From the NCBI RefSeq assembly GCF_036924535.1, contig NZ_JAZHRT010000001.1, positions 7,254,001 through 7,318,000 of the forward strand: DNA of 64,000 nucleotides, written 5' to 3'. Made by a program: the position numbers and the translations under genes. The notes under the pieces were generated by a model. That model saw only the letters and a list, made by a program, of their open reading frames with translations, was not told the DNA's origin and ran no database searches. Positions 1 to 64,000 of the stretch are shown here, one piece after another; within the stretch, counting starts at the first letter, position 1; each line of letters begins with the position of its first letter. This DNA comes from Bradyrhizobium sp. AZCC 2262 (GTDB taxonomy: Bacteria > Pseudomonadota > Alphaproteobacteria > Rhizobiales > Xanthobacteraceae).

Positions 1-2
1 CC

Positions 3-341
3 GCGATCGCCGACGTCACGCACATGCTGCGAACGATGGACCTGCCGGCGCGCACCATGATCATCCGCAAGGGCCAGCAGGGCGACTGCATGTATTTCAT
101 CGCCGCCGGCGAGGCCGAGGTCGAATTGCCCGGCAAGAAGGTAGCGCTCGGCGAAGGCGCGTTCTTCGGCGAGATGGCCCTGCTCGGCAACAATGTGCGC
201 GGCGCCAATGTCACGACCACCAAGGTGACGCGGCTCTTGGTGCTCGACCTCGTGGATTTTCGCCTGCTGATGGCGCGGCATCCCGATCTGGCCGAAACCA
301 TCGACGCCGAGGCCCAGCGGCGCGCGCAAGAAAACAAATAG
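3..341 (+). CDS. Cyclic nucleotide-binding domain protein, C-terminal part (5' end outside window)
   Basis: The reading frame is open from the first bases of the window, so this is the C-terminal part of a longer protein; the ATG at 24 is not convincing as a start. The visible ~112 residues are one cNMP-binding beta-roll. It has the usual KGxxGDxMYFIxxG opening, a central glycine-rich strand, and the phosphate-binding cassette GAFFGEMALL. The usual Arg-Ser/Thr-Ala after the cassette reads RGANV here, so the phosphate-contacting Arg may still be present. Such domains end cyclic-nucleotide-gated channels and some antiporters of rhizobia; which parent protein this is cannot be seen. The next gene follows after about 30 bases on the same strand. 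Confidence 0.75.
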   Translation, partial: AIADVTHMLRTMDLPARTMIIRKGQQGDCMYFIAAGEAEVELPGKKVALGEGAFFGEMALLGNNVRGANVTTTKVTRLLVLDLVDFRLLMARHPDLAETIDAEAQRRAQENK

Positions 342-371
342 ATCAAACAAGCAAGAACAATGGAGAAAGAC

Positions 372-1157
372 ATGCGTGAAGCAGCCGAGGCGGCAAGCGC
401 GCCCATACTCGAGATCAACGGCGCGCGCGCCACCATCCGCCTCAACCGGCCGAAACACCTGAACCGGCTGCAGAGCGAGGATCTCGGCGATCTCATCAAA
501 CTGTTCGACCGGATCGAGGCTGATCCCGCGATCCGCGTGCTGGTGCTCACCGGCACCGGCCGCGCCTTCAGCGCCGGTTACGATCTCAATTCGGTGGCGG
601 ACCGCGCCACCAGCGCGACGGCGCAACCGAGCGCGGGATCGGCGTTCGAAGCGGTGGTCGACCGCCTGGAAGATCTCGGCGTACCGACGATCTGCCGGCT
701 CAATGGCGGCGTCTATGGCGGTTCGACCGACCTGGCGCTGGCCTGCGATTTCCGCATCGGCGTCGATACGGCTGAAATGTTCATGCCGGCGGCGCGGCTC
801 GGCCTGCACTATTACAAGAGCGGCATCGCCCGCTACGTGTCGCGGCTCGGCGTCGACAACGCCAAAATGCTGTTTCTCACCGCGCAGAAGATCACGGCGC
901 CGGAAATGCTGCGGATCGGCTACCTCACCGTCATGGTGCCCGAGGAAGCGCTGGATGAGGAAGTCGACCGGCTCGCCAATATCCTGGCCGGCAACGCGCC
1001 TTCGGCGATGCGCGGCATGAAGCGCGCCATCAATGAATTCGCCCGCGGCAAGCTCGACGAAGAAGCCGCCGACCTCCGCCACCGCGAGAGCATGCGCAGC
1101 GCCGAGATCAAGGAAGGCATCAATGCCTTTGCGGAAAAGCGCGCGCCGAAGTTCTAA
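372..1157 (+). CDS. Enoyl-CoA hydratase/isomerase (crotonase) fold protein
   Basis: This is a 261-residue crotonase-superfamily protein of normal length. The start at 372 is chosen over an in-frame ATG at 360 because GGAGAAA at 362-368 is correctly spaced for it. Oxyanion-hole segments are visible: FSAGYDL around residue 60 and a GGxYGGSTDLA segment around residue 117. By family alignment, the two acid residues of classical hydratases are altered: the GGGCELA glutamate is Asp, and the PE glutamate is Ala in PAARLGL. So it probably binds acyl-CoA but may not be a classical hydratase; an isomerase, hydrolase or decarboxylase role is equally possible. The C-terminal helix region is complete. Confidence 0.85.
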   Translation: MREAAEAASAPILEINGARATIRLNRPKHLNRLQSEDLGDLIKLFDRIEADPAIRVLVLTGTGRAFSAGYDLNSVADRATSATAQPSAGSAFEAVVDRLEDLGVPTICRLNGGVYGGSTDLALACDFRIGVDTAEMFMPAARLGLHYYKSGIARYVSRLGVDNAKMLFLTAQKITAPEMLRIGYLTVMVPEEALDEEVDRLANILAGNAPSAMRGMKRAINEFARGKLDEEAADLRHRESMRSAEIKEGINAFAEKRAPKF

Positions 1158-1167
1158 CGGGAAAAAC

Positions 1168-1602
1168 TCAGGCTCGCCTGGTCCTCATCGCCCGGACCTG
1201 CTTGATATCGGGATCCCGCGCAAGCGTCTGGTAGCGCTTGCTGTCGACCGCATAGATCGCGACGCGCCCCTCCGCATCGGCATGCACGCCCCAGCCGAAG
1301 CGCTTGCCAAGCCCTGATGCCCTCAGACACGCCTGCCCCTTGGAGAAGAATTCATCACGGGCAAGACTTCGCTCCTTCTTCGTCGCCTTGGCATCGAGCT
1401 GCCGGCCGCTGGCGGAGGTCGCGAATACGACATCGTCCGACGTGTACTTGTAGGGCGCTTCCACGATCATCCTGTATTGCAGGCCCGCTACCGTCGGATT
1501 CCCCGCGCGGGCCGGCGGCTCCTCGCCGGCCCGCGCGGGACAATCTTCCGCGACCTGGATGAAGGTGTCGAAACAATTGGTGGTGTAAACAGTCTTTGCC
1601 AT
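1168..1602 (-). CDS. DUF6157 family protein
   Basis: This 144-residue cytoplasmic protein begins with a segment around NCFDTFIQVAEDCP and continues with an APYKYTSDDVVF motif, both of which I recognise as typical of DUF6157. No function is established for the family. There is no signal peptide or membrane segment. A proline/alanine-rich insert around residues 25-35 looks like local expansion. It lies convergent to the crotonase-fold gene and just downstream of the GST gene on the same strand (22-base gap), so it may be co-transcribed with the GST. Confidence 0.7.
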   Translation of the reverse strand: MAKTVYTTNCFDTFIQVAEDCPARAGEEPPARAGNPTVAGLQYRMIVEAPYKYTSDDVVFATSASGRQLDAKATKKERSLARDEFFSKGQACLRASGLGKRFGWGVHADAEGRVAIYAVDSKRYQTLARDPDIKQVRAMRTRRA

Positions 1603-1623
1603 TCAGAACTCTCGTGACACCGC

Positions 1624-2268
1624 TCACCCGCCGCAAGCCGCGGCGTGCTGCGCCGCCATCTCGGCATCGGCGGCGGTGATCCGCTGGAAGGCAGGACGCG
1701 ACGTCATGCGCTCGGCATAGGCCACAAATACGTCCTTTCGCGGCACAAGGCCAAACATCATCGTCCAACTGAACGCCACGCCCCAGAGAATGTCGGCTGC
1801 CGTCATGCGTTCTCCGAGCAGATAGGGTCCTTTGGAAAGCTGCGCCTCCAATGCGCCGAGCATGGAGTCGTAATCGGAATATGGCGACTGCGTCACAGGG
1901 GCCGGTTCGCGCTTCATGAATTTATCGATCAAGGCAGGTTCGAAGGACGAACCGTAATAGGTGATCCAGCGCAGATACGGACCTCGGTCGGGATCGTCGA
2001 GCGCGGGTGTCAGCCCGGCTCCCGGAAACAGGTCGGCGAGATAGATGTAGATCGCCACCTGCTCGGTCACCAGCGCCTCGCCGTGACGAATCGCCGGCAC
2101 CTTGCCCAACGGGTTGATGGCGAGATAGGCCGGCTGGCGCTGTTCCGCCGCCTTCATGTTCAGGACATGGAGATCGTAGGGCGCGCCCAGTTCCTCCAGC
2201 AATATCCGCGCACCCGTCGCACGGGTCTGCGGCGAGTAATAAAGCGTGATGCGGTCCTTGCTGGTCAT
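1624..2268 (-). CDS. Glutathione S-transferase family protein
   Basis: This 214-residue GST has an N-terminal thioredoxin-like domain (LYYSPQTRATGARILLEELGAPY, then the cis-Pro segment GKVPAI and the glutathione gamma-Glu contact region EQVAIYIYLAD) and an all-helical C-terminal domain. The start at 2268 is preferred over an upstream ATG at 2304 because AGGAGA sits 7 bases before it. Catalysis in this class usually uses a Ser/Tyr/Cys near residue 9-12; a YYSP stretch is present there. The gene is divergent from a WYL regulator, and a long palindrome lies in between, so regulation by that protein is likely. Confidence 0.88.
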   Translation of the reverse strand: MTSKDRITLYYSPQTRATGARILLEELGAPYDLHVLNMKAAEQRQPAYLAINPLGKVPAIRHGEALVTEQVAIYIYLADLFPGAGLTPALDDPDRGPYLRWITYYGSSFEPALIDKFMKREPAPVTQSPYSDYDSMLGALEAQLSKGPYLLGERMTAADILWGVAFSWTMMFGLVPRKDVFVAYAERMTSRPAFQRITAADAEMAAQHAAACGG

Positions 2269-2321
2269 TGGCAGTCTCCTTTTGAACCCGAACTCCGCGG
2301 GCAACGGACCCTGTATGCCCG

Positions 2322-2352
2322 ACCATACCTGACATCCTGTGTCAGGTATGGT
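2322..2352. promoter_or_regulatory. 13-bp perfect inverted repeat, probable operator of the WYL regulator
   Basis: Arms at 2322-2334 (ACCATACCTGACA) and 2340-2352 (its exact complement) are separated by the 5-base spacer TCCTG. The palindrome lies between the GST gene (start 2268) and the divergent YafY-like gene (start 2363), where it could control both. Its right arm ends 10 bases before the regulator's start codon, which suggests autorepression. Confidence 0.75.
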
Positions 2353-2362
2353 TTAAGGAACC

Positions 2363-3391
2363 ATGCGCGCGAGCCGGCTGCTTTCGATCCTCACCACTCT
2401 GCAGGCGCGGGGACAGGTCACTGCGCCTGCACTCGCCGACGCCTGCGAAGTCTCGGTGCGCACCATCTATCGCGACATCGATGCGCTCTCCGCCGCCGGC
2501 ATTCCCGTCTATTCCGAGCGCGGCGCGGAAGGCGGCTATCGGCTGCTCGATGGCTATCGCGTGCGGCTGAACGGACTGTCGCAGCCGGAGGCCGAGGCGC
2601 TGTTCATGACCGGATTGCCGGGGCCTGCAGCAGCCCTTGGCCTCGATGCGGCGATGCTGGCCGCGCAGACCAAGCTGATGGCGGCACTGCCGGCCAGTCT
2701 GCGCCCGAACGCCGGGCGGATGCAGGAACGCTTTCATCTCGATGCCCCGAGCTGGTTCGGCGAAACCGAGCAGCCGAAGCATCTGCGCGCCATTGCCGGC
2801 GCGCTGCTGCGCGAGAGCAGAATCGAAATCCGCTACCAAAGCTGGCGGGCCGAGAAACGCCGCCGCGTCGCGCCGCTCGGCCTCGTGCTGAAGGGCGGCA
2901 GCTGGTATCTCGCAGGGCACGTCGATGGCAGCGTGCGCACCTATCGCGTGGCGCGAGTTCTCGACTGCAATGTTCTGGATGAGCGCTTCGTCCGGCCCGC
3001 CGATTTCGATCTCGCCGCCTATTGGCAGGCCGCAACGATCCGGCTCGAAGCCGAGATGCATCCGACCTACGCCACCGTGCGGTTGTCGCCGTTCGGCATA
3101 AAACTGCTCAACGCCTTGAGCCAGCCTTACGTGAGAACGCGCACCCGTATCGAGGACACCGCGGATGCCGCCGGCTGGCGGATCGCCGTTGTGCCGATCG
3201 GGAAGACGGTGTGGCATGCGGCGGCCGAGCTGCTGCGTCTCGGCGCGGAGGCGGAGGTGCTGGCGCCGGCCGAGTTGCGCGACAGGCTGGCCGAACTCAC
3301 CGAGGCCATGGCCGCACGCTACCGGACGGCGCAGCATGGTTACCGGGATCAAAAGGATCTCCGCCGATCCCGCGCCACGAAACATTCCTGA
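2363..3391 (+). CDS. YafY/DeoR-type transcriptional regulator with WYL domain
   Basis: This 342-residue regulator has an N-terminal winged helix-turn-helix of the HTH_11 type (residues 1-60, with EVSVRTIYRDIDALSAAGIPVY as the recognition region; the following ERGAEGGYRL is the family signature). A WYL domain spans roughly residues 130-230, with a GGSWYLAGHVDG core where WYL reads W-Y-L. A C-terminal WCX-like domain follows. AAGGA lies just before the ATG. WYL domains sense small ligands or nucleic acids; the ligand here is unknown. It is divergent from a GST, an arrangement common for YafY-type regulators that control detoxification enzymes. Confidence 0.9.
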   Translation: MRASRLLSILTTLQARGQVTAPALADACEVSVRTIYRDIDALSAAGIPVYSERGAEGGYRLLDGYRVRLNGLSQPEAEALFMTGLPGPAAALGLDAAMLAAQTKLMAALPASLRPNAGRMQERFHLDAPSWFGETEQPKHLRAIAGALLRESRIEIRYQSWRAEKRRRVAPLGLVLKGGSWYLAGHVDGSVRTYRVARVLDCNVLDERFVRPADFDLAAYWQAATIRLEAEMHPTYATVRLSPFGIKLLNALSQPYVRTRTRIEDTADAAGWRIAVVPIGKTVWHAAAELLRLGAEAEVLAPAELRDRLAELTEAMAARYRTAQHGYRDQKDLRRSRATKHS

Positions 3392-3496
3392 AACACGATT
3401 CTCGCAGGCGTGCATGAACGCGAGGCGTGTTCGATCCGACTGATGGGCAGGGACGCAACAACGGCCACGCGCCAATCAAATTGGAGAATATTCAAG

Positions 3497-3748
3497 ATGT
3501 TTCGCAAGATGACCCTCGGACTGATCGCCGCCGCGCTCACCATTGCCGCTGCAGCGCCCGCTTCCGCCGGCGGATTTTACCACGGCCATCACTGGGGCCA
3601 CGGTTTGGGCTATGGCTGGGGTCCCGCTATCGGCGTCGGCATTGGCGGCGTCTATGTCGACACCAGTTTCAACGGCTGCCTGCAGCAGCGCTGGGTCGAA
3701 ACCCGCCGCGGCATGCGCCTGCGCACCGTGAACGTCTGCGCCTACTGA
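3497..3748 (+). CDS. Small secreted Gly/His-rich protein
   Basis: An 83-residue protein with a clear Sec signal peptide (MFRKMTLGLIAAALTIAAAA followed by an ASA cleavage site). The mature part starts with a Gly/His/Trp/Tyr-rich stretch (HGHHWGHGLGYGWG) and then a short GVYVD...RRGMRLRTVNVCAY domain with two cysteines. GGAGA is placed upstream of the ATG at 3497. Small proteins of this layout are frequent in Bradyrhizobium; their function is unknown. The His-rich part could bind metal, which is inference only. Confidence 0.75.
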   Translation: MFRKMTLGLIAAALTIAAAAPASAGGFYHGHHWGHGLGYGWGPAIGVGIGGVYVDTSFNGCLQQRWVETRRGMRLRTVNVCAY

Positions 3749-3772
3749 TCGAACACCCCTGCAATAAAGATT

Positions 3773-3802
3773 CCGGCCGCGTACCGCGCGGCCGGGATTT
3801 TT
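3773..3802 (+). terminator. Intrinsic terminator after the small secreted protein gene
   Basis: A 9-bp perfect G/C stem (3773-3781 with 3787-3795) with a 5-base loop is followed by a T-rich run at 3798-3802. It lies 25 bases after the stop codon of the preceding gene. Confidence 0.75.
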
Positions 3803-3990
3803 CGGCTGGAGCGCGCCTTGCCCGGCCACGTTGACCATTGCCTGCGCTGGCCATATTGTGGCGCAGCGGTGCAAGCCGCTCCCGGGCCCGCGGGAAGGGT
3901 TGAACCCACTTGCAGCTTTCGAGCGACATCTAGAGCCTTTGTGCAGCCGGTATTGCGGGCCGTCGGCGATGTCATGCACGGAGGTGTCTG

Positions 3991-5622
3991 ATGAACCGGT
4001 CTTTCGATCGATTGAATCTCGATCATCTGAAGAAACAAGCCAAGGAATTGATCCGCCTCTATCGAAGCCGCGATGCGGCGGCGATGGCGCGGTTTCGCCG
4101 CACGCTGCCGGCTGCGGCCGGCCGCACCGACGAGGACATTTCATCGCAGCAACTTCGCCTGCACGACGCGCAATCATGCATCGCGCGCGAGCACGGCTTT
4201 GCTTCCTGGCCCGACCTGAAGCATTACGTTGAAGTGCAGGCGGTCGCGCAGAAGGAACGCGGCGCGCGCATCCTGCACTGGGCTCAATTGCTTTATTCCG
4301 GCGACGTCAGCGGCACGGTCAACCGCGCGAACCCGCGCGTTGCTTTACGGATTCTGGCCGATGATCCCGACCTCGTCGCTGATAACCCTTATCTTGCCTG
4401 CGCGATCGGCGACGAACGCGCGGTGCGGCAGGCGACGCAAGCCGATCCAGCATGGGTCAACCTGGCGGGCGGGCCGCTGCGATTGCCGCCGCTTCTCGCC
4501 GTCGCGCATTCGAGCCTGCTGCGCGTGGAAGAATTTCGCGAGCGGCTGCATCGCTGTGCGGAATTGCTGATCGCGGCGGGCGCCGACGTCAACCAGCACA
4601 TCCACAGCCGCTGGCCGCCGGGATCCCTGAGCGAGCCCGATCAGCGCTATTCGCTGTCGACGCTCTACGGCGCCGCGGGTAGCAACCACGACCCGGCACT
4701 GACCAGGTTATTGCTTGATGCCGGCGCGAACCCCAATGACGGCGAATCGCTTTATCACTCACTGGAGAATCCAGCGTGCACGCGTCTGCTGCTGGAGCAT
4801 GGCGCCCGCATTGCGGAAAGCAATGCGATCTACCGCTCGATCGATCTCGATGACGACACTGCGCTGAAGCTGCTGCTGCAGCGTGGCGGCGACCCGAATG
4901 AGCCCGCGCGAAATGTGCCGCTGTCGGATTGGGGCTCGCCACTTTCATGGGCCATCTACCGCCGACGGCCCCGTCATGCGAAGGCCCTTCTCGACGCGGG
5001 CGCCGATCCGTCGGCGACGCCCCCGGATGGCGTCAGTCCGTACCGGCTGGCGTTGCGGTTCGGGCTATCAGACGTTGCGGAATGGCTGCGCGAGCAGACT
5101 GACGCACCAGATATTTCCGAAGAGGAGCGCTTCGTCGCCGCATGCGCACGCGGTGACGAAATCGAGGCGCATGCGGTCGGTTCGCGACGGCCCGACCTGC
5201 CGGCTTCGCTGTCGCCGGCGCAACTACGATTGCTGCCCGATCTGGCCGCAGCAGGCGCCGATGACGCCGTGAAGCTGATGGTCAGCCTCGGCTGGCCGAT
5301 CGCCGTGCGTGGCGGCGACTGGGATGCGTCCGCCCTCAATCTCGCAGTGTTCCGCGGCGATGCGGGCCTGACGCGTTTTCTGCTCGAGCACGGCGCCAAA
5401 TGGACGGAGCAGCATGGCTATGGTGACAACGCCTGCGGCTCGCTGTCATGGGCATCCCTCAACGAGCCGGTCGACGGCGGAGACTGGGTTGGTTGTGCAC
5501 GCGCCCTGCTCGATCACGGCATGCCGGGCGCGACAGCCATCCCTGACGATCCCGAACGGGTACTGATTGCCGGCGTGCGAAAGCAGTTCTCCGACGAAGT
5601 CACCGAAGAACTGCTGGGCTAG
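3991..5622 (+). CDS. Ankyrin repeat protein
   Basis: This 543-residue protein has no signal peptide. Residues 1-75 form a helical N-terminal module (LDHLKKQAKELIRLYR ... EHGFASWPDLKHYVE) that often precedes ankyrin repeats in such proteins. The rest contains many ankyrin-like units recognised by the phrases LLIAAGADVN, LLLDAGANPN, LLLEHGARI, LLLQRGGDPN, LLDAGADPS and LLEHGAKW. Ankyrin stacks mediate protein-protein contacts; the partner is unknown. It is convergent with the propionyl-CoA synthetase gene (50 bases between stops). A short stem at 5644-5668 lies in that gap but has no T-run. Confidence 0.85.
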   Translation: MNRSFDRLNLDHLKKQAKELIRLYRSRDAAAMARFRRTLPAAAGRTDEDISSQQLRLHDAQSCIAREHGFASWPDLKHYVEVQAVAQKERGARILHWAQLLYSGDVSGTVNRANPRVALRILADDPDLVADNPYLACAIGDERAVRQATQADPAWVNLAGGPLRLPPLLAVAHSSLLRVEEFRERLHRCAELLIAAGADVNQHIHSRWPPGSLSEPDQRYSLSTLYGAAGSNHDPALTRLLLDAGANPNDGESLYHSLENPACTRLLLEHGARIAESNAIYRSIDLDDDTALKLLLQRGGDPNEPARNVPLSDWGSPLSWAIYRRRPRHAKALLDAGADPSATPPDGVSPYRLALRFGLSDVAEWLREQTDAPDISEEERFVAACARGDEIEAHAVGSRRPDLPASLSPAQLRLLPDLAAAGADDAVKLMVSLGWPIAVRGGDWDASALNLAVFRGDAGLTRFLLEHGAKWTEQHGYGDNACGSLSWASLNEPVDGGDWVGCARALLDHGMPGATAIPDDPERVLIAGVRKQFSDEVTEELLG

Positions 5623-5672
5623 CTGCACGTGCGACAGGCTGGCCGGGTCAGGCGATGAGCTTGACCCGAACC

Positions 5673-7584
5673 CTACACCCTGCCCTTCAGCGCGTCGCCG
5701 ATTTCTTCGAGCACCTTGGGGTCCTCGATGGTGGCCGGCATGGTCCAGCTCTCGCCGTCGGCGATCTTCTTGATGGTGCCGCGCAGGATTTTTCCCGAGC
5801 GCGTCTTCGGCAATCGCCCAACCGTGATCGCGAGCTTGAAGGCAGCGACGGGCCCGAGCTTGTCGCGCACCAGCGCCACGATCTCCTGTTCGATCTCGGC
5901 AGGCGCGCGCGTCACGCCGGCCTTCAGCACCAGGAAGCCGCAAGGTACTTCGCCCTTGATCGCGTCCTTGATGCCGAGCACCGCACATTCGGCGACGTCG
6001 GCATGCGAGGCGAGAATTTCCTCCATGCCGCCGGTGGAGAGCCGGTGGCCGGCGACATTGATGATGTCGTCGGTGCGGCCCATCACCCAGACATAACCGT
6101 CCTCATCCTTGTAGCCGGCGTCCGATGTCTTGTAGTAGCCGGGAAACTCCGTGAGGTAGGCTTCCCTGAAACGCGCGTCCTGCTCCCACAAGGTCGGCAG
6201 GCAGGCTGGCGGCATCGGCAGCTTGATCACGATCGAGCCCATGGTGCCCGCGGGCACCGGCCTCGATGCCTCGTCGACCACGTCGACCTGATAGCCCGGC
6301 ATCGGCACCGTCGGCGAGCCGTGCTTGACCGGCAGCATGCCCAGCCCCACCGGATTGCCGGCAATGCACCAGCCGGTTTCGGTCTGCCACCAGTGATCGA
6401 TCACAGGCACCTTCAACTGCGCTTCCGCCCATTCCACCGTCGGCGGATCGGCGCGCTCGCCGGCCCAGAAACAGGGTACGGAATTTCGACAGATCGTATT
6501 TGCGGATGAATGCGCCGTCGGGGTCTTCCTTGCGGATGGCGCGGAAGGCGGTCGGCGCGGTGAACAAAGCGACGGCCTTGTGCTCTGATATCACCCGCCA
6601 GAACGCGCCCGCGTCCGGCGTGCCGATCGGCTTGCCCTCATACATGATGGAAGCGGCGCCATGAATCAGCGGGCCGTAGACGATGTAGCTGTGGCCGACC
6701 ACCCAGCCGATGTCGGAGCCGCACCACCAGACTTCGCCGGGCTTGACGCCGTAGAGGTTGAACATCGACCATTTCAGCGCGACCAGGTGTCCCCCATTGT
6801 CGCGCACGACGCCCTTGGGGATGCCCGTGGTGCCTGACGTGTAGAGAATGTAGAGCGGATCGGTCGCGAGCACCGGCGTGCAGGGCGCGGCCTTGCCGGC
6901 TTTGAGCGCGGCGCCGCGGAGCGTTGCCCAATCGTGATCGCGGCCGGGCGCAAGTTCGCAAACCTGCTGCGGCCGTTGCAGGATGACGCAAGCCTGCGGC
7001 TTCACGCTTGAAAGCTTAATCGCCTCGTCGAGCAGCGGCTTGTATTGCACAATGCGGCCGGGTTCGATCCCGCAGCTCGCCGAAAAAATCAGTTTCGGCT
7101 TGGCGTCCTCGATACGCGTCGCGAGCTCTTTCGCGGCAAAGCCCCCGAACACGACTGAGTGCACCGCGCCGATCCGCGCGCAGGCCAGCATCGCAAACAC
7201 CGCTTCCGGCACCAGCGGCATATAGAGGATGACGCGGTCGCCCTTGGCGACGCCGAAATCGGCCATCACGGCGGCGAGCGTCTGCACTTCCTTGAGCATC
7301 TCGGCATAGGTGAATTTCGAGATGGTGTTGGTGAGCGGCGAATCGTGGATCAGCGCCACCTGGTCGGCGCGTCCGCCTGCGACGTGACGGTCAAGCGCGT
7401 TGTAGCAGGTGTTGACCACGGCGCCAACGAACCAGCGGCCATACGCGCCCATCGAGGGATCGAATATCTTTTTGGCCGGCTCGATCCAGTCGATCTCACG
7501 CGCAGCCTCGGCCCAGAAGCCTTCGGGGTCGCTGAGCGAGCGGGCATGGACCTCGTGGTAGCGGCTGTTGTTCTGAACGTTCAT
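5673..7584 (-). pseudogene. prpE: Propionyl-CoA synthetase, interrupted by a +1 frameshift
   Basis: Two overlapping frames together make one acyl-CoA synthetase of about 635 residues. The N-terminal part (7584 down to about 6466) has the ACS N-terminal domain, the nucleotide-binding P-loop YTSGTTGIPKGVV and the PrpE-type VRDNGGHLVALKWSM stretch. The C-terminal part (from about 6463 to 5673) has WWQTETGW, the YKTSDAGYKDEDGY hinge and the acetylatable lysine in PKTRSGKIL. The frame changes in a run of three C at 6464-6466 (+ strand). Removing one base restores the LFLAGERADPP continuity expected for the family. The enzyme would convert propionate, CoA and ATP to propionyl-CoA. It is either a true pseudogene or a one-base assembly error. 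Confidence 0.88.
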
Positions 7585-7612
7585 GGCGCACTCCCCGGCC
7601 GTTCGCCCCTTT

Positions 7613-7703
7613 CGTCATGCCCGGCCTTGTGCCGGGCATCCACGCGCTTGCTTTGCTTCGAGAAAACAAGACGTGGATGGCCGGGACAAGCCCGGTCATG
7701 ACG
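7613..7703. repeat. Dispersed palindromic repeat (CGTCATGCCCGG type)
   Basis: Imperfect inverted repeat: CGTCATGCCCGG-like sequence on the left and CCGGTCATGACG on the right, with an internal GTGCCGGGCATCCACG / CGTGGATGGCCGGGACA pairing. It lies between the prpE start and the TPR gene end. Elements of this kind are common intergenic palindromes in Bradyrhizobium genomes (from general knowledge). Confidence 0.6.
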
Positions 7704-7786
7704 GCTGGGCAAGCATTTATTCCGGGCATTGTCACGGGAAGTTGCGCCAGATCAAGCCGGAACAGAGTCGCCATTCAGCTAAAACC

Positions 7787-9147
7787 CTACTGCCGGGCAA
7801 TCGTATTGAGCTTCTCCAGCCGGTCCTCCATCGCCTGACGGAGGTCATAACCGCGCTTGCCGAACGAGGCGTTGCGCTTCTCGATGAAGTCGCGCTGCTG
7901 CCGGGTCAGCGCCAGCGCCGCGCGATGGCTGTCGGATTCCGCGCTCGCGATCACCCGCAGAAACACGTCGTTGATGTTGCGGTCGAGCTGGGCAAGGCCG
8001 GGGTCGGCGCAGATCGCCTTTTCGACCTGGCGTTTTGCGGTGGCGCAATTGAAGCTCGGCAGGTTCTTCTGGGAAGTGGGCGAACCCAGCCGTTCGATTT
8101 CCTGCGCGACGTCCTTGTGATTGGCGGCGGCGGTGCTGTCGGAGGGATTGAGACGAACCGCTTCCGCATAGTCCTGCAGCGCGCGGCCGCGGTCGCCCTT
8201 CTTGACCCAGGCTGCGCCACGGTTGTTCCAGGCGCGCTGGAATTTTGGATCGAGTTTCAACGCAGCACCGTAATCGGCAATCGCGCGGTCGTAATCCTTT
8301 AGCGCCTGATAGGCGTCGCCACGGTTGGTCAGGAATTTCGCCTCGGGGCGGATCATGATCGCTTCGTCGTAGTCGGCGATCGCGCGTGCGTAGTCGCCAT
8401 TGCCGGCAAGGTCGAGGCCGCGATTGTCGAAGAATTCCGGCTGCGTAGGATCGATCCGGATCGCCGCGCTCACATCCTCGATCGCTCGTTCCGAGCGGCC
8501 GAGCTTGCGGTAGGCCGCGGAACGGTTGCTGTAGGTCCGTGCACGGTGCGGCTCGAGACGAAGGGCTTCATCGTAGTCGGCGATCGCCTTCTGATATTCG
8601 CCCTTGAAATACCAGGCGGCGCCGCGATCCGAAAAGACCTGCGCAAGATCGGGCTTGAGCCGCAGCGCCTCGTTATAGTCCTCGATGGCGCGGTCGTATT
8701 TTTTGGCGTTGTTGAAGGCGTTGCCGCGGTTGGCGTATCCGTTGGCATTGTCGGGCTCGAGCCTGATGGCCTGATTCAGCGCCTCGAACGCAGCCTCGAT
8801 CTTGCCGGTCTGGCGAAGGATTTCACCGCGGGCGCGGAAGGCGCGGGCCCGGTTAGGATCCTTGGCGACGACGGCATCGATTTCGGCCAAGGCCTTGCCG
8901 GTCTGGCCGCTATTATGCAACGCGGCGGCGCGGGTAATCCTGGCGTCGAGCCGGTCGCCCTCCGGTGCGTCGCCGGATTGTCGATCAGCGCGGTGCAAAC
9001 CTCGATCACCTTCGCGGGCTCGGCGGCCGAAAGCGCCGCGCAGATGACCGGCGGTTCGGCGGCCGGCTGAGCGGGGGTGCCGAAGGAGGTCAGGATTGCA
9101 ATGGTAAAGGCCGCGCTCGCGGCAAATCGCGAAACAAATGATCGCAT
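7787..9147 (-). pseudogene. TPR protein with LprI-like (DUF1311) C-terminus, frameshifted near its N-terminus
   Basis: The natural start is at 9147, where GAAGAG precedes an ATG followed by a signal peptide (MRSFVSRFAASAAFTIAIL) and a short segment ending CTALIDNPAT. At about 8964-8970 the frame shifts. The other frame then continues with about ten tetratricopeptide units (phrases such as AFRARGEILRQTGKIEAAFEAL and NRGNAFNNAKKYDRAIEDY). The end is a small domain with FNCATAKRQVEKAICADP and DLRQAMEDRL, like LprI/DUF1311 periplasmic proteins. The paralog at 10525-11292 reads straight through the matching position, which supports a frameshift here. Export to the periplasm is expected; the function is unknown. 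Confidence 0.8.
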
Positions 9148-9333
9148 AGTCGGCTCTTCAAAATAAATGAAGTACGCGCGGTTATGCCGCGCCCGATCAC
9201 TAGGTCGCCGCTGATCTTCCAAAGGTTCGAAGGCTCGGGGGCATCTACCCCAATCGGGCCAATACGGCCAGGGCTCAGGACCACCATAAATCGGGGTCCG
9301 AGCCCCTTGTCGTCCGTCCCGCGGCGCTATGTG

Positions 9334-9362
9334 TTGACCTGTATCCGCGCATAGCCTAGGGA
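9334..9362 (+). promoter_or_regulatory. Candidate promoter of the trpS leader transcript
   Basis: TTGACC at 9334-9339 resembles a -35 box. A weak TAGGGA lies 17 bases downstream. If that -10 were used, the transcript would begin almost at the leader ATG, so the -10 assignment is doubtful. Only the -35 match is reasonable evidence. Confidence 0.3.
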
Positions 9363-9369
9363 GACCTCC

Positions 9370-9417
9370 ATGAAACGCGCGATGATCGTTGTCACGCTTT
9401 GGTGGCTGCCCTTCTAA
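9370..9417 (+). CDS. Trp-codon leader peptide of the trpS attenuator
   Basis: A 15-codon ORF encodes MKRAMIVVTLWWLPF and then stops (TAA at 9415-9417). Two adjacent Trp codons (TGG TGG) sit at 9400-9405, close to the end. GGGAGA at 9359-9364 provides a ribosome-binding site 5 bases upstream of the ATG. The stop codon lies just before a set of mutually exclusive RNA stems and a terminator, and the gene behind them encodes tryptophanyl-tRNA synthetase. This is the classic layout of a ribosome-mediated attenuation leader: stalling on Trp codons reports low charged tRNA-Trp. Confidence 0.88.
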   Translation: MKRAMIVVTLWWLPF

Positions 9418-9475
9418 CAGGGCGGCCGGACGTTTCACTGCATCTGGGGCCGCCGCAAGGGCGGCCTTTTGTTTT
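9404..9475 (+). promoter_or_regulatory. Transcription attenuator with competing stems upstream of trpS
   Basis: Four segments can pair alternatively. Segment 1 (9404-9412, overlapping the second Trp codon) pairs with segment 2 (9419-9427) over 9 bp with one G-U. Segment 2 (9421-9427, GGCGGCC) pairs with segment 3 (9448-9454, GGCCGCC) over 7 G/C pairs as the antiterminator. Segment 3 pairs with segment 4 (9460-9466) as the terminator. A ribosome stalled at the Trp codons would cover segment 1, free segment 2 to capture segment 3, and let transcription reach trpS. Confidence 0.85.
9448..9475 (+). terminator. Attenuator terminator hairpin
   Basis: A 7-bp G/C stem (9448-9454 with 9460-9466), 5-base loop GCAAG, followed by TTTTGTTTTG. 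It is 46 bases before the trpS ATG and shares its left arm with the antiterminator. Confidence 0.88.
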
Positions 9476-9521
9476 GATGATCCCCCCATGCGGTGCTCCC
9501 CTCATCTCACGAGGACACCTC

Positions 9522-10523
9522 ATGACCAGACCCGTTATTCTGACAGGCGACCGCACCACCGGCCCGCTACACATTGGCCACTATGCCGGATCGTTGCGCA
9601 ACCGTCTGCGATTTCAGGAGACCCACGAGCAGTTCCTGCTCCTGGCCGATACGCAAGCGCTGACCGACAATGCTCACGCCCCCGACAAGGTGCGGTTTGG
9701 TGTGATGGAGGTGGCGCTCGACTACCTTGCCGTTGGGATCGACCCGGCCAAGACGACGATCTGCCTGCAATCCCACCTGCCCGCGCTGGCCGAGTTGTCG
9801 ATGCTCTATTTGAACTTCGTGACCGTCGCCAGATTGGAGCGCAACCCCACGATCAAGGACGAGATCCGCGGTCGCAGCTTCGGACGCGACATCCCGGCAG
9901 GCTTCCTGTGCTATCCTGCGGCGCAGGCGGCGGACATTACCGCGTTCAAGGCTACCGTCGTGCCGGTGGGCGAGGATCAGGCGCCGCTGATCGAACAGAC
10001 CAACGAGATCGTGCGCCGTATCAACACCACCGCCAGACGGACCATCCTGCCGGAAGCGCAGGCTGTCATTCCGCAGGTGGGGCGGCTGCCGGGCGTGGAC
10101 GGAAAAGCGAAAATGTCGAAATCCGGCGGCAACGCCATCGCCCTTTCGGCCTCGCCGGACGAGATCACGGCGGCAGTGAAGGCGATGTTCACTGACCCGA
10201 ATCATCTGCGGATCGAAGATCCCGGACAAGTGGAAGGCAATGTCGTCTTCACTTATCTGGATGCTTTCGACGGGGACCGCATCACGCTGGAAGAGCTGAA
10301 GGCGCAGTATCGGCGGGGAGGAATAGGCGACAGCAAGATCAAGCGCCGACTCGAAGACATCTTGCAGGCGCTGATTCGACCTGCGCGAGAACGAAGGACG
10401 CAACTGGCGAAAGATCCGGCCTATGTGCTCGACGTAATTCGCCGCGGTACGGAAAAGGCGAGGAACCGGACCGAGACAACGAAGCGGGAAGTTGTCGAAG
10501 GCCTCGGACTGTTCATGTTGTAA
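9522..10523 (+). CDS. trpS: Tryptophanyl-tRNA synthetase, probably the auxiliary type
   Basis: This 333-residue class I synthetase activates Trp and charges tRNA-Trp in the cytoplasm. The start at 9522 is preceded by GAGG at 9511-9514. It has the HIGH-type motif HIGHYAGSL near residue 16, the GEDQ segment in VVPVGEDQAP, and KMSKS near residue 195. The opening GDRTTGPLHIGHYAGSL is closer to the second, drug-resistant TrpRS class of Streptomyces and Deinococcus than to the E. coli GAQPSGELTIGNY form. So it may be an extra copy beside a housekeeping enzyme elsewhere; this cannot be settled from the window. Its mRNA is preceded by a Trp attenuator. It ends 1 base from the convergent TPR gene's stop. 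Confidence 0.93.
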   Translation: MTRPVILTGDRTTGPLHIGHYAGSLRNRLRFQETHEQFLLLADTQALTDNAHAPDKVRFGVMEVALDYLAVGIDPAKTTICLQSHLPALAELSMLYLNFVTVARLERNPTIKDEIRGRSFGRDIPAGFLCYPAAQAADITAFKATVVPVGEDQAPLIEQTNEIVRRINTTARRTILPEAQAVIPQVGRLPGVDGKAKMSKSGGNAIALSASPDEITAAVKAMFTDPNHLRIEDPGQVEGNVVFTYLDAFDGDRITLEELKAQYRRGGIGDSKIKRRLEDILQALIRPARERRTQLAKDPAYVLDVIRRGTEKARNRTETTKREVVEGLGLFML

Positions 10524-10524
10524 G

Positions 10525-11292
10525 CTAGTATCCGTCGATTCCGTTGATCTGTTGCAGGCGGCCGCGCATCGCTCTTTTCAGATCGTAGCCGGGCCGGCCG
10601 TATTCCGCGTTGCGACGGGAGATATATTCCTCCTGCTCCCGCCGCAGCTTGCGCGCCTGCTGTGGCGTCATCTTCTCGGCGACGGCCCTGACATACGACC
10701 CCTGGACCTCGCGATCGAGATCGGCGAGCTCGGGATTGGCGCAGATCGCCTTTTCCACCTTGCGGCGGGCGGTGGCGCAGTTGAAACTCGGCTTGCCGGC
10801 GATCGCCTTCAGCGCGCCCAACCGCTCCAGCTCCAGCGCCAGCGCCCGGTGGTTGGCTCTGGCCGCAACATGGTCCGGGTTCAGCTTGATCGCCGCGGCA
10901 AAATCGGCCACCGCCTTCGGCAGGTCGCCCTTCTTGCGCCAGAGTTCGCCGCGCGCGTTGTGGATATCGGCGTTCGCCGGATCGAGCCGCAGCACACCGT
11001 CATAGTCGGCGACGGCGCGATCGATCATGTCCTTGCGCTCATAGGCGGCGCCACGCGCGATCAGCGCCTTGATGCGGTCGGCCTTTTCGGTCTTTGCGTT
11101 GTCGATCAACGCGCCGCAGGTCGCGACCGTCTTGTCGTCATCACGCGCAAGCGCCGCGGCCAGGCAAAGCGCGGGATCGACCCGCAAATCCTTGACCGGC
11201 TCGGCACCGGTCGCCGAAGCGTCCTGCGCAAACGCGATCCATAGCAAGGAAGCCGCCGCGGCCAGCTTGCGGATGTCGAGATGGAATCGCAT
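10525..11292 (-). CDS. Secreted TPR protein with LprI-like C-terminal domain (paralog of the 7787-9147 gene)
   Basis: The start at 11292 gives a 255-residue protein with an N-terminal signal peptide (MRFHLDIRKLAAAASLLWIAF, then a short mature N-terminus). A helical lead-in CGALIDNAKTEKADR is followed by two or three TPR units (ARGAAYERKDMIDRAVADYD, ARGELWRKKGDLPKAVADF). The C-terminal domain has FNCATARRKVEKAICANPELADLDR and RRNAEYGRPGYDLKRAM, matching the other paralog almost motif for motif. The two TPR/LprI genes sit on either side of trpS, both on the minus strand. Function is unknown; a periplasmic location is expected. Confidence 0.8.
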   Translation of the reverse strand: MRFHLDIRKLAAAASLLWIAFAQDASATGAEPVKDLRVDPALCLAAALARDDDKTVATCGALIDNAKTEKADRIKALIARGAAYERKDMIDRAVADYDGVLRLDPANADIHNARGELWRKKGDLPKAVADFAAAIKLNPDHVAARANHRALALELERLGALKAIAGKPSFNCATARRKVEKAICANPELADLDREVQGSYVRAVAEKMTPQQARKLRREQEEYISRRNAEYGRPGYDLKRAMRGRLQQINGIDGY

Positions 11293-11309
11293 CAATTGAT
11301 CCGGGAAGC

Positions 11310-11341
11310 CTTGTATCGGGGAAGTCTTGTATCGGGGAAGC
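11310..11341. repeat. Short tandem repeat, two 16-base units
   Basis: CTTGTATCGGGGAAG followed by T, then the same 15 bases followed by C. It lies just upstream of the TPR gene's start on the minus strand, so it belongs to that gene's 5' region. A partial third copy (CCGGGAAG) precedes it. Confidence 0.7.
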
Positions 11342-11536
11342 CTTGGATTGCCGCCCGATCCTAGCAAGCCATCCGCTTTTTCGACAACGGGCGCGTGCGA
11401 GTATCCGTTTTCGTACGGGGATAGATTCCGGCTGAAACGTGACACGCGCGAAAACATCATCGTCCGCACGCGAACGGATAGGTTCGGTCACGAAATTTGT
11501 CTTGAACCTTTCACGGGTATCGCAGACTCAATATCC

Positions 11537-12307
11537 ATGACCACACTGACCGACTTCAATCCGCCGCGCGCCATCGCGCAATCCCAATCAGGTTACTTCT
11601 ACTTTTACATGGCGCTGGCGTGCACGGCCGTCGCCTTTCTCGGCTTTGCACCGACTTATTGGCTGCCGATGGCCAAGCGCTCGTTTTCTGCCTCGCCCGT
11701 CGTGCATTTTCACGGACTATTGTTCTTCGCCTGGTCGCTCTACTTCGCATTCCAGAGTTGGCTTGCCGCGTCCGGCAAGGTCGCTTGGCACCGCGCCATC
11801 GGGATGATCGGCGTGTCGCTGGCGACCGCGATGACGATCTTCGGCTTCCTGGCGGCTGTCAATGCGATGAAGCGCTCCGCCGCGGCGGGATTGACCGATG
11901 ATGGAATCGCATTCGCGATTGTTCCGCTAAGCGGAATTCTGTTCTTCGCTGTCGTGTTCGCGCTGGCCATTGCCGCCATCCGCAAGCCCGAGACGCACAA
12001 GCGGCTGATGCTGCTGGCCGGCATCTCGCTGCTGGACGCCGCGGTCGCGCGCTGGTTTCTGACCTTCCTGGCGCCTCCCGGCCCTCTCGGTCCACCGCCG
12101 GTGCCGGTGACCATCCCGCCCGCCTTCGTCGCCTATCTCCTGCTGGTCGCCGCCATCGTCTACGACTGGCGCACGCGAGGCCGGCTGCATCCGGTTTATG
12201 TCTATGGCGGCATTGCGCTGATCGCCATCAAGCTGCTGAACTGGCCGATCAGCACCACGCCGCTCTGGCATTCCTTCGCCGGCGGCATATTGGCGATGGC
12301 GCAATAG
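11537..12307 (+). CDS. Multi-pass inner-membrane protein of unknown function
   Basis: 256 residues with about seven hydrophobic helices (for example FYFYMALACTAVAFLGFA, LLFFAWSLYFAFQSWL, IGMIGVSLATAMTIFGFLAAV, SGILFFAVVFALAIAA). Histidines occur near helix ends (VVHFHG, AWHRAIG, ETHKRL), giving a resemblance to DUF2306-like or cytochrome b561-like heme/redox membrane proteins; this is only a suggestion. The start at 11537 is an ATG in frame after a run without convincing alternatives. The next gene starts 62 bases downstream. Confidence 0.7.
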   Translation: MTTLTDFNPPRAIAQSQSGYFYFYMALACTAVAFLGFAPTYWLPMAKRSFSASPVVHFHGLLFFAWSLYFAFQSWLAASGKVAWHRAIGMIGVSLATAMTIFGFLAAVNAMKRSAAAGLTDDGIAFAIVPLSGILFFAVVFALAIAAIRKPETHKRLMLLAGISLLDAAVARWFLTFLAPPGPLGPPPVPVTIPPAFVAYLLLVAAIVYDWRTRGRLHPVYVYGGIALIAIKLLNWPISTTPLWHSFAGGILAMAQ

Positions 12308-12369
12308 ACTTGCCGGATTTGGTGCTAGATTGATGGCGACATCGATCTCGACCGGCAGGAATCCCAGAT

Positions 12370-13914
12370 TTGCTAGCTTTCGAATGGATTATCGGGCTGC
12401 TGCTTGGCGCGGTGCTGCTGTCCGCGCTGGCGCGGCGGCTCAAGGTGCCCTATCCGACTTTTCTTGCGATCGGCGGCATGTTGCTGGCCTTCGCGCCAGG
12501 AAGCCCCTCGTGGACGCTGGAGCCTGAACTAGCGCTGGCGCTGTTCGTGGCGCCGGTGCTGCTGGACGCCGCTTTCGACACCTCGCTGCGCGACCTTCGC
12601 AACAACTGGCTGCCGGTGTCGACACTGGTGCTGGTCGCGGTCGGGGTCACGGCCACCGCCGTCGCTGTCGTCGCGCACTGGTTGCGCCCGGACATGCCAT
12701 GGGCGGTTGCGATCGCGCTCGGCGCCATCGTGGCGCCGCCCGACGCCGCGGCGGCCACCGCGATCCTGCGTCAGGTCAACCTGCCTTACCGCATCCAGAA
12801 GATCCTCGAGGGCGAAAGCCTGCTCAACGATGCCAGCGCACTCCTGATCTACCGCGTCTGCGTCGGCCTGGTTGCCGCCGAGCACATGAAGGTGCACGAG
12901 TTCGTGCCGTCCGTTGCGCTGGCGCTGTTCGGAAGTCTCATCGCCGGCTTCCTGTTCGCGCGGGTCTGGACGCAGATCACACGCCGCATTACCGAGGCGC
13001 CGAGCGCAATCATCACGCAATTCGCCGGCACCTTCATGGTGTGGATCGTCGCCGAGCATATCGGGCTGTCCGGCATTCTCACCATCGTCGCCTACGCGAT
13101 CACGATCGCCCGCACCGCGCCCGAGCGTACCCCGGCGCGGCTGCGCGTGGCCTCCTATGCGGTGTGGGAAACCGTCGTGTTCGTGCTCAACGTGCTGGCG
13201 TTCATTCTGATCGGCATGCAGCTCAATCCGATCTGGTCCGGGCTCGACGACGAGGTGCGGTTCAAATATTGCAGCTTTGCCGCCACAATCCTCGCCGTCG
13301 TGGTCTTCGCCCGCATCGCCTGGGTGATGCCGTATGGCGCCTTCCTGCGCGCCTTGAACGCCCGCGGCCTGCTTCCTTCGCATGTCTCTCCCGCCGTACC
13401 GACGGTGGAACGCGGCATCATCGTGTCCTGGTGCGGGATGCGCGGCATCGTTACGCTGGCGGCCGCCTTCGCCTTGCCCGAGAGCTTCCCGTACCGCGAT
13501 CTCATCCTGCTGACGGCCTTTGCCGTGGTGCTGGGGACGCTCGTGGTCCAGGGCCTGACGCTGCGGCCGGTGATCCTTGCGCTGAAATTCGAGGAGGACG
13601 ATCCGGTCGCGCGCGAGGCCGCTCAAGCCCGCTGCATCGCCTATCGCGCCGCGCTCGAGGCGATCGAGGCCGATCCGTCCGAGGAGGCCGAGATCCTGCG
13701 GCTCGAATACCGCGCCGTGCTGCTGCGCGCCGAAACCGAACCCGAACTCGGCATCGCGAGCAGCGAGCTGCCGGCCGATCCGCTGCGCCGCCGCGCCATC
13801 GGCGCGGCACGAGAGGCGCTGTTGAGGATGCGCCAGTTCGAGGAGATCAGCGACGACGCCTTCCACCAGGTGGAAGAAGAGCTCGACCGCGCCGAGCTCA
13901 GCGCGCAAGCATAA
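12370..13914 (+). CDS. CPA1-family sodium/proton antiporter
   Basis: This 514-residue membrane protein uses TTG at 12370 as start, with AGGA a few bases upstream. About 12 membrane helices are visible. The ion-binding region reads VAPPDAAAATAIL (family: the P-x-D of helix 5), and it is followed by LEGESLLNDASALL, the strongly conserved CPA1 motif. RGIVTLAAAFALP marks a late helix. The last ~80 residues are soluble and charged. The protein would exchange Na+ or K+ for protons across the inner membrane. It is convergent with the SDR gene, 15 bases apart. Confidence 0.92.
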   Translation: MLAFEWIIGLLLGAVLLSALARRLKVPYPTFLAIGGMLLAFAPGSPSWTLEPELALALFVAPVLLDAAFDTSLRDLRNNWLPVSTLVLVAVGVTATAVAVVAHWLRPDMPWAVAIALGAIVAPPDAAAATAILRQVNLPYRIQKILEGESLLNDASALLIYRVCVGLVAAEHMKVHEFVPSVALALFGSLIAGFLFARVWTQITRRITEAPSAIITQFAGTFMVWIVAEHIGLSGILTIVAYAITIARTAPERTPARLRVASYAVWETVVFVLNVLAFILIGMQLNPIWSGLDDEVRFKYCSFAATILAVVVFARIAWVMPYGAFLRALNARGLLPSHVSPAVPTVERGIIVSWCGMRGIVTLAAAFALPESFPYRDLILLTAFAVVLGTLVVQGLTLRPVILALKFEEDDPVAREAAQARCIAYRAALEAIEADPSEEAEILRLEYRAVLLRAETEPELGIASSELPADPLRRRAIGAAREALLRMRQFEEISDDAFHQVEEELDRAELSAQA

Positions 13915-13929
13915 TGGAGCGACAGCGCG

Positions 13930-14736
13930 TCAGGCGCCCGACTTGCTGGTGATGCCGCCGTCGACCACGAGTTCGATGCCGGTGACGTATTTCGATTCAT
14001 CCGACGCCAAAAACAGCGCGGCGTTAGCGACGTCCCAGGCGTCGCCCATGTGTCCCATCGGCACCTGCGCGTCGCGCGCCCGCCACATCGCCTCGACATC
14101 GCCCTTGGCGTAGCTCTGCGCGAGACCCGCCGAATGCTCGACCATCGGCGTCTTCATCAGCCCCGGCAGGATCGCGTTCACGCGCACGTGCTTTGACGCG
14201 AATTCGACCGCGGTGGTGCGCGTCATCTGGTTCATCGCCGCCTTGCTCGCATTGTAGCTGACATAGGAAATGCCGACATGGCGGATCGAGGCGATCGAGG
14301 AGATGTTGATAATCGAGCCGCCGCCCTGCTTGGCCATCACCGGAATGACGTGCTTCATTGCGAAATAGGCGCTCTTGAGATTGACCGCGAAGACGTGGTC
14401 CCAGCTTGCTTCGTTCACCTCGACGACGCTGCCGACCTCGGCGATGCCGACATTGTTGTCGAGCACGTCGATACGGCCATAGGCCTTCAGGCATGCCGCC
14501 ACCATCGCCTCGACTTCCGCCTCGCGGGAAACATCGGCGGTGAAGGCAACGGCCTTGCCGCCCTCCTTTGCGATGATATCGACGGTTTCCTGCGCGGCAG
14601 CGGCGTTGCGATCGACGCAGAACACCTGCGCGCCCTCGCGGGCAAAGGTGACGGCGGTCGCCTTGCCATTGCCCCAGCCGGGACCGATCGAGCCCGCGCC
14701 CACCACCATCGCCGTCTTGCCCTTGAGCCGTTCCAT
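13930..14736 (-). CDS. SDR-family oxidoreductase
   Basis: 268 residues with a Rossmann fold. The cofactor motif GAGSIGPGWGNG (residues 13-24) is a longer variant of the usual GxxxGIG. Other landmarks are DNNVG (93-97), Asn119, SSIAS with a catalytic Ser near 147, and Tyr161-x3-Lys165. The C-terminal DGGITSKS is typical of classical SDRs. It is probably an NAD(P)-dependent alcohol/ketone oxidoreductase; the substrate is unknown. A purine-rich stretch upstream of the ATG can act as ribosome-binding site. Confidence 0.9.
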   Translation of the reverse strand: MERLKGKTAMVVGAGSIGPGWGNGKATAVTFAREGAQVFCVDRNAAAAQETVDIIAKEGGKAVAFTADVSREAEVEAMVAACLKAYGRIDVLDNNVGIAEVGSVVEVNEASWDHVFAVNLKSAYFAMKHVIPVMAKQGGGSIINISSIASIRHVGISYVSYNASKAAMNQMTRTTAVEFASKHVRVNAILPGLMKTPMVEHSAGLAQSYAKGDVEAMWRARDAQVPMGHMGDAWDVANAALFLASDESKYVTGIELVVDGGITSKSGA

Positions 14737-14771
14737 CGACTTCTTCTCCCTTAGAGTTTCTCATTTTTCTT

Positions 14772-14851
14772 GTAGCCCGGGTGAAGCGAAGCGCAACCCG
14801 GGATTCTTGTTGGCGGTTTTCCCGGATTGCGCTTCGCTCCATCAGGGCTAC
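14772..14851. repeat. Dispersed palindromic repeat (GTAGCCCGG type)
   Basis: GTAGCCCGGGTGAAGCGAAG on the left and CTTCGCTCCATCAGGGCTAC on the right form an imperfect inverted repeat with an inner CAACCCGGGA / TCCCGGATTG pairing. It lies between the SDR and DUF1850 genes, and its right end overlaps the DUF1850 stop codon. Related elements occur at 35713-35847 and 36671-36757. Confidence 0.65.
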
Positions 14852-15222
14852 GGGTTGCAGGCGCTCATGACGGTGACATTGGCTCCGATCGGGTGGCCAA
14901 AAATCTTCGACAATGTCCGGCAGTTTCCATCATGGCACAGCCGCCACTCGCCGGCAGCCCCGGAATTGCCGAGCACGACTTCCGGCATCACCGCGCGCTT
15001 CGGTTGCCATTGAAACCAGCCGTTGACAAGCCGCGCTTCCGGCGGCGGCTCCATGCCGGCGCCGGATCCCTTGACGCGCGCTTGCACAAGTTCCAGCCCC
15101 CGCGGCGTGACGCGCCAGTCTTCCTGCCAGTCGATCTTCTCGACCGAGTGCGTCCACACCAGCGTAAACGCCGCGACCGACAGCGTCTTCACGACCCCGG
15201 CTGAGGCGAGGCAGAGGCTCAA
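14848..15222 (-). CDS. DUF1850 protein of a TAXI-TRAP system
   Basis: This 124-residue protein has an N-terminal hydrophobic segment and a beta-rich domain (VWTHSVEKIDWQEDWRV ... GSGAGMEPP ... GWFQW) that I recognise as DUF1850. The family is commonly encoded next to TRAP 4TM/12TM permeases. The TTG start overlaps the permease's stop codon (TTGA), so translation is likely coupled. The hydrophobic N-terminus suggests a membrane-anchored periplasmic protein. Its exact role in transport is not known. Confidence 0.8.
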   Translation of the reverse strand: MSLCLASAGVVKTLSVAAFTLVWTHSVEKIDWQEDWRVTPRGLELVQARVKGSGAGMEPPPEARLVNGWFQWQPKRAVMPEVVLGNSGAAGEWRLCHDGNCRTLSKIFGHPIGANVTVMSACNP

Positions 15223-17327
15223 GCCGCCGCCACCGCGCTACTCGAACGCTGCCGCCATTGCCAGACCACGACGGCCGCCGCGAGCGCGAAACCGATGGTG
15301 TCGCTGAAGGCGAACTCGCCGAGCAGGCAGAGCGCCGCAACGAATGCGACCGCGATCTCAAGCCAGGTCAACCGCGTAAACAGGAAACCGATCGCGACAA
15401 CGCCGAACAGGCCGATCGCGATCAGCGCCTTGAGCATCGCCAGCGCCACCGCGCCGTAAAAACCGAATTGGACCGCCATGGGATCGCCGGCCTGCAGCAT
15501 CAGCGCGGGCGAGTAGACGAAGATGAACGGAATGACGTAGCCCGCGAGCGCGATCCGCATCGCCTCCCAGCCGATCCTGTCGGGATTTTCCTTTGCAATC
15601 GGCGCGGCCGCGAGCGCGGCGAGCGCCACCGGCGGCGAGAGGTCGGCCATGATGCCGTAGTAGAACGCGAACATATGGCTCGCGATCAGCGGCACGCCGA
15701 GTTTGGCGAGCGCGGGTGCGGCAAGCGCCGCGGTGATGATGTAGGTCGGAATCGTCGGGATGCCGGTGCCGAGCAGGATCGACAGCAGCATGGTCATGAC
15801 CAGCGCCAGGAACAGGCTCTTGGCGCCGAGCCCGATGATCCAGCCGCCGAAGATGGTGCCGACGCCGGTCTGTGTCATCATGCCGATAATGGTGCCGACG
15901 ATGGCGCAGGCCATGCCCACAGTGAGCGCCGATTTGGCGCTGTCAGCCAGCGAATCGCGGCAAGCGGCGAGCGTCGCCCGGCCGCCGCGCGTGATCGCGG
16001 CAATCAGGACCAGCCCGCCGACGACGCACGACACCGGAACGATCTCGAGGCCGTTGCGCGACACCGCAGCCACCACCAGCGCAAGCCCGATCCAGAAGAT
16101 GTAGCGCACGACGGTGCGGGAGAGCCCGAGCGTGACGCTGGCGCCGAGGATCAGCGCGACCGTCAACGCAAGCCCCATGCTGCCGGCATAGAGCGGCGTA
16201 AAGCCTTCGAACAGCATGTAGACCAGCGCCACCAGCGGCAACACCAGGTACCAGCGCTCTACCAGCGCCTTCCAAGCGTTCGGGATTTCCGAACGCTTCA
16301 TGCCGACGAGGCCGTGCTTGCCGGCTTCCAGATGCACCATCCAGAATGCGGAGGCGAAATAGAGGAGGGCCGGGATCACCGCGGCCTTGACGATCTCGGA
16401 ATATTGCACGCCGAGCGTCTCGGCCATGATGAAGGCGACCGCGCCCATGACCGGCGGCATGATCTGTCCGCCCATCGAGGCCGTGGCCTCGACGCCGGCA
16501 GCGAAGGCGCGGCGGTAGCCGAACCTGATCATCAAGGGAATCGTGAACTGGCCGACGGTGACGACGTTAGCGACCCCGGAGCCGGAGATCGTTCCCATTA
16601 GCCCTGAGGCAAACACCGCGACCTTGGCAGGCCCGCCACGGGTGCGGCCGAACAGGCCGAGCGAGACGTCGGTAAACAGCTGGATCATGCCGGCGCGTTC
16701 GAGGAACGAGCCGAACAGGATGAACAGGAAAATGTAGGTCGCCGAGACATAGATCGGCACGCCGTAAAATCCCTCGGTGCCGAACGACAAATGGGTGATG
16801 ACCTGATCGAAATCATAGCCGCGATGGTTGAACGGCTGCGGCAAGTACTGGCCGAAGAACCAATAGAGCAGACACGCGCCGCACATCAGCGGCAGCGCCA
16901 GTCCCATCAACCGCCGGGTGCCCTCGAAGATCAGCACGGCCAGCAGCGTGCCGACCGCAAGATCGACGCGCGTCGGGTCGCCGTCGCGGGCGATCAGGTC
17001 GGCGTAGAAAATCCACTGGTACAGTCCGCACAGAAAGCCCGCGCCGCCAATCAACCAGCCGAGCGCCCGGCCGAAATCGCTTTTGGCGGTGAAGTTGCCG
17101 ATCAGGCCGAAGGTCATCAGCAGCAGGAAGCCGACGTGAACGCCGCGCACCACCTGGCTCGGCAGATAATTGAACGCGGCGACGTAGAGCTGGAAGGCAG
17201 CAAAGACGATGCCGATCGCGTAGGCGAGATAGCCCCAGCCGCCGGGGCCGAAGCCTGCCGGAAAACCATGCTCGAAATTGTCGAACTCGACCTTAACGGG
17301 CTCTTCCGGCCCCTCGGCTTGCCGCAT
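15219..17327 (-). CDS. TRAP transporter fused permease (4TM/12TM, TAXI type), system 1
   Basis: 702 residues with about 18 hydrophobic helices. It fuses the small (DctQ-like) and large (DctM-like) TRAP membrane subunits, as usual for TAXI systems. Recognisable DctM stretches are GTISGSGVANVVTVGQFTIP, GGQIMPPVMGAVAF, LLGTGIPTIPTYII and HMFAFYYGIMADLSPPVALA. It would use the Na+ or H+ gradient to import a small organic anion delivered by the binding protein encoded just upstream (17445-18392). Order in the unit is binding protein, permease, DUF1850. Confidence 0.93.
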   Translation of the reverse strand: MRQAEGPEEPVKVEFDNFEHGFPAGFGPGGWGYLAYAIGIVFAAFQLYVAAFNYLPSQVVRGVHVGFLLLMTFGLIGNFTAKSDFGRALGWLIGGAGFLCGLYQWIFYADLIARDGDPTRVDLAVGTLLAVLIFEGTRRLMGLALPLMCGACLLYWFFGQYLPQPFNHRGYDFDQVITHLSFGTEGFYGVPIYVSATYIFLFILFGSFLERAGMIQLFTDVSLGLFGRTRGGPAKVAVFASGLMGTISGSGVANVVTVGQFTIPLMIRFGYRRAFAAGVEATASMGGQIMPPVMGAVAFIMAETLGVQYSEIVKAAVIPALLYFASAFWMVHLEAGKHGLVGMKRSEIPNAWKALVERWYLVLPLVALVYMLFEGFTPLYAGSMGLALTVALILGASVTLGLSRTVVRYIFWIGLALVVAAVSRNGLEIVPVSCVVGGLVLIAAITRGGRATLAACRDSLADSAKSALTVGMACAIVGTIIGMMTQTGVGTIFGGWIIGLGAKSLFLALVMTMLLSILLGTGIPTIPTYIITAALAAPALAKLGVPLIASHMFAFYYGIMADLSPPVALAALAAAPIAKENPDRIGWEAMRIALAGYVIPFIFVYSPALMLQAGDPMAVQFGFYGAVALAMLKALIAIGLFGVVAIGFLFTRLTWLEIAVAFVAALCLLGEFAFSDTIGFALAAAVVVWQWRQRSSSAVAAA

Positions 17328-17444
17328 GTCCGTGATTCCCTGCCCGCGCCGGTTATACCGGCCCGGCCCCTACTCGGAAAGGCGAGAAAGCACGAGGCTC
17401 CGCCAAGCACTCCGTCGTTGCGAGCCAACGACGGCGAGAGCCCT

Positions 17445-18392
17445 CTACTTCATCAGTCCTTTTTCCCTGTAGTAGCGGATCGCTCCGGGGTGCAGCGGCA
17501 CCGGGCTGCCGGTCGCGGCCGTCTCGAGCTTGATCTCCCTGCCGGCCGCGTGCGCATTGACGAGTTCGGGAAGCGATTCGAAGATCAGGCTGGTCATCTG
17601 ATAGGCCAGATCGTCGGAGACCGCCGAGCTCGTGACGAGATAGTTGACCACCGCAGCCGTCGGGACGTCCTTGTCCTGGCCGATATAGGTGTTGGCGGGG
17701 ATCGTCGCCGGCACGAAGGGCGGGCCGATCTTGTCGACGACGGCCTTCGGCACCGACACCACGGTGATTTCGGTCGACGTCGAGAGATCCTTCAGCGAGG
17801 CGACGCCGAGGCCGGCCGACTGCAGCGTCGCGTTGAGCTGGCGGTTCTTCATCAGGTCGACGGATTCGGCGAACGGGAGATATTCGACCTTGCCGATGTT
17901 CTTGTAGGTCATGCCGGCGGCCGCCAGGATGGCGCGCGAGTTCAGCTCCGTGCCGGACTTCGGCGCCCCGACCGAGAGGCTCTTGCCCTTGAGGTCGGCG
18001 AGCGTCTTGATGCCACTGTCTGATGTCGCGACGATCTGGATGTAATTCGGATAGATCGCCCCCAGGGTGCGGAGCTTGTCCAGCTTCGACTTGAAGCCGG
18101 CCTCCTCGTCGCCTTCCCATGCCGCCTTGAGCGAGTCGCCGAGCGCAAACGCGAGTTCACCGCGGCCCTGCTGCAGCAGGATCAGGTTCTCGACCGAGGC
18201 CTTGGTGGCCTGCACCTGGGTCTTCACGTTCGCAATCTTGTCGCTGTAGATCTTCCCGATGGCGACGCCGAGCGGATAGTACACGCCGGAAGTTCCGCCG
18301 GTCAGGATGTTGATGAATGACTGCGCATGCGCGCCGGGACCAAAAAATATTGCCGCCGTGGCGACGGCGGCTGCAATCAATCTGGAGTTCAT
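17445..18392 (-). CDS. TAXI-family TRAP solute-binding protein, system 1
   Basis: A 315-residue periplasmic binding protein. The start at 18392 leaves GGAGA nine bases upstream; an ATG at 18401 would directly abut that site. A signal peptide (ending GAHAQS) precedes the family motif GGTSGVYYPLG, followed by ENLILLQQGRGELAFALGDS and LKGKSLSVGAPKSGTELN. TAXI proteins bind ligands such as glutamate or other carboxylates; the ligand here cannot be told. The permease gene follows 117 bases downstream. Confidence 0.92.
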   Translation of the reverse strand: MNSRLIAAAVATAAIFFGPGAHAQSFINILTGGTSGVYYPLGVAIGKIYSDKIANVKTQVQATKASVENLILLQQGRGELAFALGDSLKAAWEGDEEAGFKSKLDKLRTLGAIYPNYIQIVATSDSGIKTLADLKGKSLSVGAPKSGTELNSRAILAAAGMTYKNIGKVEYLPFAESVDLMKNRQLNATLQSAGLGVASLKDLSTSTEITVVSVPKAVVDKIGPPFVPATIPANTYIGQDKDVPTAAVVNYLVTSSAVSDDLAYQMTSLIFESLPELVNAHAAGREIKLETAATGSPVPLHPGAIRYYREKGLMK

Positions 18393-18590
18393 GAAAACCA
18401 TTCTCCAATTATTTTGGCGGGGAAATTGGACGGGCGGCGGCTCCGGGTCAAGCCGTCCGATAAGCTAAAAAAGATGCCCCGACATGCGCCCACAAGGCCC
18501 TTGCCACGGTTACCCAAATTGGACTGAATGCGCCCGCGAAAGGCCCGGGGGACACCGGGTCTGGGAGTTAACGGGGTCTCCGGGGAAAGC

Positions 18591-20618
18591 ATGTCAGCAG
18601 ACAACACAACGCCGCCCAATGACGAGGTCGTTGCGGTATCCGACGAAGCATTGCAGAAGGCGGAATCCTTCGTCGAGGCGGAAGAAGGCGCGGCCAACCG
18701 CCTGATGGGCTGGGCGGGAAAAATTTCGACCGCGATTGCCGTGGTCATGAGCCTGTTTCACCTCTACGCGGCCTACGCGATCGTTCCGACCCAGGAACTG
18801 CGCTACACCCACGTCGCGTTCACGCTGGTTCTCAGTTTCCTGCTGTTTCCGCTGGCGACGCGCTTTCGCAACCGCGTGCGCTGGTGGGACATCGTTCCCG
18901 GGATCGTTGCGGTCGCGACCATCGTCTACGCGCTGTGGGGCGGCGACGACTTTACCGACCGCGCCACCACGCCCGACCGCTGGGACGTGATCGTCGGCAT
19001 CGTCTTCATCGTGCTGCTGCTGGAGGCGACGCGGCGCACGACGGGGGCGATCATGCCTGTCGTCTCGTTGCTGTTCATCGCCTATGCGATGCTCGGTCCG
19101 CACTTGCCGGCGCCCTGGACTCATCGCGGCTATGACGTGGATCGTCTGGTCGGCCATCTCTTCATTACGTTGGAAGGCATTTTTGGCGTCGCGGTCGACG
19201 TGTCGGCGACGCTGATCATCCTGTTCACCATCTATGGCGCGTTTCTGCAGCAATCCGGCGCCGGCAAGTTCTTCATCGATTTCTCGCTGGCCCTGATGGG
19301 CGGCAAGCCGAACAGCGCCGGCCGCACCGTGGTGCTGTCGTCGTTCCTGCTCGGCGGCCCCTCTGGATCGGGCGTCGCCACCACCGTGATGATCGGCACC
19401 GTGGCGTATCCGATGATGGCCAAGGCGGGTTTCGAGAAAAACGCCGCGGGCGGCTTGCTCGCCGCCGGCGGGCTGGGCGCGATTCTGTCACCCCCGGTAC
19501 TGGGCGCCGCCGCGTTCCTGATCGCCGAGTTTCTCAAGATCAGCTATCTCGACGTGATCTGGATGGCGACCATCCCGACCTGTCTCTATTACATGTCGCT
19601 GCTGTTCATGGTCGAACTCGACGCCAAGAAATTCCACGCCAAGGACGTGACTTTCACACCCGAAATGTCGCTCGGCCAGATGACGAAGCGATACGGCTTC
19701 CACTTCATCTCGCTGCTCGCCGTCGTCGTGTTCATGATCATCGGCTATTCGCCATCGCTGTCGGTGTTCTACGCCATCGTCGTCACCTTCGTGCTCAGCT
19801 TCCTGCGCAAGGAAACCGCGCTGATGCCGAAAAAGTTGGTGAAGGCGCTGGCCGACGGCTCGATCGGCGCGCTGAATGCCGCGACCACCTGCGCCTGCGC
19901 CGGCATCGTCGTCGGCATCGTGACACTGACGGGCCTCGGCCTGAAATTCTCGTCGATCGTCATCAGCTATGCCGGCGGCAGCCTGCTGCTGACGGCGATC
20001 TACACCTCGCTGATCGTCTGGATCATCGGCCTCGCGGTGCCGGTGACGGCCTCCTACATCATCTGCGCGGTGATTGCGGCGCCTGCACTGATCAAGCTCG
20101 GCGTGCCCGATTACGCCGCGCACATGTTCATCTTCTACTACGCCGTCCTGTCCGAGGTTTCGCCGCCCACGGCCCTGTCTCCGTTCGCGGCGGCGGCAAT
20201 CACGGGCGGCGACCCCTACAAGACCACCCTGCAATCCTGGAAATACACGCTGCCGGCGTTCCTGGTGCCGTTCGTGTTCGTGCTCGACCCGCAGGGCGTC
20301 GGGCTGCTGCTGTCGATCCCGAAGGGCGGCTCGTGGGTCGATATTGTCGAGATCACGATCAAGACGACCTTCGGCCTGTTGGCGCTGGCGGCATTCGCCC
20401 AGAACTGGGCGCTGCGACAAAATACGCCGGTGGAACGCGGCCTGCTTCTGCTATCCGGGTTGCTGCTGGTGTTTCCAAGCCTGATCGAGGCGATCGTCGA
20501 ATCGATCATCGGCCGCGATATCAGCTACACCTATGTGCCGGGCCTGATCATCGGTCTCGGCGTATTGCTGTGGCAGGCCAGAACGCGGTCGCCAGAGCGG
20601 CCGGCGCTCACGACATAG
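18591..20618 (+). CDS. TRAP transporter fused permease (4TM/12TM, TAXI type), system 2
   Basis: 675 residues. The start at 18591 is chosen because GGGGAAAG lies directly upstream; the frame is open further 5' but without such a site. The layout matches system 1: N-terminal DctQ-like helices, then DctM-like motifs GGPSGSGVATTVMIGTVAYP, LSPPVLGAAAFLIAE, GLAVPVTASYII and HMFIFYYAVLSEVSPPTALSPFAAAA. The gene is divergent from the system 1 binding protein. Its own binding-protein gene follows 26 bases downstream, so gene order is reversed compared with system 1. No DUF1850 partner is present. Confidence 0.93.
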   Translation: MSADNTTPPNDEVVAVSDEALQKAESFVEAEEGAANRLMGWAGKISTAIAVVMSLFHLYAAYAIVPTQELRYTHVAFTLVLSFLLFPLATRFRNRVRWWDIVPGIVAVATIVYALWGGDDFTDRATTPDRWDVIVGIVFIVLLLEATRRTTGAIMPVVSLLFIAYAMLGPHLPAPWTHRGYDVDRLVGHLFITLEGIFGVAVDVSATLIILFTIYGAFLQQSGAGKFFIDFSLALMGGKPNSAGRTVVLSSFLLGGPSGSGVATTVMIGTVAYPMMAKAGFEKNAAGGLLAAGGLGAILSPPVLGAAAFLIAEFLKISYLDVIWMATIPTCLYYMSLLFMVELDAKKFHAKDVTFTPEMSLGQMTKRYGFHFISLLAVVVFMIIGYSPSLSVFYAIVVTFVLSFLRKETALMPKKLVKALADGSIGALNAATTCACAGIVVGIVTLTGLGLKFSSIVISYAGGSLLLTAIYTSLIVWIIGLAVPVTASYIICAVIAAPALIKLGVPDYAAHMFIFYYAVLSEVSPPTALSPFAAAAITGGDPYKTTLQSWKYTLPAFLVPFVFVLDPQGVGLLLSIPKGGSWVDIVEITIKTTFGLLALAAFAQNWALRQNTPVERGLLLLSGLLLVFPSLIEAIVESIIGRDISYTYVPGLIIGLGVLLWQARTRSPERPALTT

Positions 20619-20644
20619 TCAATGAAGGGATTAAGGAGACAAAA

Positions 20645-21604
20645 ATGAAAAAGACCACAGCCATATTGGCGATGACTCTGGGGCTCGCATTCGCGGGCAC
20701 AGCCCACGCCCAGCAGAAGACAATGTCGATCGGAACCGGCGGCACCGGCGGCGTCTATTACCCGCTGGGCGGCGCCGTCGCCAACGTCCTCTCAAAGAGC
20801 CTTCCCAACGTGCAGGCTACCGCCGAGGTGACCGGAGGGTCGGTCGACAACCTCAAACTGATCGGCGCCGGCAAGAGCGAACTGGGCTTCACCATGGCCG
20901 ATGCCGCGCTCGATGCGTTGCAGGGTCAGGACAAGTTCAAGAGTGGCAAGCTGCCGCTGCAGGCGCTGCTTGTGGTCTACCCAAACCGCATGCATGTCGT
21001 GACGGTCGAGGGCACGGGCATCGAGACCATGGCTGACCTGAAGGGCAAGCGTGTCTCGACGGGATCTCCGGGCGGCGCCACTGAAGTGATGGCATTCCGC
21101 GTCATCGAGGCCGCCGGCCTCGACAAGGACAAGGACATGAAGCGCGAACGGCTCGGCGTTGCCGAATCCGTCAATGCCATCAAGGACCGCAAGATCGACG
21201 CGTTCTTCTGGGTCGGCGGCATTCCGACCGCCGCCGTCACCGATCTCGCCGCGACGCCGGGCATGAAGATGAAGCTGATCGACCACGGCGACCTGGCCGA
21301 GAAGATGAACGCCAAATACGGCAAGCTCTATTCGCCGAGCAAGATCAAGGCGGGCTCGTATCCCGGCTACGACAAGGATAATTCCATCACCGAAGTCTGG
21401 AACCTGATCGTCACCGGCGACAAGATGAGCAACGAGGACGCCTACACCATCGTCAAGACGCTGGTGGAGAAGAAGGCCGACATCGTCGCCGTACACAAGG
21501 AAGCCGAGAGCTTTTCGCTCGACAACCAGGTGCAGGAGCGGTCGCCGATCCCGTTCCATCCCGGCGCGCTGAAATATTTCAAGGAAAAAGGTATCGGCGG
21601 CTAG
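20645..21604 (+). CDS. TAXI-family TRAP solute-binding protein, system 2
   Basis: A 319-residue periplasmic binding protein. AAGGAGA is placed before the ATG at 20645. The signal peptide (MKKTTAILAMTLGLAFAGTA then HAQ) is followed by GTGGTGGVYYPLGGAVANVL, the TAXI signature, and by LKGKRVSTGSPGGATEV. The C-terminal segment RSPIPFHPGALKYFKEKGI is close to that of the system 1 protein (PVPLHPGAIRYYREKGL). It delivers a solute to the permease encoded just upstream. A strong terminator follows. Confidence 0.93.
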   Translation: MKKTTAILAMTLGLAFAGTAHAQQKTMSIGTGGTGGVYYPLGGAVANVLSKSLPNVQATAEVTGGSVDNLKLIGAGKSELGFTMADAALDALQGQDKFKSGKLPLQALLVVYPNRMHVVTVEGTGIETMADLKGKRVSTGSPGGATEVMAFRVIEAAGLDKDKDMKRERLGVAESVNAIKDRKIDAFFWVGGIPTAAVTDLAATPGMKMKLIDHGDLAEKMNAKYGKLYSPSKIKAGSYPGYDKDNSITEVWNLIVTGDKMSNEDAYTIVKTLVEKKADIVAVHKEAESFSLDNQVQERSPIPFHPGALKYFKEKGIGG

Positions 21605-21632
21605 GTATCCGCTCCGTCCACTACGAAGCTTC

Positions 21633-21670
21633 AAATGACCGCGGTCAGATGGCCCGCGGTCATTTCTTTG
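21633..21670 (+). terminator. Intrinsic terminator after TAXI system 2
   Basis: A 12-bp perfect stem (21633-21644 with 21654-21665), 9-base loop, followed by a short T-rich stretch (TTTCTTTG). It lies 29 bases after the binding-protein stop codon. Confidence 0.85.
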
Positions 21671-21712
21671 CACGATGGGAACCCAGCGCAGCCAACTGCC
21701 GTTGGCTGACGG

Positions 21713-22981
21713 TTGAAACCGTGCGAGCACGCTTTGGGCACCACCGTCAGAACACAGACCGTCGAGCGGGCACTGGATGCGCTGAATTTCTTTCTCGCCG
21801 ACGTACGGGATGGCCTCGGCCCCTATCTCGCGATCTACCTCCTGACAGAACAGAAATGGGACGAGGCCTCGATCGGCGTGGTGATGTCGGTGGCCGCCAT
21901 TGCAGGTATCATCGCCCAGACGCCCGCCGGCGCGCTGATCGACCGCTCAACGGCCAAGCGTGCATTGATGGTGATGGCGGCCATCCTCGTCACCCTTTCC
22001 TGCGTCGCCTTGCCGCTGATCCACCGCTTCGAGCTGGTCGCGGCAACGCAGGCGGTCGCAGCCGCCGCGGGCGCGATTTTTGCTCCTGCGGTTGCGGCCG
22101 TGACGCTCGGCATCGTCGGCCCGCGCGCCTTTGCCCGCCGCACCGGCCGCAACGAGGCCTTCAACCATGCCGGCAATGCGGTGGCTGCCGCCATTGCCGG
22201 CGTCACGGCCTATTCGTTCGGCCCCATCGTGGTGTTCTGGCTCCTCGCCGCGATGGCGGTCGCGAGCATCTTCGCCACGATGTCGATCCCATCGGACGCA
22301 ATCGACCATCATGTCGCGCGCGGCCTCAACGATACGACGGAAAAGGATGGCAGCCGGCACGACATGCCGTCCGGCTTTCAGGTGCTCCTGACCTGCAGGC
22401 CGCTGCTGATTTTTTCGGTTGCGACGGTCGCATTCCATTTTTCGAATGCGGCGATGCTGCCGTTGCTCGGGCAGAAGCTGGCGCTCGTCAACCGTGACCT
22501 CGGCACCACACTGATGTCGGTCTGTATTATCGCCGCCCAAATGGTGATGGTGCCGGTCGCGATGTTGGTCGGACGCAAGGCGGATGTTTGGGGACGCAAG
22601 CCGATCTTCGCCGTCGCGCTGGCTGTGTTGATGCTGCGCGGCATGCTCTATCCGCTCTCCGACAATCCTTACTGGCTGCTGTCGGTCCAGTTGCTTGACG
22701 GCGTCGGTGCCGGAATTTTCGGCGCGCTGTTCCCGCTCGTCGTCGCCGATCTCACGCGCGGCACCGGACATTTCAATATCAGCCAGGGCGCGATTGCGAC
22801 CGCCGCCGGCCTTGGCGGCGCGCTCAGCACCACGGCCGCAGGCCTTATCGTCGTCAAGGCCGGCTACAGTGCGGCATTCCTCTTTCTGGCGGCAGTCGCT
22901 GGTGCAGGGCTGATCGGATTTGCGACCATGATGCCGGAGACATTCCGGCGTGCGCAGGATGAGGGACGGCTTGGCGGCTAA
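21713..22981 (+). CDS. MFS transporter
   Basis: 422 residues with twelve predicted membrane helices and a cytoplasmic loop (about residues 195-220) in the middle. The loop after helix 2 carries AGALIDRSTAKRALM, a form of the MFS A-motif; the equivalent in the second half is LVGRKADVWGRKP. The start is uncertain: TTG at 21713 is the furthest upstream option, and TTG at 21734 is also possible. It is probably a proton-driven efflux pump; the substrate is unknown. The terminator at 21633 separates it from the TRAP operon. Confidence 0.85.
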   Translation: MKPCEHALGTTVRTQTVERALDALNFFLADVRDGLGPYLAIYLLTEQKWDEASIGVVMSVAAIAGIIAQTPAGALIDRSTAKRALMVMAAILVTLSCVALPLIHRFELVAATQAVAAAAGAIFAPAVAAVTLGIVGPRAFARRTGRNEAFNHAGNAVAAAIAGVTAYSFGPIVVFWLLAAMAVASIFATMSIPSDAIDHHVARGLNDTTEKDGSRHDMPSGFQVLLTCRPLLIFSVATVAFHFSNAAMLPLLGQKLALVNRDLGTTLMSVCIIAAQMVMVPVAMLVGRKADVWGRKPIFAVALAVLMLRGMLYPLSDNPYWLLSVQLLDGVGAGIFGALFPLVVADLTRGTGHFNISQGAIATAAGLGGALSTTAAGLIVVKAGYSAAFLFLAAVAGAGLIGFATMMPETFRRAQDEGRLGG

Positions 22982-23408
22982 AGGATAGCGTCTGCCGTTT
23001 TTTTCGAGGCAACTGTCGAACTCGACCGCGTTTGCCGAACACCGCGCGGTCATTTTATATGCTGACAAAAAGTTGTGCGTTGCGTCATTGCTGCTCCCGC
23101 GAAGAAAAGGCGGAAGACGGTGCGCAAGCCGCGAACATCGCGGCGCCGACAAGCGACACAGGTGTTAACGCGCGGGACTGATCAGATTTTGCACAGGCAA
23201 GGCATCAGCTCACTGAAAGCCCATGAAATGGATGGGCTTATCCGATCTTCGGCAACGGACCGCTGAGCCAGGACGATTTCCTAAAACTTTTATTCTTGTC
23301 GGCGGCTTTAACCCTACTGAAGTAATCCTGTGACCCTCCGCAAATTTCCGTAATTGCGACCTCAACGCGGATGTACCAATGGCGCCGGGGTATCTGTTGG
23401 AGGGCGGC
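22982..23408. other. Intergenic region without a recognised gene
   Basis: Between the MFS gene and the REC-EAL gene. Short open frames here have no convincing ribosome-binding site or recognisable domain. No repeat or terminator stands out. The promoter of the REC-EAL gene is presumably in the last part. Confidence 0.4.
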
Positions 23409-24626
23409 ATGGAGCAGGTCATCTTTAGCGAGCATTCGCGCGCAACGCACTTCGGGCATCGGAAGCTGGCGCCCAGAGCCTGCGTCGTCGACAGCAAAAA
23501 GCACCTCCGATTGTTCCTTTCCGACGCTCTCGAGGATCTCGGCTTCGTGACCTGCGAATGCGGTCAGGCCGGCGATTTGGCGGGCATATTGCAGGCGGAG
23601 CAGCCGGACCTGATCGTGCTCAGCGTGTGTGTCGACGGCATCAATGTCGGCGAAATTCTCGAGGTCATTGTCCGCAAGAATTTCGGCGGCAAGGTCCTCG
23701 TCATCGGTCAACCCGACTCGATCATGGTAAAGGCCGTCAGGCAAATTGGCGACGAATACGGCATTGCCATGCTGCCCTCGTTGCAGACGCCGTTCGGCGC
23801 GGCGAGCCTGCGCGCCAGCGTCGCGGCGCTGCTGCCGGTCGAGCCGGCGCCAAGTCCCGCCGTCGATGTCGCCGAGGCCCTGAAGGCCGGCTGGCTCGAA
23901 TTGTGGTATCAGCAGAAGGTCAACATCCGCACGCTGGTTCCCAGTGGGGCGGAAGCACTGGTCCGGATGCGGCATCCCGCCTGGGGCGTGGTCCCGCCGG
24001 CCTATTTCATTCCCGACGACAAGGATCCGCATTTTCGTAAGCTGTCCGAATTCGTGGTCGGTCGCGCCATCGAGGACTGGCGCTATCTGCTGGAGAGCCA
24101 GGGTCCGGTCGACCTTTCGATCAACCTGCCGGTATCGTTCTTCGGCAACGCCGCGGCGGTGCGCGATCTGTGCCGCGCCATGCCCACCCACCCCGCCTTC
24201 GGCGGTCTTTTAATCGAAATCAACAGCAGCGAAGTGATCGAGCATCCGGACCTGGCGGTGGACGCCGCAAGACGCCTGCGCTTGCACAATATCGCGATCG
24301 CCATCGACAATGTCGGCGCGGAATGGCCGTCTCTCCTGGAACTGCGGAGCTTCCCGTTCGTCGAGCTGAAGGTCGACCAGCAATACATCAACGGCTGCGC
24401 GGACGACCGGCTGAAGCAAACGGTATGCCGGCGCATCGTCGAACTGGCCCGGGACAACGGCGCCCGCGCCGTCGCCCAGGGCGTGGAGACCCGCGCCGAT
24501 TTTCTCGCCGCGCACGACATGGGGTTCGATCTGGTCCAGGGCTACCTGTTCGGCAAGCCGGTGGCGGTGCGGAAATTTGCCCGGGCGCGCCCTCAGCTCG
24601 CGGCCGGTTCCGACAAGATGCCCTGA
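23409..24626 (+). CDS. REC-like plus degenerate EAL domain protein
   Basis: 405 residues from the ATG at 23409, which has GGAGG at 23399-23403; an earlier ATG at 23379 lacks one. Residues 22-142 resemble a response-regulator receiver, but the acidic pair reads VVDS and the phospho-acceptor position in LIVLS is Ser, so it is probably not phosphorylated. Residues 155-395 form an EAL domain: E182 (EAL), N239, E270, D300, K321 and Q377 are present. The second Asp of the DD pair is Asn301, and the glutamate of the A-E-G-V-E motif is Gln357. Two metal/catalytic positions are thus changed. A c-di-GMP-binding or protein-contact role is more likely than phosphodiesterase activity. Confidence 0.88.
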   Translation: MEQVIFSEHSRATHFGHRKLAPRACVVDSKKHLRLFLSDALEDLGFVTCECGQAGDLAGILQAEQPDLIVLSVCVDGINVGEILEVIVRKNFGGKVLVIGQPDSIMVKAVRQIGDEYGIAMLPSLQTPFGAASLRASVAALLPVEPAPSPAVDVAEALKAGWLELWYQQKVNIRTLVPSGAEALVRMRHPAWGVVPPAYFIPDDKDPHFRKLSEFVVGRAIEDWRYLLESQGPVDLSINLPVSFFGNAAAVRDLCRAMPTHPAFGGLLIEINSSEVIEHPDLAVDAARRLRLHNIAIAIDNVGAEWPSLLELRSFPFVELKVDQQYINGCADDRLKQTVCRRIVELARDNGARAVAQGVETRADFLAAHDMGFDLVQGYLFGKPVAVRKFARARPQLAAGSDKMP

Positions 24627-24633
24627 GCGGGGC

Positions 24634-25113
24634 TTACTCGAACTTCATGTCGATGCATTTCGAGATGTCGGAGCCGAGGCCGGACGAGATGATGATGCAA
24701 CCACGCACCTTCGGCGCATTGTTGTCGCTGGCCCACACCGCATAGCCGCCAGGACCGAAGAACGAATTGGTGTTCGGCGCCTCGGTTTCGGTGGCATCGA
24801 ACGAATAGCTCGAATCGGCATCGAAGATACGGGGCTTCTTGGTGCAGCCGCCGTCGGCCTGCACGTTGATGACTTCCTTGTTGTCCCGCGTCAGCGCCAG
24901 TGAGACCTGGCAGCGGAAATACTCCGATGTCTTGGTGTTGAACACATAAGCATAGGATTTGCAGGTCGAGGTGTTGAGCTTGCCCGCGCTCAATCCCCGG
25001 CTACAGGCGATCCGCTGGTTGTTGGAGAGCTTGAAATCGTCGGCCTGTGCCGCTTGAGCCAGTGTCATGAACGACAGCGCAACACCAAGACCGATCTTCA
25101 TGACGTGGTTCAT
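24634..25113 (-). CDS. Secreted protein of unknown function
   Basis: 159 residues from the ATG at 25113 (an AGGG lies 9 bases upstream). The signal peptide ends around AAQADD. The mature part has six cysteines (ACSRG, TCKSY, FRCQV, GGCTK, RGCII, KCID), suggesting disulfides in the periplasm or outside the cell. I do not recognise a family. It is convergent with the REC-EAL gene, 7 bases apart. Confidence 0.7.
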   Translation of the reverse strand: MNHVMKIGLGVALSFMTLAQAAQADDFKLSNNQRIACSRGLSAGKLNTSTCKSYAYVFNTKTSEYFRCQVSLALTRDNKEVINVQADGGCTKKPRIFDADSSYSFDATETEAPNTNSFFGPGGYAVWASDNNAPKVRGCIIISSGLGSDISKCIDMKFE

Positions 25114-25312
25114 CCTGACCATCCCTATGAGGTTTTTCGCAATGTATGCTTGTAGCCGGAAAGGCGAACATAGTCGCGAAGTCGAACGCGGGGAATCACA
25201 AAGTCTCAAGGGCGGCGTGATGCGTCGAAGGTGCCAATTGACGGCACAATGCCGTTCGTGATTTGTTCAAAACGTGGGGCAAGAGGCCGAATGGCTGCGG
25301 GGAGGATGGATG

Positions 25313-25618
25313 ATGACGAGCATTTCAACGAAGACGGTTTTGACGGTGGCCGTCCTTGCGGGGTTTTCGACGTGCGCATTTGCGCAAGCCGCGGCGCCGA
25401 CACCCTGGGAGCTGAAGCCGGACATGGGCTATGCCTACGGCAAGGACGGCAAGACGCTGTCCTACAAGATGGGCACCAACAATGCCGGCACGCTGCTGAA
25501 AGGCGCCAAGAAGGTGCCGAAGGGCACCTTGTTCTTCATCGGCGAGAATGGACAGCTTTACATGCGGTCCGGCCCTTATCTGGAGGGCGACGGCAGGTTC
25601 ATGTTCGGGTCGAATTGA
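25313..25618 (+). CDS. Small secreted protein of unknown function
   Basis: 101 residues. GGGGAGGA at 25299-25306 best fits the ATG at 25313; the ATG at 25310 is also possible. The signal peptide (VLTVAVLAGFSTCAFAQA) precedes a mature domain of about 75 residues with DMGYAYGKDGKTLSYKMGT and KKVPKGTLFFIGENGQLYM. Proteins like this are common in Bradyrhizobium; the function is unknown. A half-copy of the repeat described at 26907 follows the stop codon (25619-25660). Confidence 0.7.
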   Translation: MTSISTKTVLTVAVLAGFSTCAFAQAAAPTPWELKPDMGYAYGKDGKTLSYKMGTNNAGTLLKGAKKVPKGTLFFIGENGQLYMRSGPYLEGDGRFMFGSN

Positions 25619-25663
25619 GGGGACTCTTCCCCTCTCCCCCTGTGGGAGAAGAGAAGAAGCAAC

Positions 25664-26860
25664 CTAAAACGCCGCCGCCAATTCCTTCGCACCGGGCTTG
25701 GCGCTGTTGAAATCCATCCGCTCGTCGGTGACGCCAAGCAGTTTCGCCACCGTGTTGTGGCGAATCGCGACGGGATTGCGCTCATAGCCGCCGCGCTGGA
25801 AGAAATTCGAGGTCGGCACTTGTTCGCGCATCGCCTGCGGCATGGTCACCATGTCGAGGCCGGTGCCGTCGCCGGTCAGGTTCATCATTTCGAGTTCGGC
25901 GCCCGAAAGCGGGCGATTGTAGCCCTTGGCACGCGCGAAGATCACGGATGTCAGCAGCTTGTGGGTCTGCAGCATCGGCCCGACGTCGCTATCGAGCACC
26001 ATGGCGTGCACGGCCCAGCCCTGCGGGGTATTGGCGAGCTTCTCATGCTCGGACCACGTGTCCGGCACGGTGCGCGTGAACGCCACCATCTTTTTCAGCA
26101 CCGCAAGCTTGTGATCCATCGCCTTGCGCGGCGCACCCGACAACGTGGCGGCCCTTGCCGTCAGCTCCTTGATGAATTCGTGGCCCTGTTCGGCCAGCAA
26201 TTCTACGCTGTTGGTGGTGAGCAACTGATTGTAGCCGATCGCGGTCGAGATCGCACGGGAGCCCGGCCGCGAGGCGCTCAAGCCCGACTGCATATCGTGA
26301 TTGCCGGTGCCGCCGGTCTCGAACGAATAGACCCGCACCGCCTGCTCGCGCGTCAGGCCGGCAGCCAGCGCATAGCGGGCATAGGCGCGCTTGAACTCGA
26401 CTTCAGATGACGGCCGCTGCGGCACGAACTGGAAATTGTCCGCAGCAGCTTTCAGGAGATCGGCGACGACCGGAATCGGCTTGCGCTCGCGCGGCGGCTT
26501 CTCTTCCTCCGGCTCCGGATTCACCGGGCGCTTCGGACCGTTATAGACCGGCGGCTGCGTCAGCACGTAATCGTCGAGCGCAATGGTCTGGCGTTCCCGG
26601 CGCTTGGCGTTGCGGCCCTTTCGCTTCTCGGAGATCGAAGACCAATAGGCGCCCGCCTCCTCCTCAAACGCGGCGCGCGCTTCCTGATACTCTTTCAGCT
26701 TGCGGCGATATTCCGCGATCGCCTGCGGCGAGGCCGCCTGTGCCGTCGCATCGGCGATCGAGGGAGGGAGTATGTCCGCGTCTATCGCCATTGCGGGCAC
26801 GCCCGCGAACAGCGCGAGCGTGACAAATCCGGAACCCATGCGAATCAATTGCAGGCGCAT
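25664..26860 (-). CDS. Secreted protein with a lysozyme-like segment
   Basis: 398 residues with a signal peptide (GFVTLALFAGVPAMA). Residues 45-125 are charged and proline-rich with a probable coiled coil (EYRRKLKEYQEARAAFEEEA). Residues 155-300 contain YARYALAAGLTREQAVRVYSFETGGTG, and TAIGYNQLL about 25 residues later. This resembles the SLT/lysozyme pattern of a catalytic Glu in a helix followed by a G-x-x-Q strand, with the Glu in SFETGG as candidate. The assignment is inference; no close family is recognised. A periplasmic peptidoglycan-related role is possible. No strong ribosome-binding site is seen, so the start is uncertain. Confidence 0.65.
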   Translation of the reverse strand: MRLQLIRMGSGFVTLALFAGVPAMAIDADILPPSIADATAQAASPQAIAEYRRKLKEYQEARAAFEEEAGAYWSSISEKRKGRNAKRRERQTIALDDYVLTQPPVYNGPKRPVNPEPEEEKPPRERKPIPVVADLLKAAADNFQFVPQRPSSEVEFKRAYARYALAAGLTREQAVRVYSFETGGTGNHDMQSGLSASRPGSRAISTAIGYNQLLTTNSVELLAEQGHEFIKELTARAATLSGAPRKAMDHKLAVLKKMVAFTRTVPDTWSEHEKLANTPQGWAVHAMVLDSDVGPMLQTHKLLTSVIFARAKGYNRPLSGAELEMMNLTGDGTGLDMVTMPQAMREQVPTSNFFQRGGYERNPVAIRHNTVAKLLGVTDERMDFNSAKPGAKELAAAF

Positions 26861-26906
26861 GGCCCCGTTGTAGCAAGCGCACCCGCGAAGTCAGCCCCGA
26901 AAGGAT

Positions 26907-27117
26907 GCGACTCTTTCTTCCCTTCTCCCCTTGTGGGAGAAGGTGGCATAGGCGGCCGTCGGCCGCCGTACTTAGAAAAGGACGCCGCTGCTTTGCATCG
27001 GCTATGGGCGCGTAGCGGCAGCGAGACGGATGAGGGGTCTGTTTCGGCGGAGAGAACCCCTCATCCGGCGCTTCGCGCCACCTTCTCCCACAAGGGGAGA
27101 AGGGAAGAGTCCCCGCT
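26907..27117. repeat. Inverted-repeat element of about 210 bases
   Basis: The ends are inverted copies of a motif reading CTTCTCCCCTTGTGGGAGAAGG (left 26919-26943, right about 27080-27106), each flanked outward by GACTCTT-type sequence. Inside is a second inverted pair, GATGAGGGGT and ACCCCTCATC. A single related motif lies at 25621-25660. It has no coding capacity and occupies almost the whole gap between two minus-strand genes. I take it to be a dispersed non-autonomous repeat known from rhizobial genomes. Confidence 0.7.
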
Positions 27118-27123
27118 CGCGCG

Positions 27124-28097
27124 TCACTCCTGCTCGACGCCGCTGCTCTTCACGAGCTGCGACCACTTCTTCTCATCCTTGTCGATGAAATCGGCATAGT
27201 CTTCCGGCGTGCCGGGCGTGATTTCGGTGCCGTCATTGCCCAGCTGCTTCTTCACCTCGTCGGAGGCGAGCGCGTCGCGCAGCGCCTTGTTGAGCTTGTC
27301 GATGATCGGCCGCGGCGTGCCGGCGGGCGCGACGAGGCCGTAATAGAGCGAGGCGTCGAAACCGGGCATGCCTGCTTCGATCATGGTCGGCACGTCGGGC
27401 CCGAACGGGTGATGCTGGTGACCGCGAGCGCGCGCAGCTTGCCGGCGGAGACATTAGGATGCGAGGCTGGAATCGGCGCGAACGCCATCGGGATGTGGCC
27501 GCCGAGCAGATCGGTCAGCGCCGGGCCAGTGCCCTTGTAGGGAATGTGCACCAGCTTGATGCCGGCGGCGCGAGCAAAATATTCGCCGGTGATGTGGCTG
27601 GCGGTGCCGGCGCCGGCCGAGCCGAAATTGACCTTGTCGGGATTGGCCTTCGCATAGGCGATCAGTTCGGCCACGCTTTTTGCGGGGAATGACGGATGCA
27701 CCACCAGCGAATTCGGCGCATTGCCGATCATGCCGATCGGCGCAAAATCCTTGCGCGGATCGTAGCCGGGGCTCTTGTAGAGCGAGGGGCCGATCGCCAG
27801 CGTGCCGGTGTAGCCCAACAGCAGCGTGTAACCATCGGGATCGCTTTTGGCGACCGCCTTGGTGCCGACCGTGCCGCCGGCGCCGGGGCGATTGTCGACC
27901 ACGACCTTCTCGCCGAGCAGTTCGCTCATCTTGTCGGCAATGGCGCGGCCGACGATCGAGGTGCTGCCGCCGGGCGCGAATGGAATGACCAGCGTGATCG
28001 CGCGGGCCGGATAGGTTTGCGCTCGCGCGGAATCGGCCGCGACGCTCAGGCCGAGCAATGCGGCGACGACACAGAACCTCTTGATCCACATGGACAT
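27124..28097 (-). pseudogene. TctC/Bug-family tripartite tricarboxylate receptor, frameshifted
   Basis: Two frames together encode one Bug protein of about 324 residues. The first part starts at 28097 with a signal peptide ending SARAQT. It has the family motifs ITLVIPFAPGGSTSIVGRAIA and VVVDNRPGAGGTVGTKAVA, and breaks after LRALAVTSITRS at about 27396-27408. The rest (PTMIEAGMPGFDASLYYGLVAPAGTPRPII to the end) lies in another frame down to 27124. One missing base restores SITRSGPDVPTM. No membrane subunit genes are adjacent, as is usual for orphan Bug proteins. It is either an assembly indel or a decaying gene. Confidence 0.85.
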
Positions 28098-28244
28098 TAT
28101 GAGCGCGCTCCCAGGAACTGTTCTTATTGTTGGCGCAGCCATCGTCGCTGAAACGAGCCGTATTCGCAAGTTGACTTCCGAATGAGGCGCTCACGTCGTC
28201 ATGGCAATCCATCCTGTCTCACATCGTGAGATGGATGCGCGATC

Positions 28245-28871
28245 CTACCTCCACGCAAATACCGGCTGTTCCAGTTCGGCGACGCGGGTGTTTCTTCCCG
28301 CCAGCACTTCGGCGAATTGATAGATCAGCGCCGCCGTCGGCGCGTGGATGTGCTGACCGGCATGGCGGAAGCGGATCACGCGCCGCGTGCTTTCGGGGAT
28401 CGTGGTGAAGCTGAAGGCGTCGTTTCGTTCGATGTCGGCGAGGGCTATGCGATGCACCGAGGCGACCTCCGCGGGGTTGGGCACGAGATCGGCGCTGCTG
28501 CTCAACCAGACCACGACAGGCGTGATGAGATAGCCTGATCGGGTCGGGTAATCGTCGAGCAGGCCGAGCACATCTTCCTCGCCGAGACCGACGCCGAGTT
28601 CTTCGTGAAGTTCGCGCAACGCGGCCTGCACCTGCGTCTCGCCATGGTCGCAGCGCCCGCCCGGCAGCGCCCATTGCGCGGCGTGCGAACGCAAGGTCGC
28701 GGCGCGGCGGGTCAGCAGAAACGTCGTCCCCCCGCCAGCCTCGGCTTCCGTCAGCGCAATCGCCACCGCAGCACGTTTCAGCCCGGCCCCCGCCTCGGAC
28801 GGCAGCCGCGTGAACGCCGCGCAGAGTTCTGCGATATTCCGCCTTGTGGTATCGCCAAATGACCGGACCAT
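28245..28871 (-). CDS. NUDIX hydrolase, CoA pyrophosphatase-like
   Basis: 208 residues. A complete Nudix box is visible near the middle: [20 protein letters not shown] followed by ELGV, giving the G-x5-E-x7-R-E-x2-E-E pattern that binds Mg2+. The upstream segment [15 protein letters not shown] resembles CoA/ADP-ribose pyrophosphatases of the NudL (COG0494) type. It probably cleaves a nucleoside-diphosphate-linked molecule such as CoA. It is divergent from the thioesterase gene, with about 80 bases between starts. Confidence 0.88.
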
Positions 28872-28950
28872 CCCGCTTGACTACAACACAAGCCCATCCG
28901 ATGAAATGACCCGGACAGCATGACAACCCGCAGGAAACGGAACGCTCGAC

Positions 28951-29377
28951 ATGACAGCCAAGGCCGCCGGACAAACTCAAATCCGACGGCTGGAAAATCG
29001 TCGAAACGTCCGGTTTCCTGCACCTGATCGGCCCGCTATGGCAGCGCGTGGTCGGCGGCACGCACGAATACGCGCTTGCCACCGAGGACAAGCACCACAA
29101 CCGCCGCGGCCTGGTGCAGGGTGGCGTGATCATGACCTTCGCCGACCGCACCTGCGGCATGACCGCCCGCTACGTCTCGGGCAAGCCGACGCTGGCGACC
29201 GTGCAGCTCGATACCCATTTTGTCGAAGCCGGCAAGATCGGCGAGGTTTTGGTGTCGAAGCCGCACGTGGTGCGCTCGACCCGCAGCCTGATTTTCATCA
29301 CCACCGAGGTGACGGTCGACAAACGCTGTATCGCGATGGCGAGCGGTGTGTTCAAGATATTGAAGAGTGAGGGTTAG
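28951..29377 (+). pseudogene. PaaI-type (hotdog) thioesterase, frameshifted at codon 7
   Basis: The first codons (MTAKAA, ATG at 28951) are in one frame. From about 28970 a different frame encodes DKLKSDGWKIVETSG and the rest of a hotdog thioesterase: PLWQRVVGG, HHNRRGLVQGGVIMTFADRTCG and LDTHFVEAGKIGEV. An extra G in the GG at 28969-28970 explains the shift. In the second frame there is no good start between an upstream stop (28952-28954) and codon GTG at 29048. Corrected length would be about 141 residues, normal for the family, which hydrolyses acyl-CoA esters. Functional status depends on whether the extra base is real. Confidence 0.8.
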
Positions 29378-29382
29378 ACGCT

Positions 29383-29463
29383 GTCATTCCGGGATGGTCC
29401 ATAAGGACCCGACCCGGAATCTCGAGATTCCGGGTTCGATGCTGCGCATCGCCCCGGAATGAC
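29383..29463. repeat. Dispersed palindromic repeat (GTCATTCCGG type)
   Basis: GTCATTCCGG on the left and CCGGAATGAC on the right bracket an inner perfect palindrome centred on CTCGAG (CCCGGAATCTCGAGATTCCGGG is its core, split here for length: CCCGGAATCTC / GAGATTCCGGG). Very similar copies occur at 58801-58880 and 60752-60849. It lies just upstream of the aldo-keto reductase ribosome-binding site. Confidence 0.75.
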
Positions 29464-29488
29464 GGCGAATCTGGAGGAGACCTACCTG

Positions 29489-30511
29489 ATGCAATACCGT
29501 AACCTCGGCCGCAGCGGCCTGAAGATTTCGCCGATCTGTCTGGGCACCATGATGTTCGGTGGCCCCACCGACGAGGCGACGTCGTCGCGCATCGTCGCCA
29601 AGGCGCGCGAGGCCGGCATCAACTTCATCGACTCTGCGGACGCCTATAATGGCGGCCTGTCCGAGCAGGTGGTCGGCCGCGCCATCTCCAACAACAGGCA
29701 TAACTGGATCCTCGCCACAAAGCTCGCCAACCAGATCGGCGACGATCCCAACCGCGGCGGGCTGTCGCGTCGCTGGGTGCTGCAGGCGGCGGACGAAAGT
29801 CTGAAACGGCTCGGCACTGATCACATCGACATCTACTATTTGCACAAGGAGGACCACGCGACGCCGCTGGAAGAAACCGTGCGCGCCATGGGCGACCTGA
29901 TGCGCCAGGGCAAGATCCGCTATTTCGGCGTTTCGAACTACCGCGCCTGGCGCGTCGCCGAGATCTGCAACATCTGCGACAACAACGGCATCGATCGCCC
30001 GATCGTCAGCCAGCCCTATTACAACGCCATGAACCGCATGCCGGAGGTCGAGCATTTCCCGGCCTGCGGCTATTACGGCCTCGGCATCGTGCCCTATAGC
30101 CCCTTGGCCCGCGGCGTGCTGACCGGGAAGTACAAGCCGGACACAGCGCCCGACAAGGAGACGCGCGCCGGCCGCGCCGACAAGCGCATGATGCAGACCG
30201 AGTGGCGGCCGGAATCGCTGCAGCTTGCGCAAGAGATCAAGCAGCATGCCGAGGCCCGCGGCATCACCGCCGGGCAGTTCGCGGTTTCATGGGTGCTGAA
30301 TTCGTCGTTCGTCTCGGCGGTGATCGCAGGTCCCCGCACCGAGGAACAATGGGACGATTATCTGAAGGCGCTCGACTACCGGTTCACGGCCGAGGACGAG
30401 GCGCTGATCGACCGGCTGGTGGTGAGCGGCCACCCCTCGACGCCGGGGTTCAATGACCCGGGCTATCCGATCGAGGGCCGGCGGGCGCGGACCGCCGATC
30501 AGGCCCGCTGA
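29489..30511 (+). CDS. Aldo/keto reductase
   Basis: 340 residues, a TIM-barrel NADPH-dependent carbonyl reductase. The start at 29489 is supported by GGAGGAGA at 29473-29480; the frame is open further upstream but runs into a repeat. The catalytic tetrad is visible: D48, Y53 (FIDSADAYNGG), K78 (ILATKLA) and H119 (IYYLHKED). The cofactor region near the C-terminus (SAVIAGPRTEEQWDDYL) is typical of the family. It resembles the AKR12/YghZ-like group; the substrate is unknown. Confidence 0.92.
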   Translation: MQYRNLGRSGLKISPICLGTMMFGGPTDEATSSRIVAKAREAGINFIDSADAYNGGLSEQVVGRAISNNRHNWILATKLANQIGDDPNRGGLSRRWVLQAADESLKRLGTDHIDIYYLHKEDHATPLEETVRAMGDLMRQGKIRYFGVSNYRAWRVAEICNICDNNGIDRPIVSQPYYNAMNRMPEVEHFPACGYYGLGIVPYSPLARGVLTGKYKPDTAPDKETRAGRADKRMMQTEWRPESLQLAQEIKQHAEARGITAGQFAVSWVLNSSFVSAVIAGPRTEEQWDDYLKALDYRFTAEDEALIDRLVVSGHPSTPGFNDPGYPIEGRRARTADQAR

Positions 30512-30623
30512 GCGGACGGCCCTGCGACTTACCACTTGGCGTTGCATCTGGACTGCAACATAGGGTAACGGTTTAGTAACTTTGATCGTCAAAGACTCCC
30601 CTGTTCAGGCGGAGGTCCATGCA

Positions 30624-30869
30624 GTGGACGAGCACAGAACAGCACCACGGCGGCGGCTGTTGAAGGCCGGCAGGATTTCGTTTGGCGGCGGCGCTGCCAT
30701 CGACTGCACGATCCGCAATCTCTCCGAAACCGGCGCCGCGCTCGAGGTGGGCTCCCCCGTCGGCATTCCGGAACGCTTCACGCTGGTGGTCGAAGCTGAC
30801 CACCGCCATCTGCCGTGTCGCGTCGTCTGGCGAAAAGAGAGGCGGATCGGAGTTCATTTCGAGACCTGA
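30624..30869 (+). CDS. PilZ domain protein
   Basis: An 81-residue single PilZ domain. GTG at 30624 is taken as start because GGAGG at 30611-30615 is correctly spaced; a TTG at 30582 is less likely. The c-di-GMP-binding residues are in place: the arginine-rich RTAPRRR near the N-terminus and the DCTIRNLSETGAALEV segment (the D/N-x-S-x-x-G motif). Single-domain PilZ proteins of this type are very common in Bradyrhizobium and act as c-di-GMP effectors on unknown partners. With the degenerate EAL protein at 23.4 kb, it is the second c-di-GMP-related gene in the window. Confidence 0.88.
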   Translation: MDEHRTAPRRRLLKAGRISFGGGAAIDCTIRNLSETGAALEVGSPVGIPERFTLVVEADHRHLPCRVVWRKERRIGVHFET

Positions 30870-30974
30870 TCGGCGACGTCACTCCACAAGCGGATCTGAC
30901 ACGTCGCCGCGAGTCCGGCCGCATGCCGCGTGACCGAACCCGCCGCGAAATGGTCGCTCCCGCAATCGCGAGCG

Positions 30975-31265
30975 TCAGTGTCTGGATTCGAGGCTGACGA
31001 TGACGCCGGTGGGCTCGGGCTCGTGCGGCGACAGTTTCGTCAGCGTCTCATCGCTCCAATAGGCAAGATTGACGATCATGCCGACGGACGTTTCCGGCTC
31101 GGCAGCCTCGGTCGGCTCCAGGACGTTGAGCCCGCCGCTGTCGATGAAGAATGTGTGATCGCCGAACATGCTGGCCAGTTGCGGGACCACAGGATGATCG
31201 TCGGGAAGCGCCTGGGCTTCGAATTGCATCAACGCGCGTTCCACCTGTGCCGAGTTCAATTTCAT
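30975..31265 (-). CDS. Small conserved cytoplasmic protein, function unknown
   Basis: 96 residues. GAAGGAGA lies directly upstream of the ATG at 31265, fixing the start. The sequence (ERALMQFEAQALPDDHPVVP, then LASMFGDHTFFIDSGGLNVLEP) is acidic, with no signal peptide or membrane helix. It looks like a conserved rhizobial protein, but no function is known to me. Confidence 0.75.
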   Translation of the reverse strand: MKLNSAQVERALMQFEAQALPDDHPVVPQLASMFGDHTFFIDSGGLNVLEPTEAAEPETSVGMIVNLAYWSDETLTKLSPHEPEPTGVIVSLESRH

Positions 31266-31593
31266 GCACGTCTCCTTCTGGCTTTGGTTGGTTTTCCGGC
31301 TTCGGGTTGGTTGAGGACCGCGCAACGGCTTGAGCCGCGCGCGGCCGCTTCTTGCGAAAGATAGGGGCGTCAAGGTGTCGGATCCTGATCGCTCGTCCCC
31401 ACCAGCACCGCGCGCTGGTTCGCAAGTTCTGCTTCAATCCGCGAGATCAGCGGATTGACGTCGGGACATTGGTGCCTCTTTGCTCCCGTTCAACCCGGCA
31501 ACGAAATTAAATTCGCAATGTTCCAAACAAAGCCCAACCTGAGACAAAGCGAAGTGTGAAATTCCTGTGGCAGCGGACTATCTCCCGTCAGGG

Positions 31594-31782
31594 CTATCTC
31601 CCGTCAGGAATGGGATGCAGCCTTGCCAATTCGTCGAGCGGCAGATGCGCCTCCGCATCGCTCAACGTGAAACGGACAATGACATCCTGACGGCCCACCT
31701 GCCCCCAGAGGCCATCCGATGACCATTTCTGCGGCACGGGCCCGCGCAGACCTTCGACCCAGACAAAATACCATTCCGTCAT
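31594..31782 (-). CDS. Small conserved protein, function unknown
   Basis: 62 residues starting at 31782, with AGGAGGTG five bases upstream. The sequence begins MTEWYFVWVEGLRGPVPQKW and is rich in Trp; it contains a GQVGRQDVIVRFTLSDAEA strand-like part. No signal peptide. It is divergent from the DUF892 gene. Confidence 0.65.
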   Translation of the reverse strand: MTEWYFVWVEGLRGPVPQKWSSDGLWGQVGRQDVIVRFTLSDAEAHLPLDELARLHPIPDGR

Positions 31783-31937
31783 CGAACACCTCCTGGCGCT
31801 TGCTGGCCCGTTGGTCCGGAACCAGATGCACCGCGGTCCCGTTGAAAGAGATCGCGAGGCCGCGAACGCGAGGGGCCGCCCGGCTCGAGCCGGTTCCTCC
31901 CGGGATGCCACGCCGCTCCCCATATAAGGATCTCGCC

Positions 31938-32432
31938 ATGGAAATCAGCAATTTCAAGGACATGTATCTCGCCGAACTGCAGGAACTGGTGAGTGTGGAG
32001 GAGCAGCTTGCGGAAGCGCTGCTGCCCATGGCGGCCGCCGCGTCACATGCCGCATTAAAGGACGCCCTCGTCGACCACCACGCGGAGACGGTCGCGCAGA
32101 GGGAACGCCTTTTGGCCATCCTTCGCAGCCATGGCGCGGACCCGACCGCGCATGTCGATCAGGCCATGCAGGCCCTCATCCGTGAAACCCGCAAGATGCT
32201 CAGCATCCTGGAGGGCGACGATCTTCGCGATGCGGGCCTGATCGCATCGGCCCAGAAACTCGAGCACTACGAGATCGCCGCTTACGGCTCAGCCGCAGCA
32301 CTTGCCGGCCAGCTCGAACTGCGCGGTGACCAGATGCTGTTGCACGACAGCCTTTTGGAAGAGAAAGAGGCCGACGCCATTCTCACCGACATCGCCAAGG
32401 GCGAAGTCAATCCGGACGCGCTGGCGGCGTGA
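31938..32432 (+). CDS. DUF892 (YciE/YciF-like) ferritin-like protein
   Basis: 164 residues forming a four-helix bundle. It has the DUF892 opening FKDMYLAELQELVSVEEQL and a second helix pair with AQKLEHYEIAAYGSAAALA and LLHDSLLEEKEADAIL. The Glu and His residues of E-x2-L, E-H-Y-E and L-E-E-K-E are the presumed diiron ligands. AGGA at 31927-31930 sits before the ATG. Family members are linked to stress responses; the exact reaction is unknown. Confidence 0.88.
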   Translation: MEISNFKDMYLAELQELVSVEEQLAEALLPMAAAASHAALKDALVDHHAETVAQRERLLAILRSHGADPTAHVDQAMQALIRETRKMLSILEGDDLRDAGLIASAQKLEHYEIAAYGSAAALAGQLELRGDQMLLHDSLLEEKEADAILTDIAKGEVNPDALAA

Positions 32433-32465
32433 TTGCCGGCAAGCGCGCATCGAGCATACGTCGCC

Positions 32466-32846
32466 TCAAGCGAATTGCGCGAGGCCGTGGCCGACCGACC
32501 AATTCTCTTTTGCGGATTCGAGAACGTTCACGAACACGTTCTCCGGCCGGATGCCGGGGTTTTTGCCGAGCAGCTCCGCGGTCCGCTTGAACAGCGCCTT
32601 CTTCTGTTGCGCGGTGCGGGTGTCGAACACGGTGATCTGGATGTACACAACATCTTCGCTCCGGCTGACGCCATAACAGGACGCGCTGTAGCGGAAGTTC
32701 GCCGCGTCATGCTCCCTGATGGTCATGAACTGGTCGTCTTCGGGCACGTCCAGCGTTTCGCGCATCGCGCGATACAGGCTGTCGAAGATCGCCTGCCGAT
32801 AGGCTTCCGGCTTTCCGGCGCGCAGTGAAATGTGAATAAGCGGCAT
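32466..32846 (-). CDS. Tautomerase-family protein (MIF/4-oxalocrotonate tautomerase fold)
   Basis: 126 residues. The start at 32846 is preceded by AAGGAT. After Met removal the N-terminus is Pro (MPLIHISLRAGKP), the catalytic general base in this superfamily. The sequence repeats two beta-alpha-beta halves (MRETLDVPEDDQFMTI..., then VYIQITVFDTRTAQQKKALF), as expected for a 120-130-residue tautomerase with both halves in one chain. GKNPGIRPENVFVNVLE is the end of the second half. It is divergent from a TetR gene with repeated operator sequences between them, so it is probably that regulator's target. Confidence 0.88.
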   Translation of the reverse strand: MPLIHISLRAGKPEAYRQAIFDSLYRAMRETLDVPEDDQFMTIREHDAANFRYSASCYGVSRSEDVVYIQITVFDTRTAQQKKALFKRTAELLGKNPGIRPENVFVNVLESAKENWSVGHGLAQFA

Positions 32847-32924
32847 CGCGGATCCTTTCGAAAAGCCAGTGAGGCGGACCACACGGTGGTTCACCCCATG
32901 GACGAAATGGGCTATCACTAATTT

Positions 32925-32991
32925 TTGACACGATGTCGAAAACGATACCTAGATTCTTGACGCCATGTCAAATACTTTTTGACCGGCGTCA
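32925..32991. promoter_or_regulatory. Repeated operator-like sites between tautomerase and TetR genes
   Basis: Two full copies of TTGACnCnATGTCnAA lie at 32925-32940 and 32957-32972; the second is a palindrome (TTGAC-5-GTCAA). A partial third, TTGACCGGCGTCA, lies at 32979-32991. They lie between the divergent starts at 32846 and 33033 and are likely TetR binding sites. Confidence 0.65.
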
Positions 32992-33032
32992 GGCGGCTGG
33001 ATTGGGCCGGTGGTGTGCAAGCGGAGGGAAAC

Positions 33033-33632
33033 GTGAGGCCGCGCGAGTTTGACCACGACGACGTCCTGCGCATCGCGTTCGATCAGTTCTGGCGCAAGGG
33101 AGTGCGGGGGACACAGCTCTCGGACATCGCGCGTGACGCGGGCGTCCAGCGCGGCAGCCTCTACAATGCCTTTGGCAGCAAGGAAGCGCTGTTTCTCTGC
33201 GCCTACGAGCGCTATGCCGGCGAATATGTGAGCGCGCTTCAAAAGACGCTCGGCGCGGGGATCTTGCGGGAGCGCCTCACCGCGTTTTTCGAACTGACGA
33301 TCAGGAATTTTCGTTCCGGCTCGCCGCCCCGCGGATGTCCGACCACGCGGGGACTAATGGAGCTGTCGCCGGTCGAAGGCGAAGGGCTGGACGAGCACGC
33401 GCGCCAGGCTTTTGCGGATCTGGTGGCGCGCATCACCGGTCTGGTTCAGGAAGCCTTGTCCGGGGGCGTCAAGCGGGGCGAGTTCAACGGAGACCCCGAG
33501 ACCGCGGCACTACACATCGTCACCGTGACGCGCGGACTGGCCGTGCTGGAACGCGCCTTCGGCGATGAGGCGCAGCTTCGGACGATTGCCGCGCATACGG
33601 TCGATCTCGTGCTCGGCAAGGAAAGCGGCTAG
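33033..33632 (+). CDS. TetR-family transcriptional regulator
   Basis: 199 residues from GTG at 33033, with GGAGGG at 33023-33028. The N-terminal helix-turn-helix spans residues 8-50 (VLRIAFDQFWRKGVRGTQLSDIARDAGVQRGSLYNAFGSKEALF), a clear TetR_N pattern. The C-terminal ligand-binding part has the SPPRGCP...RGLMELS stretch seen in TetR proteins of the AcrR/YezE type, with one Cys that could sense electrophiles (inference). It probably represses itself and the divergent tautomerase. Confidence 0.9.
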   Translation: MRPREFDHDDVLRIAFDQFWRKGVRGTQLSDIARDAGVQRGSLYNAFGSKEALFLCAYERYAGEYVSALQKTLGAGILRERLTAFFELTIRNFRSGSPPRGCPTTRGLMELSPVEGEGLDEHARQAFADLVARITGLVQEALSGGVKRGEFNGDPETAALHIVTVTRGLAVLERAFGDEAQLRTIAAHTVDLVLGKESG

Positions 33633-34346
33633 GTAAAGCCAGACCTGTTTCTTTCGTGCGACGCGTCCCCCTCGTCATGGGTCATTGTTCGGATTCAACT
33701 GTCAAACAGCGAGAGGGTGTGCGTCCGCGTTCTCGCGGCATCGAGCGCCCGAGCTTTGCTTAAGCTTCCGCCCTCTATCGAAGCAAAGGGCGCAGGGAAA
33801 GCCGGGTGCACGCTGCACCCGCGGTCTCGTGTGCAATTTGCGCATAAGAACGCGCACACGAGCATACAGGTCCAGCGGAGGCATCCCGGCTTTCCCTGCG
33901 CGATGGGTTACGGCTTACTTCGTGCTCTCCCCGGTGAACGGCTCTTTTGCCACCGTCGCCCCTGAGAAGCTTGCTTCTCAAAGAACTTAGCGCCAGCACC
34001 GCGACGCCAGAACCACACGACTTCGCCGTCCGCGTCAGGCGCCAACGTCCGCTGCGCCATTCGCGTCCACCGCATCTCACCGCGCGTTCGTGACGTGGCC
34101 AACGCCCCTTTGGTGGATGAGACGGGCGGAGTTATGGGGTTGATTTGGGCTGCGCGTGAAGCGGAATATTTTTTCGATATGGGCTGGACAGAGTTTTGCT
34201 GATTTGCCCGTCGTGCCAATTGGTCGCATCCCGCGAGCAGCAATCGCAGTTGCGCTTCAGGCAAATCAGCCGGCAGCAGTCCGGGCGGCATCCAGCACTG
34301 CTGCGGCAAAACCGATCCAAACGCGCAGACGGCCTATGACCTCGCA
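33633..34346. other. Gene-free interval containing a long dispersed repeat
   Basis: The interval between the TetR gene and the cNMP-binding membrane protein. The first ~70 bases and the last ~260 bases show nothing I can support. The middle (33705-34080) is the repeat listed separately. Confidence 0.5.
33705..34080. repeat. Long Bradyrhizobium-type dispersed repeat, often mis-called as genes
   Basis: Contains several nested inverted segments: GCAGGGAAAGCCGG and CCGGCTTTCCCTGC; CGTGTGCAATTTGCGC near GCGCACACG; and TGAGAAGCTTGCTTCTCA. Translations such as AGKAGCTLHPRSR and FPCAMGYGLLRALPGERLFCHRR are familiar spurious proteins in Bradyrhizobium annotations. There is no ribosome-binding site, and open frames exist on both strands, so I treat it as a non-coding repeat (from general knowledge of such genomes; not checked by search). 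Confidence 0.65.
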
Positions 34347-34988
34347 CTACGGCTTGGAAGCCAACAAAACTTGCGGTGTCCGGGATGCATTCGCCGTCAT
34401 TCGGGTAGCCGTCAATCTCAAAAAGTACAGTGACAATCCCGGATTGCGCTCGCAAAGCGTTTTAAGCTGTCCTCCGCTGATCCAGAGCAACTCCACGTCT
34501 GTTGCGGCAACCGCGGTCTGAGTGCGGCGGCGCTCGACGGAAAAAAGCCCAACCTCGCCGAACAATTCGCCATCGGACAATCGCTGATCGATTTCGGGAA
34601 GCCTGACGAGTCCTGACGCGATCATATAGAGCGAGTCTGCGAAGTCTCCCCTTCTAAAAATGATCTCTCCTGCCTTGAATCGCTTTGCCCGCATGAAGGG
34701 CTGCAACCAGGCTGGAGAAAGGTCTGTCGCTGCCGCGAGATTCGCCTTGCGAAGCAGCAGCGTCATTCGCACCAGGAGCCAGACATTCAACGGGAGAAGA
34801 ATGAGATGCAGGATCAGCACCGGATACACCTCCTCACCGAGTCCGTAAGCCACAAAGGCCAAATTGCTGCATATCGCCACGGCGCGGAGCCGCAACATTG
34901 TGCTCATGCAAAAGGTCAGGAGAACGAGAGCGGAGGCCAAATAACCGATGGCATCGATCAATGTCATGACATTGCCCAGCCCGAGCAA
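34347..34988 (-). CDS. Membrane protein with C-terminal cyclic nucleotide-binding domain
   Basis: 213 residues. Three hydrophobic helices occupy residues 8-80 (IGYLASALVLLTFCM, AVAICSNLAFVAYGL, VLILHLILLPLNVWLLVRM), a YgjV-like pattern. A Crp-type cNMP-binding domain fills residues 105-205, with FKAGEIIFRRGDFADSLYMIASG and ELFGEVGLFSVERRRTQTAVA as the phosphate-binding cassette. The Arg expected to hold the cyclic phosphate is in the RRRT stretch. There is no DNA-binding domain, so it is a membrane-bound sensor. Start could also be at 34967. Confidence 0.78.
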   Translation of the reverse strand: MLGLGNVMTLIDAIGYLASALVLLTFCMSTMLRLRAVAICSNLAFVAYGLGEEVYPVLILHLILLPLNVWLLVRMTLLLRKANLAAATDLSPAWLQPFMRAKRFKAGEIIFRRGDFADSLYMIASGLVRLPEIDQRLSDGELFGEVGLFSVERRRTQTAVAATDVELLWISGGQLKTLCERNPGLSLYFLRLTATRMTANASRTPQVLLASKP

Positions 34989-35176
34989 GAAATTTCAATA
35001 AACGGAAAATAGATTAAAAACGGCGATCACCATGTAAGATCGCTCATTTGATGGTCGGAAATGAGGCCGCCGAGCGGACATACGGCCTTCGCTCATCCGG
35101 GCTGCGCCTGCTGGATTTAGCCCTGTCGAGAGGTTAGTATCTGGAACGGCCCGCGCCTTTCTCAGGAGGTCCGATC

Positions 35177-35413
35177 ATGACACGGCACCTTTTTTTCGCG
35201 ATTGCGCTCATAGGCACCGGAGTGCTCCTCAACTCATCGTCCGAAGCACAGCATTGGCGATGTGAAGACAGAGCCGCGAATTGCCTCGGCAGGTGTACCG
35301 ACAGGCTGGCAGGGATAAGCGACTGGGGACGCCAGAACAAATGTTGGCGCTGCGACCGGCAAGTGACCAAATGTGTGATCAACGCGAACTTGCGCCGGCA
35401 TAGTTATTACTGA
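35177..35413 (+). CDS. Small secreted cysteine-rich protein
   Basis: 78 residues. CAGGAGG precedes the ATG at 35177. The signal peptide (MTRHLFFAIALIGTGVLL) ends around SSSEA. The mature part has six Cys arranged as C-x6-C-x3-C ... C-x2-C-x6-C (RCEDRAANCLGRC, KCWRCDRQVTKC), suggesting disulfides or a bound metal. The family is not recognised. Confidence 0.7.
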   Translation: MTRHLFFAIALIGTGVLLNSSSEAQHWRCEDRAANCLGRCTDRLAGISDWGRQNKCWRCDRQVTKCVINANLRRHSYY

Positions 35414-35453
35414 ACCCGATGGCATGCCCGTGCGGGCGCGCCTGGAGGGCGGT

Positions 35454-35705
35454 ATGGCACCTTGGACCGCAAGTCTCGTCGCAGTCTTGCTGGTGGCCTC
35501 TTGTGCCGTTGCGGACGCGCAGGCGAATTGCGAAGCGATACCTCGCGGACCGGCTCGCACCGATTGCTACCTCGCCCTGAGCCAGTACTACCGTGCGCAA
35601 TCGGATCTCGCCGCTGACAGAGCGCTCGCGCAATCAGACGCCGCATGGTATCGGGCAATTACCGGAACAGACCCTCTGAAACCCAAACCACGTCGGCGAC
35701 GATAA
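35454..35705 (+). CDS. Small secreted protein of unknown function
   Basis: 83 residues from the ATG at 35454, with GGAGGGC at 35443-35449; an earlier ATG at 35424 lacks such a site. The signal peptide (WTASLVAVLLVASCAVADAQA) is followed by a short helical domain with NCEAIPRGPARTDCYLALSQYY and a basic tail PKPRRRR. It follows the Cys-rich protein gene by 40 bases, and the two may be co-expressed. Confidence 0.65.
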   Translation: MAPWTASLVAVLLVASCAVADAQANCEAIPRGPARTDCYLALSQYYRAQSDLAADRALAQSDAAWYRAITGTDPLKPKPRRRR

Positions 35706-35712
35706 GACAGCA

Positions 35713-35847
35713 AGTAGCCCGCAGGAGTCGACGGGTCGCGCGAACGCGCGCCCAGCGACGAGCGCAGTGTTGACAGGCTCCGCGATATGCAGGGATCGGC
35801 ACCAACCAAATGTCGGATGCCGCTTCCGCCTTCGCTCGTTGAGCTAC
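35713..35847. repeat. Diverged GTAGCCC-type palindromic repeat
   Basis: Begins AGTAGCCCGCAGGAGTCGACGGG and ends CGCTCGTTGAGCTACG. The inner GATATGCAGGGATCGGCACCAACC matches the inner part of the element at 36671-36757. It appears to be an older copy with an insertion. Confidence 0.5.
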
Positions 35848-35913
35848 GGCGGACAAGCCGCTCATGCGGCCATGCTTGCAAAAACGCTCGCGGAATTGCC
35901 GTGCTCAGCAATC

Positions 35914-36571
35914 CTATTTCTTCTCTGCGCGATCTTTCAGGATGACAGCTAACGGATTCGGTGCCGGCGCCGCAACAAGTTTCAAGGTGTTGGTGTCGTG
36001 ATGATTGAAGGGCCGGTCTCTCCCCTTCACCAGAAGCTCGGTTTCAATGGCATAGGTCCAGCTTCCGTCGTCGTTAAAGGTAATGTCACATCGATAACTC
36101 TCCGTGCGGAAAGCTTCGTCCAGGAATTCCGTCGAGCAGATTCCGTAACGCGTATCGCCACGCTTCGCCGTGACGGAGATGCGTTTGTCATCCGGCTTCG
36201 CGAGGCCCGATGCGAGCAAAACCTGGCCTCGCGGAATTGTCACGCTTTGCAGGATCAAGCCGGTGGCCGGCTCCCAAAGCCAGTAGCCGACCTGATCGTG
36301 AAAGGTGATGTCTTCCTCTGATGTGTTGATGTGGATGTGATAACGCAACCCGTAAAACAGTTGCGGACCATTGGCCTGCGGATCGATCGGGTCCATCCGG
36401 ATATGCTCTCGGAAAATCCGACGCTCCGGGCCCTCGGCTTTCGGGTTGACGTCCACGCCTTTGTCCGACCTGCCAGACACCCGCCAGATGACGCAGGGGT
36501 CCGAGATTAGCCAGGCCGTCGGGGGATACGTTGTCGGGCTCAGTAAAGATGTCTGCGGGCATGGGCAGCAT
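35914..36571 (-). pseudogene. Heme-binding beta-barrel (FABP/nitrobindin-like) protein, frameshifted
   Basis: Two frames make one protein of about 219 residues. The start region (36571) encodes MPADIFTEPDNVSPDGLANLGPL then RHLAGVWQ. At 36469-36470 an extra C (+ strand) shifts the frame, after which the other frame encodes SDKGVDVNPKAEGPERR and continues to 35914. It includes FYGLRYHIHINTSEEDITFHDQVGYWLWEP and HYGIC-type strands (here RYGICSTEF). Removing one base gives GVWQSDKGVDVNP, the expected nitrobindin-like opening. Family members bind heme in a beta-barrel; the physiological role of the bacterial ones is unclear. Confidence 0.8.
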
Positions 36572-36670
36572 GACGAAACCTCGCGTGATGGCGGTATCGG
36601 CAATCGTATCCTGACTGACGGCGTGAAGTCACCTCGATCGTGCAACTTGTACGGCGCTCCCTTTGAGCAA

Positions 36671-36757
36671 GTAGCCCGCATTAGCAAAGCGATATGCGGG
36701 GATCGGCACAACCGAAACCCGGATGTCGCTTCGCTCATCCGGGCTACGCTTGCTCAT
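36671..36757. repeat. Dispersed palindromic repeat (GTAGCCCG type)
   Basis: GTAGCCCGCATTAGCAAAGCG on the left pairs imperfectly with CGCTTCGCTCATCCGGGCTAC, split around GATCGGCACAACC. It belongs to the same family as 14772-14851. A half copy (AGTAGCCCGCATGAGCGAAGC) lies at 37340-37360, at the end of the cyclase gene. Confidence 0.65.
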
Positions 36758-36836
36758 GTTGATCCTAACGCCGCGCGAAAAGGAAGTGTTGAGCCGTCTG
36801 GCCAAAGGCAAATTGGGGCGGGAAAAATCTGGCGAT
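36756..36836 (+). pseudogene. Possible remnant of a LuxR-type HTH domain
   Basis: One frame reads MLILTPREKEVLSRLAKGK, matching the first helix of LuxR/FixJ DNA-binding domains (LTPREREVL...LAxGK). It then loses similarity after about 27 codons. The helix-turn-helix itself is missing. It directly abuts the repeat at 36671-36757. The match is short, so it may be chance. Confidence 0.3.
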
Positions 36837-36909
36837 AAGCATGCTTATTTGGCTGGAACCATTTGCGGTATGCTTAGATCGTCGCCAACAGAGCAGATGC
36901 GGTCAGCGA

Positions 36910-37254
36910 ATGCAGTCGTATGTGATCTTGATCTCGGTCGCCACGACCGGCGCATTTGGGTGGTTTGCGCTCGAACTCATGGGTCGGCCTATTCGAAATT
37001 TCTTCGATCTACGACGGTCTGTGCGCCATCAAATGCTTTTTATTGCGAACGTCGCGACGCCACAACCTCGCGAGACCTGCGTCACATCCGAGCAGATACG
37101 GCAATACGATACAGACTTGAAAAATGCGCGCGAGGCACAACGCATTCTGCGTGATTTGGCCTCTCAAATGCTGGCGTTCGCCGAGAGCGAAAGGGCGGCT
37201 TGTATTGCAATCAGGCCGTTTGGTTTTGATCCTCGTCGGCTGGCAGCGGCCTGA
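36910..37254 (+). CDS. Small membrane-anchored protein of unknown function
   Basis: 114 residues from the ATG at 36910. An N-terminal hydrophobic helix (YVILISVATTGAFGWFALEL) is followed by a charged helical domain (RNFFDLRRSVRHQMLFIANVA, then LKNAREAQRILRDLASQMLAFAE). It looks like a membrane-anchored coiled protein. No clear ribosome-binding site is seen and no family is recognised. Confidence 0.5.
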   Translation: MQSYVILISVATTGAFGWFALELMGRPIRNFFDLRRSVRHQMLFIANVATPQPRETCVTSEQIRQYDTDLKNAREAQRILRDLASQMLAFAESERAACIAIRPFGFDPRRLAAA

Positions 37255-37367
37255 TCGGACTTTCGAACACGCTCGACCGCCAAGGGACCGACCGCGCCGG
37301 CTTTCGCAAAAATGTCGAACGGGCGCTGCGGTTTGGCTAGTAGCCCGCATGAGCGAAGCGGCCAGCC

Positions 37368-40300
37368 TCACTGCGCGAGTTCGCCGAGTAACGCCTTGGC
37401 CTGCTTCAAGTCCAACGTGTCAAATCCCTCGCTGAACCAGCCGTAAATCAGGGCGAGACGCTCGCGTGCCTCGGCATTCCTGCCCTGGCTCCGAAGAAGC
37501 CGCGCTAGCGATATCGCCGCGCGGAGTTCCAATGACCGAGCGCACTGGCTCTGCGCGATAGCGATTGCGTCATTGTAGCTACGCTCCGCCTCATCCACAG
37601 CGTCATCACTCACCACCAGCAAAATGTCTCCGCGCAGCCGTCGAAGCTCGGCCTCCCACGCGCGCCCCGTAACGTCATTGACTTGTTTCAGCGCGTCACC
37701 GACAGTCGAAAGCGCAGTTTCCGGATCTTCAATCTCTACTAGTATCGTTACGAGCCATCCGCGCAGGAACCCGCGCATGTGTCCAAGATTGCTTCGACGT
37801 GCCTCCTCGATGGCCTCCCGAATTTCGGCTACTGCCCGCTCTTTTTGCCCTGTCTTCGCGAGCGCATACCCCCGTCCGAACTGCGAATAAAGTGCATAAA
37901 GATCTATATGGTGCTCCCTGGACAGGGCCAAACTTCGATCTGCGTGCGCCAGCGAGTCTTGAAATTCTCCACGCAGCGATTGTACTGCGCACGTCACATA
38001 GTGAGCGAACGCGACAGTATAGGCGTCAGCTTGCTTCAGGGCTTGCCCAAGAGCTTCTATCACGTAACGATGCGCCTGTTCGGGATAACCGAGGCTCCAC
38101 GTATCCCAGGCAAGTATCAATTGAGCAGCGATGCGTGGGTCCACAGCATAAGATAAAAATAAGGATCGCGCGTCCGCAGTAACCACCTGCTTCAGTGCAA
38201 CTGCCCGCTCAAGATGTTCACGCGCTCGAACGAAGTCACCGAGGGTAAACAACGTGCTTCCAAGGACACGATGCGCCACTGTCAGCGCGATCGGGTCTTT
38301 GAGCTCTTCGGCCTTAGCGAGCAGCGTCTCGCCGAGCTCGATCGCCCGATCATGTTGGGCTCTCATCCAATAATGCAGCGCCAGGCCAAACATCGCCTGT
38401 ATCTCTTTACGCGGCTCGCCGAGCTCCTCGCTCAAAGTGCGAGCACGTTCAAATGAACTGCGGGTGTCGTCCGCCGAATAACCATGTGCCGCGATGAAGC
38501 AGACGCCGAGCGACAACTGAAGCTCCAATTCCTTGGAAAGGCGCTCCGGCGTCTCTGGCAACACATTCAAGAACTCCAAGGCCTTTTGAAATTGGACTAT
38601 GGCTTCGAAGTTGGCTGACCGACTTCTGGCACGTTGACCTCCGTGCGACCAATAGATCACTGCAAATTCAGCGTTGCCCGCCAGGCTATAGTGATAGGCG
38701 AGAAGCTCGGGTTCATCCGTAACAATCTCCGGCCGCTCCTTCTCGAGTACTGCGCCGACTCTTGCATGGACCTCCCGACGGGTTGATCTCAGCAACGATT
38801 CATAGGCCGCGTCGCGCACAAGCGCGTGCTTGAATACATAACGGGCTGACGGCCTATGGTCGATTTGCTGAATAATCTCGCTTTGCTGAAGGTGTGCGAG
38901 GGTTAAATCCAATTCTGAACTGCTTAGATTTGAAACGCGAAGCAACACGTCGTAAGAGAATTCACGGCCAATGACAGCGGCCATTTGCGCGACACTTCGC
39001 CCCTGTGGTGCTCGATCCAGGCGCGCCACAAGCGAATCGCGCAGCGAGTCCGGCACCAACCAAGAAGCCGACGGCTCCGCGCGTTGGTTGCTCGCTCCGC
39101 GCTTTTCGATGCCGCTTGACTCAAGGGCTCCACGAGCAAGCTCTTCTACGAAGAGAGGTATTGAATCGCTCTCGTCGACAATCCTATTCATCACCGCAGT
39201 TGGGACACTCTGTTTGCGCAAAGCCAGCTGTGTCATTTCGACGACCTCCCGTCGTGGGAGACGCGATAACGTTAACCCGCTCACGTTGCCATAAGCGCCC
39301 GAGCGCGCTTGATACTCTGGTCGATGAGTCACAATTAGTAGAATTCTTGCCTTCTCGGTTCGGCCCGCAACCATTTCGAGAAGTTCCTGCGTCGAAGGAT
39401 CGATCCATTGCGCATCCTCAAGCAGACAAAGGACCGGGCGTCGATCCGAAAGACCGAGCAGGAGATCGACGAGCACGAACAAGGTATGGGCCTTCTTCTG
39501 CACCGCGGTGAGTTCAAGCGGAGCATATCGTGATTCACTTGGAATCGAGATCATCTCGGCGACGAGCGGTATGACCTTGTCGACTTGCATAGTGGCCTTC
39601 GCAAGCAATTTCTCGATCTTGTCGAGCTTGACCAGATCGGAGTCATTGTCAGCTAGCTTGCCGAGCCGCTTGATTTGTTGGATAACCGGGAAGAGAGCGC
39701 TCTGCATGTGGTGGGGCGAGCACTGGAAATTCAGACTGAAATGAGATTGCTTTCCGATCCAATGATCGAGTTCGTGAACGATTCTCGATTTACCAATCCC
39801 GGGCACACCGCAGACATATAGAACTTGACCTTCTCCACCCTTTGCGTCACGCCAGCGTTGTTGCAACAAAGCCAGCTCGGTACGCCGCCCAACCAGCGGC
39901 GTCAGTGCCGCGGCGCGGCCGGCTTGAAAGCGGCTTGAGTCCTCATGGACATGCCGCACTCGAAATGCGTGAATGGGGTCCGCGATGCCCTTCAGGTTCT
40001 GGGGTCCCAGATCTTCCTGATCGATCCGCACCGAAATAAGCCGTCTGGTGACCTCAGCAATTATCACTGAATTCGGCGCCGCGATTGTCTGGAGACGGGC
40101 CGCGATGTGCGGCGTATCCCCGATCGCGCTTGAGGGAATCGATGGATCGCCGGCGCCCGTTTCGCTTATCACCACGATGCCGGTGCTGATCCCGACCCGC
40201 ACCGACAATCGTGGCGGTCCCGCGATGGCCATCACGGCCTCGATCACCGCGAGGCCCGCGCGTACGGCCCGTTCAGCATCGTCCTCATGTGCGAGCGGGT

Positions 40301-40742
40301 AGCCGAAATACACCTCAAGGCCGTCGCCATGATATTGGGACACATGGCCTCCATAGCGCTCGATAACCGCCCCGCACGCGCTCTGGTAGGCATGCATGAC
40401 GGCCTTGAAATCTTCCGGGTCGAGACCGCTGGCAAACTTGGTCGAGTCGACGAGGTCGCAGAACATGACAGTGATCTGACGACGTTCGGCCGGTCGTGGC
40501 CCGATCGTCGATCTGCTTTTTGTCCCCTCGCCGGGCTCGAATTGCGACAGGTCAGCCGGTGACGAACCCAGCTCAGAAATGGCCGCAAGCAACTTGGCCC
40601 TGGGACCGACCGGCACGCCGATCTGCTCCAGCATGTTCTCGGTCACATGGGGCAGAAAGTCGAATTCGATTTCGTTGTCCTCGAACGCTTTCGCGTACTT
40701 GCCAAGGCCGAGGCGATGCAGCCATGCCGAAACGTCACTCAC
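37368..40742 (-). CDS. SAM domain - class III nucleotide cyclase - AAA ATPase - TPR protein
   Basis: 1124 residues. Residues 1-60 form a SAM domain (VSAWLHRLGLGKYAKAFEDNEI). Residues 85-250 form a class III cyclase domain: metal Asps D96 (MFCDLVDST) and D140 (YHGDG). The transition-state pair N-x3-R reads H212-x3-R216 (GDTPHIAARL), so the Asn is replaced. Residues 280-560 are a STAND/AAA_16 ATPase with Walker A GVPGIGKSR near 312-320. The rest is TPR-like helices (LHYWMRAQHDRAIELGETLL). Such proteins are large signalling switches common in Bradyrhizobium. It is divergent from the NHLP/HDO pair. Cyclase activity is uncertain because of H212. Confidence 0.88.
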   Translation of the reverse strand: MSDVSAWLHRLGLGKYAKAFEDNEIEFDFLPHVTENMLEQIGVPVGPRAKLLAAISELGSSPADLSQFEPGEGTKSRSTIGPRPAERRQITVMFCDLVDSTKFASGLDPEDFKAVMHAYQSACGAVIERYGGHVSQYHGDGLEVYFGYPLAHEDDAERAVRAGLAVIEAVMAIAGPPRLSVRVGISTGIVVISETGAGDPSIPSSAIGDTPHIAARLQTIAAPNSVIIAEVTRRLISVRIDQEDLGPQNLKGIADPIHAFRVRHVHEDSSRFQAGRAAALTPLVGRRTELALLQQRWRDAKGGEGQVLYVCGVPGIGKSRIVHELDHWIGKQSHFSLNFQCSPHHMQSALFPVIQQIKRLGKLADNDSDLVKLDKIEKLLAKATMQVDKVIPLVAEMISIPSESRYAPLELTAVQKKAHTLFVLVDLLLGLSDRRPVLCLLEDAQWIDPSTQELLEMVAGRTEKARILLIVTHRPEYQARSGAYGNVSGLTLSRLPRREVVEMTQLALRKQSVPTAVMNRIVDESDSIPLFVEELARGALESSGIEKRGASNQRAEPSASWLVPDSLRDSLVARLDRAPQGRSVAQMAAVIGREFSYDVLLRVSNLSSSELDLTLAHLQQSEIIQQIDHRPSARYVFKHALVRDAAYESLLRSTRREVHARVGAVLEKERPEIVTDEPELLAYHYSLAGNAEFAVIYWSHGGQRARSRSANFEAIVQFQKALEFLNVLPETPERLSKELELQLSLGVCFIAAHGYSADDTRSSFERARTLSEELGEPRKEIQAMFGLALHYWMRAQHDRAIELGETLLAKAEELKDPIALTVAHRVLGSTLFTLGDFVRAREHLERAVALKQVVTADARSLFLSYAVDPRIAAQLILAWDTWSLGYPEQAHRYVIEALGQALKQADAYTVAFAHYVTCAVQSLRGEFQDSLAHADRSLALSREHHIDLYALYSQFGRGYALAKTGQKERAVAEIREAIEEARRSNLGHMRGFLRGWLVTILVEIEDPETALSTVGDALKQVNDVTGRAWEAELRRLRGDILLVVSDDAVDEAERSYNDAIAIAQSQCARSLELRAAISLARLLRSQGRNAEARERLALIYGWFSEGFDTLDLKQAKALLGELAQ

Positions 40743-41137
40743 CCGGCAGCCTCCTCTGCGAGAAGTGTGAGGACACCAAGTTGTACATTGAACTTGCTCG
40801 CTTTGAAATGCGGTTATGGCCTAGCCGCCAATTTGCTGTCTCCGCGAGTGGAGCAAAGGAACGGAGGGCGCCTTGCGGCCGTCGGTATCCTGCAACCCGA
40901 TTTCCATCGGCAACAGATCAGGAGAACAAGCCGCACCCATAGTGCCGGCATCGACCGCGGAGCCTGCGTCCGCGGGAGGTCGCCATCGCAATGGCTGCGA
41001 GATCACATGCTCAGCAGGTGGTTGACCTGACGCCCTGAAATTGCGGAGGCATCTTGACGCATCTGCAAATGCAGGACAACATGTAGCGTTGAAGAGGCGG
41101 AGGAATTTTATCCCTTTCACATCATCAGGTGGCCACG
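40743..41137. other. Intergenic region between the cyclase gene and the NHLP/HDO pair
   Basis: No supported gene. TTGACG at 41054-41059 with a weak ACATGTA-like box about 20 bases downstream is a possible promoter for the NHLP/HDO unit. The region would also hold the promoter of the divergent cyclase gene. Confidence 0.35.
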
Positions 41138-41455
41138 ATGAGCAAAACCAAGGATGATTGTACCTCTTATTATCCCAACGACGCTCTCGCTGCTGTGATC
41201 GTGCGAGCGTGGAGTGATAAAGGATTTGAAGGTCGATTGCTGTCGGGCGCGAACCTGACCAACAAGGCCAGTACCACAGCCGCGTTGGAGGAAATGGGCA
41301 TTTCCCTAGACGATGTGGTCGTTCTGGAGCCGAAGGACTTAGGAGGGTACAAACGGAAGGAAGGCCAAATCCTTTTCGTATTACCCAAGGTCATTGGCAA
41401 ACCTTCGATGGAGACAGCCCGAATAGCGATGGCGTCGACGTGTGACGGGATTTGA
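41138..41455 (+). CDS. NHLP-like leader peptide protein (possible RiPP precursor)
   Basis: 105 residues from the ATG at 41138, with AGGTGG just upstream. Residues 15-83 follow the nitrile-hydratase alpha/NHLP leader pattern: DALAAVIVRAWSDKGFEGRLL, then ALEEMGISLDDVVVLEP, then GQILFVLP. After this helix-strand module a 20-residue tail remains (residues 84-105), ending MASTCDGI with a single Cys. Another Cys is near the N-terminus (residue 8). It is far too short for nitrile hydratase and lacks the CTLCSC metal motif. NHLP domains usually serve as leaders of ribosomally made, modified peptides; the tail would then be the core. The next gene, 80 bases downstream, is a candidate modifying enzyme. 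Confidence 0.7.
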   Translation: MSKTKDDCTSYYPNDALAAVIVRAWSDKGFEGRLLSGANLTNKASTTAALEEMGISLDDVVVLEPKDLGGYKRKEGQILFVLPKVIGKPSMETARIAMASTCDGI

Positions 41456-41535
41456 AGACACCCATTGCTTCCCATGGCGTGGGTACGTTCATTGACCACT
41501 GACCGTGCACCTAGCTGGCGGTCCGGAGGTGAAGT

Positions 41536-42384
41536 ATGGACAACATTACAGTAGAGTGGGTAGCACTTTCCGACGATATTGCGATCGTTGCGCGCGAAAC
41601 GGGCGATTCCTGGTTCGTTGATGTGAGGGACCAAGACGCCACAATCCCGTTCACCCGCCCGATGACCGGTCAGGGAACGCCTGGAAGCACGGGTGGACTC
41701 CTCAATGGTGCAATAGCACTCGGTCTCTCAATCGAAGGCGAGCTAAAGCAGCGCAATATATCGCTTCCGCAATACGTGTTTGACCTCATCTTCTCGTATC
41801 ACAACGCGCGCCGTGCTCCGGGCCACTTCCGTAAAGCTGCCAACCGCTTCAGGGCCTTGAACAGGCCAGAAATTGCCTCGTATCTCGAGACCCACGCGCG
41901 TGAGGAAACAGGACACGAGCGTCTGGCCATCAAGGACCTTCGCGCGCTAGGCTTGCCCGCCGAACGCATCGTCGCCAACCTTATTCCAAGCGGCATGAAG
42001 CCACTCTGCGACTATCACGACAGTCTCGCCCTCTCAGACTATCCGATCGGGTGTATCGGATACTCGTACTGCTTCGAGTACACCGCGGCCTTCAAGGGAA
42101 GGCCCGAAGTGGACGCCATCGAAGCTCTGTGGGCGCCTGGGATCGACGCATCACGTTTCTTGAGAACCCATAGCGCCCTCGGAAGCGAGGCGAGTCACGT
42201 TGATGATATCGTCGATTTCGTTTCGGGCCTGCCAGCGTCCGACCGGACCGAAATCGTTAGGGTGACCTACCGCACGGCCCTAGCGTTGGCAGAAGGCCTG
42301 CGTCACGTCGCGGGTCTGTCGGAAGCGCAAATCGTGGCGGAAGTCCAAGCCGCCGCAGGCGAGGAGATCTGCCTTGCGGCGTGA
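41536..42384 (+). CDS. Heme-oxygenase-like diiron (HDO/TENA-fold) protein
   Basis: 282 residues. GGAGGTGA ends three bases before the ATG. Residues 1-70 are an N-terminal extension of strands (VEWVALSDDIAIVARETGDSW) that I do not recognise. Residues 75-275 are all-helical with the metal-binding pattern of heme-oxygenase-like diiron enzymes. E118 and H120 with E123/E124 and H127 sit in YLETHAREETGHERLAIKDL, E181 in FEYTAAF, and H212, E218, H221 and D224 in HSALGSEASHVDDIVDF. HDO enzymes use O2 for oxidations and C-C or C-N cleavages. Placement directly behind an NHLP-like gene suggests it acts on that peptide; this is inference. Confidence 0.72.
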   Translation: MDNITVEWVALSDDIAIVARETGDSWFVDVRDQDATIPFTRPMTGQGTPGSTGGLLNGAIALGLSIEGELKQRNISLPQYVFDLIFSYHNARRAPGHFRKAANRFRALNRPEIASYLETHAREETGHERLAIKDLRALGLPAERIVANLIPSGMKPLCDYHDSLALSDYPIGCIGYSYCFEYTAAFKGRPEVDAIEALWAPGIDASRFLRTHSALGSEASHVDDIVDFVSGLPASDRTEIVRVTYRTALALAEGLRHVAGLSEAQIVAEVQAAAGEEICLAA

Positions 42385-42858
42385 GGCGCCGCTCAGCATT
42401 AAGCACGCCGGCACCAGACCAAGAAACCGCGCGGCTACTCGCACGATGCTCGCTGACGTTAACTGATTGCCGGCGTCGGGTCGCGTTTTCCAGAAGTGCC
42501 AGTACGCCGATCATCCGACTAAGCCTCGTCGGCCAGCGTCGGGGCCCGTTCGGCGTTGTACTCGAGGTTAGCACGCGGAGTCGGCGTTGTTATCGATAGC
42601 GTCGCCATTCAGGTAGGACGGCAGTTCGGTCCCGCTCACTAACCAGGATTCAGAATGCTGGGGGTCCCTATTCCGTTCCTTACTGGATCATCTAGCGTGA
42701 CTTCGGGAATCGAACCACCGACGCCTCGTGGGTAGAAGTCATGGTGCCCAGGGGCGGGATCGAACCACCGACACTGCGATTTTCAGTCGCATGCTCTACC
42801 AGCGGATCAACTACCGCTTCGGCTGGGGCACGGCCCGATTGAACCTGGCACGGCGAAA
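42385..42858. other. Intergenic region at the left end of the probable island
   Basis: No supported gene. It contains the truncated tRNA-Phe copy at 42742-42801. Just before it is a degenerate T-arm-like piece (GGGAATCGAACCACCGACGC at about 42704-42723). Confidence 0.5.
42742..42801 (-). repeat. Truncated tRNA-Phe copy, 3' 60 bases (att-like)
   Basis: Bases 42742-42801 equal the 3' part of the intact tRNA-Phe at 53556-53631, from the CCA end through the T-arm, variable loop, anticodon arm (GAA anticodon) and part of the D-arm, in the same orientation. Beyond 42801 the sequence differs and the 5' acceptor strand is missing, so it cannot be a working tRNA. A 3' tRNA fragment at a distance from the intact gene is the footprint of integration of an element into the tRNA's 3' end. 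Confidence 0.8.
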
Positions 42859-43065
42859 CTAGTCGATTGGCACGAGCCGTTCGTCCCACTGCGCCGCAAG
42901 GTTCTTGATCTGGTCGAAATTCAGGATCGCCGGTTCACCCTCGCGGACGATTGTTGTCCGCTTGCGTTCCTTGGGTAGCAATGTCATCGCGCGCGAAACT
43001 GCCGCGCGCAGTTTCATCGAGCCGTGATCTGTGAGGGTGACGAACTCTTCCGGGTCAAGGGCCAT
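42859..43065 (-). CDS. Small hypothetical protein
   Basis: 68 residues (MALDPEEFVTLTDHGSMKLR, then AAVSRAMTLLPKERKRTTIV...NFDQIKNLAAQWDERLVPID). Soluble and mixed charge, no signal peptide. The last half resembles short DNA-binding or antitoxin-like proteins only loosely. No strong ribosome-binding site. It lies 58 bases inside the island from the truncated tRNA. Confidence 0.45.
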   Translation of the reverse strand: MALDPEEFVTLTDHGSMKLRAAVSRAMTLLPKERKRTTIVREGEPAILNFDQIKNLAAQWDERLVPID

Positions 43066-43346
43066 GGGTCCACGCCTACACTACCGGCTGGCCCGCAAGC
43101 CAGCACACACGCCCCGAATGCCCAACTCTCCAGATAATCCAACTTGGTTAATAGACAGTTATCGTTCGGCTCTGTCGTGTTGAATTGGCGCGCGGCACAC
43201 GCTTACTTGAACCTCGACCCATGCGCCGGCTCGATTTCAAATGGTTGGCCTAAAGGAGGCGGCTGCCGTCAAGCTCACGGCAGGGTGTTCGCTCGTGCCG
43301 CGCCTGCCCACTGTAGCACCCAGTGAACCATGGCAGTCGCAATGGA

Positions 43347-43829
43347 TCAGGCTACCGCTGTCAACCTGACATCGGCATCCGGGTTTGCGCAAAGCAGACG
43401 CTTGCGAATGGCCTCTTCGACGAGCGCGAGCGCCTCCTTGGCTTGTCGCGCTTCGGCTTCAGCAACTTCGGCGCGAAGCTCGACGGCCATCAACTTGTCC
43501 TTCTGACCTTCAATACAGGACCGGGCTTGTTCCAGCGCTCGACACGCTTGTTGCAGCTTAAGTTCGGCGGTGACGATGAGTTCACGTTGTGCCTGCTCGG
43601 CGGCCTCCGCCCGCATTTCGGCAAGCCGCAATCCTTCCAAGGCGCTCGTGCAAAGTGACTGGGCACGAGCTTCCGTCTCGCGGGCGTGCTTCTCCATACC
43701 GCGGAAAACATCGGCCGCTTGATATACCAGATCGAGGGCTGTTGCTCCCTTGTCTGGTGCCAGCGGGGAGGGAAAGCTCAGGGCGTCCTCGTCCCCTCCA
43801 ACTGACGCTCTGGAATTACGCTGCGCCAT
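43347..43829 (-). CDS. Coiled-coil protein of unknown function
   Basis: 160 residues from the ATG at 43829 (an ATG at 43853 is also possible). After a short disordered N-terminus, residues 40-145 are a long Ala/Glu/Arg-rich coiled coil (KHARETEARAQSLCTSALEG, LRLAEMRAEAAEQAQRELI, VAEAEARQAKEALALVEEAI). No signal peptide. Similar proteins occur in Bradyrhizobium; the role is unknown. Confidence 0.6.
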   Translation of the reverse strand: MAQRNSRASVGGDEDALSFPSPLAPDKGATALDLVYQAADVFRGMEKHARETEARAQSLCTSALEGLRLAEMRAEAAEQAQRELIVTAELKLQQACRALEQARSCIEGQKDKLMAVELRAEVAEAEARQAKEALALVEEAIRKRLLCANPDADVRLTAVA

Positions 43830-44027
43830 GTAGTTCAAGCTCGTCGCGAACACACACGAGCAGCATCATGAATAGCTATGGTTAACGGATGGTTAAACAG
43901 TTGTATGCCGGGAGGCGTCGCGGCGGGACAGTGGCACGCGAAATCTATCAGCAACGTCCTTGACCGCGCTTTTAAGCGCGGTGCTTGCGCCCCCACGTAG
44001 ACGCGACTTGATTTGACTTGAGTAAAA

Positions 44028-44096
44028 TGCTGCCCAGGGAGGGAATCATACGCAGCCACCGACGCGACGAACCGCTGTTCGTCCTTGGCATGGCGC
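44028..44096. repeat. Decayed tRNA-Phe-derived repeat, copy 1
   Basis: TGCCCAGGGAGGGAATCATACGC... matches the copy at 45844-45912 over about 69 bases with a handful of differences. Both start like the tRNA-Phe 3' end (GTGCCCAGGGGCGGGATCGAACCACCGAC) and then diverge. Confidence 0.6.
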
Positions 44097-44124
44097 GAAC
44101 GGCGGCCGCTAACAGCCGCACGGA

Positions 44125-45345
44125 TCAATCGGTGACAATCGGTCCGAACGCCTCCCACCGGTCGCCTGTGAAACGCATCATTCGGAACTCCTTGACCACA
44201 CGATAGTCGGTCGGGCCGGTGTTGACGGAGAGCCCCGGGAGCAGCAGATCAAGTTTCACGTTTTTCAGGCTCGTCGCTTGCGCCATGACATTCTCGCGCG
44301 AGAGATTGTCGCCGCATTGCTTCAAGACCTGCATCAGCAGCTCGGCGGCGCTATAGCCATAGACCGTGAAGATGCTTTTCCGGTCGCCTCCCGGATTATA
44401 GTCGTTCATGAAGGCGCTCCATCGCTTCATGCCTTCGTCATCACGCCAGGTCGGGTCAGCGGCCTCCTTGAACGAGCTCGCCGAGATGATGCCCTTGGCG
44501 TTCTCGATGCCCGCGGGGCTCAGGACCGCGTCGATCGAGGACGAACCGACGCCAAGGAGGTGAACGGGCTTCCAATCAAGCTCTGCCATCTTTCTGATGA
44601 CCTGGGCGGCGAATTTCGAGGCAGCCATGTTGACGAGGACGTCGACACCGGCCGCCTTGAGGCGCACGACCTGCGAATCGACGGTCGGGTCCGACACATC
44701 GTACGAAGCTTCACTGACGATGAGTTCGGCTGCCCTTGCGCCGAGCGCTTCCTTCAACCCAGTCAGATAATCCCTGCCGCTCTCATCGTTCTGATAGAGC
44801 AGGCCGATTCGGGCATTCGGATAGTTACCCAGGATGAAGCGCGCGTAAACGCGAACCTCCGTGCGCAGATTGGGAGCAAATCCCATCGTCCAGGGGAAGT
44901 TGATCGGATCCTCGAAACGCGTCGACCGCCCGGCCACGAAAAGCTGCGGGATCTTGCGATCATTGAGATATTTCTGGACCGCGATGTTCGAGGCATTACC
45001 GAGCGTCTGGAATGTGAACAACACTTCGTCGCTCTCTATGAGCTTGCGGACCTGCTCGACGGTCTTGGACGGCGTCGCCGCATCGTCGTAGGAAATCAAC
45101 GTGATCTTGCGTCCATTGACGCCGCCATGATCATTGATCATGCGGAAATAGGCTGCCTGTACCTTGCCGATCACGGAGGATGCCGAAAGCGGACCGCTAT
45201 AGGGCATCGTCTGGCCGATCTTGATCTCGGTATCACTTGCGCCTTGACCATATTGACGATCACCTGCGAGCAAAGGGGTCGTGACGAAAAGTCCGGCAGC
45301 AAGGATTGCCGCTCTGGCAGCATTCGCGCGCAAGCTCTTGCTCAT
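44125..45345 (-). CDS. Branched-chain amino acid-type ABC substrate-binding protein
   Basis: 406 residues from the ATG at 45345, with GAGGG upstream; an ATG at 45360 has no such site. The signal peptide ends around TPLLAGD. The mature part is a periplasmic leucine-binding (Peripla_BP_6) fold: IKIGQTMPYSGPLSASSVIGK, INDHGGVNGRKITLISYDDAATPSKTVEQVRKLIE, and RFEDPINFPWTMGFAPN. No ABC permease or ATPase genes are adjacent, so it is an orphan. Such proteins are abundant in Bradyrhizobium and can bind aromatic or short-chain acids; the ligand is unknown. Confidence 0.9.
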   Translation of the reverse strand: MSKSLRANAARAAILAAGLFVTTPLLAGDRQYGQGASDTEIKIGQTMPYSGPLSASSVIGKVQAAYFRMINDHGGVNGRKITLISYDDAATPSKTVEQVRKLIESDEVLFTFQTLGNASNIAVQKYLNDRKIPQLFVAGRSTRFEDPINFPWTMGFAPNLRTEVRVYARFILGNYPNARIGLLYQNDESGRDYLTGLKEALGARAAELIVSEASYDVSDPTVDSQVVRLKAAGVDVLVNMAASKFAAQVIRKMAELDWKPVHLLGVGSSSIDAVLSPAGIENAKGIISASSFKEAADPTWRDDEGMKRWSAFMNDYNPGGDRKSIFTVYGYSAAELLMQVLKQCGDNLSRENVMAQATSLKNVKLDLLLPGLSVNTGPTDYRVVKEFRMMRFTGDRWEAFGPIVTD

Positions 45346-45708
45346 CGCTGCAACCCTCATCGCTGGAGCGGAGCTCGTGGATCCGGGCGCCGTTCACGAC
45401 ATGCATGCTCCTTCGCTAGCTGAAGAGCGATCTCATCACGCAGCCCGCGAGAAAGCTGTTCGGCCGGATTGGATCAGAGCGGACAAGCGCAGTCCAAGGA
45501 GCCCTGCCCGCAGTGCGTTGGGAAATCTTCCCGATGTTCGGCAAGCCTACGATCGGCAGCAACCAGCAGTGTCGGGACAGTGTGGCGTTAGGCTTCGAAC
45601 CAGCGATTGCGAATCCTTTCGATGCATCGCGAAACCCACAATCGCGGGAGCTGCCCCACGCGAAAGGCGACCCTTACGGGTCGCCCGCGCCGATATCGCA
45701 AGAATCGG

Positions 45709-45738
45709 TGGTTGCGGGGGCTGGATTTGAACGTGCGA
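45709..45738 (-). repeat. tRNA-fMet 3'-end-like fragment
   Basis: Read on the minus strand, the piece ends with CCCCGCAACCA preceded by GTTCAAATCC-like T-arm sequence, matching the 3' end of alphaproteobacterial initiator tRNA with two mismatches. No anticodon or D-arm follows. It may be another integration footprint or chance; the match is 30 bases. Confidence 0.45.
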
Positions 45739-45769
45739 AACTTAGCGAGCCTCAGGGAGAGAAATCCGC

Positions 45770-45912
45770 GAGCGCCCCTCGCGCCGATCATCCAGCGAAC
45801 GCAATCGTACAAGATCGTGCTCTAGCGTGGAAAAGCGTAGTTTGGTGCCCAGGGAGGGAAACATACGCAACCACCGACACGAGGAACCGCTGTTTGTCCT
45901 TAGTATGGTGGC
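45770..45912. repeat. Decayed copy of the region around the tRNA-Phe 3' end, copy 2
   Basis: Bases 45770-45870 resemble 53479-53600. Shared phrases are AGAGAAATCCG, GAGCGC-CTCGCGCC, AACGCAATCGTACAA-ATCGT and TTTGGTGCCCAGGG. The match covers ~75 bases outside the tRNA plus the start of the tRNA 3' end. From 45844 it also pairs with copy 1 at 44028-44096. Confidence 0.6.
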
Positions 45913-46089
45913 GTGAGTGCTTGGCACGGTGGCGGAGGTTCCCTACATCGCGAACCCCACCATCGCGGGTCCCACCGGGCGCTTGCCGATCGACTAAACG
46001 GCCTGTGAGTCGCCACCCGCTCTCGTGCCGGAAGACGGCGTCGGCCGCACGACGCCTGCCAAAGCGGCGGGGCAGCGGTGCAAGTCGGC

Positions 46090-46347
46090 CTAACGGCCCT
46101 TCTTACGAACCAGCCGCTTGCGTCGAATGCAGGTCAACGCCGGCAGTATGATGCCCAGCGCAGCGAACACGAGAAGGAGCAGCCAATGACGAACATCTGA
46201 GGCTGTTTTCGGTCCGATCTCGGCCAGGCCATCCGGCGCGGCCAGTTGGACTACAGCGCAGGTGGCGAAGAACAGCAAGAACACAAGCGCGCTCACCAGT
46301 TTCGCTCGGGCGCTGCGGCGGCGAAGCGAAGCATCCGGACGATCCAT
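46090..46347 (-). CDS. Small two-helix membrane protein
   Basis: 85 residues from the ATG at 46347, with GGAGG five bases upstream. Two hydrophobic helices (LVSALVFLLFFATCAVVQL and WLLLLVFAALGIILPAL) are flanked by basic residues, with RRKRLVRKKGR at the C-terminus. It starts 16 bases after the porin stop and is the last gene of the NRAMP-MgtC-porin operon. Function unknown. Confidence 0.65.
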   Translation of the reverse strand: MDRPDASLRRRSARAKLVSALVFLLFFATCAVVQLAAPDGLAEIGPKTASDVRHWLLLLVFAALGIILPALTCIRRKRLVRKKGR

Positions 46348-46363
46348 AGCTGCCTCCGGAGCG

Positions 46364-48328
46364 TTAGAACTCGGCATGGGCGCGTGCCGAGAAGATCGAT
46401 ACCGGTCCCCGATCCGCGTTGTATGAGGGATTGGCGACGAACTGGTAGTCGAAGCTCAGCGTGCTCCAGGTGTTCACCTTCCACGCATAGTAGGCCTCGA
46501 CGATCTGCTCGGGACGATAATTGAGCTGTCCGTCGCCGATCAGCAGCCCCATGCCGCCGGCAGCGAGATAGTTGCGATGGGCGGCGGAAAGCCCGTTGAT
46601 GGCACCGCCGATGCCAACGGTGTCATTCGGTCGCCCCCAGAAGCTGCCCTTGATGGAAAGTCCGCCGGAAAGGCTGCGATCGATGTCGGTGAAGGACAGG
46701 ATTTCGTTCTGTCCGTCGTTCCAGCTTGCACGTGCAAACAGGCCGATGTCCGGAACGATCTGCTGCTCGAGGTTGGCGTAGAAGCCATGCTTCGGATTGA
46801 CGCGGCGAATACTCGCCATCACGGCATTGATGTCCTGCGTCGGGTCTAGAGCCGTGATTGCCAGCGCCTGATTATAGTTGCCCGTCACACCTTTCGTTCC
46901 GAAGGCCCCGAGCCGGAGCTTGCCAGGCTGGCCGAAGATGGAGTGACGCTCCTCGAACTCGGCCACCACGCCGCCGGTCTTGAACTGGAGGATGTCGCTG
47001 TTCGGCTGCGACGGCACTTCGAGCAGGCCGGCACGCACCGCCCAGTCCTTCCGGTTGAGCTCGACCACAGCCCCACGTGTATAACCAGGCAGGTCGGCGG
47101 GAAAATCGTAGGCTGCGGCCTCCCACATTGCCCAGTTCATGAAGTCCGCGCGGGGATCATGAGCGTAGGCATTGTTGTCGAAGAAGTCGCCGACGGCGAA
47201 GCGGCCGACGATGAGAGTAATGCGATCGATGTCACGCTTGCCCGAAAGCTGGTTTGGCCCGTCGGCAACCTCCTCCTGCTCGCCGCCAAGACCCCAGGTC
47301 TGCTTGATGTAGTAGCGCTGTGCGCGAATCTTCGGGAAGGGAGCGCCAGCCTTTTGCGCTTCGCCGTTCGAAAAACCGGCGAGGCCCAGCGTGCCGTTGA
47401 TGCCAAAGCCCTGCGCGAGCTCCGGGTTGAAGTAGAACTCGCCGCCTTCCCAGAGCTGCGCTCCGAGGAAGGCCGTTGTTGTCCAGGTCGCCTGCAGTTG
47501 TCCGCCGCCCGGCAGGCTGTTGGGTCCCGTGTAGGGCGCGCGTATGGAGGGATAGCCCTGCGGCAGGAATGTCATCTGTGCATGGACGTTCCACGCGTCC
47601 GAATCTGGAAGTGCGGTCTGTTTGGACGCAGGTTTCTGCGTCAGATCGCCGAAATGGTAGTTCAGTCCGATCTTGGCGAGACTGATACGAGAATCGACAT
47701 TGACGTTGCCCAGCCCAAAGCCGCTCAAGTCGTAAAGTTGACGCGAGAGATCGACGTACTCGTATTCGAGTTTTGCGCTCCAGTTGCCGCTCACGGCAAA
47801 CTCGAGACCGATGCCCGCGGTCCAGCCGGGCTGATAGTGTCCGACGCCGCTACCATCGTTGATGACCGCGTGGGTGTGACCCCAGGCGAAGCCGCCGGTG
47901 ACATAGGGCATCCATGGTCCGAAGGCGTATCCGATCCGGCCGCGGACGGTGCCGATATAGTCGAGGGTCGTGTTGAAGGCGGCGGGCGGCAGCCGCCCCA
48001 TCGCCGACTGGTCGAGGTAACTTGGGAACGTCGAATCGGCTTCGACACCGAGGACGACGTGGTTCGGTAGCTCGCGATTGTAGCCGATCTGGTAGCCGCC
48101 GATCAGCCCGATCGGACTGTGAGGAAACGCGACCCCCTGCAGGGGAAGCGGGTTGGTGTCCGGGCCGAAGCTGCCGCCTCCGTAGCCGAAATGGCCGCCG
48201 ACATAGAAGCCGGTCCAGTCGTAGACCTTCTTCGAAGCCCACACCTTCAGCGGCGGGTCGGCCGCAAGGGCTGGTGACCAATTCCAGGCGACTCCGGCGC
48301 TTATAATGAAAAGCGTTGTCTTCTTCAC
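46364..48328 (-). CDS. Outer-membrane protein: OmpA-like barrel fused to OprB-type porin
   Basis: 654 residues. A signal peptide (MKKTTLFIISAGVAWNWSPALA) leads to an Omp25/Opa-like beta-barrel at residues 35-235 (YDWTGFYVGGHFGYGGG, GGYQIGYN, IGLEFAVSGNWSAKLEYEYVDL, IGLNYHFGD). A carbohydrate-selective porin-type (OprB) barrel follows, about residues 245-654 (TTAFLGAQLWEGGEFYFNPELAQGFG, ISSIRR-like and YYAWKVNTWSTLSFDYQFVANPSY). The C-terminal residue is Phe, as in most outer-membrane barrels. It would form an outer-membrane channel. The neighbouring metal-transport genes hint at ions rather than sugars; this is inference. Confidence 0.85.
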   Translation of the reverse strand: MKKTTLFIISAGVAWNWSPALAADPPLKVWASKKVYDWTGFYVGGHFGYGGGSFGPDTNPLPLQGVAFPHSPIGLIGGYQIGYNRELPNHVVLGVEADSTFPSYLDQSAMGRLPPAAFNTTLDYIGTVRGRIGYAFGPWMPYVTGGFAWGHTHAVINDGSGVGHYQPGWTAGIGLEFAVSGNWSAKLEYEYVDLSRQLYDLSGFGLGNVNVDSRISLAKIGLNYHFGDLTQKPASKQTALPDSDAWNVHAQMTFLPQGYPSIRAPYTGPNSLPGGGQLQATWTTTAFLGAQLWEGGEFYFNPELAQGFGINGTLGLAGFSNGEAQKAGAPFPKIRAQRYYIKQTWGLGGEQEEVADGPNQLSGKRDIDRITLIVGRFAVGDFFDNNAYAHDPRADFMNWAMWEAAAYDFPADLPGYTRGAVVELNRKDWAVRAGLLEVPSQPNSDILQFKTGGVVAEFEERHSIFGQPGKLRLGAFGTKGVTGNYNQALAITALDPTQDINAVMASIRRVNPKHGFYANLEQQIVPDIGLFARASWNDGQNEILSFTDIDRSLSGGLSIKGSFWGRPNDTVGIGGAINGLSAAHRNYLAAGGMGLLIGDGQLNYRPEQIVEAYYAWKVNTWSTLSFDYQFVANPSYNADRGPVSIFSARAHAEF

Positions 48329-48382
48329 TTTAACCCCCTGATGTTCGGGATCACTTCGTGGTTCGATTGGTTTTCGATGTCG

Positions 48383-49084
48383 CTATTCCAGTATCGGCCC
48401 GACGCTCCAGCTGGCCGGCGAAACGGTCGGCTCGAGGCTCAGGCGGCCGACGATCTGTTCGAGCGTCGCGTCGTTCTTCGCGGGCGCGGTGAGTTGGGCG
48501 ATGACCTCGACGCGTGCGCCGTCGTTAAGATCGGTGCTATCCAGTCGCCGCAAGGTGAGGTGGCCGTTGCTTGTGGTGTGAAGCAGCAGGGCCCGTACGT
48601 GAGCCCCGTCCGTATTCTTGCAGACGACACGGACGCGGTATTGCAGATCCGTCTCGGTTTGGGCGATCGGCCGCTTATTGATGTAGCGGACCAGCGGCCG
48701 CAGGCCGAGATTGACGAGAACGACGAAGGCCGATGCCGCCACCGCATGGAGCGGATGACCGCTGCCGGCAAGAAGTCCAACCGCCGCCGAGCACCACAAG
48801 GTGGCGGCGGTGTTGAGCCCAGTCACGTGGAGCCCCTCGCGGAAGATGATGCCTGCACCGAGGAAGCCGATCCCCGAGACGACCTGGGCCGCCACTCTTG
48901 TGGGGCCTCCGTCATCGGGAAACAGGCTCTCGAACACCACAAAACTGGCGGCGCCGATCGCAACGAGCGTGTTTGTGCGCAAACCTGCCAGCCGTTGCCG
49001 CCACTGGCGTTCGAATCCGATGGCTGCACCAAGAAGGGTTGCGACGCCCAGGTTGATGACGGTTTGATCAATCGATGCGATCAT
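48383..49084 (-). CDS. mgtC: MgtC/SapB family protein
   Basis: 233 residues with four or five hydrophobic helices in the first 130 residues, including the family signatures GAAIGFERQWRQRLAGLRTNTLVAIGAA, GIGFLGAGIIFREGLHVTGLNTAATLWCSAA, and IGLLAGSG-like stretch VGLLAGSGHP. The C-terminal ~90 residues form the soluble ACT-like domain (YRVRVVCKNTDGAHVRALLL). MgtC proteins modulate growth in low Mg2+ and ATP synthase activity in pathogens. The start at 49084 has no strong ribosome-binding site and may be coupled to the overlapping 82-codon gene. Confidence 0.88.
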   Translation of the reverse strand: MIASIDQTVINLGVATLLGAAIGFERQWRQRLAGLRTNTLVAIGAASFVVFESLFPDDGGPTRVAAQVVSGIGFLGAGIIFREGLHVTGLNTAATLWCSAAVGLLAGSGHPLHAVAASAFVVLVNLGLRPLVRYINKRPIAQTETDLQYRVRVVCKNTDGAHVRALLLHTTSNGHLTLRRLDSTDLNDGARVEVIAQLTAPAKNDATLEQIVGRLSLEPTVSPASWSVGPILE

Positions 49085-49316
49085 TGTTGTCACACTTGCT
49101 CGTTGGTAGTTGCCTGCCCGCTCTTCGGCGCCCGAAAGCGAGCAGCACACCTGCCCGTTCCAGCGCATGGGAGGCCGACAGCACCGCCCGAAGCACGGGG
49201 CGCGGTATTGTGCGGCTCTGATAGAGAGTCGTGCCGCCGCGCAACACCAGGCTGGCTAACCTGAACGCAGCTATCGCGCCGGCGCGGCGGCATCGACCCA
49301 GGATCGTCATGGTCAT
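49068..49316 (-). CDS. Small ORF translationally coupled to the NRAMP gene
   Basis: 82 codons. Its ATG overlaps the NRAMP stop codon (ATGA, 49316-49313), and its end overlaps the mgtC start by 17 bases. The product is basic (MTMTILGRCRRAGAIAAFRL, SLVLRGGTTLYQSRTIPRPV, LSASHALERAGVLLAFGRRR) with one amphipathic region. The tight coupling argues for a real gene, but no family is recognised. Confidence 0.4.
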   Translation of the reverse strand: MTMTILGRCRRAGAIAAFRLASLVLRGGTTLYQSRTIPRPVLRAVLSASHALERAGVLLAFGRRRAGRQLPTSKCDNNDRID

Positions 49317-50992
49317 GCGCCCGCGGTCGCCAGTTGGAAGATGCGCACGAGGACGAGGCCTCCGGCCACAACGAGATAGCCGCGCAGCACGATCAGCCAG
49401 ATCCGGCTGAGGGTGCTCATTCGCGCCGGCGGGAGTGTCTCGAGCGGTGGCATCCGCCACCGGTCCGCGTCGAGCACTTCGACCTGGGCGTCGGCCGCTT
49501 CGTTGCCACCGCACCGCGGTTCGAAGGCCTTCATGCCTACCGTCACCGCCAATGCAAGTGCGCTGCCGCCGGCGAGAATTCCGACGATCCACTCCGATCC
49601 CATGTCCGGAAACAGGACGGACGAGGTCAGGATGATCGACAGCATCACCAGCACGGCGACGACGGCGCCTGTGAAGAGATTGAGTCTCCTCGAGTTCACC
49701 CATGGGCCAAGCACGGCCTTGTCGTTCGACAACAACAGGAGAAACACGGTCGCGCTCGGCAGCAATACGCCGGCAAGCGTTTGCACCGCGTTCGTGAGCA
49801 GCCCGAGCGGAGTGCCCGGCGTGAGTACCAGCAGCGCCGACAGGACGATCAAACCGAAAAGGACGCCGTAGAACCCCTTGGCGTCCCACACATCACGGTG
49901 CAGGGAGTGCTTGAAGGCAAACACGTCGCCGATGGCATAGGCCGTGGCGAGCGACACCGCGGCAGCCCCGATGATGCTGGCGTCGAGGAGCGCGAGTGCG
50001 AAGAGCGTCGCCGGCACCCTGCCCGCATATTTCTCGAGTCCCATGGCGGTGCCGAGCGCATCGGTGTAGTTGCCGAACTCAGGCTGCCCCCTGAAGATCT
50101 CGGCGCAGAACCCCATCATTGCGACCGCACCGACGATGACGAGGAGAATGCCGATGCAAAGATCCCAGCGCTCATAGCGGATGAACCGCGGCTTGATGCG
50201 CTTGTCGACGATGTAGCTCTGCTGAAAGAACAGTTGCCACGGCGCTACCGTGGTGCCCACGATCGCGACGATCAACAGCATCACTTCGCTGAGCTTGGCG
50301 TCCTGCGGCATCTTCGGCACGAAGAAGTCGGTAGCGATCTGATCGACCGGCGGATGCACCATCAGGATGACGGGCACTAGCAGCAGGCTACCGAAGACGA
50401 GAAAGATCGCGAACCGCTCGAAGCGCCGGAAGTTGCCGGTGCTTACCGCAACCATGATGATCGCGGCCGATGCGATGACGCCCCAGAACTGCGACAGACC
50501 CAGATAGCGCAACGCCAGGCTGACGCCGATGAACTCGGTGATCAGCGTCAGAGCGTTGACCAGGAACAGGTCGATGACACTGAACGCGCCCCAGAACCTG
50601 CCGAAGCGTTCGAAGATCAACCGCGCGTGTCCGACGCCGCTCACCGCGCCGAGCCGCACCACCATCTCCTGGTTCACGTAGAGAACTGGGATCAACAGCA
50701 TTAGCGTCCAGAGCAGCGTGGTGCCGTAGTTCTGACCGGCTTGAGTGTAGGTACCGAACGCGCCGGCGTCGTTGTCGCCGACCATGACGATCAGACCGGG
50801 CCCCACGATCGCCGCGAGCGTCTTCAGTCGCGCCAAGAAACGCGTTCGCGGCGCAAAGTCGTCCTCCGCGATGCTTCCGAAGGCGCCGTGGATGTCTCCG
50901 AGATGGGCCTGGTCCAAGACCGCCGTTTGGGCGGATGGCGTTTGAGCCCCGAGAACAGCGGTCTCAACATCGGTACGGTCGAGTGAAGTCAT
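49313..50992 (-). CDS. NRAMP-family divalent metal transporter with non-canonical metal site
   Basis: 559 residues: a ~55-residue soluble N-terminus, then about 11-12 membrane helices. The family core is clear (TYTQAGQNYGTTLLWTL, VNQEMVVRLGAVSGVGHARLI, ITEFIGVSLA). The helix-1 DPGN motif reads D73-N-D-A-G, and the helix-6 M-P-H motif reads A250-P-W (GTTVAPWQLFFQQS), so the metal-selective Met and the His are both absent. This variant resembles the NRAMP-related Mg2+ transporter group (NRMT) rather than Mn2+/Fe2+ carriers. It is first gene of an operon with mgtC and a porin, which fits Mg2+ import. Substrate assignment is inference. Confidence 0.88.
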   Translation of the reverse strand: MTSLDRTDVETAVLGAQTPSAQTAVLDQAHLGDIHGAFGSIAEDDFAPRTRFLARLKTLAAIVGPGLIVMVGDNDAGAFGTYTQAGQNYGTTLLWTLMLLIPVLYVNQEMVVRLGAVSGVGHARLIFERFGRFWGAFSVIDLFLVNALTLITEFIGVSLALRYLGLSQFWGVIASAAIIMVAVSTGNFRRFERFAIFLVFGSLLLVPVILMVHPPVDQIATDFFVPKMPQDAKLSEVMLLIVAIVGTTVAPWQLFFQQSYIVDKRIKPRFIRYERWDLCIGILLVIVGAVAMMGFCAEIFRGQPEFGNYTDALGTAMGLEKYAGRVPATLFALALLDASIIGAAAVSLATAYAIGDVFAFKHSLHRDVWDAKGFYGVLFGLIVLSALLVLTPGTPLGLLTNAVQTLAGVLLPSATVFLLLLSNDKAVLGPWVNSRRLNLFTGAVVAVLVMLSIILTSSVLFPDMGSEWIVGILAGGSALALAVTVGMKAFEPRCGGNEAADAQVEVLDADRWRMPPLETLPPARMSTLSRIWLIVLRGYLVVAGGLVLVRIFQLATAGA

Positions 50993-51236
50993 TGCCTGCT
51001 CCTGCTTATTTCGTTCGCTTCGTGCGTCGAGTGGTCGGAAATGAAAAAATGTTGGGCGCCAAGGCGGTCGGTTGACGAGGCTCGGTCTTCTTCACTACGG
51101 AGACGAGCGCGAGGCCGAGAGCTGCCACGTTGCGAAGCAGGCTGGTGCTTTCTCGGATGATGCCGACGACGCTTCGGATGACGGGGCGATCGCATCAACG
51201 GCGTCGGCAGAATTGCGATCGTCGCGCCGATAGGTT

Positions 51237-51734
51237 TTACGCATTCCGCTCATCGTCACCTCCCGTGCTTTTTGGTGCGGCGGGAAAGGCGTCGGGATCG
51301 CGATCCTTCGGAAGTTTCTCCGCGATCCCCAGCTTCAGGGCGCGGCTGCGCATCTCCGCCCAGACGTCATCCGGAAGGATGTCGGTGCGATACCAGAGAG
51401 CGACGAGGTTGTAGAGAAGATCGGCGCTCTCCCGCACGATGCCGCGGGCGTTGTGCCTTGCAGCCTCGAGCGCGACCTCACCCGCCTCCTCGAAGACTTT
51501 CTGCGCGACCTTGCGCGTAGAGGACGCGAGCAGTTTCGCGGTACGCGGGTGGTTCTCCGCCGTGACCTTACCGAGCGCGTGATGAAGGCAATCGATTTCG
51601 TTGGGGCCCACGGATCGGCCGGAACGCCGTTCTCTTCCGTTGAACCCGGCGCACGCGCCGGACCGCTCCGAATCCGGAACGAGCGTGGGGGCGCCCGCGC
51701 CGTGCCGCGCGCCGGTTCCTCTGCCGATAGTCAT
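51237..51734 (-). CDS. HisE/MazG-like phosphoribosyl-ATP pyrophosphatase family protein
   Basis: 165 residues from the ATG at 51734, with AGGAGAA five bases upstream. Residues 1-45 are a Gly/Arg-rich extension without recognisable fold. Residues 45-140 are an all-alpha NTP pyrophosphatase domain: KVFEEAGEVALEAARHNARG and RESADLLYNLVALW give the E-E-x2-E ... E-x2-D metal-binding pattern, typical of HisE. The rest of the histidine operon is absent here; hisD is at 57.4 kb on the other side of the tRNA. It is probably a paralog with a house-cleaning or specialised role. Confidence 0.78.
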   Translation of the reverse strand: MTIGRGTGARHGAGAPTLVPDSERSGACAGFNGRERRSGRSVGPNEIDCLHHALGKVTAENHPRTAKLLASSTRKVAQKVFEEAGEVALEAARHNARGIVRESADLLYNLVALWYRTDILPDDVWAEMRSRALKLGIAEKLPKDRDPDAFPAAPKSTGGDDERNA

Positions 51735-51933
51735 GGTTGTTCTCCTGGTTCACCTGCGGTGCCGCACGACCGGCACCGAGGCGAACAGGAGAGCAGCAGC
51801 TCTCACCGTCTCGGGTGGATCAGGTCACCGGCGTTCGCAATTTCAATGTCATGCCCCGTGGGGCTTCCCGTTGCCGCACCGGAACGGCAGGCAACGGGCC
51901 ATCTAGGTCCTTCGTCCATGATGGTCCTCTTCG

Positions 51934-52224
51934 TTAGGCCGCGTGCTGCGCCTGCCAGCCTACTGACGCCAACGGTCCGGACGGGCGCGGCTCCGCATCG
52001 TTCCACGGCGCGTCGTTGCTGGGAGCGGTCCACTGGCATTCGAGCCGACCGCCTACCTTGATCCAATGACAGACCAGCGCGGGCTTTGGACGCGCGCGCC
52101 GGGCGGCCGGGCGGCGAAATCCCGGCCGGTTGTCATTGGAATGGCTGTTGTTGAAAGCTGTAGCCCGTGCTGGCGCCTCGCGCCGGAACGGGAATGGACA
52201 TGCTGCCGCGAGCTTTTTGAACAC
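51934..52224 (-). CDS. Small basic protein of unknown function
   Basis: 96 residues from GTG at 52224, with GGAGGT five bases upstream on the minus strand. Sequence: basic, Pro/Arg-rich middle (SNDNRPGFRRPAARRARPKP), then LVCHWIKVGGRLECQW with two Cys. I have a general memory of similar small proteins in Bradyrhizobium; no function is known. Confidence 0.55.
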   Translation of the reverse strand: MFKKLAAACPFPFRREAPARATAFNNSHSNDNRPGFRRPAARRARPKPALVCHWIKVGGRLECQWTAPSNDAPWNDAEPRPSGPLASVGWQAQHAA

Positions 52225-52609
52225 CACTCACCTCCACATCCGCATCGTGCGGCAGGACGGTGAGGTTCGGCGATCAGCTCAGCAGACCACCAACGCCCAC
52301 GCGGCTCGCGCCCACGCGATCGGATCGATTTCGTTTCGAATTTCCTGGCACCACCAACCCGCCTAGTGCGGGATCGGCACTGCCGACGATGCTACTGCCC
52401 ATGGGCCTTCGCTAGAGTTGACTTCAGTATTCAGAGCCGGCGCGCAGATTCCGCGTCGACCAACGATTGGCCACTACGCTCGACGCAGTGCGCTGTCAAG
52501 CGAAATCGGAGATCCCCCCATGGGGATACGGCATATCCCCCCGGGGGGATATGATTTAGCGCTGAGGTGATGTTATATTATCCCGTGCAAGGATATAGGA
52601 GATCCATAA
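52225..52609. other. Intergenic region upstream of the CsoR-type repressor
   Basis: Holds the two G/C palindromes at 52512-52552 and the repressor's promoter and ribosome-binding site. The first ~280 bases show no supported gene. Confidence 0.5.
52512..52552. promoter_or_regulatory. Two CsoR-type G/C palindromes
   Basis: ATCCCC-CCAT-GGGGAT at 52512-52527 and the perfect 20-bp palindrome ATATCCCCCC/GGGGGGATAT at 52533-52552. They are centred 60-90 bases upstream of the repressor ATG. CsoR/RcnR proteins bind G/C-tract palindromes flanked by A/T, so these are probable operators for autoregulation. Confidence 0.8.
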
Positions 52610-52879
52610 ATGTCAGGCCAGGACCATCACCCAGCTATCGTCCGCCGTCTCAAGCGCGCGGACGGTCACTTGCGAGCGATTATCGAAATGATGGAGCAAG
52701 GGCGTCCATGCGTGCAGATTGCTCAGCAACTACAAGCCGTCGAGAGCGCAATCGAGAATGCCAAGAAGGCACTCATCCACGATCACATCTCGGAATGCAT
52801 CGAGCGTCCATTGAAGGCGACAGGATCGGCAGCTCGCGCTCCGCTCAAGGAATTGAGACTGATCGCCAAGTATCTGTAA
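52610..52879 (+). CDS. CsoR/RcnR-family metal-responsive repressor
   Basis: 89 residues, an all-helical repressor of the DUF156 family. AGGAG lies seven bases before the ATG. The metal ligands match CsoR spacing: C34 (GRPC), H59 and C63 (HDHISEC), that is C-x24-H-x3-C, which points to copper(I) rather than the C-H-H pattern of nickel/cobalt RcnR. Two G/C palindromes upstream suggest autorepression. No copper-efflux gene lies beside it in the window; the neighbour downstream is a LysR remnant. Confidence 0.9.
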   Translation: MSGQDHHPAIVRRLKRADGHLRAIIEMMEQGRPCVQIAQQLQAVESAIENAKKALIHDHISECIERPLKATGSAARAPLKELRLIAKYL

Positions 52880-53004
52880 GGGACTGACACGACCAACTGT
52901 GCTCGTGATACTGCGAGAGCCACAGCGGCCGGTTGCTTCCCCCGCATCGTGCTCGGCATCTGCGTGATGTACATCGATCGACTTGATCGGCCTCGACGGT
53001 TTTT

Positions 53005-53337
53005 TTGCGGATAGTCTACAGGACGGATCAGGACGATCGCGCTCTCGCATTGGTGGGAGCCGGCATGGGCGTCGCGCTGATGCCCGCGATTTTTGATGCG
53101 CCTAACGTGAAGAAAGTCCCGGTTCGCGATTTCGATGCAAAGCGCGTAATCTCCCTGCAATGGAATAAGGATGTCGCGGACGATCGACTCGATCGCGTCG
53201 TTGCCTTCGCCACCACGCACAGCTGGGCATCATCCGATCGGGTAGACTTCGAAACTTCTCGTCGATTATCCGGTCAGGTCGGCGCGCTTGCCATGCTGAA
53301 CAACCTTTTCGAGGTTGCTCTTCAGCATTTGCGCTAG
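53005..53337 (+). pseudogene. LysR-type regulator remnant (effector-binding C-terminus)
   Basis: The frame encodes about 80 residues matching the end of a LysR substrate-binding domain (DQDDRALALVGAGMGVALMPAI, then VPVRDFDAKRVISLQW). It lacks the helix-turn-helix and most of the domain. No start codon with a ribosome-binding site is seen. It then runs into unrelated sequence before the tRNA. I read it as a truncated pseudogene. Confidence 0.7.
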
Positions 53338-53555
53338 CCGGTCTAGTTCGTCGCGCCAGCGAACGCGGCGATGAATAGTGGCAGGCACCCCCGCCTGAGG
53401 CGGTGCAATTTCCTCCAAACCCTTTCTAGGCCAGTTACCATCGCGCATTGCAAATCTGAAGTGATGAAAGAGAAATCCGACGAGCGCTTCTCGCGCCAAC
53501 CATCCGGCAAACGCAATCGTACAAAATCGTAGTCCAGCGCACAAAATCGCAGATT

Positions 53556-53631
53556 TGGTGCCCAGGGGCGGGATCGAACCACCGACACTGCGATTTTCAG
53601 TCGCATGCTCTACCAACTGAGCTACCTGGGC
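53556..53631 (-). tRNA. tRNA-Phe (GAA)
   Basis: On the minus strand, a 76-base cloverleaf begins GCCCAGGTAGCTCAGTTGG and ends CCTGGGCACCA. The anticodon loop CTGAAAA gives GAA. Acceptor stem pairing (GCCCAGG with CCTGGGC) is perfect and CCA is encoded. It lies upstream of yacG/maf in reading direction. Truncated or decayed copies of its 3' part are at 42742-42801, 44028-44096 and 45844-45912. Confidence 0.96.
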
Positions 53632-53765
53632 ATACTCGGGCGCAAGGCCGTGCGAGCGGGCGGTTTATAGAGAGGTCAGGGGGCCGTGTCCACCCGCCTT
53701 CGCCGGAGGCTTCGGCGTGGCAAGCCCGGCTTCGCGCACCTCGCCAAATTACTGGGAAATCTCGC

Positions 53766-53978
53766 CTATTCGGCGTCTTCGGGGTCGGTCTCCTTGCCGG
53801 GGATGACGTACTTGCCGGATAGCCAGCGGTTGAGGTCAACGTCCCGGCAGCGCGGCGAGCAAAACGGCGCCGTGGCCGGGCTCGCGGGCTTGCCGCATTC
53901 CGGGCAGGGTTTTGATCCACCCTTCGATTCCCCGGCGTCCTTGGGCCTGCCGGCGGCTTGGGGCGGCTTAGCTGGCAT
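53766..53978 (-). CDS. yacG: DNA gyrase inhibitor YacG, zinc-binding protein
   Basis: 70 residues from the ATG at 53978. The Zn-finger residues C-P-E-C (KPCPECGKP) and FCSPRC give the C-x2-C ... C-x3-C site of Yac[16 protein letters not shown] is the conserved tail. The start overlaps the maf stop by 11 bases, so translation is probably coupled. YacG binds and inhibits GyrB in E. coli. Confidence 0.92.
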
Positions 53979-54591
53979 TGAGCCAGCCGAAGCGGATCGG
54001 AAAACCCTCGCCGCCCAACAGCGTGACTGATTCGTAGAGCGGCAGGCCGACGACATTGGTGTAGGAGCCGACCATCTTGACCACGAACGATCCGGCGATG
54101 CCCTGCACGGCGTAGCCGCCGGCTTTGCCGCGCCATTCGCCGGAACCGATATAGGCCTGGATGTCGTCCTCGCTTAAGCGCTTGAAGCGCACGCGGGTTT
54201 CGATCAGGCGCTGGCGGAACGCCTCCTTCGGCGTCACGAGGCAAATGGCCGTGTAGACGCGGTGATTGCGTCCCGAGAGCAGCCGCAGGCATTGCGCGGC
54301 TTCATCCACAAGATTGGCCTTGGGCAGGATGCGGCGGCCGACCGCGACCACCGTATCGGCCGCGAGGATGAAGGAGCCGCGCAGCTCGTCGTCGAGCTGC
54401 ACGGATTTCAACGCTGCGTCGGCCTTGGCGCGGGCGAGACGGTTGGCGCAAGCGCGCGGCAGTTCGCCCCGCTTCGGGGTCTCATCGACATCGGCCGGGC
54501 GCAGCGCGTCGGGCTCGATGCCGGCCTGGTTGAGCAGGCTGAGCCGTCGCGGCGAACCGGAAGCGAGAACGATTTTGGGGCGGCCAAGCAT
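53968..54591 (-). CDS. maf: Maf-family nucleotide pyrophosphatase
   Basis: 207 residues from the ATG at 54591. It begins [20 protein letters not shown], the Maf signature (S-x-S-P-R-R). It also has [12 protein letters not shown] (metal-binding Asp), [15 protein letters not shown] and [18 protein letters not shown], all family hallmarks. Maf proteins hydrolyse non-canonical or modified NTPs to NMPs. It overlaps yacG; both lie just upstream of tRNA-Phe in this direction of transcription. Confidence 0.92.
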
Positions 54592-54700
54592 GCGGGATGT
54601 GTCGGGGATTTGGATTCGAAGGAAGCGCGCGCGGAACCTATCGGAAGGCACTCCATTCCACAACCGGGGAACAAGTGATTGAGAGAACTTCGATTCTTTC

Positions 54701-54824
54701 GTCGTCCCTGCGAAAGCAGGGACCCATAACCACAGGCTTTTGTCGTGAGGATGACAATCGGCGATTAGCACTTCCTAAAGTCGCACGGCCGCGGCGTATG
54801 GGTCCCTGCGTTCGCAGGGACGAC
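54701..54824. repeat. Dispersed palindromic repeat (GTCGTCCCTGCG type)
   Basis: GTCGTCCCTGCGAAAGCAGGGACCC on the left is mirrored by GGGTCCCTGCGTTCGCAGGGACGAC on the right (each split here: GTCGTCCCTGCG ... CAGGGACCC). Small hairpins lie inside each arm. It fills the space between the maf start and the amidase end. Confidence 0.65.
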
Positions 54825-54867
54825 AGCGAGTGTTGGTCACCCCGCTACCCGTTCGCCGCGGCGGCGT

Positions 54868-56280
54868 TCAGCGCACCGGGTCAATCGGCGTCGCGACGCC
54901 CAGGCGGGCCTCGATGGCCTCGGCCGCTTCAAGGCACAAATCCTCGCGCAACCGCGGCCCGGTAATCAGTACGCCGATCGGCAACCCCGTCGCCTCGTCA
55001 CGCCCGGCCGGCACGCAGGCCGAAGGCAGCCCCATCAGGTTGGCCGGGACCACCGGGCGCATCAGTTCCGCGGTCGCGGCCGCGCCGGCCGGCGTCGCCG
55101 AATCAAAACCATGCTCGAACGGCAATTGCGTCCAGGTCGGCGACAGCAGCAACGGCCGGTCCGCCAAGAAGGTCGACCATGCGCGCGCGATGCCGTCGCG
55201 TTCGGCCATCAATTGCGACCATGACGCCGCGTCGGCCAAAGGCGGTATGCCCTCATTGAAATTGTTCAGGAAGGCCAGCGCGTCCGCGCCCATCATCGGA
55301 GACAGCAAATTCAGCACCGAGCCGAAATCACCCAGGATCAGGCGGCGCCAGCAACCAATCGCGTCGTCGTAGCGCGGCGGGCAGGCTTCTTCCACGACAT
55401 AGCCGGCGTCAGTCAGCGCCTGTGCGGCACGCCGCACCACAGCCGCCACCTTTGGATCGGTGCCGCCGCCGGGCGGCTCGGGCAGCACGGCCACGCGAAC
55501 CGGCCGCGCCCGCGCCGGCCCCTCGAACGGAGCATCGATGGACCAGGGGTCGCGCGGATGCGCACCCATCAGGACACGCAGGCCGAGGCGCACATCCGCC
55601 ACGCGGCGGGCCATCGGCCCCTGCACGTTCATCAGCTGCACCGCCAGCAAGCGGTCTTCGGCCGGCACAAAGCCCGCGTCGGGCACGCGGCCGGCGGATG
55701 GACGGATGGAAGCGATGCCGCAGGCGTTCGCGGGATTTCGCAGCGAGCCGCCGATGTCGTTGCCAAGGCCGATCGGGCTCATGCCGCTCGCCAGCGCCGC
55801 GGCCTCGCCGCCGCTCGAGCCGCCTGCGGTACGCCCCGGATGCCAGGGATTTCGCGTCAGGCCGTGCAGCGAACTGTCGGTGTGCACGCGCAGCGCCATG
55901 TCAGGCAGATTGGTGCGGGCGATCGGGATGGCGCCGGCGGCACGCATGCGTTCGACGACCGGCGCATCAACGGGCACCACCGCCTGGGCCAGCGCAGGCA
56001 CGCCCCAGGTCGTGGGCAGGCCGGCCATGTCGATGTTTTCTTTCACGGTGAAAGGCACGCCATGCAGCGGGCCAACGGTCTCGCCGTCGGCAAGCTTTTT
56101 GTCGGCGAGGGCCGCAGCCGCGCGGGCCTCGTCGGCCAGCACGCGCACCACGGCATTCAGCACCGGGTTCACCGCATCGATACGCGCCAGATGGGCATCC
56201 ACCACTTCCGCCGAACTCAGTTGCCGGCGTGCAATGCGCTGCGCCAGCTCAGTGGCCGGGAGTTGCCAGATCTCGCTCAT
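54868..56280 (-). CDS. Amidase (amidase signature family)
   Basis: 470 residues from the ATG at 56280, with GGAG about seven bases upstream. The Ser-cisSer-Lys triad is visible: Lys in PFTVKENIDMAGL, a Ser in GRTAGGSSGGEAAALA, and the nucleophile Ser in GNDIGGSLRNPA. Length is normal for the family. It hydrolyses a C-N amide bond; substrates in this family range from aryl amides to carbamoyl compounds and cannot be told from the sequence. It sits inside an otherwise housekeeping block. Confidence 0.92.
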   Translation of the reverse strand: MSEIWQLPATELAQRIARRQLSSAEVVDAHLARIDAVNPVLNAVVRVLADEARAAAALADKKLADGETVGPLHGVPFTVKENIDMAGLPTTWGVPALAQAVVPVDAPVVERMRAAGAIPIARTNLPDMALRVHTDSSLHGLTRNPWHPGRTAGGSSGGEAAALASGMSPIGLGNDIGGSLRNPANACGIASIRPSAGRVPDAGFVPAEDRLLAVQLMNVQGPMARRVADVRLGLRVLMGAHPRDPWSIDAPFEGPARARPVRVAVLPEPPGGGTDPKVAAVVRRAAQALTDAGYVVEEACPPRYDDAIGCWRRLILGDFGSVLNLLSPMMGADALAFLNNFNEGIPPLADAASWSQLMAERDGIARAWSTFLADRPLLLSPTWTQLPFEHGFDSATPAGAAATAELMRPVVPANLMGLPSACVPAGRDEATGLPIGVLITGPRLREDLCLEAAEAIEARLGVATPIDPVR

Positions 56281-56379
56281 CACCTGCTCCAACATGAAAT
56301 GCGCAACGAAATCGCGCGCAACGCTCCCGCCATCGCTCAGAGTAGTACCGCACCTGTCGGATGTCGACGGCTCGGGGCG

Positions 56380-56847
56380 TCACTCGTTCGCGACGCCTGC
56401 CTTGGCAAACCGCCGGCGGATGCGCATCATGAGTCCGTCACAAACTTCGCGATAGGCCTGCAGCTTCTGCTCGCGGCTGCCTTCCGTGCCGGTGGGATCA
56501 GGCGTCGGCCAATATTCGACATCGGCGGCAAGCGTGTGCGTCAGCTTCAGCGCCTTGTGATGCGCCTCGGGTGACAGCGTGATGATGAGATCGAAATTGA
56601 GCCCCTCCCAATCCTCGAGCTCCTCGAACGTCATCGGCTTATGGCGCGAAATATCCTGGCCGAGCTCCGCCATCACCGCGACCGCGAACGGATCAAGCTC
56701 ACCCTTCCTGACGCCGGCCGACTTCACATAAAGCGCATGGGGGAACATCTGCTGCAGCAGGCTTTCGGCCATCGGCGAACGCACGCTGTTGAAGCCGCAT
56801 GCGAACAATACGGCTTGCGGAGTGCGCGCACGCGGCGGCGCATCCAT
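56380..56847 (-). CDS. Low-molecular-weight phosphotyrosine phosphatase / arsenate reductase-like
   Basis: 155 residues from the ATG at 56847; a GTG at 56901 is also open but has no ribosome-binding site. The phosphate-binding loop reads CGFNSVRSPMAE near residue 17-28, the C-x5-R-S pattern of the LMW-PTPase fold. YWPTPDPTGTEGS near the C-terminus carries the catalytic Asp loop (DP). It could dephosphorylate a protein tyrosine or reduce arsenate. It lies 84 bases downstream of the UPF0262 gene, same strand. Confidence 0.88.
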   Translation of the reverse strand: MDAPPRARTPQAVLFACGFNSVRSPMAESLLQQMFPHALYVKSAGVRKGELDPFAVAVMAELGQDISRHKPMTFEELEDWEGLNFDLIITLSPEAHHKALKLTHTLAADVEYWPTPDPTGTEGSREQKLQAYREVCDGLMMRIRRRFAKAGVANE

Positions 56848-56931
56848 GCGATCAGGCTTCTCTTGTTTGAGGCGAAACCCTTTCGGCAAACCGCCTCGCA
56901 CTTTGCGCTATCGCGGCCCTGCGGGTCAGCG

Positions 56932-57435
56932 TCATGCGTCCTGCCCCTTCCAGTGCAGCACGCAGATCAGCGTGAACAGGCGGCGGGAGGTTTCGAAATC
57001 GATCCGCACCTTGTCCTTCAGCCGTTCCTGCAGCGTGCGCGAGCCTTCGTCGTGGATACCGCGGCGGCCCATGTCGATCGCCTCGATCTTGTCGGGCGTG
57101 GCGGTGCGGATCGCCTGGTAGTAGCTGTCGCAGATCATGAAATAATCCTTCACGATCCGCCGGAACGGCGTCAGCGACAATAGATGCGCCACGACAGGCG
57201 TGCCGTCCTCGCGGCGGATGTCGAACATCAGGCGGTTGCCTGTGATCGCGAGGTGCAGCGTGTACGGGCCCTCGCCCGCCCCTTCCGGCGCAAACAAATT
57301 CTGCTCGATCAGATCGTAGATCGCAATCGCCCGCTCGTGCTCGATATCGGGCCCGGAACGCCCGATCGATTCCTCGTCGAGCGTCACCGCGACGATGCGG
57401 TTGTGCTGGTCATCGTCTGGTGGCGGCTTGTTCAT
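56932..57435 (-). CDS. UPF0262 family protein
   Basis: 167 residues. The ATG at 57435 overlaps the hisD stop (ATGA), which fixes the start and implies coupled translation. The sequence ([23 protein letters not shown], then [20 protein letters not shown] and [20 protein letters not shown]) is typical of UPF0262, found next to hisD in alphaproteobacteria. No function is established. Confidence 0.92.
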
Positions 57436-58727
57436 GGCAAATTGAGGCGCAATCCGACGGAACGTGAATGGGCGTCCAGACCCTCGGCCTTGCCCAGGGT
57501 CATCGCGGCAGGCCCCAGCGCGCGCAACTGGTCCGGCCCGCATTTGAGAATCGAGGTGCGCTTCATGAAGTCTAGCACGCCGAGCCCCGACGAAAACCGC
57601 GCCGAACGCGCCGTCGGCAGCACGTGGTTGGAGCCGCCGACGTAATCGCCGATCGCCTCCGGCGTATGGGGCCCGAGAAAGATCGCGCCGGCGTTGCGGA
57701 CTTTTGCTGACAAGCCTTCCGCATCCGCGGTCATGATTTCCAGATGCTCGGCGGCGATCGCGTTGGCAAGCTCCACCGCCTCGTCGAGCTGTTTGACCAG
57801 GATGATGGCGCCGAAATCGTTCCACGAGGCGCGGGCGATGTCGGCGCGGGGCAGCGTCGCCAGTTGCGATTCCACCGCGCTTTCGACCTCAGCGGCAAGC
57901 CTGGCGCTGTCGGTGATCAGGATCGACTGCGCGCTCGCATCATGCTCGGCCTGCGCCAACAAATCGGCGGCGATCCAGCCGGCATTGCCGGTGTCGTCGG
58001 CGATGACGAGCACTTCGGAGGGACCGGCGATCATGTCGATACCGACCTTGCCGAACACCTGCCGCTTGGCGGCGGCGACATAGGCATTGCCCGGCCCGAC
58101 GATTTTTGCCACCGGCGCGATCGTCGCCGTGCCATAGGCGAGCGCGGCCACCGCCTGCGCGCCGCCGACGCGATAGATTTCGGACACGCCGCCAAGGTGG
58201 GCCGCGGCCAGCACCAGCGGATTGAGCTTGCCGTCGGGCGACGGCACCACCATGACGACCCGCGGCACGCCGGCGACCCTGGCCGGCACCGCGTTCATCA
58301 GCACCGAGGACGGATAGGCCGCGGTGCCGCCGGGCACGTAGAGGCCGACCGCATCGACCGCGCTCCAGCGCCAGCCGAGTTCGACGCCGAGCGCATCCGT
58401 GAAGCGCTCGTCCTTCGGCAATTGCCTGATGTGAAACGCCTCGATCCGGTCACGGGCGAATTTCAGGGCATCGAGGGTTGCGGTGTCGCAAGCCCCGACC
58501 GCGGCATCGATCTCGGCCGCGGTCACGCGCAGGCCGGAGGCCGCGATCTCGAGCCGGTCGAATTTCCTGGTCGCCTCGATCAGGGCGGCGTCGCCGCGCG
58601 CGGCCACATCATCGACAATGGCGCGGGTGGCGCGCTCGACATCGGCCGAAACCTCGCGTTTGGCGGCGAGGAATTGCCTGAAGCGTGGGTCGAAATCGGC
58701 GCTGCTGGTATCCAGGCGAACGGGCAT
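57432..58727 (-). CDS. hisD: Histidinol dehydrogenase
   Basis: 431 residues, normal for HisD, which oxidises L-histidinol to L-histidine in two NAD+-dependent steps with Zn2+. Visible landmarks are [60 protein letters not shown] and the Zn/catalytic segment [24 protein letters not shown] and AEHLEIM carry the catalytic Glu/His. It precedes UPF0262 with an ATGA overlap. Confidence 0.96.
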
Positions 58728-58800
58728 GGCGGCTTTCTGAGAGACAGCGAAGGCCCCTGCTCAATGGCGCGGCGGCCAAGGGCCGTCAACCCTTTGAAAC

Positions 58801-58880
58801 CGTCATTCCGGGGCGGGCGAAGCCCGAACCCGGAATCTCGAGATTCCGGGTTCGATGCTACGCATCGCCCCGGAATGACG
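58801..58880. repeat. Dispersed palindromic repeat (CGTCATTCCGG type)
   Basis: Near-identical in its ends and core to 29383-29463: CGTCATTCCGGGG, the CTCGAG-centred inner palindrome, and CCCCGGAATGACG. It lies between DUF2948 and hisD. Confidence 0.75.
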
Positions 58881-58885
58881 TACCC

Positions 58886-59341
58886 CTACCCCTCCGGCCC
58901 CAGCGGCGCGATGGCGAGGTCGCTGGTGCCGAGGTCGTCGGACCCAAGGTCGGTCAGCTCGCATTCCAGGCATTCGACGTCCAGCCGCAGCGCCTCGCCA
59001 TGGCTGAACAGGAGAAGCGCGCTTCCGCCGGGGGCCTCGCCGGGATGGAATTCGATCCCGACCAGTTCCAGCACCGCCCGGGGTTGTGCCAGATCGATGT
59101 TGCGCGACTTGCAGGCCAAAACGCGGTCGAAGCGCAGCGCCGCGATCGAACGCCGCGGCTCGGTTCCACCCGACAGCGTCTGCTCCCAATCCAGCCGGTC
59201 GATGCCGACCACCAGCCGCTTTTCGTCCTGCCGCCAGACGATATCCGACGCCTGGACGCGGGCGTCCTGCACATGGGCCGATATGACGGCGAGATCGTCG
59301 GCATCGAGCGCAATCAATTTGAGCGGGTCAGCCGGCATCAA
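58886..59341 (-). CDS. DUF2948 family protein
   Basis: 151 residues (LKLIALDADDLAVISAHVQD, then WRQDEKRLVVGIDRLDWEQTL, RVLACKSRNIDL and HPGEAPGGSALLLFSHGEALRL). Soluble and acidic, no signal peptide. The family sits between murA and hisD in many rhizobia and has no known function. Start could be 59341 or 59338. Confidence 0.9.
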   Translation of the reverse strand: MMPADPLKLIALDADDLAVISAHVQDARVQASDIVWRQDEKRLVVGIDRLDWEQTLSGGTEPRRSIAALRFDRVLACKSRNIDLAQPRAVLELVGIEFHPGEAPGGSALLLFSHGEALRLDVECLECELTDLGSDDLGTSDLAIAPLGPEG

Positions 59342-59362
59342 ATGGTCCTTGATGATGGTCCT

Positions 59363-60652
59363 CTAGTCGCTGATGCGCTGGATCGACGCGCCGCAGGCCG
59401 AGAGTTTCTCCTCCAGCCGTTCGAAGCCGCGATCCAGGTGATAGATCCGGTTGACCATGGTTTCGCCCTCGGCGGCAAGCCCTGCGATGACCAGCGACAC
59501 CGAGGCGCGCAGGTCCGTCGCCATCACCGGCGCGCCACGCAGCCGGGCGGTGCCGTCGATGGTCGCAGTCTCACCATCGAGTGATATACGCGCGCCGAAC
59601 CGCGCCAGTTCCTGCACATGCATGAAACGGTTCTCGAAGATCGTCTCGGTGATCTGCGAGGAACCGCCAGCGCAGGCCATCAGCGCCATCAATTGCGCCT
59701 GCAGGTCGGTCGGGAACCCCGGGAACGGCGCGGTCGATACCGTCACCGGCCGGATCCCGGCGCCGTTCCTCGCCACCCGGATGCCGTCATTGTTGACCGT
59801 GATGACGGCCCCGGCCTCGGTCAGCACGTCGAGCGCCGACTGCAGCAGCTCAGGCCGCGCGCCGGAAAGCTGCACGTCGCCGCCGGTCATGGCGACCGCC
59901 ATCGCATAGGTGCCGGCCTCGATCCGGTCCGGCAACACGGTATGCCGCGCGCCGTGCAACTTCTCGACGCCCTCGACCACGATCCGCGGCGTGCCGGCGC
60001 CCACAATGCGTGCGCCCATCTTGTTCAGGCAATCGGCGACATCTGCGATTTCAGGTTCGCAGGCCGCGTTGGTGATGATGGTCGTGCCTTTCGCAAGCGT
60101 TGCCGCCATCAGCGCGACATGGGTGCCGCTCACCGTCACCTTGGGGAAATCGATTGCAGCACCGCGCAAACCGCCGGGCGCTTTGGCCACCACATAGCCG
60201 CCGTCGATAGTGAGATCGGCGCCGAGTTTTTCCAGTGCCATGATCAGGAGATCGACCGGCCGCGTGCCGATGGCGCAGCCGCCCGGCAGCGAGACCTTTG
60301 CCTCGTGCATCCGTGCCAAGAGCGGCGCGATCACCCAGAAGCTGGCGCGCATCCGCGACACCAGGTCGTAAGGCGCTGTCGTGTCGATGATGTTGGCTGC
60401 CGAGATATGCAGCGTCTGGCCCTGATAGGCGCGGTCGCCGGGCCGCTTGCCCGCGGACATGATGTCGACGCCATGGTTGCCGAGGATGCGCTGCAACTGC
60501 GCGACGTCGGCGAGCCGCGGCACGTTGTCGAGGACAAGGGTTTCCTCGGTCAACAGCGCTGCGATCATCAGGGGAAGCGCGGCATTCTTCGCGCCCGAAA
60601 TGGCAATGGTGCCATTGAGCTTGCTGCCGCCAACGATACGAATGCGGTCCAT
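59363..60652 (-). CDS. murA: UDP-N-acetylglucosamine 1-carboxyvinyltransferase
   Basis: 429 residues from the ATG at 60652, with GGGGGGAT eight bases upstream. It transfers the enolpyruvyl group of PEP to UDP-GlcNAc, the first committed step of peptidoglycan synthesis. Landmarks are K22 (SGAKNAALP), the active-site Cys C126 in [14 protein letters not shown] (so it should be fosfomycin-sensitive), and the [12 protein letters not shown] stretch. The DUF2948 gene follows 21 bases downstream. Confidence 0.96.
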
Positions 60653-60751
60653 GCCATCCCCCCTTGCGATGCGCTTGTAGAGCCTGCGCCTCCACGGCAG
60701 AAGCGGCGACATTTGCGGCGATTTGATGGGGTAGAACCTAAAGCCAACCAC

Positions 60752-60849
60752 CGTCATTCCGGGGCGCTCACGAAGTGAGCGAACCCGGAATCTCGAGCTG
60801 GTAATCTCGAACTTCCGGGTTCAGTCCTGCGGACTGCCCCGGAATGACG
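60752..60849. repeat. Dispersed palindromic repeat (CGTCATTCCGG type), extended copy
   Basis: Ends match the copies at 29383 and 58801. The inner part has an extra AGCTGGTAATCTCGA block and a second pair CGCTCACGAAGTGAGCG. Confidence 0.7.
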
Positions 60850-60854
60850 GAGAC

Positions 60855-61535
60855 CTAAATCGCGTTGATATCCTCGCTCTCCAGTATCGGCCTCGGATAG
60901 CCGTCGCGCGCCACCTTGATCATGGCGCGGCCGAGCCGTTCGCTGGTCGTCATGTGGTTTGGCGTCGCGCGGACCATGTAGGCCAGCAGCGGCGCGGTGA
61001 CGGCGTAGACCGCGTTGATCCAGCCGGTTTTCGAGCGCACGCCGTGCAGCGGCTGGATGCCGGCGGGCCGGAACATGTAGGCCGCCTTGAACGGCAGCTT
61101 GAGCAGATCGTTCTCGGTCTTGCCCTTGACCCGCGCCCACATCAGCGAGCCTTGTTCGGTCGAGTCGGTGCCACGGCCGGTGACATAGGTGAAGACCATG
61201 CCGGGATTGAGTCGCGCCAAGGTCTGCGCCGCCGCCATGGTGATGTCGTAGGTCAAATGCCGGTAACGCTCGGCGTCCATGCCGATCGAGGAAACGCCAA
61301 GGCAGAAGAAGCAGGCGTCGTAGCCGGCAAGCTGCGGTTCGATCGCGGAATAGTCGGTGAAATCCTGGTGGAGGAGTTCGCGCAGCTTCGGATGCTGAAC
61401 GCCGAGCGAGCTGCGCCCGACCGACAGCACCGCCTCGACGCTCGCGTCGATCAGGCATTCGCGCAGCACGCCTTGCCCGACCATGCCGCTGCCGCCGAAC
61501 AGGATCACCTTCATGTCAGTGTGAGCTCCGCTCAT
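60855..61535 (-). CDS. NAD(P)-binding Rossmann protein (NmrA/epimerase-like)
   Basis: 226 residues. The dinucleotide motif GGSGMVGQG lies near residue 14, followed by [13 protein letters not shown] and [33 protein letters not shown] (Ser/Tyr-like catalytic region reduced: no Y-x3-K). The ATG at 61535 overlaps the stop of the upstream hydrolase gene (ATGA), so the two are translationally coupled. An internal ATG at 61514 is less likely. It is similar to small NAD-dependent epimerase/oxidoreductase-like proteins; the substrate is unknown. Confidence 0.85.
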
Positions 61536-62356
61536 CCCTTGATGAACGCAAGCAGGTCGGCGTTGATGGTGGCCGCTTCGGTGGTGGGCATGCCGTGCGG
61601 AAAGCCCTTGTAGGTTTTCAGCGTGCCGTTCTTCAACAGCTTCGCCGACAACGGCGCGGAGTCTTCATAAGGCACGATCTGGTCGTCGTCGCCATGCATC
61701 ACCAGCACCGGCACCGTGATCTTCTTGAGGTCTTCGGTGAAATCGGTCTGCGAGAAGGCGACGATGCCGTCGTAATGCGCCTTGGCGCCGCCCATCATGC
61801 CCTGGCGCCACCAGTTCTGGATGATGGCCTCGGACGGCTTGGCGCCCGGCCGGTTGTAGCCATAGAACGGGCCCGACGGCAGCGCACGATAGAATTCCGA
61901 GCGGTTGGCGGCGAGCTGCGCCTGCAGGTCGTCGAACACCGATTTGGGCAAGCCGCCGGGATTGGCCGCTGTCTGCACCATCAGCGGCGGCACTGCGCTG
62001 AGGATCGCCGCCTTCGCCACCCGGCTTTCGCCGTGACGGGCGATATAGTGCACCACCTCGCCGCCGCCGGTGGAATGGCCGACATGAACGGCGTTGTTCA
62101 GGTCGAGATGGGCGGTCAGCGCCGCGAGGTCGTCGGCGTAATGGTCCATGTCGTGCCCGTCGGCCACCTGGCTGGAGCGGCCATGGCCGCGGCGATCATG
62201 GGCGATGACCCGAAAGCCGTTGTTCAGGAAGAACAGCATCTGCGTGTCCCAGTCGTCGGCCGACAGCGGCCAGCCGTGGCTGAACACGATCGGCTGCCCC
62301 TTGCCCCAATCCTTGTAGAATATCTCGATGCCGTCCTTGGTCGTGATGGTGGGCAT
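61532..62356 (-). CDS. Alpha/beta hydrolase (non-heme chloroperoxidase/esterase family)
   Basis: 274 residues from the ATG at 62356, with GAGGAGA upstream. The lid-less alpha/beta fold shows [14 protein letters not shown] (oxyanion), RRGHGRSS, the nucleophile elbow [14 protein letters not shown] (Ser), the acid in [12 protein letters not shown] (Asp) and the His in FPHGMP. These features match cofactor-free haloperoxidase/arylesterase proteins. It is likely an esterase; perhydrolase side activity is common in the family. The coupled downstream gene is the Rossmann protein. Confidence 0.92.
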
Positions 62357-62443
62357 GGGGAATTCTCCTCTTGTTACGCCGTCAATGTCGATCAAGCCGG
62401 CAGATGCAAGTCCGCCGGCCTCGCAGTCTTCCGCCGAATTCGA

Positions 62444-62944
62444 TCACGCCGGCCGGAATCGCCGCCACACGCCGATGATCATGACAACGAAGAACACCAG
62501 CACGATGCCTTGCACCACCGCGAACACCGGCCCGGTCGGCGGGTTGCCCGGCGCAAGCGCGGTCAAGGCCGGTATCTTGAGGAAGCTCTGGATCACCAGT
62601 ACGAAGACGTTGAAATAGAGCGAGATCAGCGCCGTCAGCACATAGATCCAGCGCCAGGAGCCCGACAGCTTCATGACATAGAGCGCGATGCAGGCGATCG
62701 CCAGCAGTATCAGCGAGAGGATGCCGATCATGTGCGACGGCAACAGCTTCTCGGACAGCAGCGGCGGAATCAGAAAGCCGGTGGCGCTGGTCAGTATCGT
62801 GAACAAGAGGAAGATCGCAGTCAGGCCCGGCATCCGATTCGAGCCGAGCATCCCGAACATCACGACCAGGCCCGCGACGATCCCGATGAGGCTGATGATG
62901 ACATGCACGAGAACAAATGTGTCCAGACTCATACCCAAGATCAT
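62444..62944 (-). CDS. Small multi-pass membrane protein
   Basis: 166 residues with four or five helices (LVHVIISLIGIVAGLVVMFGM, LTAIFLLFTILTSATGFLIP, MIGILSLILLAIACIALYVM, WIYVLTALISLYFNVFVLVI, VVQGIVLVFFVVMIIGVW). The start at 62944 is favoured because AGGGG lies 8 bases upstream. The family is not certain; similar proteins are annotated as hypothetical membrane proteins in Bradyrhizobium. Confidence 0.7.
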   Translation of the reverse strand: MILGMSLDTFVLVHVIISLIGIVAGLVVMFGMLGSNRMPGLTAIFLLFTILTSATGFLIPPLLSEKLLPSHMIGILSLILLAIACIALYVMKLSGSWRWIYVLTALISLYFNVFVLVIQSFLKIPALTALAPGNPPTGPVFAVVQGIVLVFFVVMIIGVWRRFRPA

Positions 62945-63089
62945 GATGCGCACCCCTTTTTAGAACCCGTCTAACTTTATGGCGCTCGATATGCAATTGC
63001 TACTCACCAAACCGTGCAGCCGGCTTGCAGGACGCGCATCGGGCTCCGTCATATCGCGCAAGACTTTTGCCTAAACACCGGGCAAAGTT

Positions 63090-63992
63090 TTAGCGATTGA
63101 GAAATTCGACCAGTTTGGGAATCACCTGATCGGGGGCCTCTTCCATCAGCCAATGTCCCCGGCCTTGCACCAGCACACCCTCGACATTGGTCGCGACCAT
63201 TTTTCCTTGCTCGATCAGGAACGGACCACCGGCCTTCTCGCCTGACAGTACCAGCATCGGCATCGATAATTTGGTCTTCGCAAGGTCCGCAAATTCGACG
63301 GCGTCCTGCGGAAATGCGCGGAAAACCTCCATGCCGGCCTTCATGTGGCCGGGCCTGGCATACTCCCTCGCATAGAATTCACGATCGGCTTCGGAGACGG
63401 ATTTCGCGGCATTGGCGGCAAAATCGTTCCAGAAATGTTCGAGATAAATCCGCTCGCGGCCGGTGACCAGCGCCAGCGGCGTCTTGCCGAAGAAGTGGAA
63501 GTGCCAGAGATCGCGCAGCAGAAAGACGTTATTCCATTCGCCGACGCCGGGCAGGAACGCTTCCATCAGCACGATCCGGTCGACTTCATCAGCGTATTGC
63601 GCCGCATAGGCGTAGGCGACCATCAGTCCGATATCATGACCGACCAGCCGGATGCGATCGTACTTGAGGCTTTTCACCAATGCGTGGATGTCTTGCGCCA
63701 TCGCTTTCTTGGTGTATCCGCCTTCCGGCGCCGACGACTGGCCGAAGCCGCGAAGATCAGGCGCGATCACCGTGTGCTTGTCGGACAGTTTTGCGATCAG
63801 CGGCCGCCACATATGGCTGGTTTCGGCAAAGCCATGCAGCAGGACGACGGGATCGCCCTTGCCGGCAACCAGATAGTGCAGCTTGACGCCGTTGACTTCG
63901 GCAAATTTGCTCTGAGGCGCAGATTTGCCCTGAGGCGACTGTGCGAACGAACCGTTTGAAGGAAGCAATGCGACCGATAATGCCATCCACAT
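63090..63992 (-). CDS. Alpha/beta hydrolase with signal-like N-terminus (epoxide hydrolase/dehalogenase type)
   Basis: At least 300 residues; the frame is open to the window edge, so the true start may lie outside. The N-terminus (ALSVALLPSNGSFAQS) looks like the end of a signal peptide. The fold shows LLHGFAETSHMWRPLIAKL (oxyanion), DLRGFGQSS, and VGHDIGLMVAYAYA with Asp as nucleophile, the GHDxG form used by epoxide hydrolases and haloalkane dehalogenases. RGHWLMEE carries the catalytic His. An exported hydrolase of this type is plausible; the substrate is unknown. Confidence 0.88.
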   Translation of the reverse strand: MWMALSVALLPSNGSFAQSPQGKSAPQSKFAEVNGVKLHYLVAGKGDPVVLLHGFAETSHMWRPLIAKLSDKHTVIAPDLRGFGQSSAPEGGYTKKAMAQDIHALVKSLKYDRIRLVGHDIGLMVAYAYAAQYADEVDRIVLMEAFLPGVGEWNNVFLLRDLWHFHFFGKTPLALVTGRERIYLEHFWNDFAANAAKSVSEADREFYAREYARPGHMKAGMEVFRAFPQDAVEFADLAKTKLSMPMLVLSGEKAGGPFLIEQGKMVATNVEGVLVQGRGHWLMEEAPDQVIPKLVEFLNR

Positions 63993-64000
63993 GCTCGACG

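What the first reader, a model, noticed from the sequence alone, without database searches (positions are those of the whole stretch)
9334..9540. Complete Trp attenuator in front of an auxiliary-type tryptophanyl-tRNA synthetase
A 15-codon leader with two adjacent Trp codons, its own ribosome-binding site and stop is followed by three mutually exclusive stems ending in a T-run terminator. Then comes trpS with its own ribosome-binding site. All pairings are seen in the sequence: 1:2 over 9 bp, 2:3 over 7 G/C pairs, 3:4 over 7 G/C pairs. Ribosome-mediated attenuation of an indolmycin-resistant TrpRS is described in Streptomyces; I know of no description in rhizobia. It would sense uncharged tRNA-Trp caused by starvation or by TrpRS-inhibiting antibiotics.
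Basis: partly seen in the sequence, partly recalled or inferred. Interest (0 to 1): 0.85.

Follow-up and report, generated by a model that had tools for sequence, protein, structure and literature searches.

The report
Trp attenuator on backup tryptophan-loading enzyme
A short RNA switch that appears to read tryptophan supply through the speed of a ribosome sits in front of a spare tryptophan-loading enzyme in a soil bacterium; similar switch-and-enzyme pairs occur in other bacteria and on plasmids, which suggests a portable backup against tryptophan starvation or drugs that block the main enzyme.

Summary
The anatomy holds. Window 9370-9417 encodes MKRAMIVVTLWWLPF*, followed by strands 1:2 (9 bp), 2:3 (7 bp plus extension), 3:4 (7 G/C pairs) and a T-run, then a second, auxiliary TrpRS of TrpRS II type. 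All 43 fetched Bradyrhizobium copies with a 5' end have an in-frame Trp-Trp leader (44 fetched); 0 of 20 housekeeping trpS upstreams do. Stems 1:2 and 2:3 covary; 3:4 is invariant. One correction: the leader's 'own ribosome-binding site' overlaps the -10 box and is not conserved; promoter-to-ATG spacing is, so the mRNA probably starts at the AUG. Leaders also precede TrpRS II genes in beta- and gammaproteobacteria and in 10 of 12 fetched plasmid-collection loci, but only 37 of 80 loci in a wider set. In 6 of 6 genomes where TrpRS II is the only TrpRS the leader is absent. In 25 of the 43 Bradyrhizobium copies the terminator is missing and another covarying structure reaches the trpS Shine-Dalgarno. 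Trp attenuation of trpS is known from Streptomyces; this is a proteobacterial member. No expression data; drug resistance is inferred.

The parts
9334..9339 (+). -35 box TTGACC of the predicted promoter
   Evidence: TTG at this distance from the leader ATG in 60 of 63 distinct sequences, 15% at random positions
9357..9362 (+). -10 box TAGGGA; overlaps the GGAG read as a ribosome-binding site
   Evidence: TA at -14..-11 in 34 of 63, 7% at random; transcript start at about 9370 is inference
9370..9417 (+). leader ORF MKRAMIVVTLWWLPF*, Trp codons 9400-9405
   Evidence: Trp-Trp leader in 43 of 43 fetched Bradyrhizobium copies with a 5' end, 44 fetched
9404..9412 (+). strand 1; pairs with strand 2, overlaps the second Trp codon
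9419..9427 (+). strand 2; pairs with 1, or (9421-9430) with 3 and its flank
9446..9454 (+). strand 3; pairs with 2 (antiterminator) or 4 (terminator)
9460..9468 (+). strand 4; 3' arm of the terminator
9467..9475 (+). T-run TTTTGTTTT; predicted end of the terminated transcript
9488..9524 (+). predicted hairpin that hides the trpS Shine-Dalgarno (9511-9515) and start codon; relatives have a hairpin here with other sequence
9522..10523 (+). auxiliary trpS, TrpRS II type, 333 aa

Best explanation
A ribosome-mediated transcription attenuator of the trp type controls an auxiliary tryptophanyl-tRNA synthetase. RNA polymerase starts at or next to the leader AUG and a ribosome translates the leader. 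With enough charged tRNA-Trp it reaches the stop codon and masks strand 2; strand 3 pairs with 4 and transcription ends at the T-run. When tRNA-Trp is uncharged (Trp starvation, or the housekeeping TrpRS inhibited or overwhelmed) the ribosome stalls at Trp-Trp and masks strand 1; strand 2 pairs with 3 before 4 is made, and polymerase reads on into trpS. The backup enzyme then recharges tRNA-Trp. Shown here: anatomy, conservation, covariation of 1:2 and 2:3, a second trpS, association with auxiliary status. Inferred: transcription start, stalling, readthrough and the physiological signal.
For: Trp-Trp leader in 43 of 43 Bradyrhizobium copies with a fetched 5' end (44 fetched; L129 is a fragment without its 5' part) against 0 of 20 housekeeping trpS upstreams from genomes that hold both. 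Stem 1:2: 94.0% of cells paired, 9 double-change cells, 0/500 shuffles. Stem 2:3, 5 alignable pairs: 99.1% paired, 9 double-change cells, 0/500. Stem 3:4 paired in 23 of 23; other hairpin sequences with a T-rich tail in several betas. Mean energies of 1:2, 2:3, 3:4 -16.5, -16.4, -17.1 over 29 loci. A covariance model of 16 trpS attenuators hits 10 of 385 alphaproteobacterial genomes; three of the hits precede anthranilate synthase trpE(G) genes with Trp-Trp-Trp leaders. Of 43 genomes searched for TrpRS genes, 31 of 37 with a second TrpRS have the leader, 0 of 6 without (Fisher p 1.5e-4, genomes related). In Salmonella trpS2, mtr and trpABCDE fall together in a tolC mutant (PMC12506092, one passage); a transposon study suggests trpS2 may cover for trpS (PMC3487940, one passage); a Salmonella TrpRS II copy, which I take to be trpS2, has a Trp-Trp leader and hairpin.
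Against: 3:4 does not covary in the alphaproteobacterial set. Seven of 23 sequences break one pair of 1:2, and the number of pairs with a double change (2) is reached by 169/500 shuffles. 2:3 slid by 1 or 2 columns still pairs in 94-96% of cells. The minimum-energy fold of the stalled-ribosome segment of the window still shows the terminator, so antitermination depends on the order of synthesis. The trpS SD lies in a hairpin that simple transcription attenuation does not explain. In 25 of 43 Bradyrhizobium copies the leader has no such terminator. In the wider set only 37 of 80 loci have the leader, and 1 of 23 low-identity alphaproteobacterial loci. No expression data.
Confidence: 0.85

Rival explanations
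1. The leader mainly makes a trans-acting attenuator sRNA or leader peptide, as rnTrpL/peTrpL of Sinorhizobium do, and trpS readthrough is secondary.
For: The predicted transcript is leaderless and about 105 nt, like S. meliloti trpL, which starts with its AUG and yields a dual-function sRNA and peptide (PMC10117765, passages; PMC7298713, search listing).
Against: The peptides vary a good deal apart from Trp-Trp and its neighbours. In the own genome the model's only strong site is the one before trpS.
Confidence: 0.1
2. Control is mainly translational: the hairpin over the trpS Shine-Dalgarno is the output, and the hairpin before the T-run is an accessory.
For: Predicted SD-region hairpins: mean -15.4 kcal/mol, P(SD paired) 0.80 in 28 terminator-type loci; -14.8, 0.80 in 39 terminator-less; -14.4, 0.58 in 17 beta loci with leader; -6.2, 0.52 in 52 without leader, among them A+T-rich Acinetobacter. 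In the terminator-less type the stem that joins strand 3 to the SD region covaries (42 double-change cells, 0/500; 28 when slid by one column).
Against: All 23 loci of the window's group have a G/C hairpin with T-run at the same place. The stem over the SD itself scores little above shuffles in the terminator-less set. I found no pairing by which a stall would open the SD hairpin.
Confidence: 0.15
3. A relic: leader and terminator are inherited but not functional.
For: At least five Bradyrhizobium copies of the gene are broken or cut short while their leaders persist.
Against: The window's trpS is intact and 1:2, 2:3 and 3:4 are all formable; its Leu-Pro codons form a pair that is a mismatch in its nearest relatives.
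Confidence: 0.04

Closest known systems
Trp attenuator of Streptomyces trpS (S. avermitilis trpS2 candidate, PMC1262725; trpL2/trpS of S. lividans, PMC8079986)
   Same: leader peptide with Trp codon(s), hairpins, a trpS gene downstream (passages)
   Different: S. lividans leader has one Trp and no U-rich tract; other phylum. An experimental Streptomyces paper on this is recalled only; its look-up failed
trpL/rnTrpL attenuator of trpE(G) in alphaproteobacteria
   Same: Trp leader, 1:2, 2:3, 3:4 logic; three trpE(G) attenuators found by the trpS model; the own genome has MNTVISPSRLWWRTS before trpE(G), read by eye
   Different: controls trpE(G), not a synthetase; the model does not pick up the own genome's trpE(G) attenuator
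Caulobacter small leader CDS in front of trpS (PMC4117421)
   Same: translated leader before trpS in an alphaproteobacterium (passages)
   Different: no attenuator of trpS described in the passages seen; which TrpRS type it is was not checked
Deinococcus TrpRS II
   Same: closest solved structures (2a4m, 1yi8; about 376 bits against 223 for the next)
   Different: there linked to nitric oxide synthase (PMC9437257, passages); not tested here

Membership tests
ribosome-mediated Trp transcription attenuator | short leader ORF with tandem Trp codons upstream of a Trp-related gene | tested here: met
ribosome-mediated Trp transcription attenuator | mutually exclusive 1:2, 2:3, 3:4 pairing, supported by covariation | tested here: met
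   no covariation of 3:4 in the alpha set
ribosome-mediated Trp transcription attenuator | intrinsic terminator (3:4 plus T-run) | tested here: met
   for the window; not met in the 25 terminator-less Bradyrhizobium relatives
ribosome-mediated Trp transcription attenuator | Trp-dependent readthrough in vivo | not testable with these tools
   no expression data
auxiliary TrpRS | second TrpRS beside a housekeeping one | tested here: met
   two matches over the cut-off in the genome
indolmycin-resistant TrpRS | changed indolmycin-binding residues | tested here: inconclusive
   His43 of B. stearothermophilus TrpRS is Gln in 147 of 149 translated TrpRS II, the window included, and His in the housekeeping enzyme; Asp132 and Gln147 kept in 149 of 149. 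H43N gives resistance (PMC4899734, passages); Gln is untested
indolmycin-resistant TrpRS | measured resistance | not testable with these tools
   needs an enzyme or deletion assay

The most novel reading that the evidence does not exclude
Promoter, leaderless Trp leader, attenuator and TrpRS II form one portable, self-regulated unit spread through alpha-, beta- and gammaproteobacteria and onto plasmids. It acts as an inducible tolerance gene against inhibitors of the housekeeping TrpRS, lacks its attenuator where it is the only TrpRS, and in one large branch has exchanged the terminator for an RNA switch that reaches the Shine-Dalgarno.
Probability: 0.42. Interest if true: 0.78.

Novelty: new member of a known kind. 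Interest (0 to 1): 0.6.

Why it matters
It gives a clear, testable case of a backup synthetase that could be switched on by the failure it repairs, in soil and plant-associated bacteria and, by homology, in enteric bacteria and on plasmids. If the enzyme resists TrpRS inhibitors, the pair is an inducible tolerance gene. The mix of terminator and terminator-less types in one gene family is also a natural experiment in how attenuators change their output.

Tried and rejected
Rfam: no family at the gathering score at this site in ten related loci (one fluoride riboswitch elsewhere in L040). For window 9000-10000 I ran it at E up to 1; the five matches, among them isrD and mmgR/suhB on the terminator hairpin, are below their gathering scores. 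A pairing by which a stalled ribosome would open the Shine-Dalgarno hairpin: looked for by eye in both groups, not found. In the terminator-less group strand 3 also sits in a local hairpin (mean -18.4 kcal/mol, mean z -2.4 by simple shuffles in 36 sequences, four of them with z above 0), so the order of events stays open; Rho-dependent termination is possible and untested. Link to nitric oxide synthase: not tested. Phages: 31 records match the protein, several of them bacterial contigs by name; only the Salmonella one (H33) was fetched.

On checking I withdrew one reading: I had taken the edge of similarity at the -35 box in L004 as unrelated flanks. One search shows that L004 to L006 share the window's flanks wholly or in part. 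The odds of the novel case went from 0.45 to 0.42 for this.

Rows dropped or set aside. A1: 23 of 23 listed terminator-type loci; the later ones (L130-L132, L159-L161) not added. A3 and model R1: 16 of those 23. A2: 36 of 37 listed (L052 left out); L053, L054, L057, L133-L135 not added; six rows gave no usable translation (L126, L127, L128, L139, L141, L156). Tree: L006, L122, L125 and three duplicates left out of 149, 143 kept. The terminator detector also flagged weak or doubtful hairpins in L019, L047, L051, L087, L111 and L135; L051, L111 and L135 were recoded by hand as no terminator, the others fell under the energy limit. In one search the script took an inner ATG for L032, counted as a miss.

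Full report
The sequence. The window lies in a 9.48 Mb one-contig genome; its kin retrieved by name include Bradyrhizobium species, and I call the genus Bradyrhizobium on that ground. At 9370-9417 an ORF encodes MKRAMIVVTLWWLPF, with Trp codons at 9400-9405. Downstream, 9404-9412 pairs with 9419-9427 (1:2, 9 bp), 9421-9427 with 9448-9454 (2:3, 7 bp, extended by 9428-9430 with 9443-9445) and 9446-9454 with 9460-9468 (3:4), before TTTTGTTTT; trpS starts at 9522. The three structures have nearly the same energy, -18.7, -17.1 and -17.4 kcal/mol. Of 2000 dinucleotide shuffles, 37 and 161 reach the energies of 1:2 and 2:3 alone, 0 that of 3:4, and 0 have all three at or below -12.2, a limit chosen after seeing relatives.

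The gene. The 333-aa protein scores over the trpS cut-off. Its closest solved relatives are Deinococcus TrpRS II. The genome has a second trpS, the housekeeping type, 31% identical; I see no Trp-Trp leader in its upstream DNA.

Conservation. In 195 genomes of the genus, 41 by my count hold an auxiliary copy. I fetched 44 copies; L129 is a fragment without its 5' part. The other 43 all have an in-frame Trp-Trp leader, about 100 to 190 bases upstream of trpS. Of 20 housekeeping trpS upstreams, all from genomes that also hold the auxiliary gene, none has one in about 400 bases. Of the 43, 18 have the window's terminator type and 25 do not (one of the 25, L019, has a doubtful hairpin). At least five of the 43 genes are broken or cut short (L122, L125, L126, L127, L128).

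Covariation. On 23 terminator-type sequences, 1:2 pairs in 94.0% of cells with 9 double-change cells, and the 5 alignable pairs of 2:3 in 99.1% with 9; 0 of 500 shuffles reach these counts. Against: 7 of 23 break one pair of 1:2; only two pairs in each stem carry the double changes, which 169 and 87 of 500 shuffles match; slid versions of 2:3 also pair in 94-96%. 3:4 pairs in all 23 but has no double change. Several betaproteobacterial leaders carry other hairpin sequences with a T-rich tail.

Leaderless start. Over 63 distinct upstream sequences from loci at least 68% identical to the window's protein, TTG stands at -39 to -31 from the leader ATG in 60 (15% at random positions) and TA at -14 to -11 in 34 (7%). 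An SD-like motif precedes the leader ATG in 6, the window included (8% at random), but precedes the trpS start in 58. I infer that the transcript starts at or next to the AUG, as described for S. meliloti trpL (PMC10117765, passages).

Spread. Among the nearest Bradyrhizobium copies, L006 shares both flanks with the window, L005 the downstream one, and L004 parts of both. In other lineages (L130, L159, L033, L160, L161) DNA similarity found by blastn runs from the promoter or leader to the trpS stop, with no flank match over 60 bases at E 1e-10; in more distant loci it ends earlier. This fits a moving unit but could also come from flanks that diverged faster; I did not compare gene content. 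In Alphaproteobacteria 33 of 385 genomes match at E below 1e-80: 7 at 69% identity or more, 26 at 48-56%. The leader is in 6 of the 7 (not L134) and in 1 of 23 fetched low-identity loci; those genomes are 0.6-2.1 Mb. In the 80 best loci of the named-genome scan, 37 have the leader, in alphas and in betas such as Burkholderia, Paraburkholderia, Massilia and Chromobacterium; Acinetobacter, Pandoraea, Undibacterium and others lack it. In the plasmid collection 90 records match the protein. I fetched 12 loci from it, 10 with a leader, and one Salmonella contig from the phage collection, with a leader; not in L176 and L185. One is an E. coli IncFIB plasmid with MNRNVVISHLRRWWLPA and a hairpin. Two of the 12 records are chromosome-sized (4.9 and 5.4 Mb) and one Vibrio record 1.7 Mb. 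In complete E. coli genomes the E. coli unit or a relative occurs in 2 of 5426, both on plasmids, one at 76.7% identity.

Auxiliary status. I searched 43 genomes for all TrpRS genes (44 handles, L038 not held). Six have no other TrpRS over the cut-off: none has the leader. Of the 37 with two, 31 have it; the six without are L049, L057 (Trp-Cys instead), L065, L083 (no start codon found), L094 and L096 (Fisher p 1.5e-4). The genomes are related, so these are not independent cases. Within Cupriavidus, C. basilensis with two enzymes has the leader; its sister branch of four (three searched, each with one enzyme) does not.

Two types of output. In 36 terminator-less sequences the leader is followed by GGAGCGGC or close to it, a strand 3 (GCCGCCG) and a late strand (CGGCGGC) next to the trpS Shine-Dalgarno. 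Strand 3 with the late strand pairs in 96.7% of cells with 42 double-change cells, 0 of 500 shuffles; slid by one column it still has 28. Strand 3 also has a local hairpin. The stem over the SD scores little above shuffles. L131 and L132 have a WWRS leader like this type and a T-run terminator, so the types intergrade. I cannot say how a stall is read out in the terminator-less type. In the terminator type too the trpS SD lies in a predicted hairpin. In the protein tree the alpha terminator-type rows form one branch of 27 with one terminator-less row, L037, inside; support for that branch is 94, short of the tool's star.

Origin. Model R1 finds one significant site in the own genome, before trpS, and one at E 0.47; it does not find the own trpE(G) attenuator. 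In 385 class genomes it gives 10 hits: four before TrpRS II genes, three before trpE(G) (family search: two over a cut-off, the third cut by its contig end), one before tyrS, and two weak ones not explained. The trpE(G) leader MNRSIMIARRWWWRS resembles the trpS leader MNRSILIANFWWLAD. Common descent with trpE(G) attenuators is possible, not shown.

Drug resistance. Of indolmycin-binding residues in B. stearothermophilus TrpRS, His43 is Gln in 147 of 149 TrpRS II; the others are L006, which has a gap there, and L125, a broken copy. Asp132 and Gln147 are kept in 149. H43N confers resistance (PMC4899734, passages). Gln here is untested, and it is also present where the enzyme is the only TrpRS. 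In S. griseus an auxiliary TrpRS is linked to self-resistance (PMC6804068, passages).

Literature. Predicted attenuator before S. avermitilis trpS2 (PMC1262725, passages); trpL2 before trpS in S. lividans (PMC8079986, passages); a leader CDS before Caulobacter trpS (PMC4117421, passages). Salmonella trpS2 changes together with trpABCDE and mtr (PMC12506092, one passage) and may substitute for trpS (PMC3487940, one passage). My ten searches show no description of this attenuator on proteobacterial TrpRS II; I judged most hits by the listing alone, and the library lacks most subscription journals.

Verdict. A well-supported Trp attenuator on an auxiliary TrpRS, a new member of a known kind, with family-wide features (wide spread including plasmids, absence in sole enzymes, two output types) that deserve experiments.

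Noticed in passing
L169, about 1480-1660: A leader MTEMMHITAVYFARLP (read by eye), promoter-like boxes, G/C hairpin and T-run lie directly upstream of tyrS in another alphaproteobacterium (tyrS over its cut-off): candidate attenuator of tyrS.
   Followed up: partly
A2 loci, e.g. L019, L040, L118: Terminator-less Trp leaders: strand 3 can pair with strand 2, with a local hairpin, and with a late strand beside the trpS Shine-Dalgarno; the readout is unexplained.
   Followed up: partly
window 9488-9524: The trpS Shine-Dalgarno and start codon lie in a predicted hairpin; relatives of the terminator type have one there with other sequence.
   Followed up: partly
L122, L125, L126, L127, L128, L129: Broken or truncated auxiliary trpS copies in some Bradyrhizobium genomes; leaders still present in all but L129.
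   Followed up: partly
plasmid records H45-H62: Eighteen Klebsiella plasmids match only the last 64% of the leader-trpS query, without the 5' part and leader.
   Followed up: no
window 5673-7584, - strand: A propionate--CoA ligase-like gene is split between two frames (6103-7584 matches profile positions 3-363, 5673-6437 positions 373-628), as if by a frameshift.
   Followed up: partly
window 7787-8998 and 10525-11469, - strand: trpS stands between two genes with tetratricopeptide repeats; the second also has an LprI match.
   Followed up: partly
L040 168-230, - strand: Fluoride riboswitch above its gathering score.
   Followed up: no
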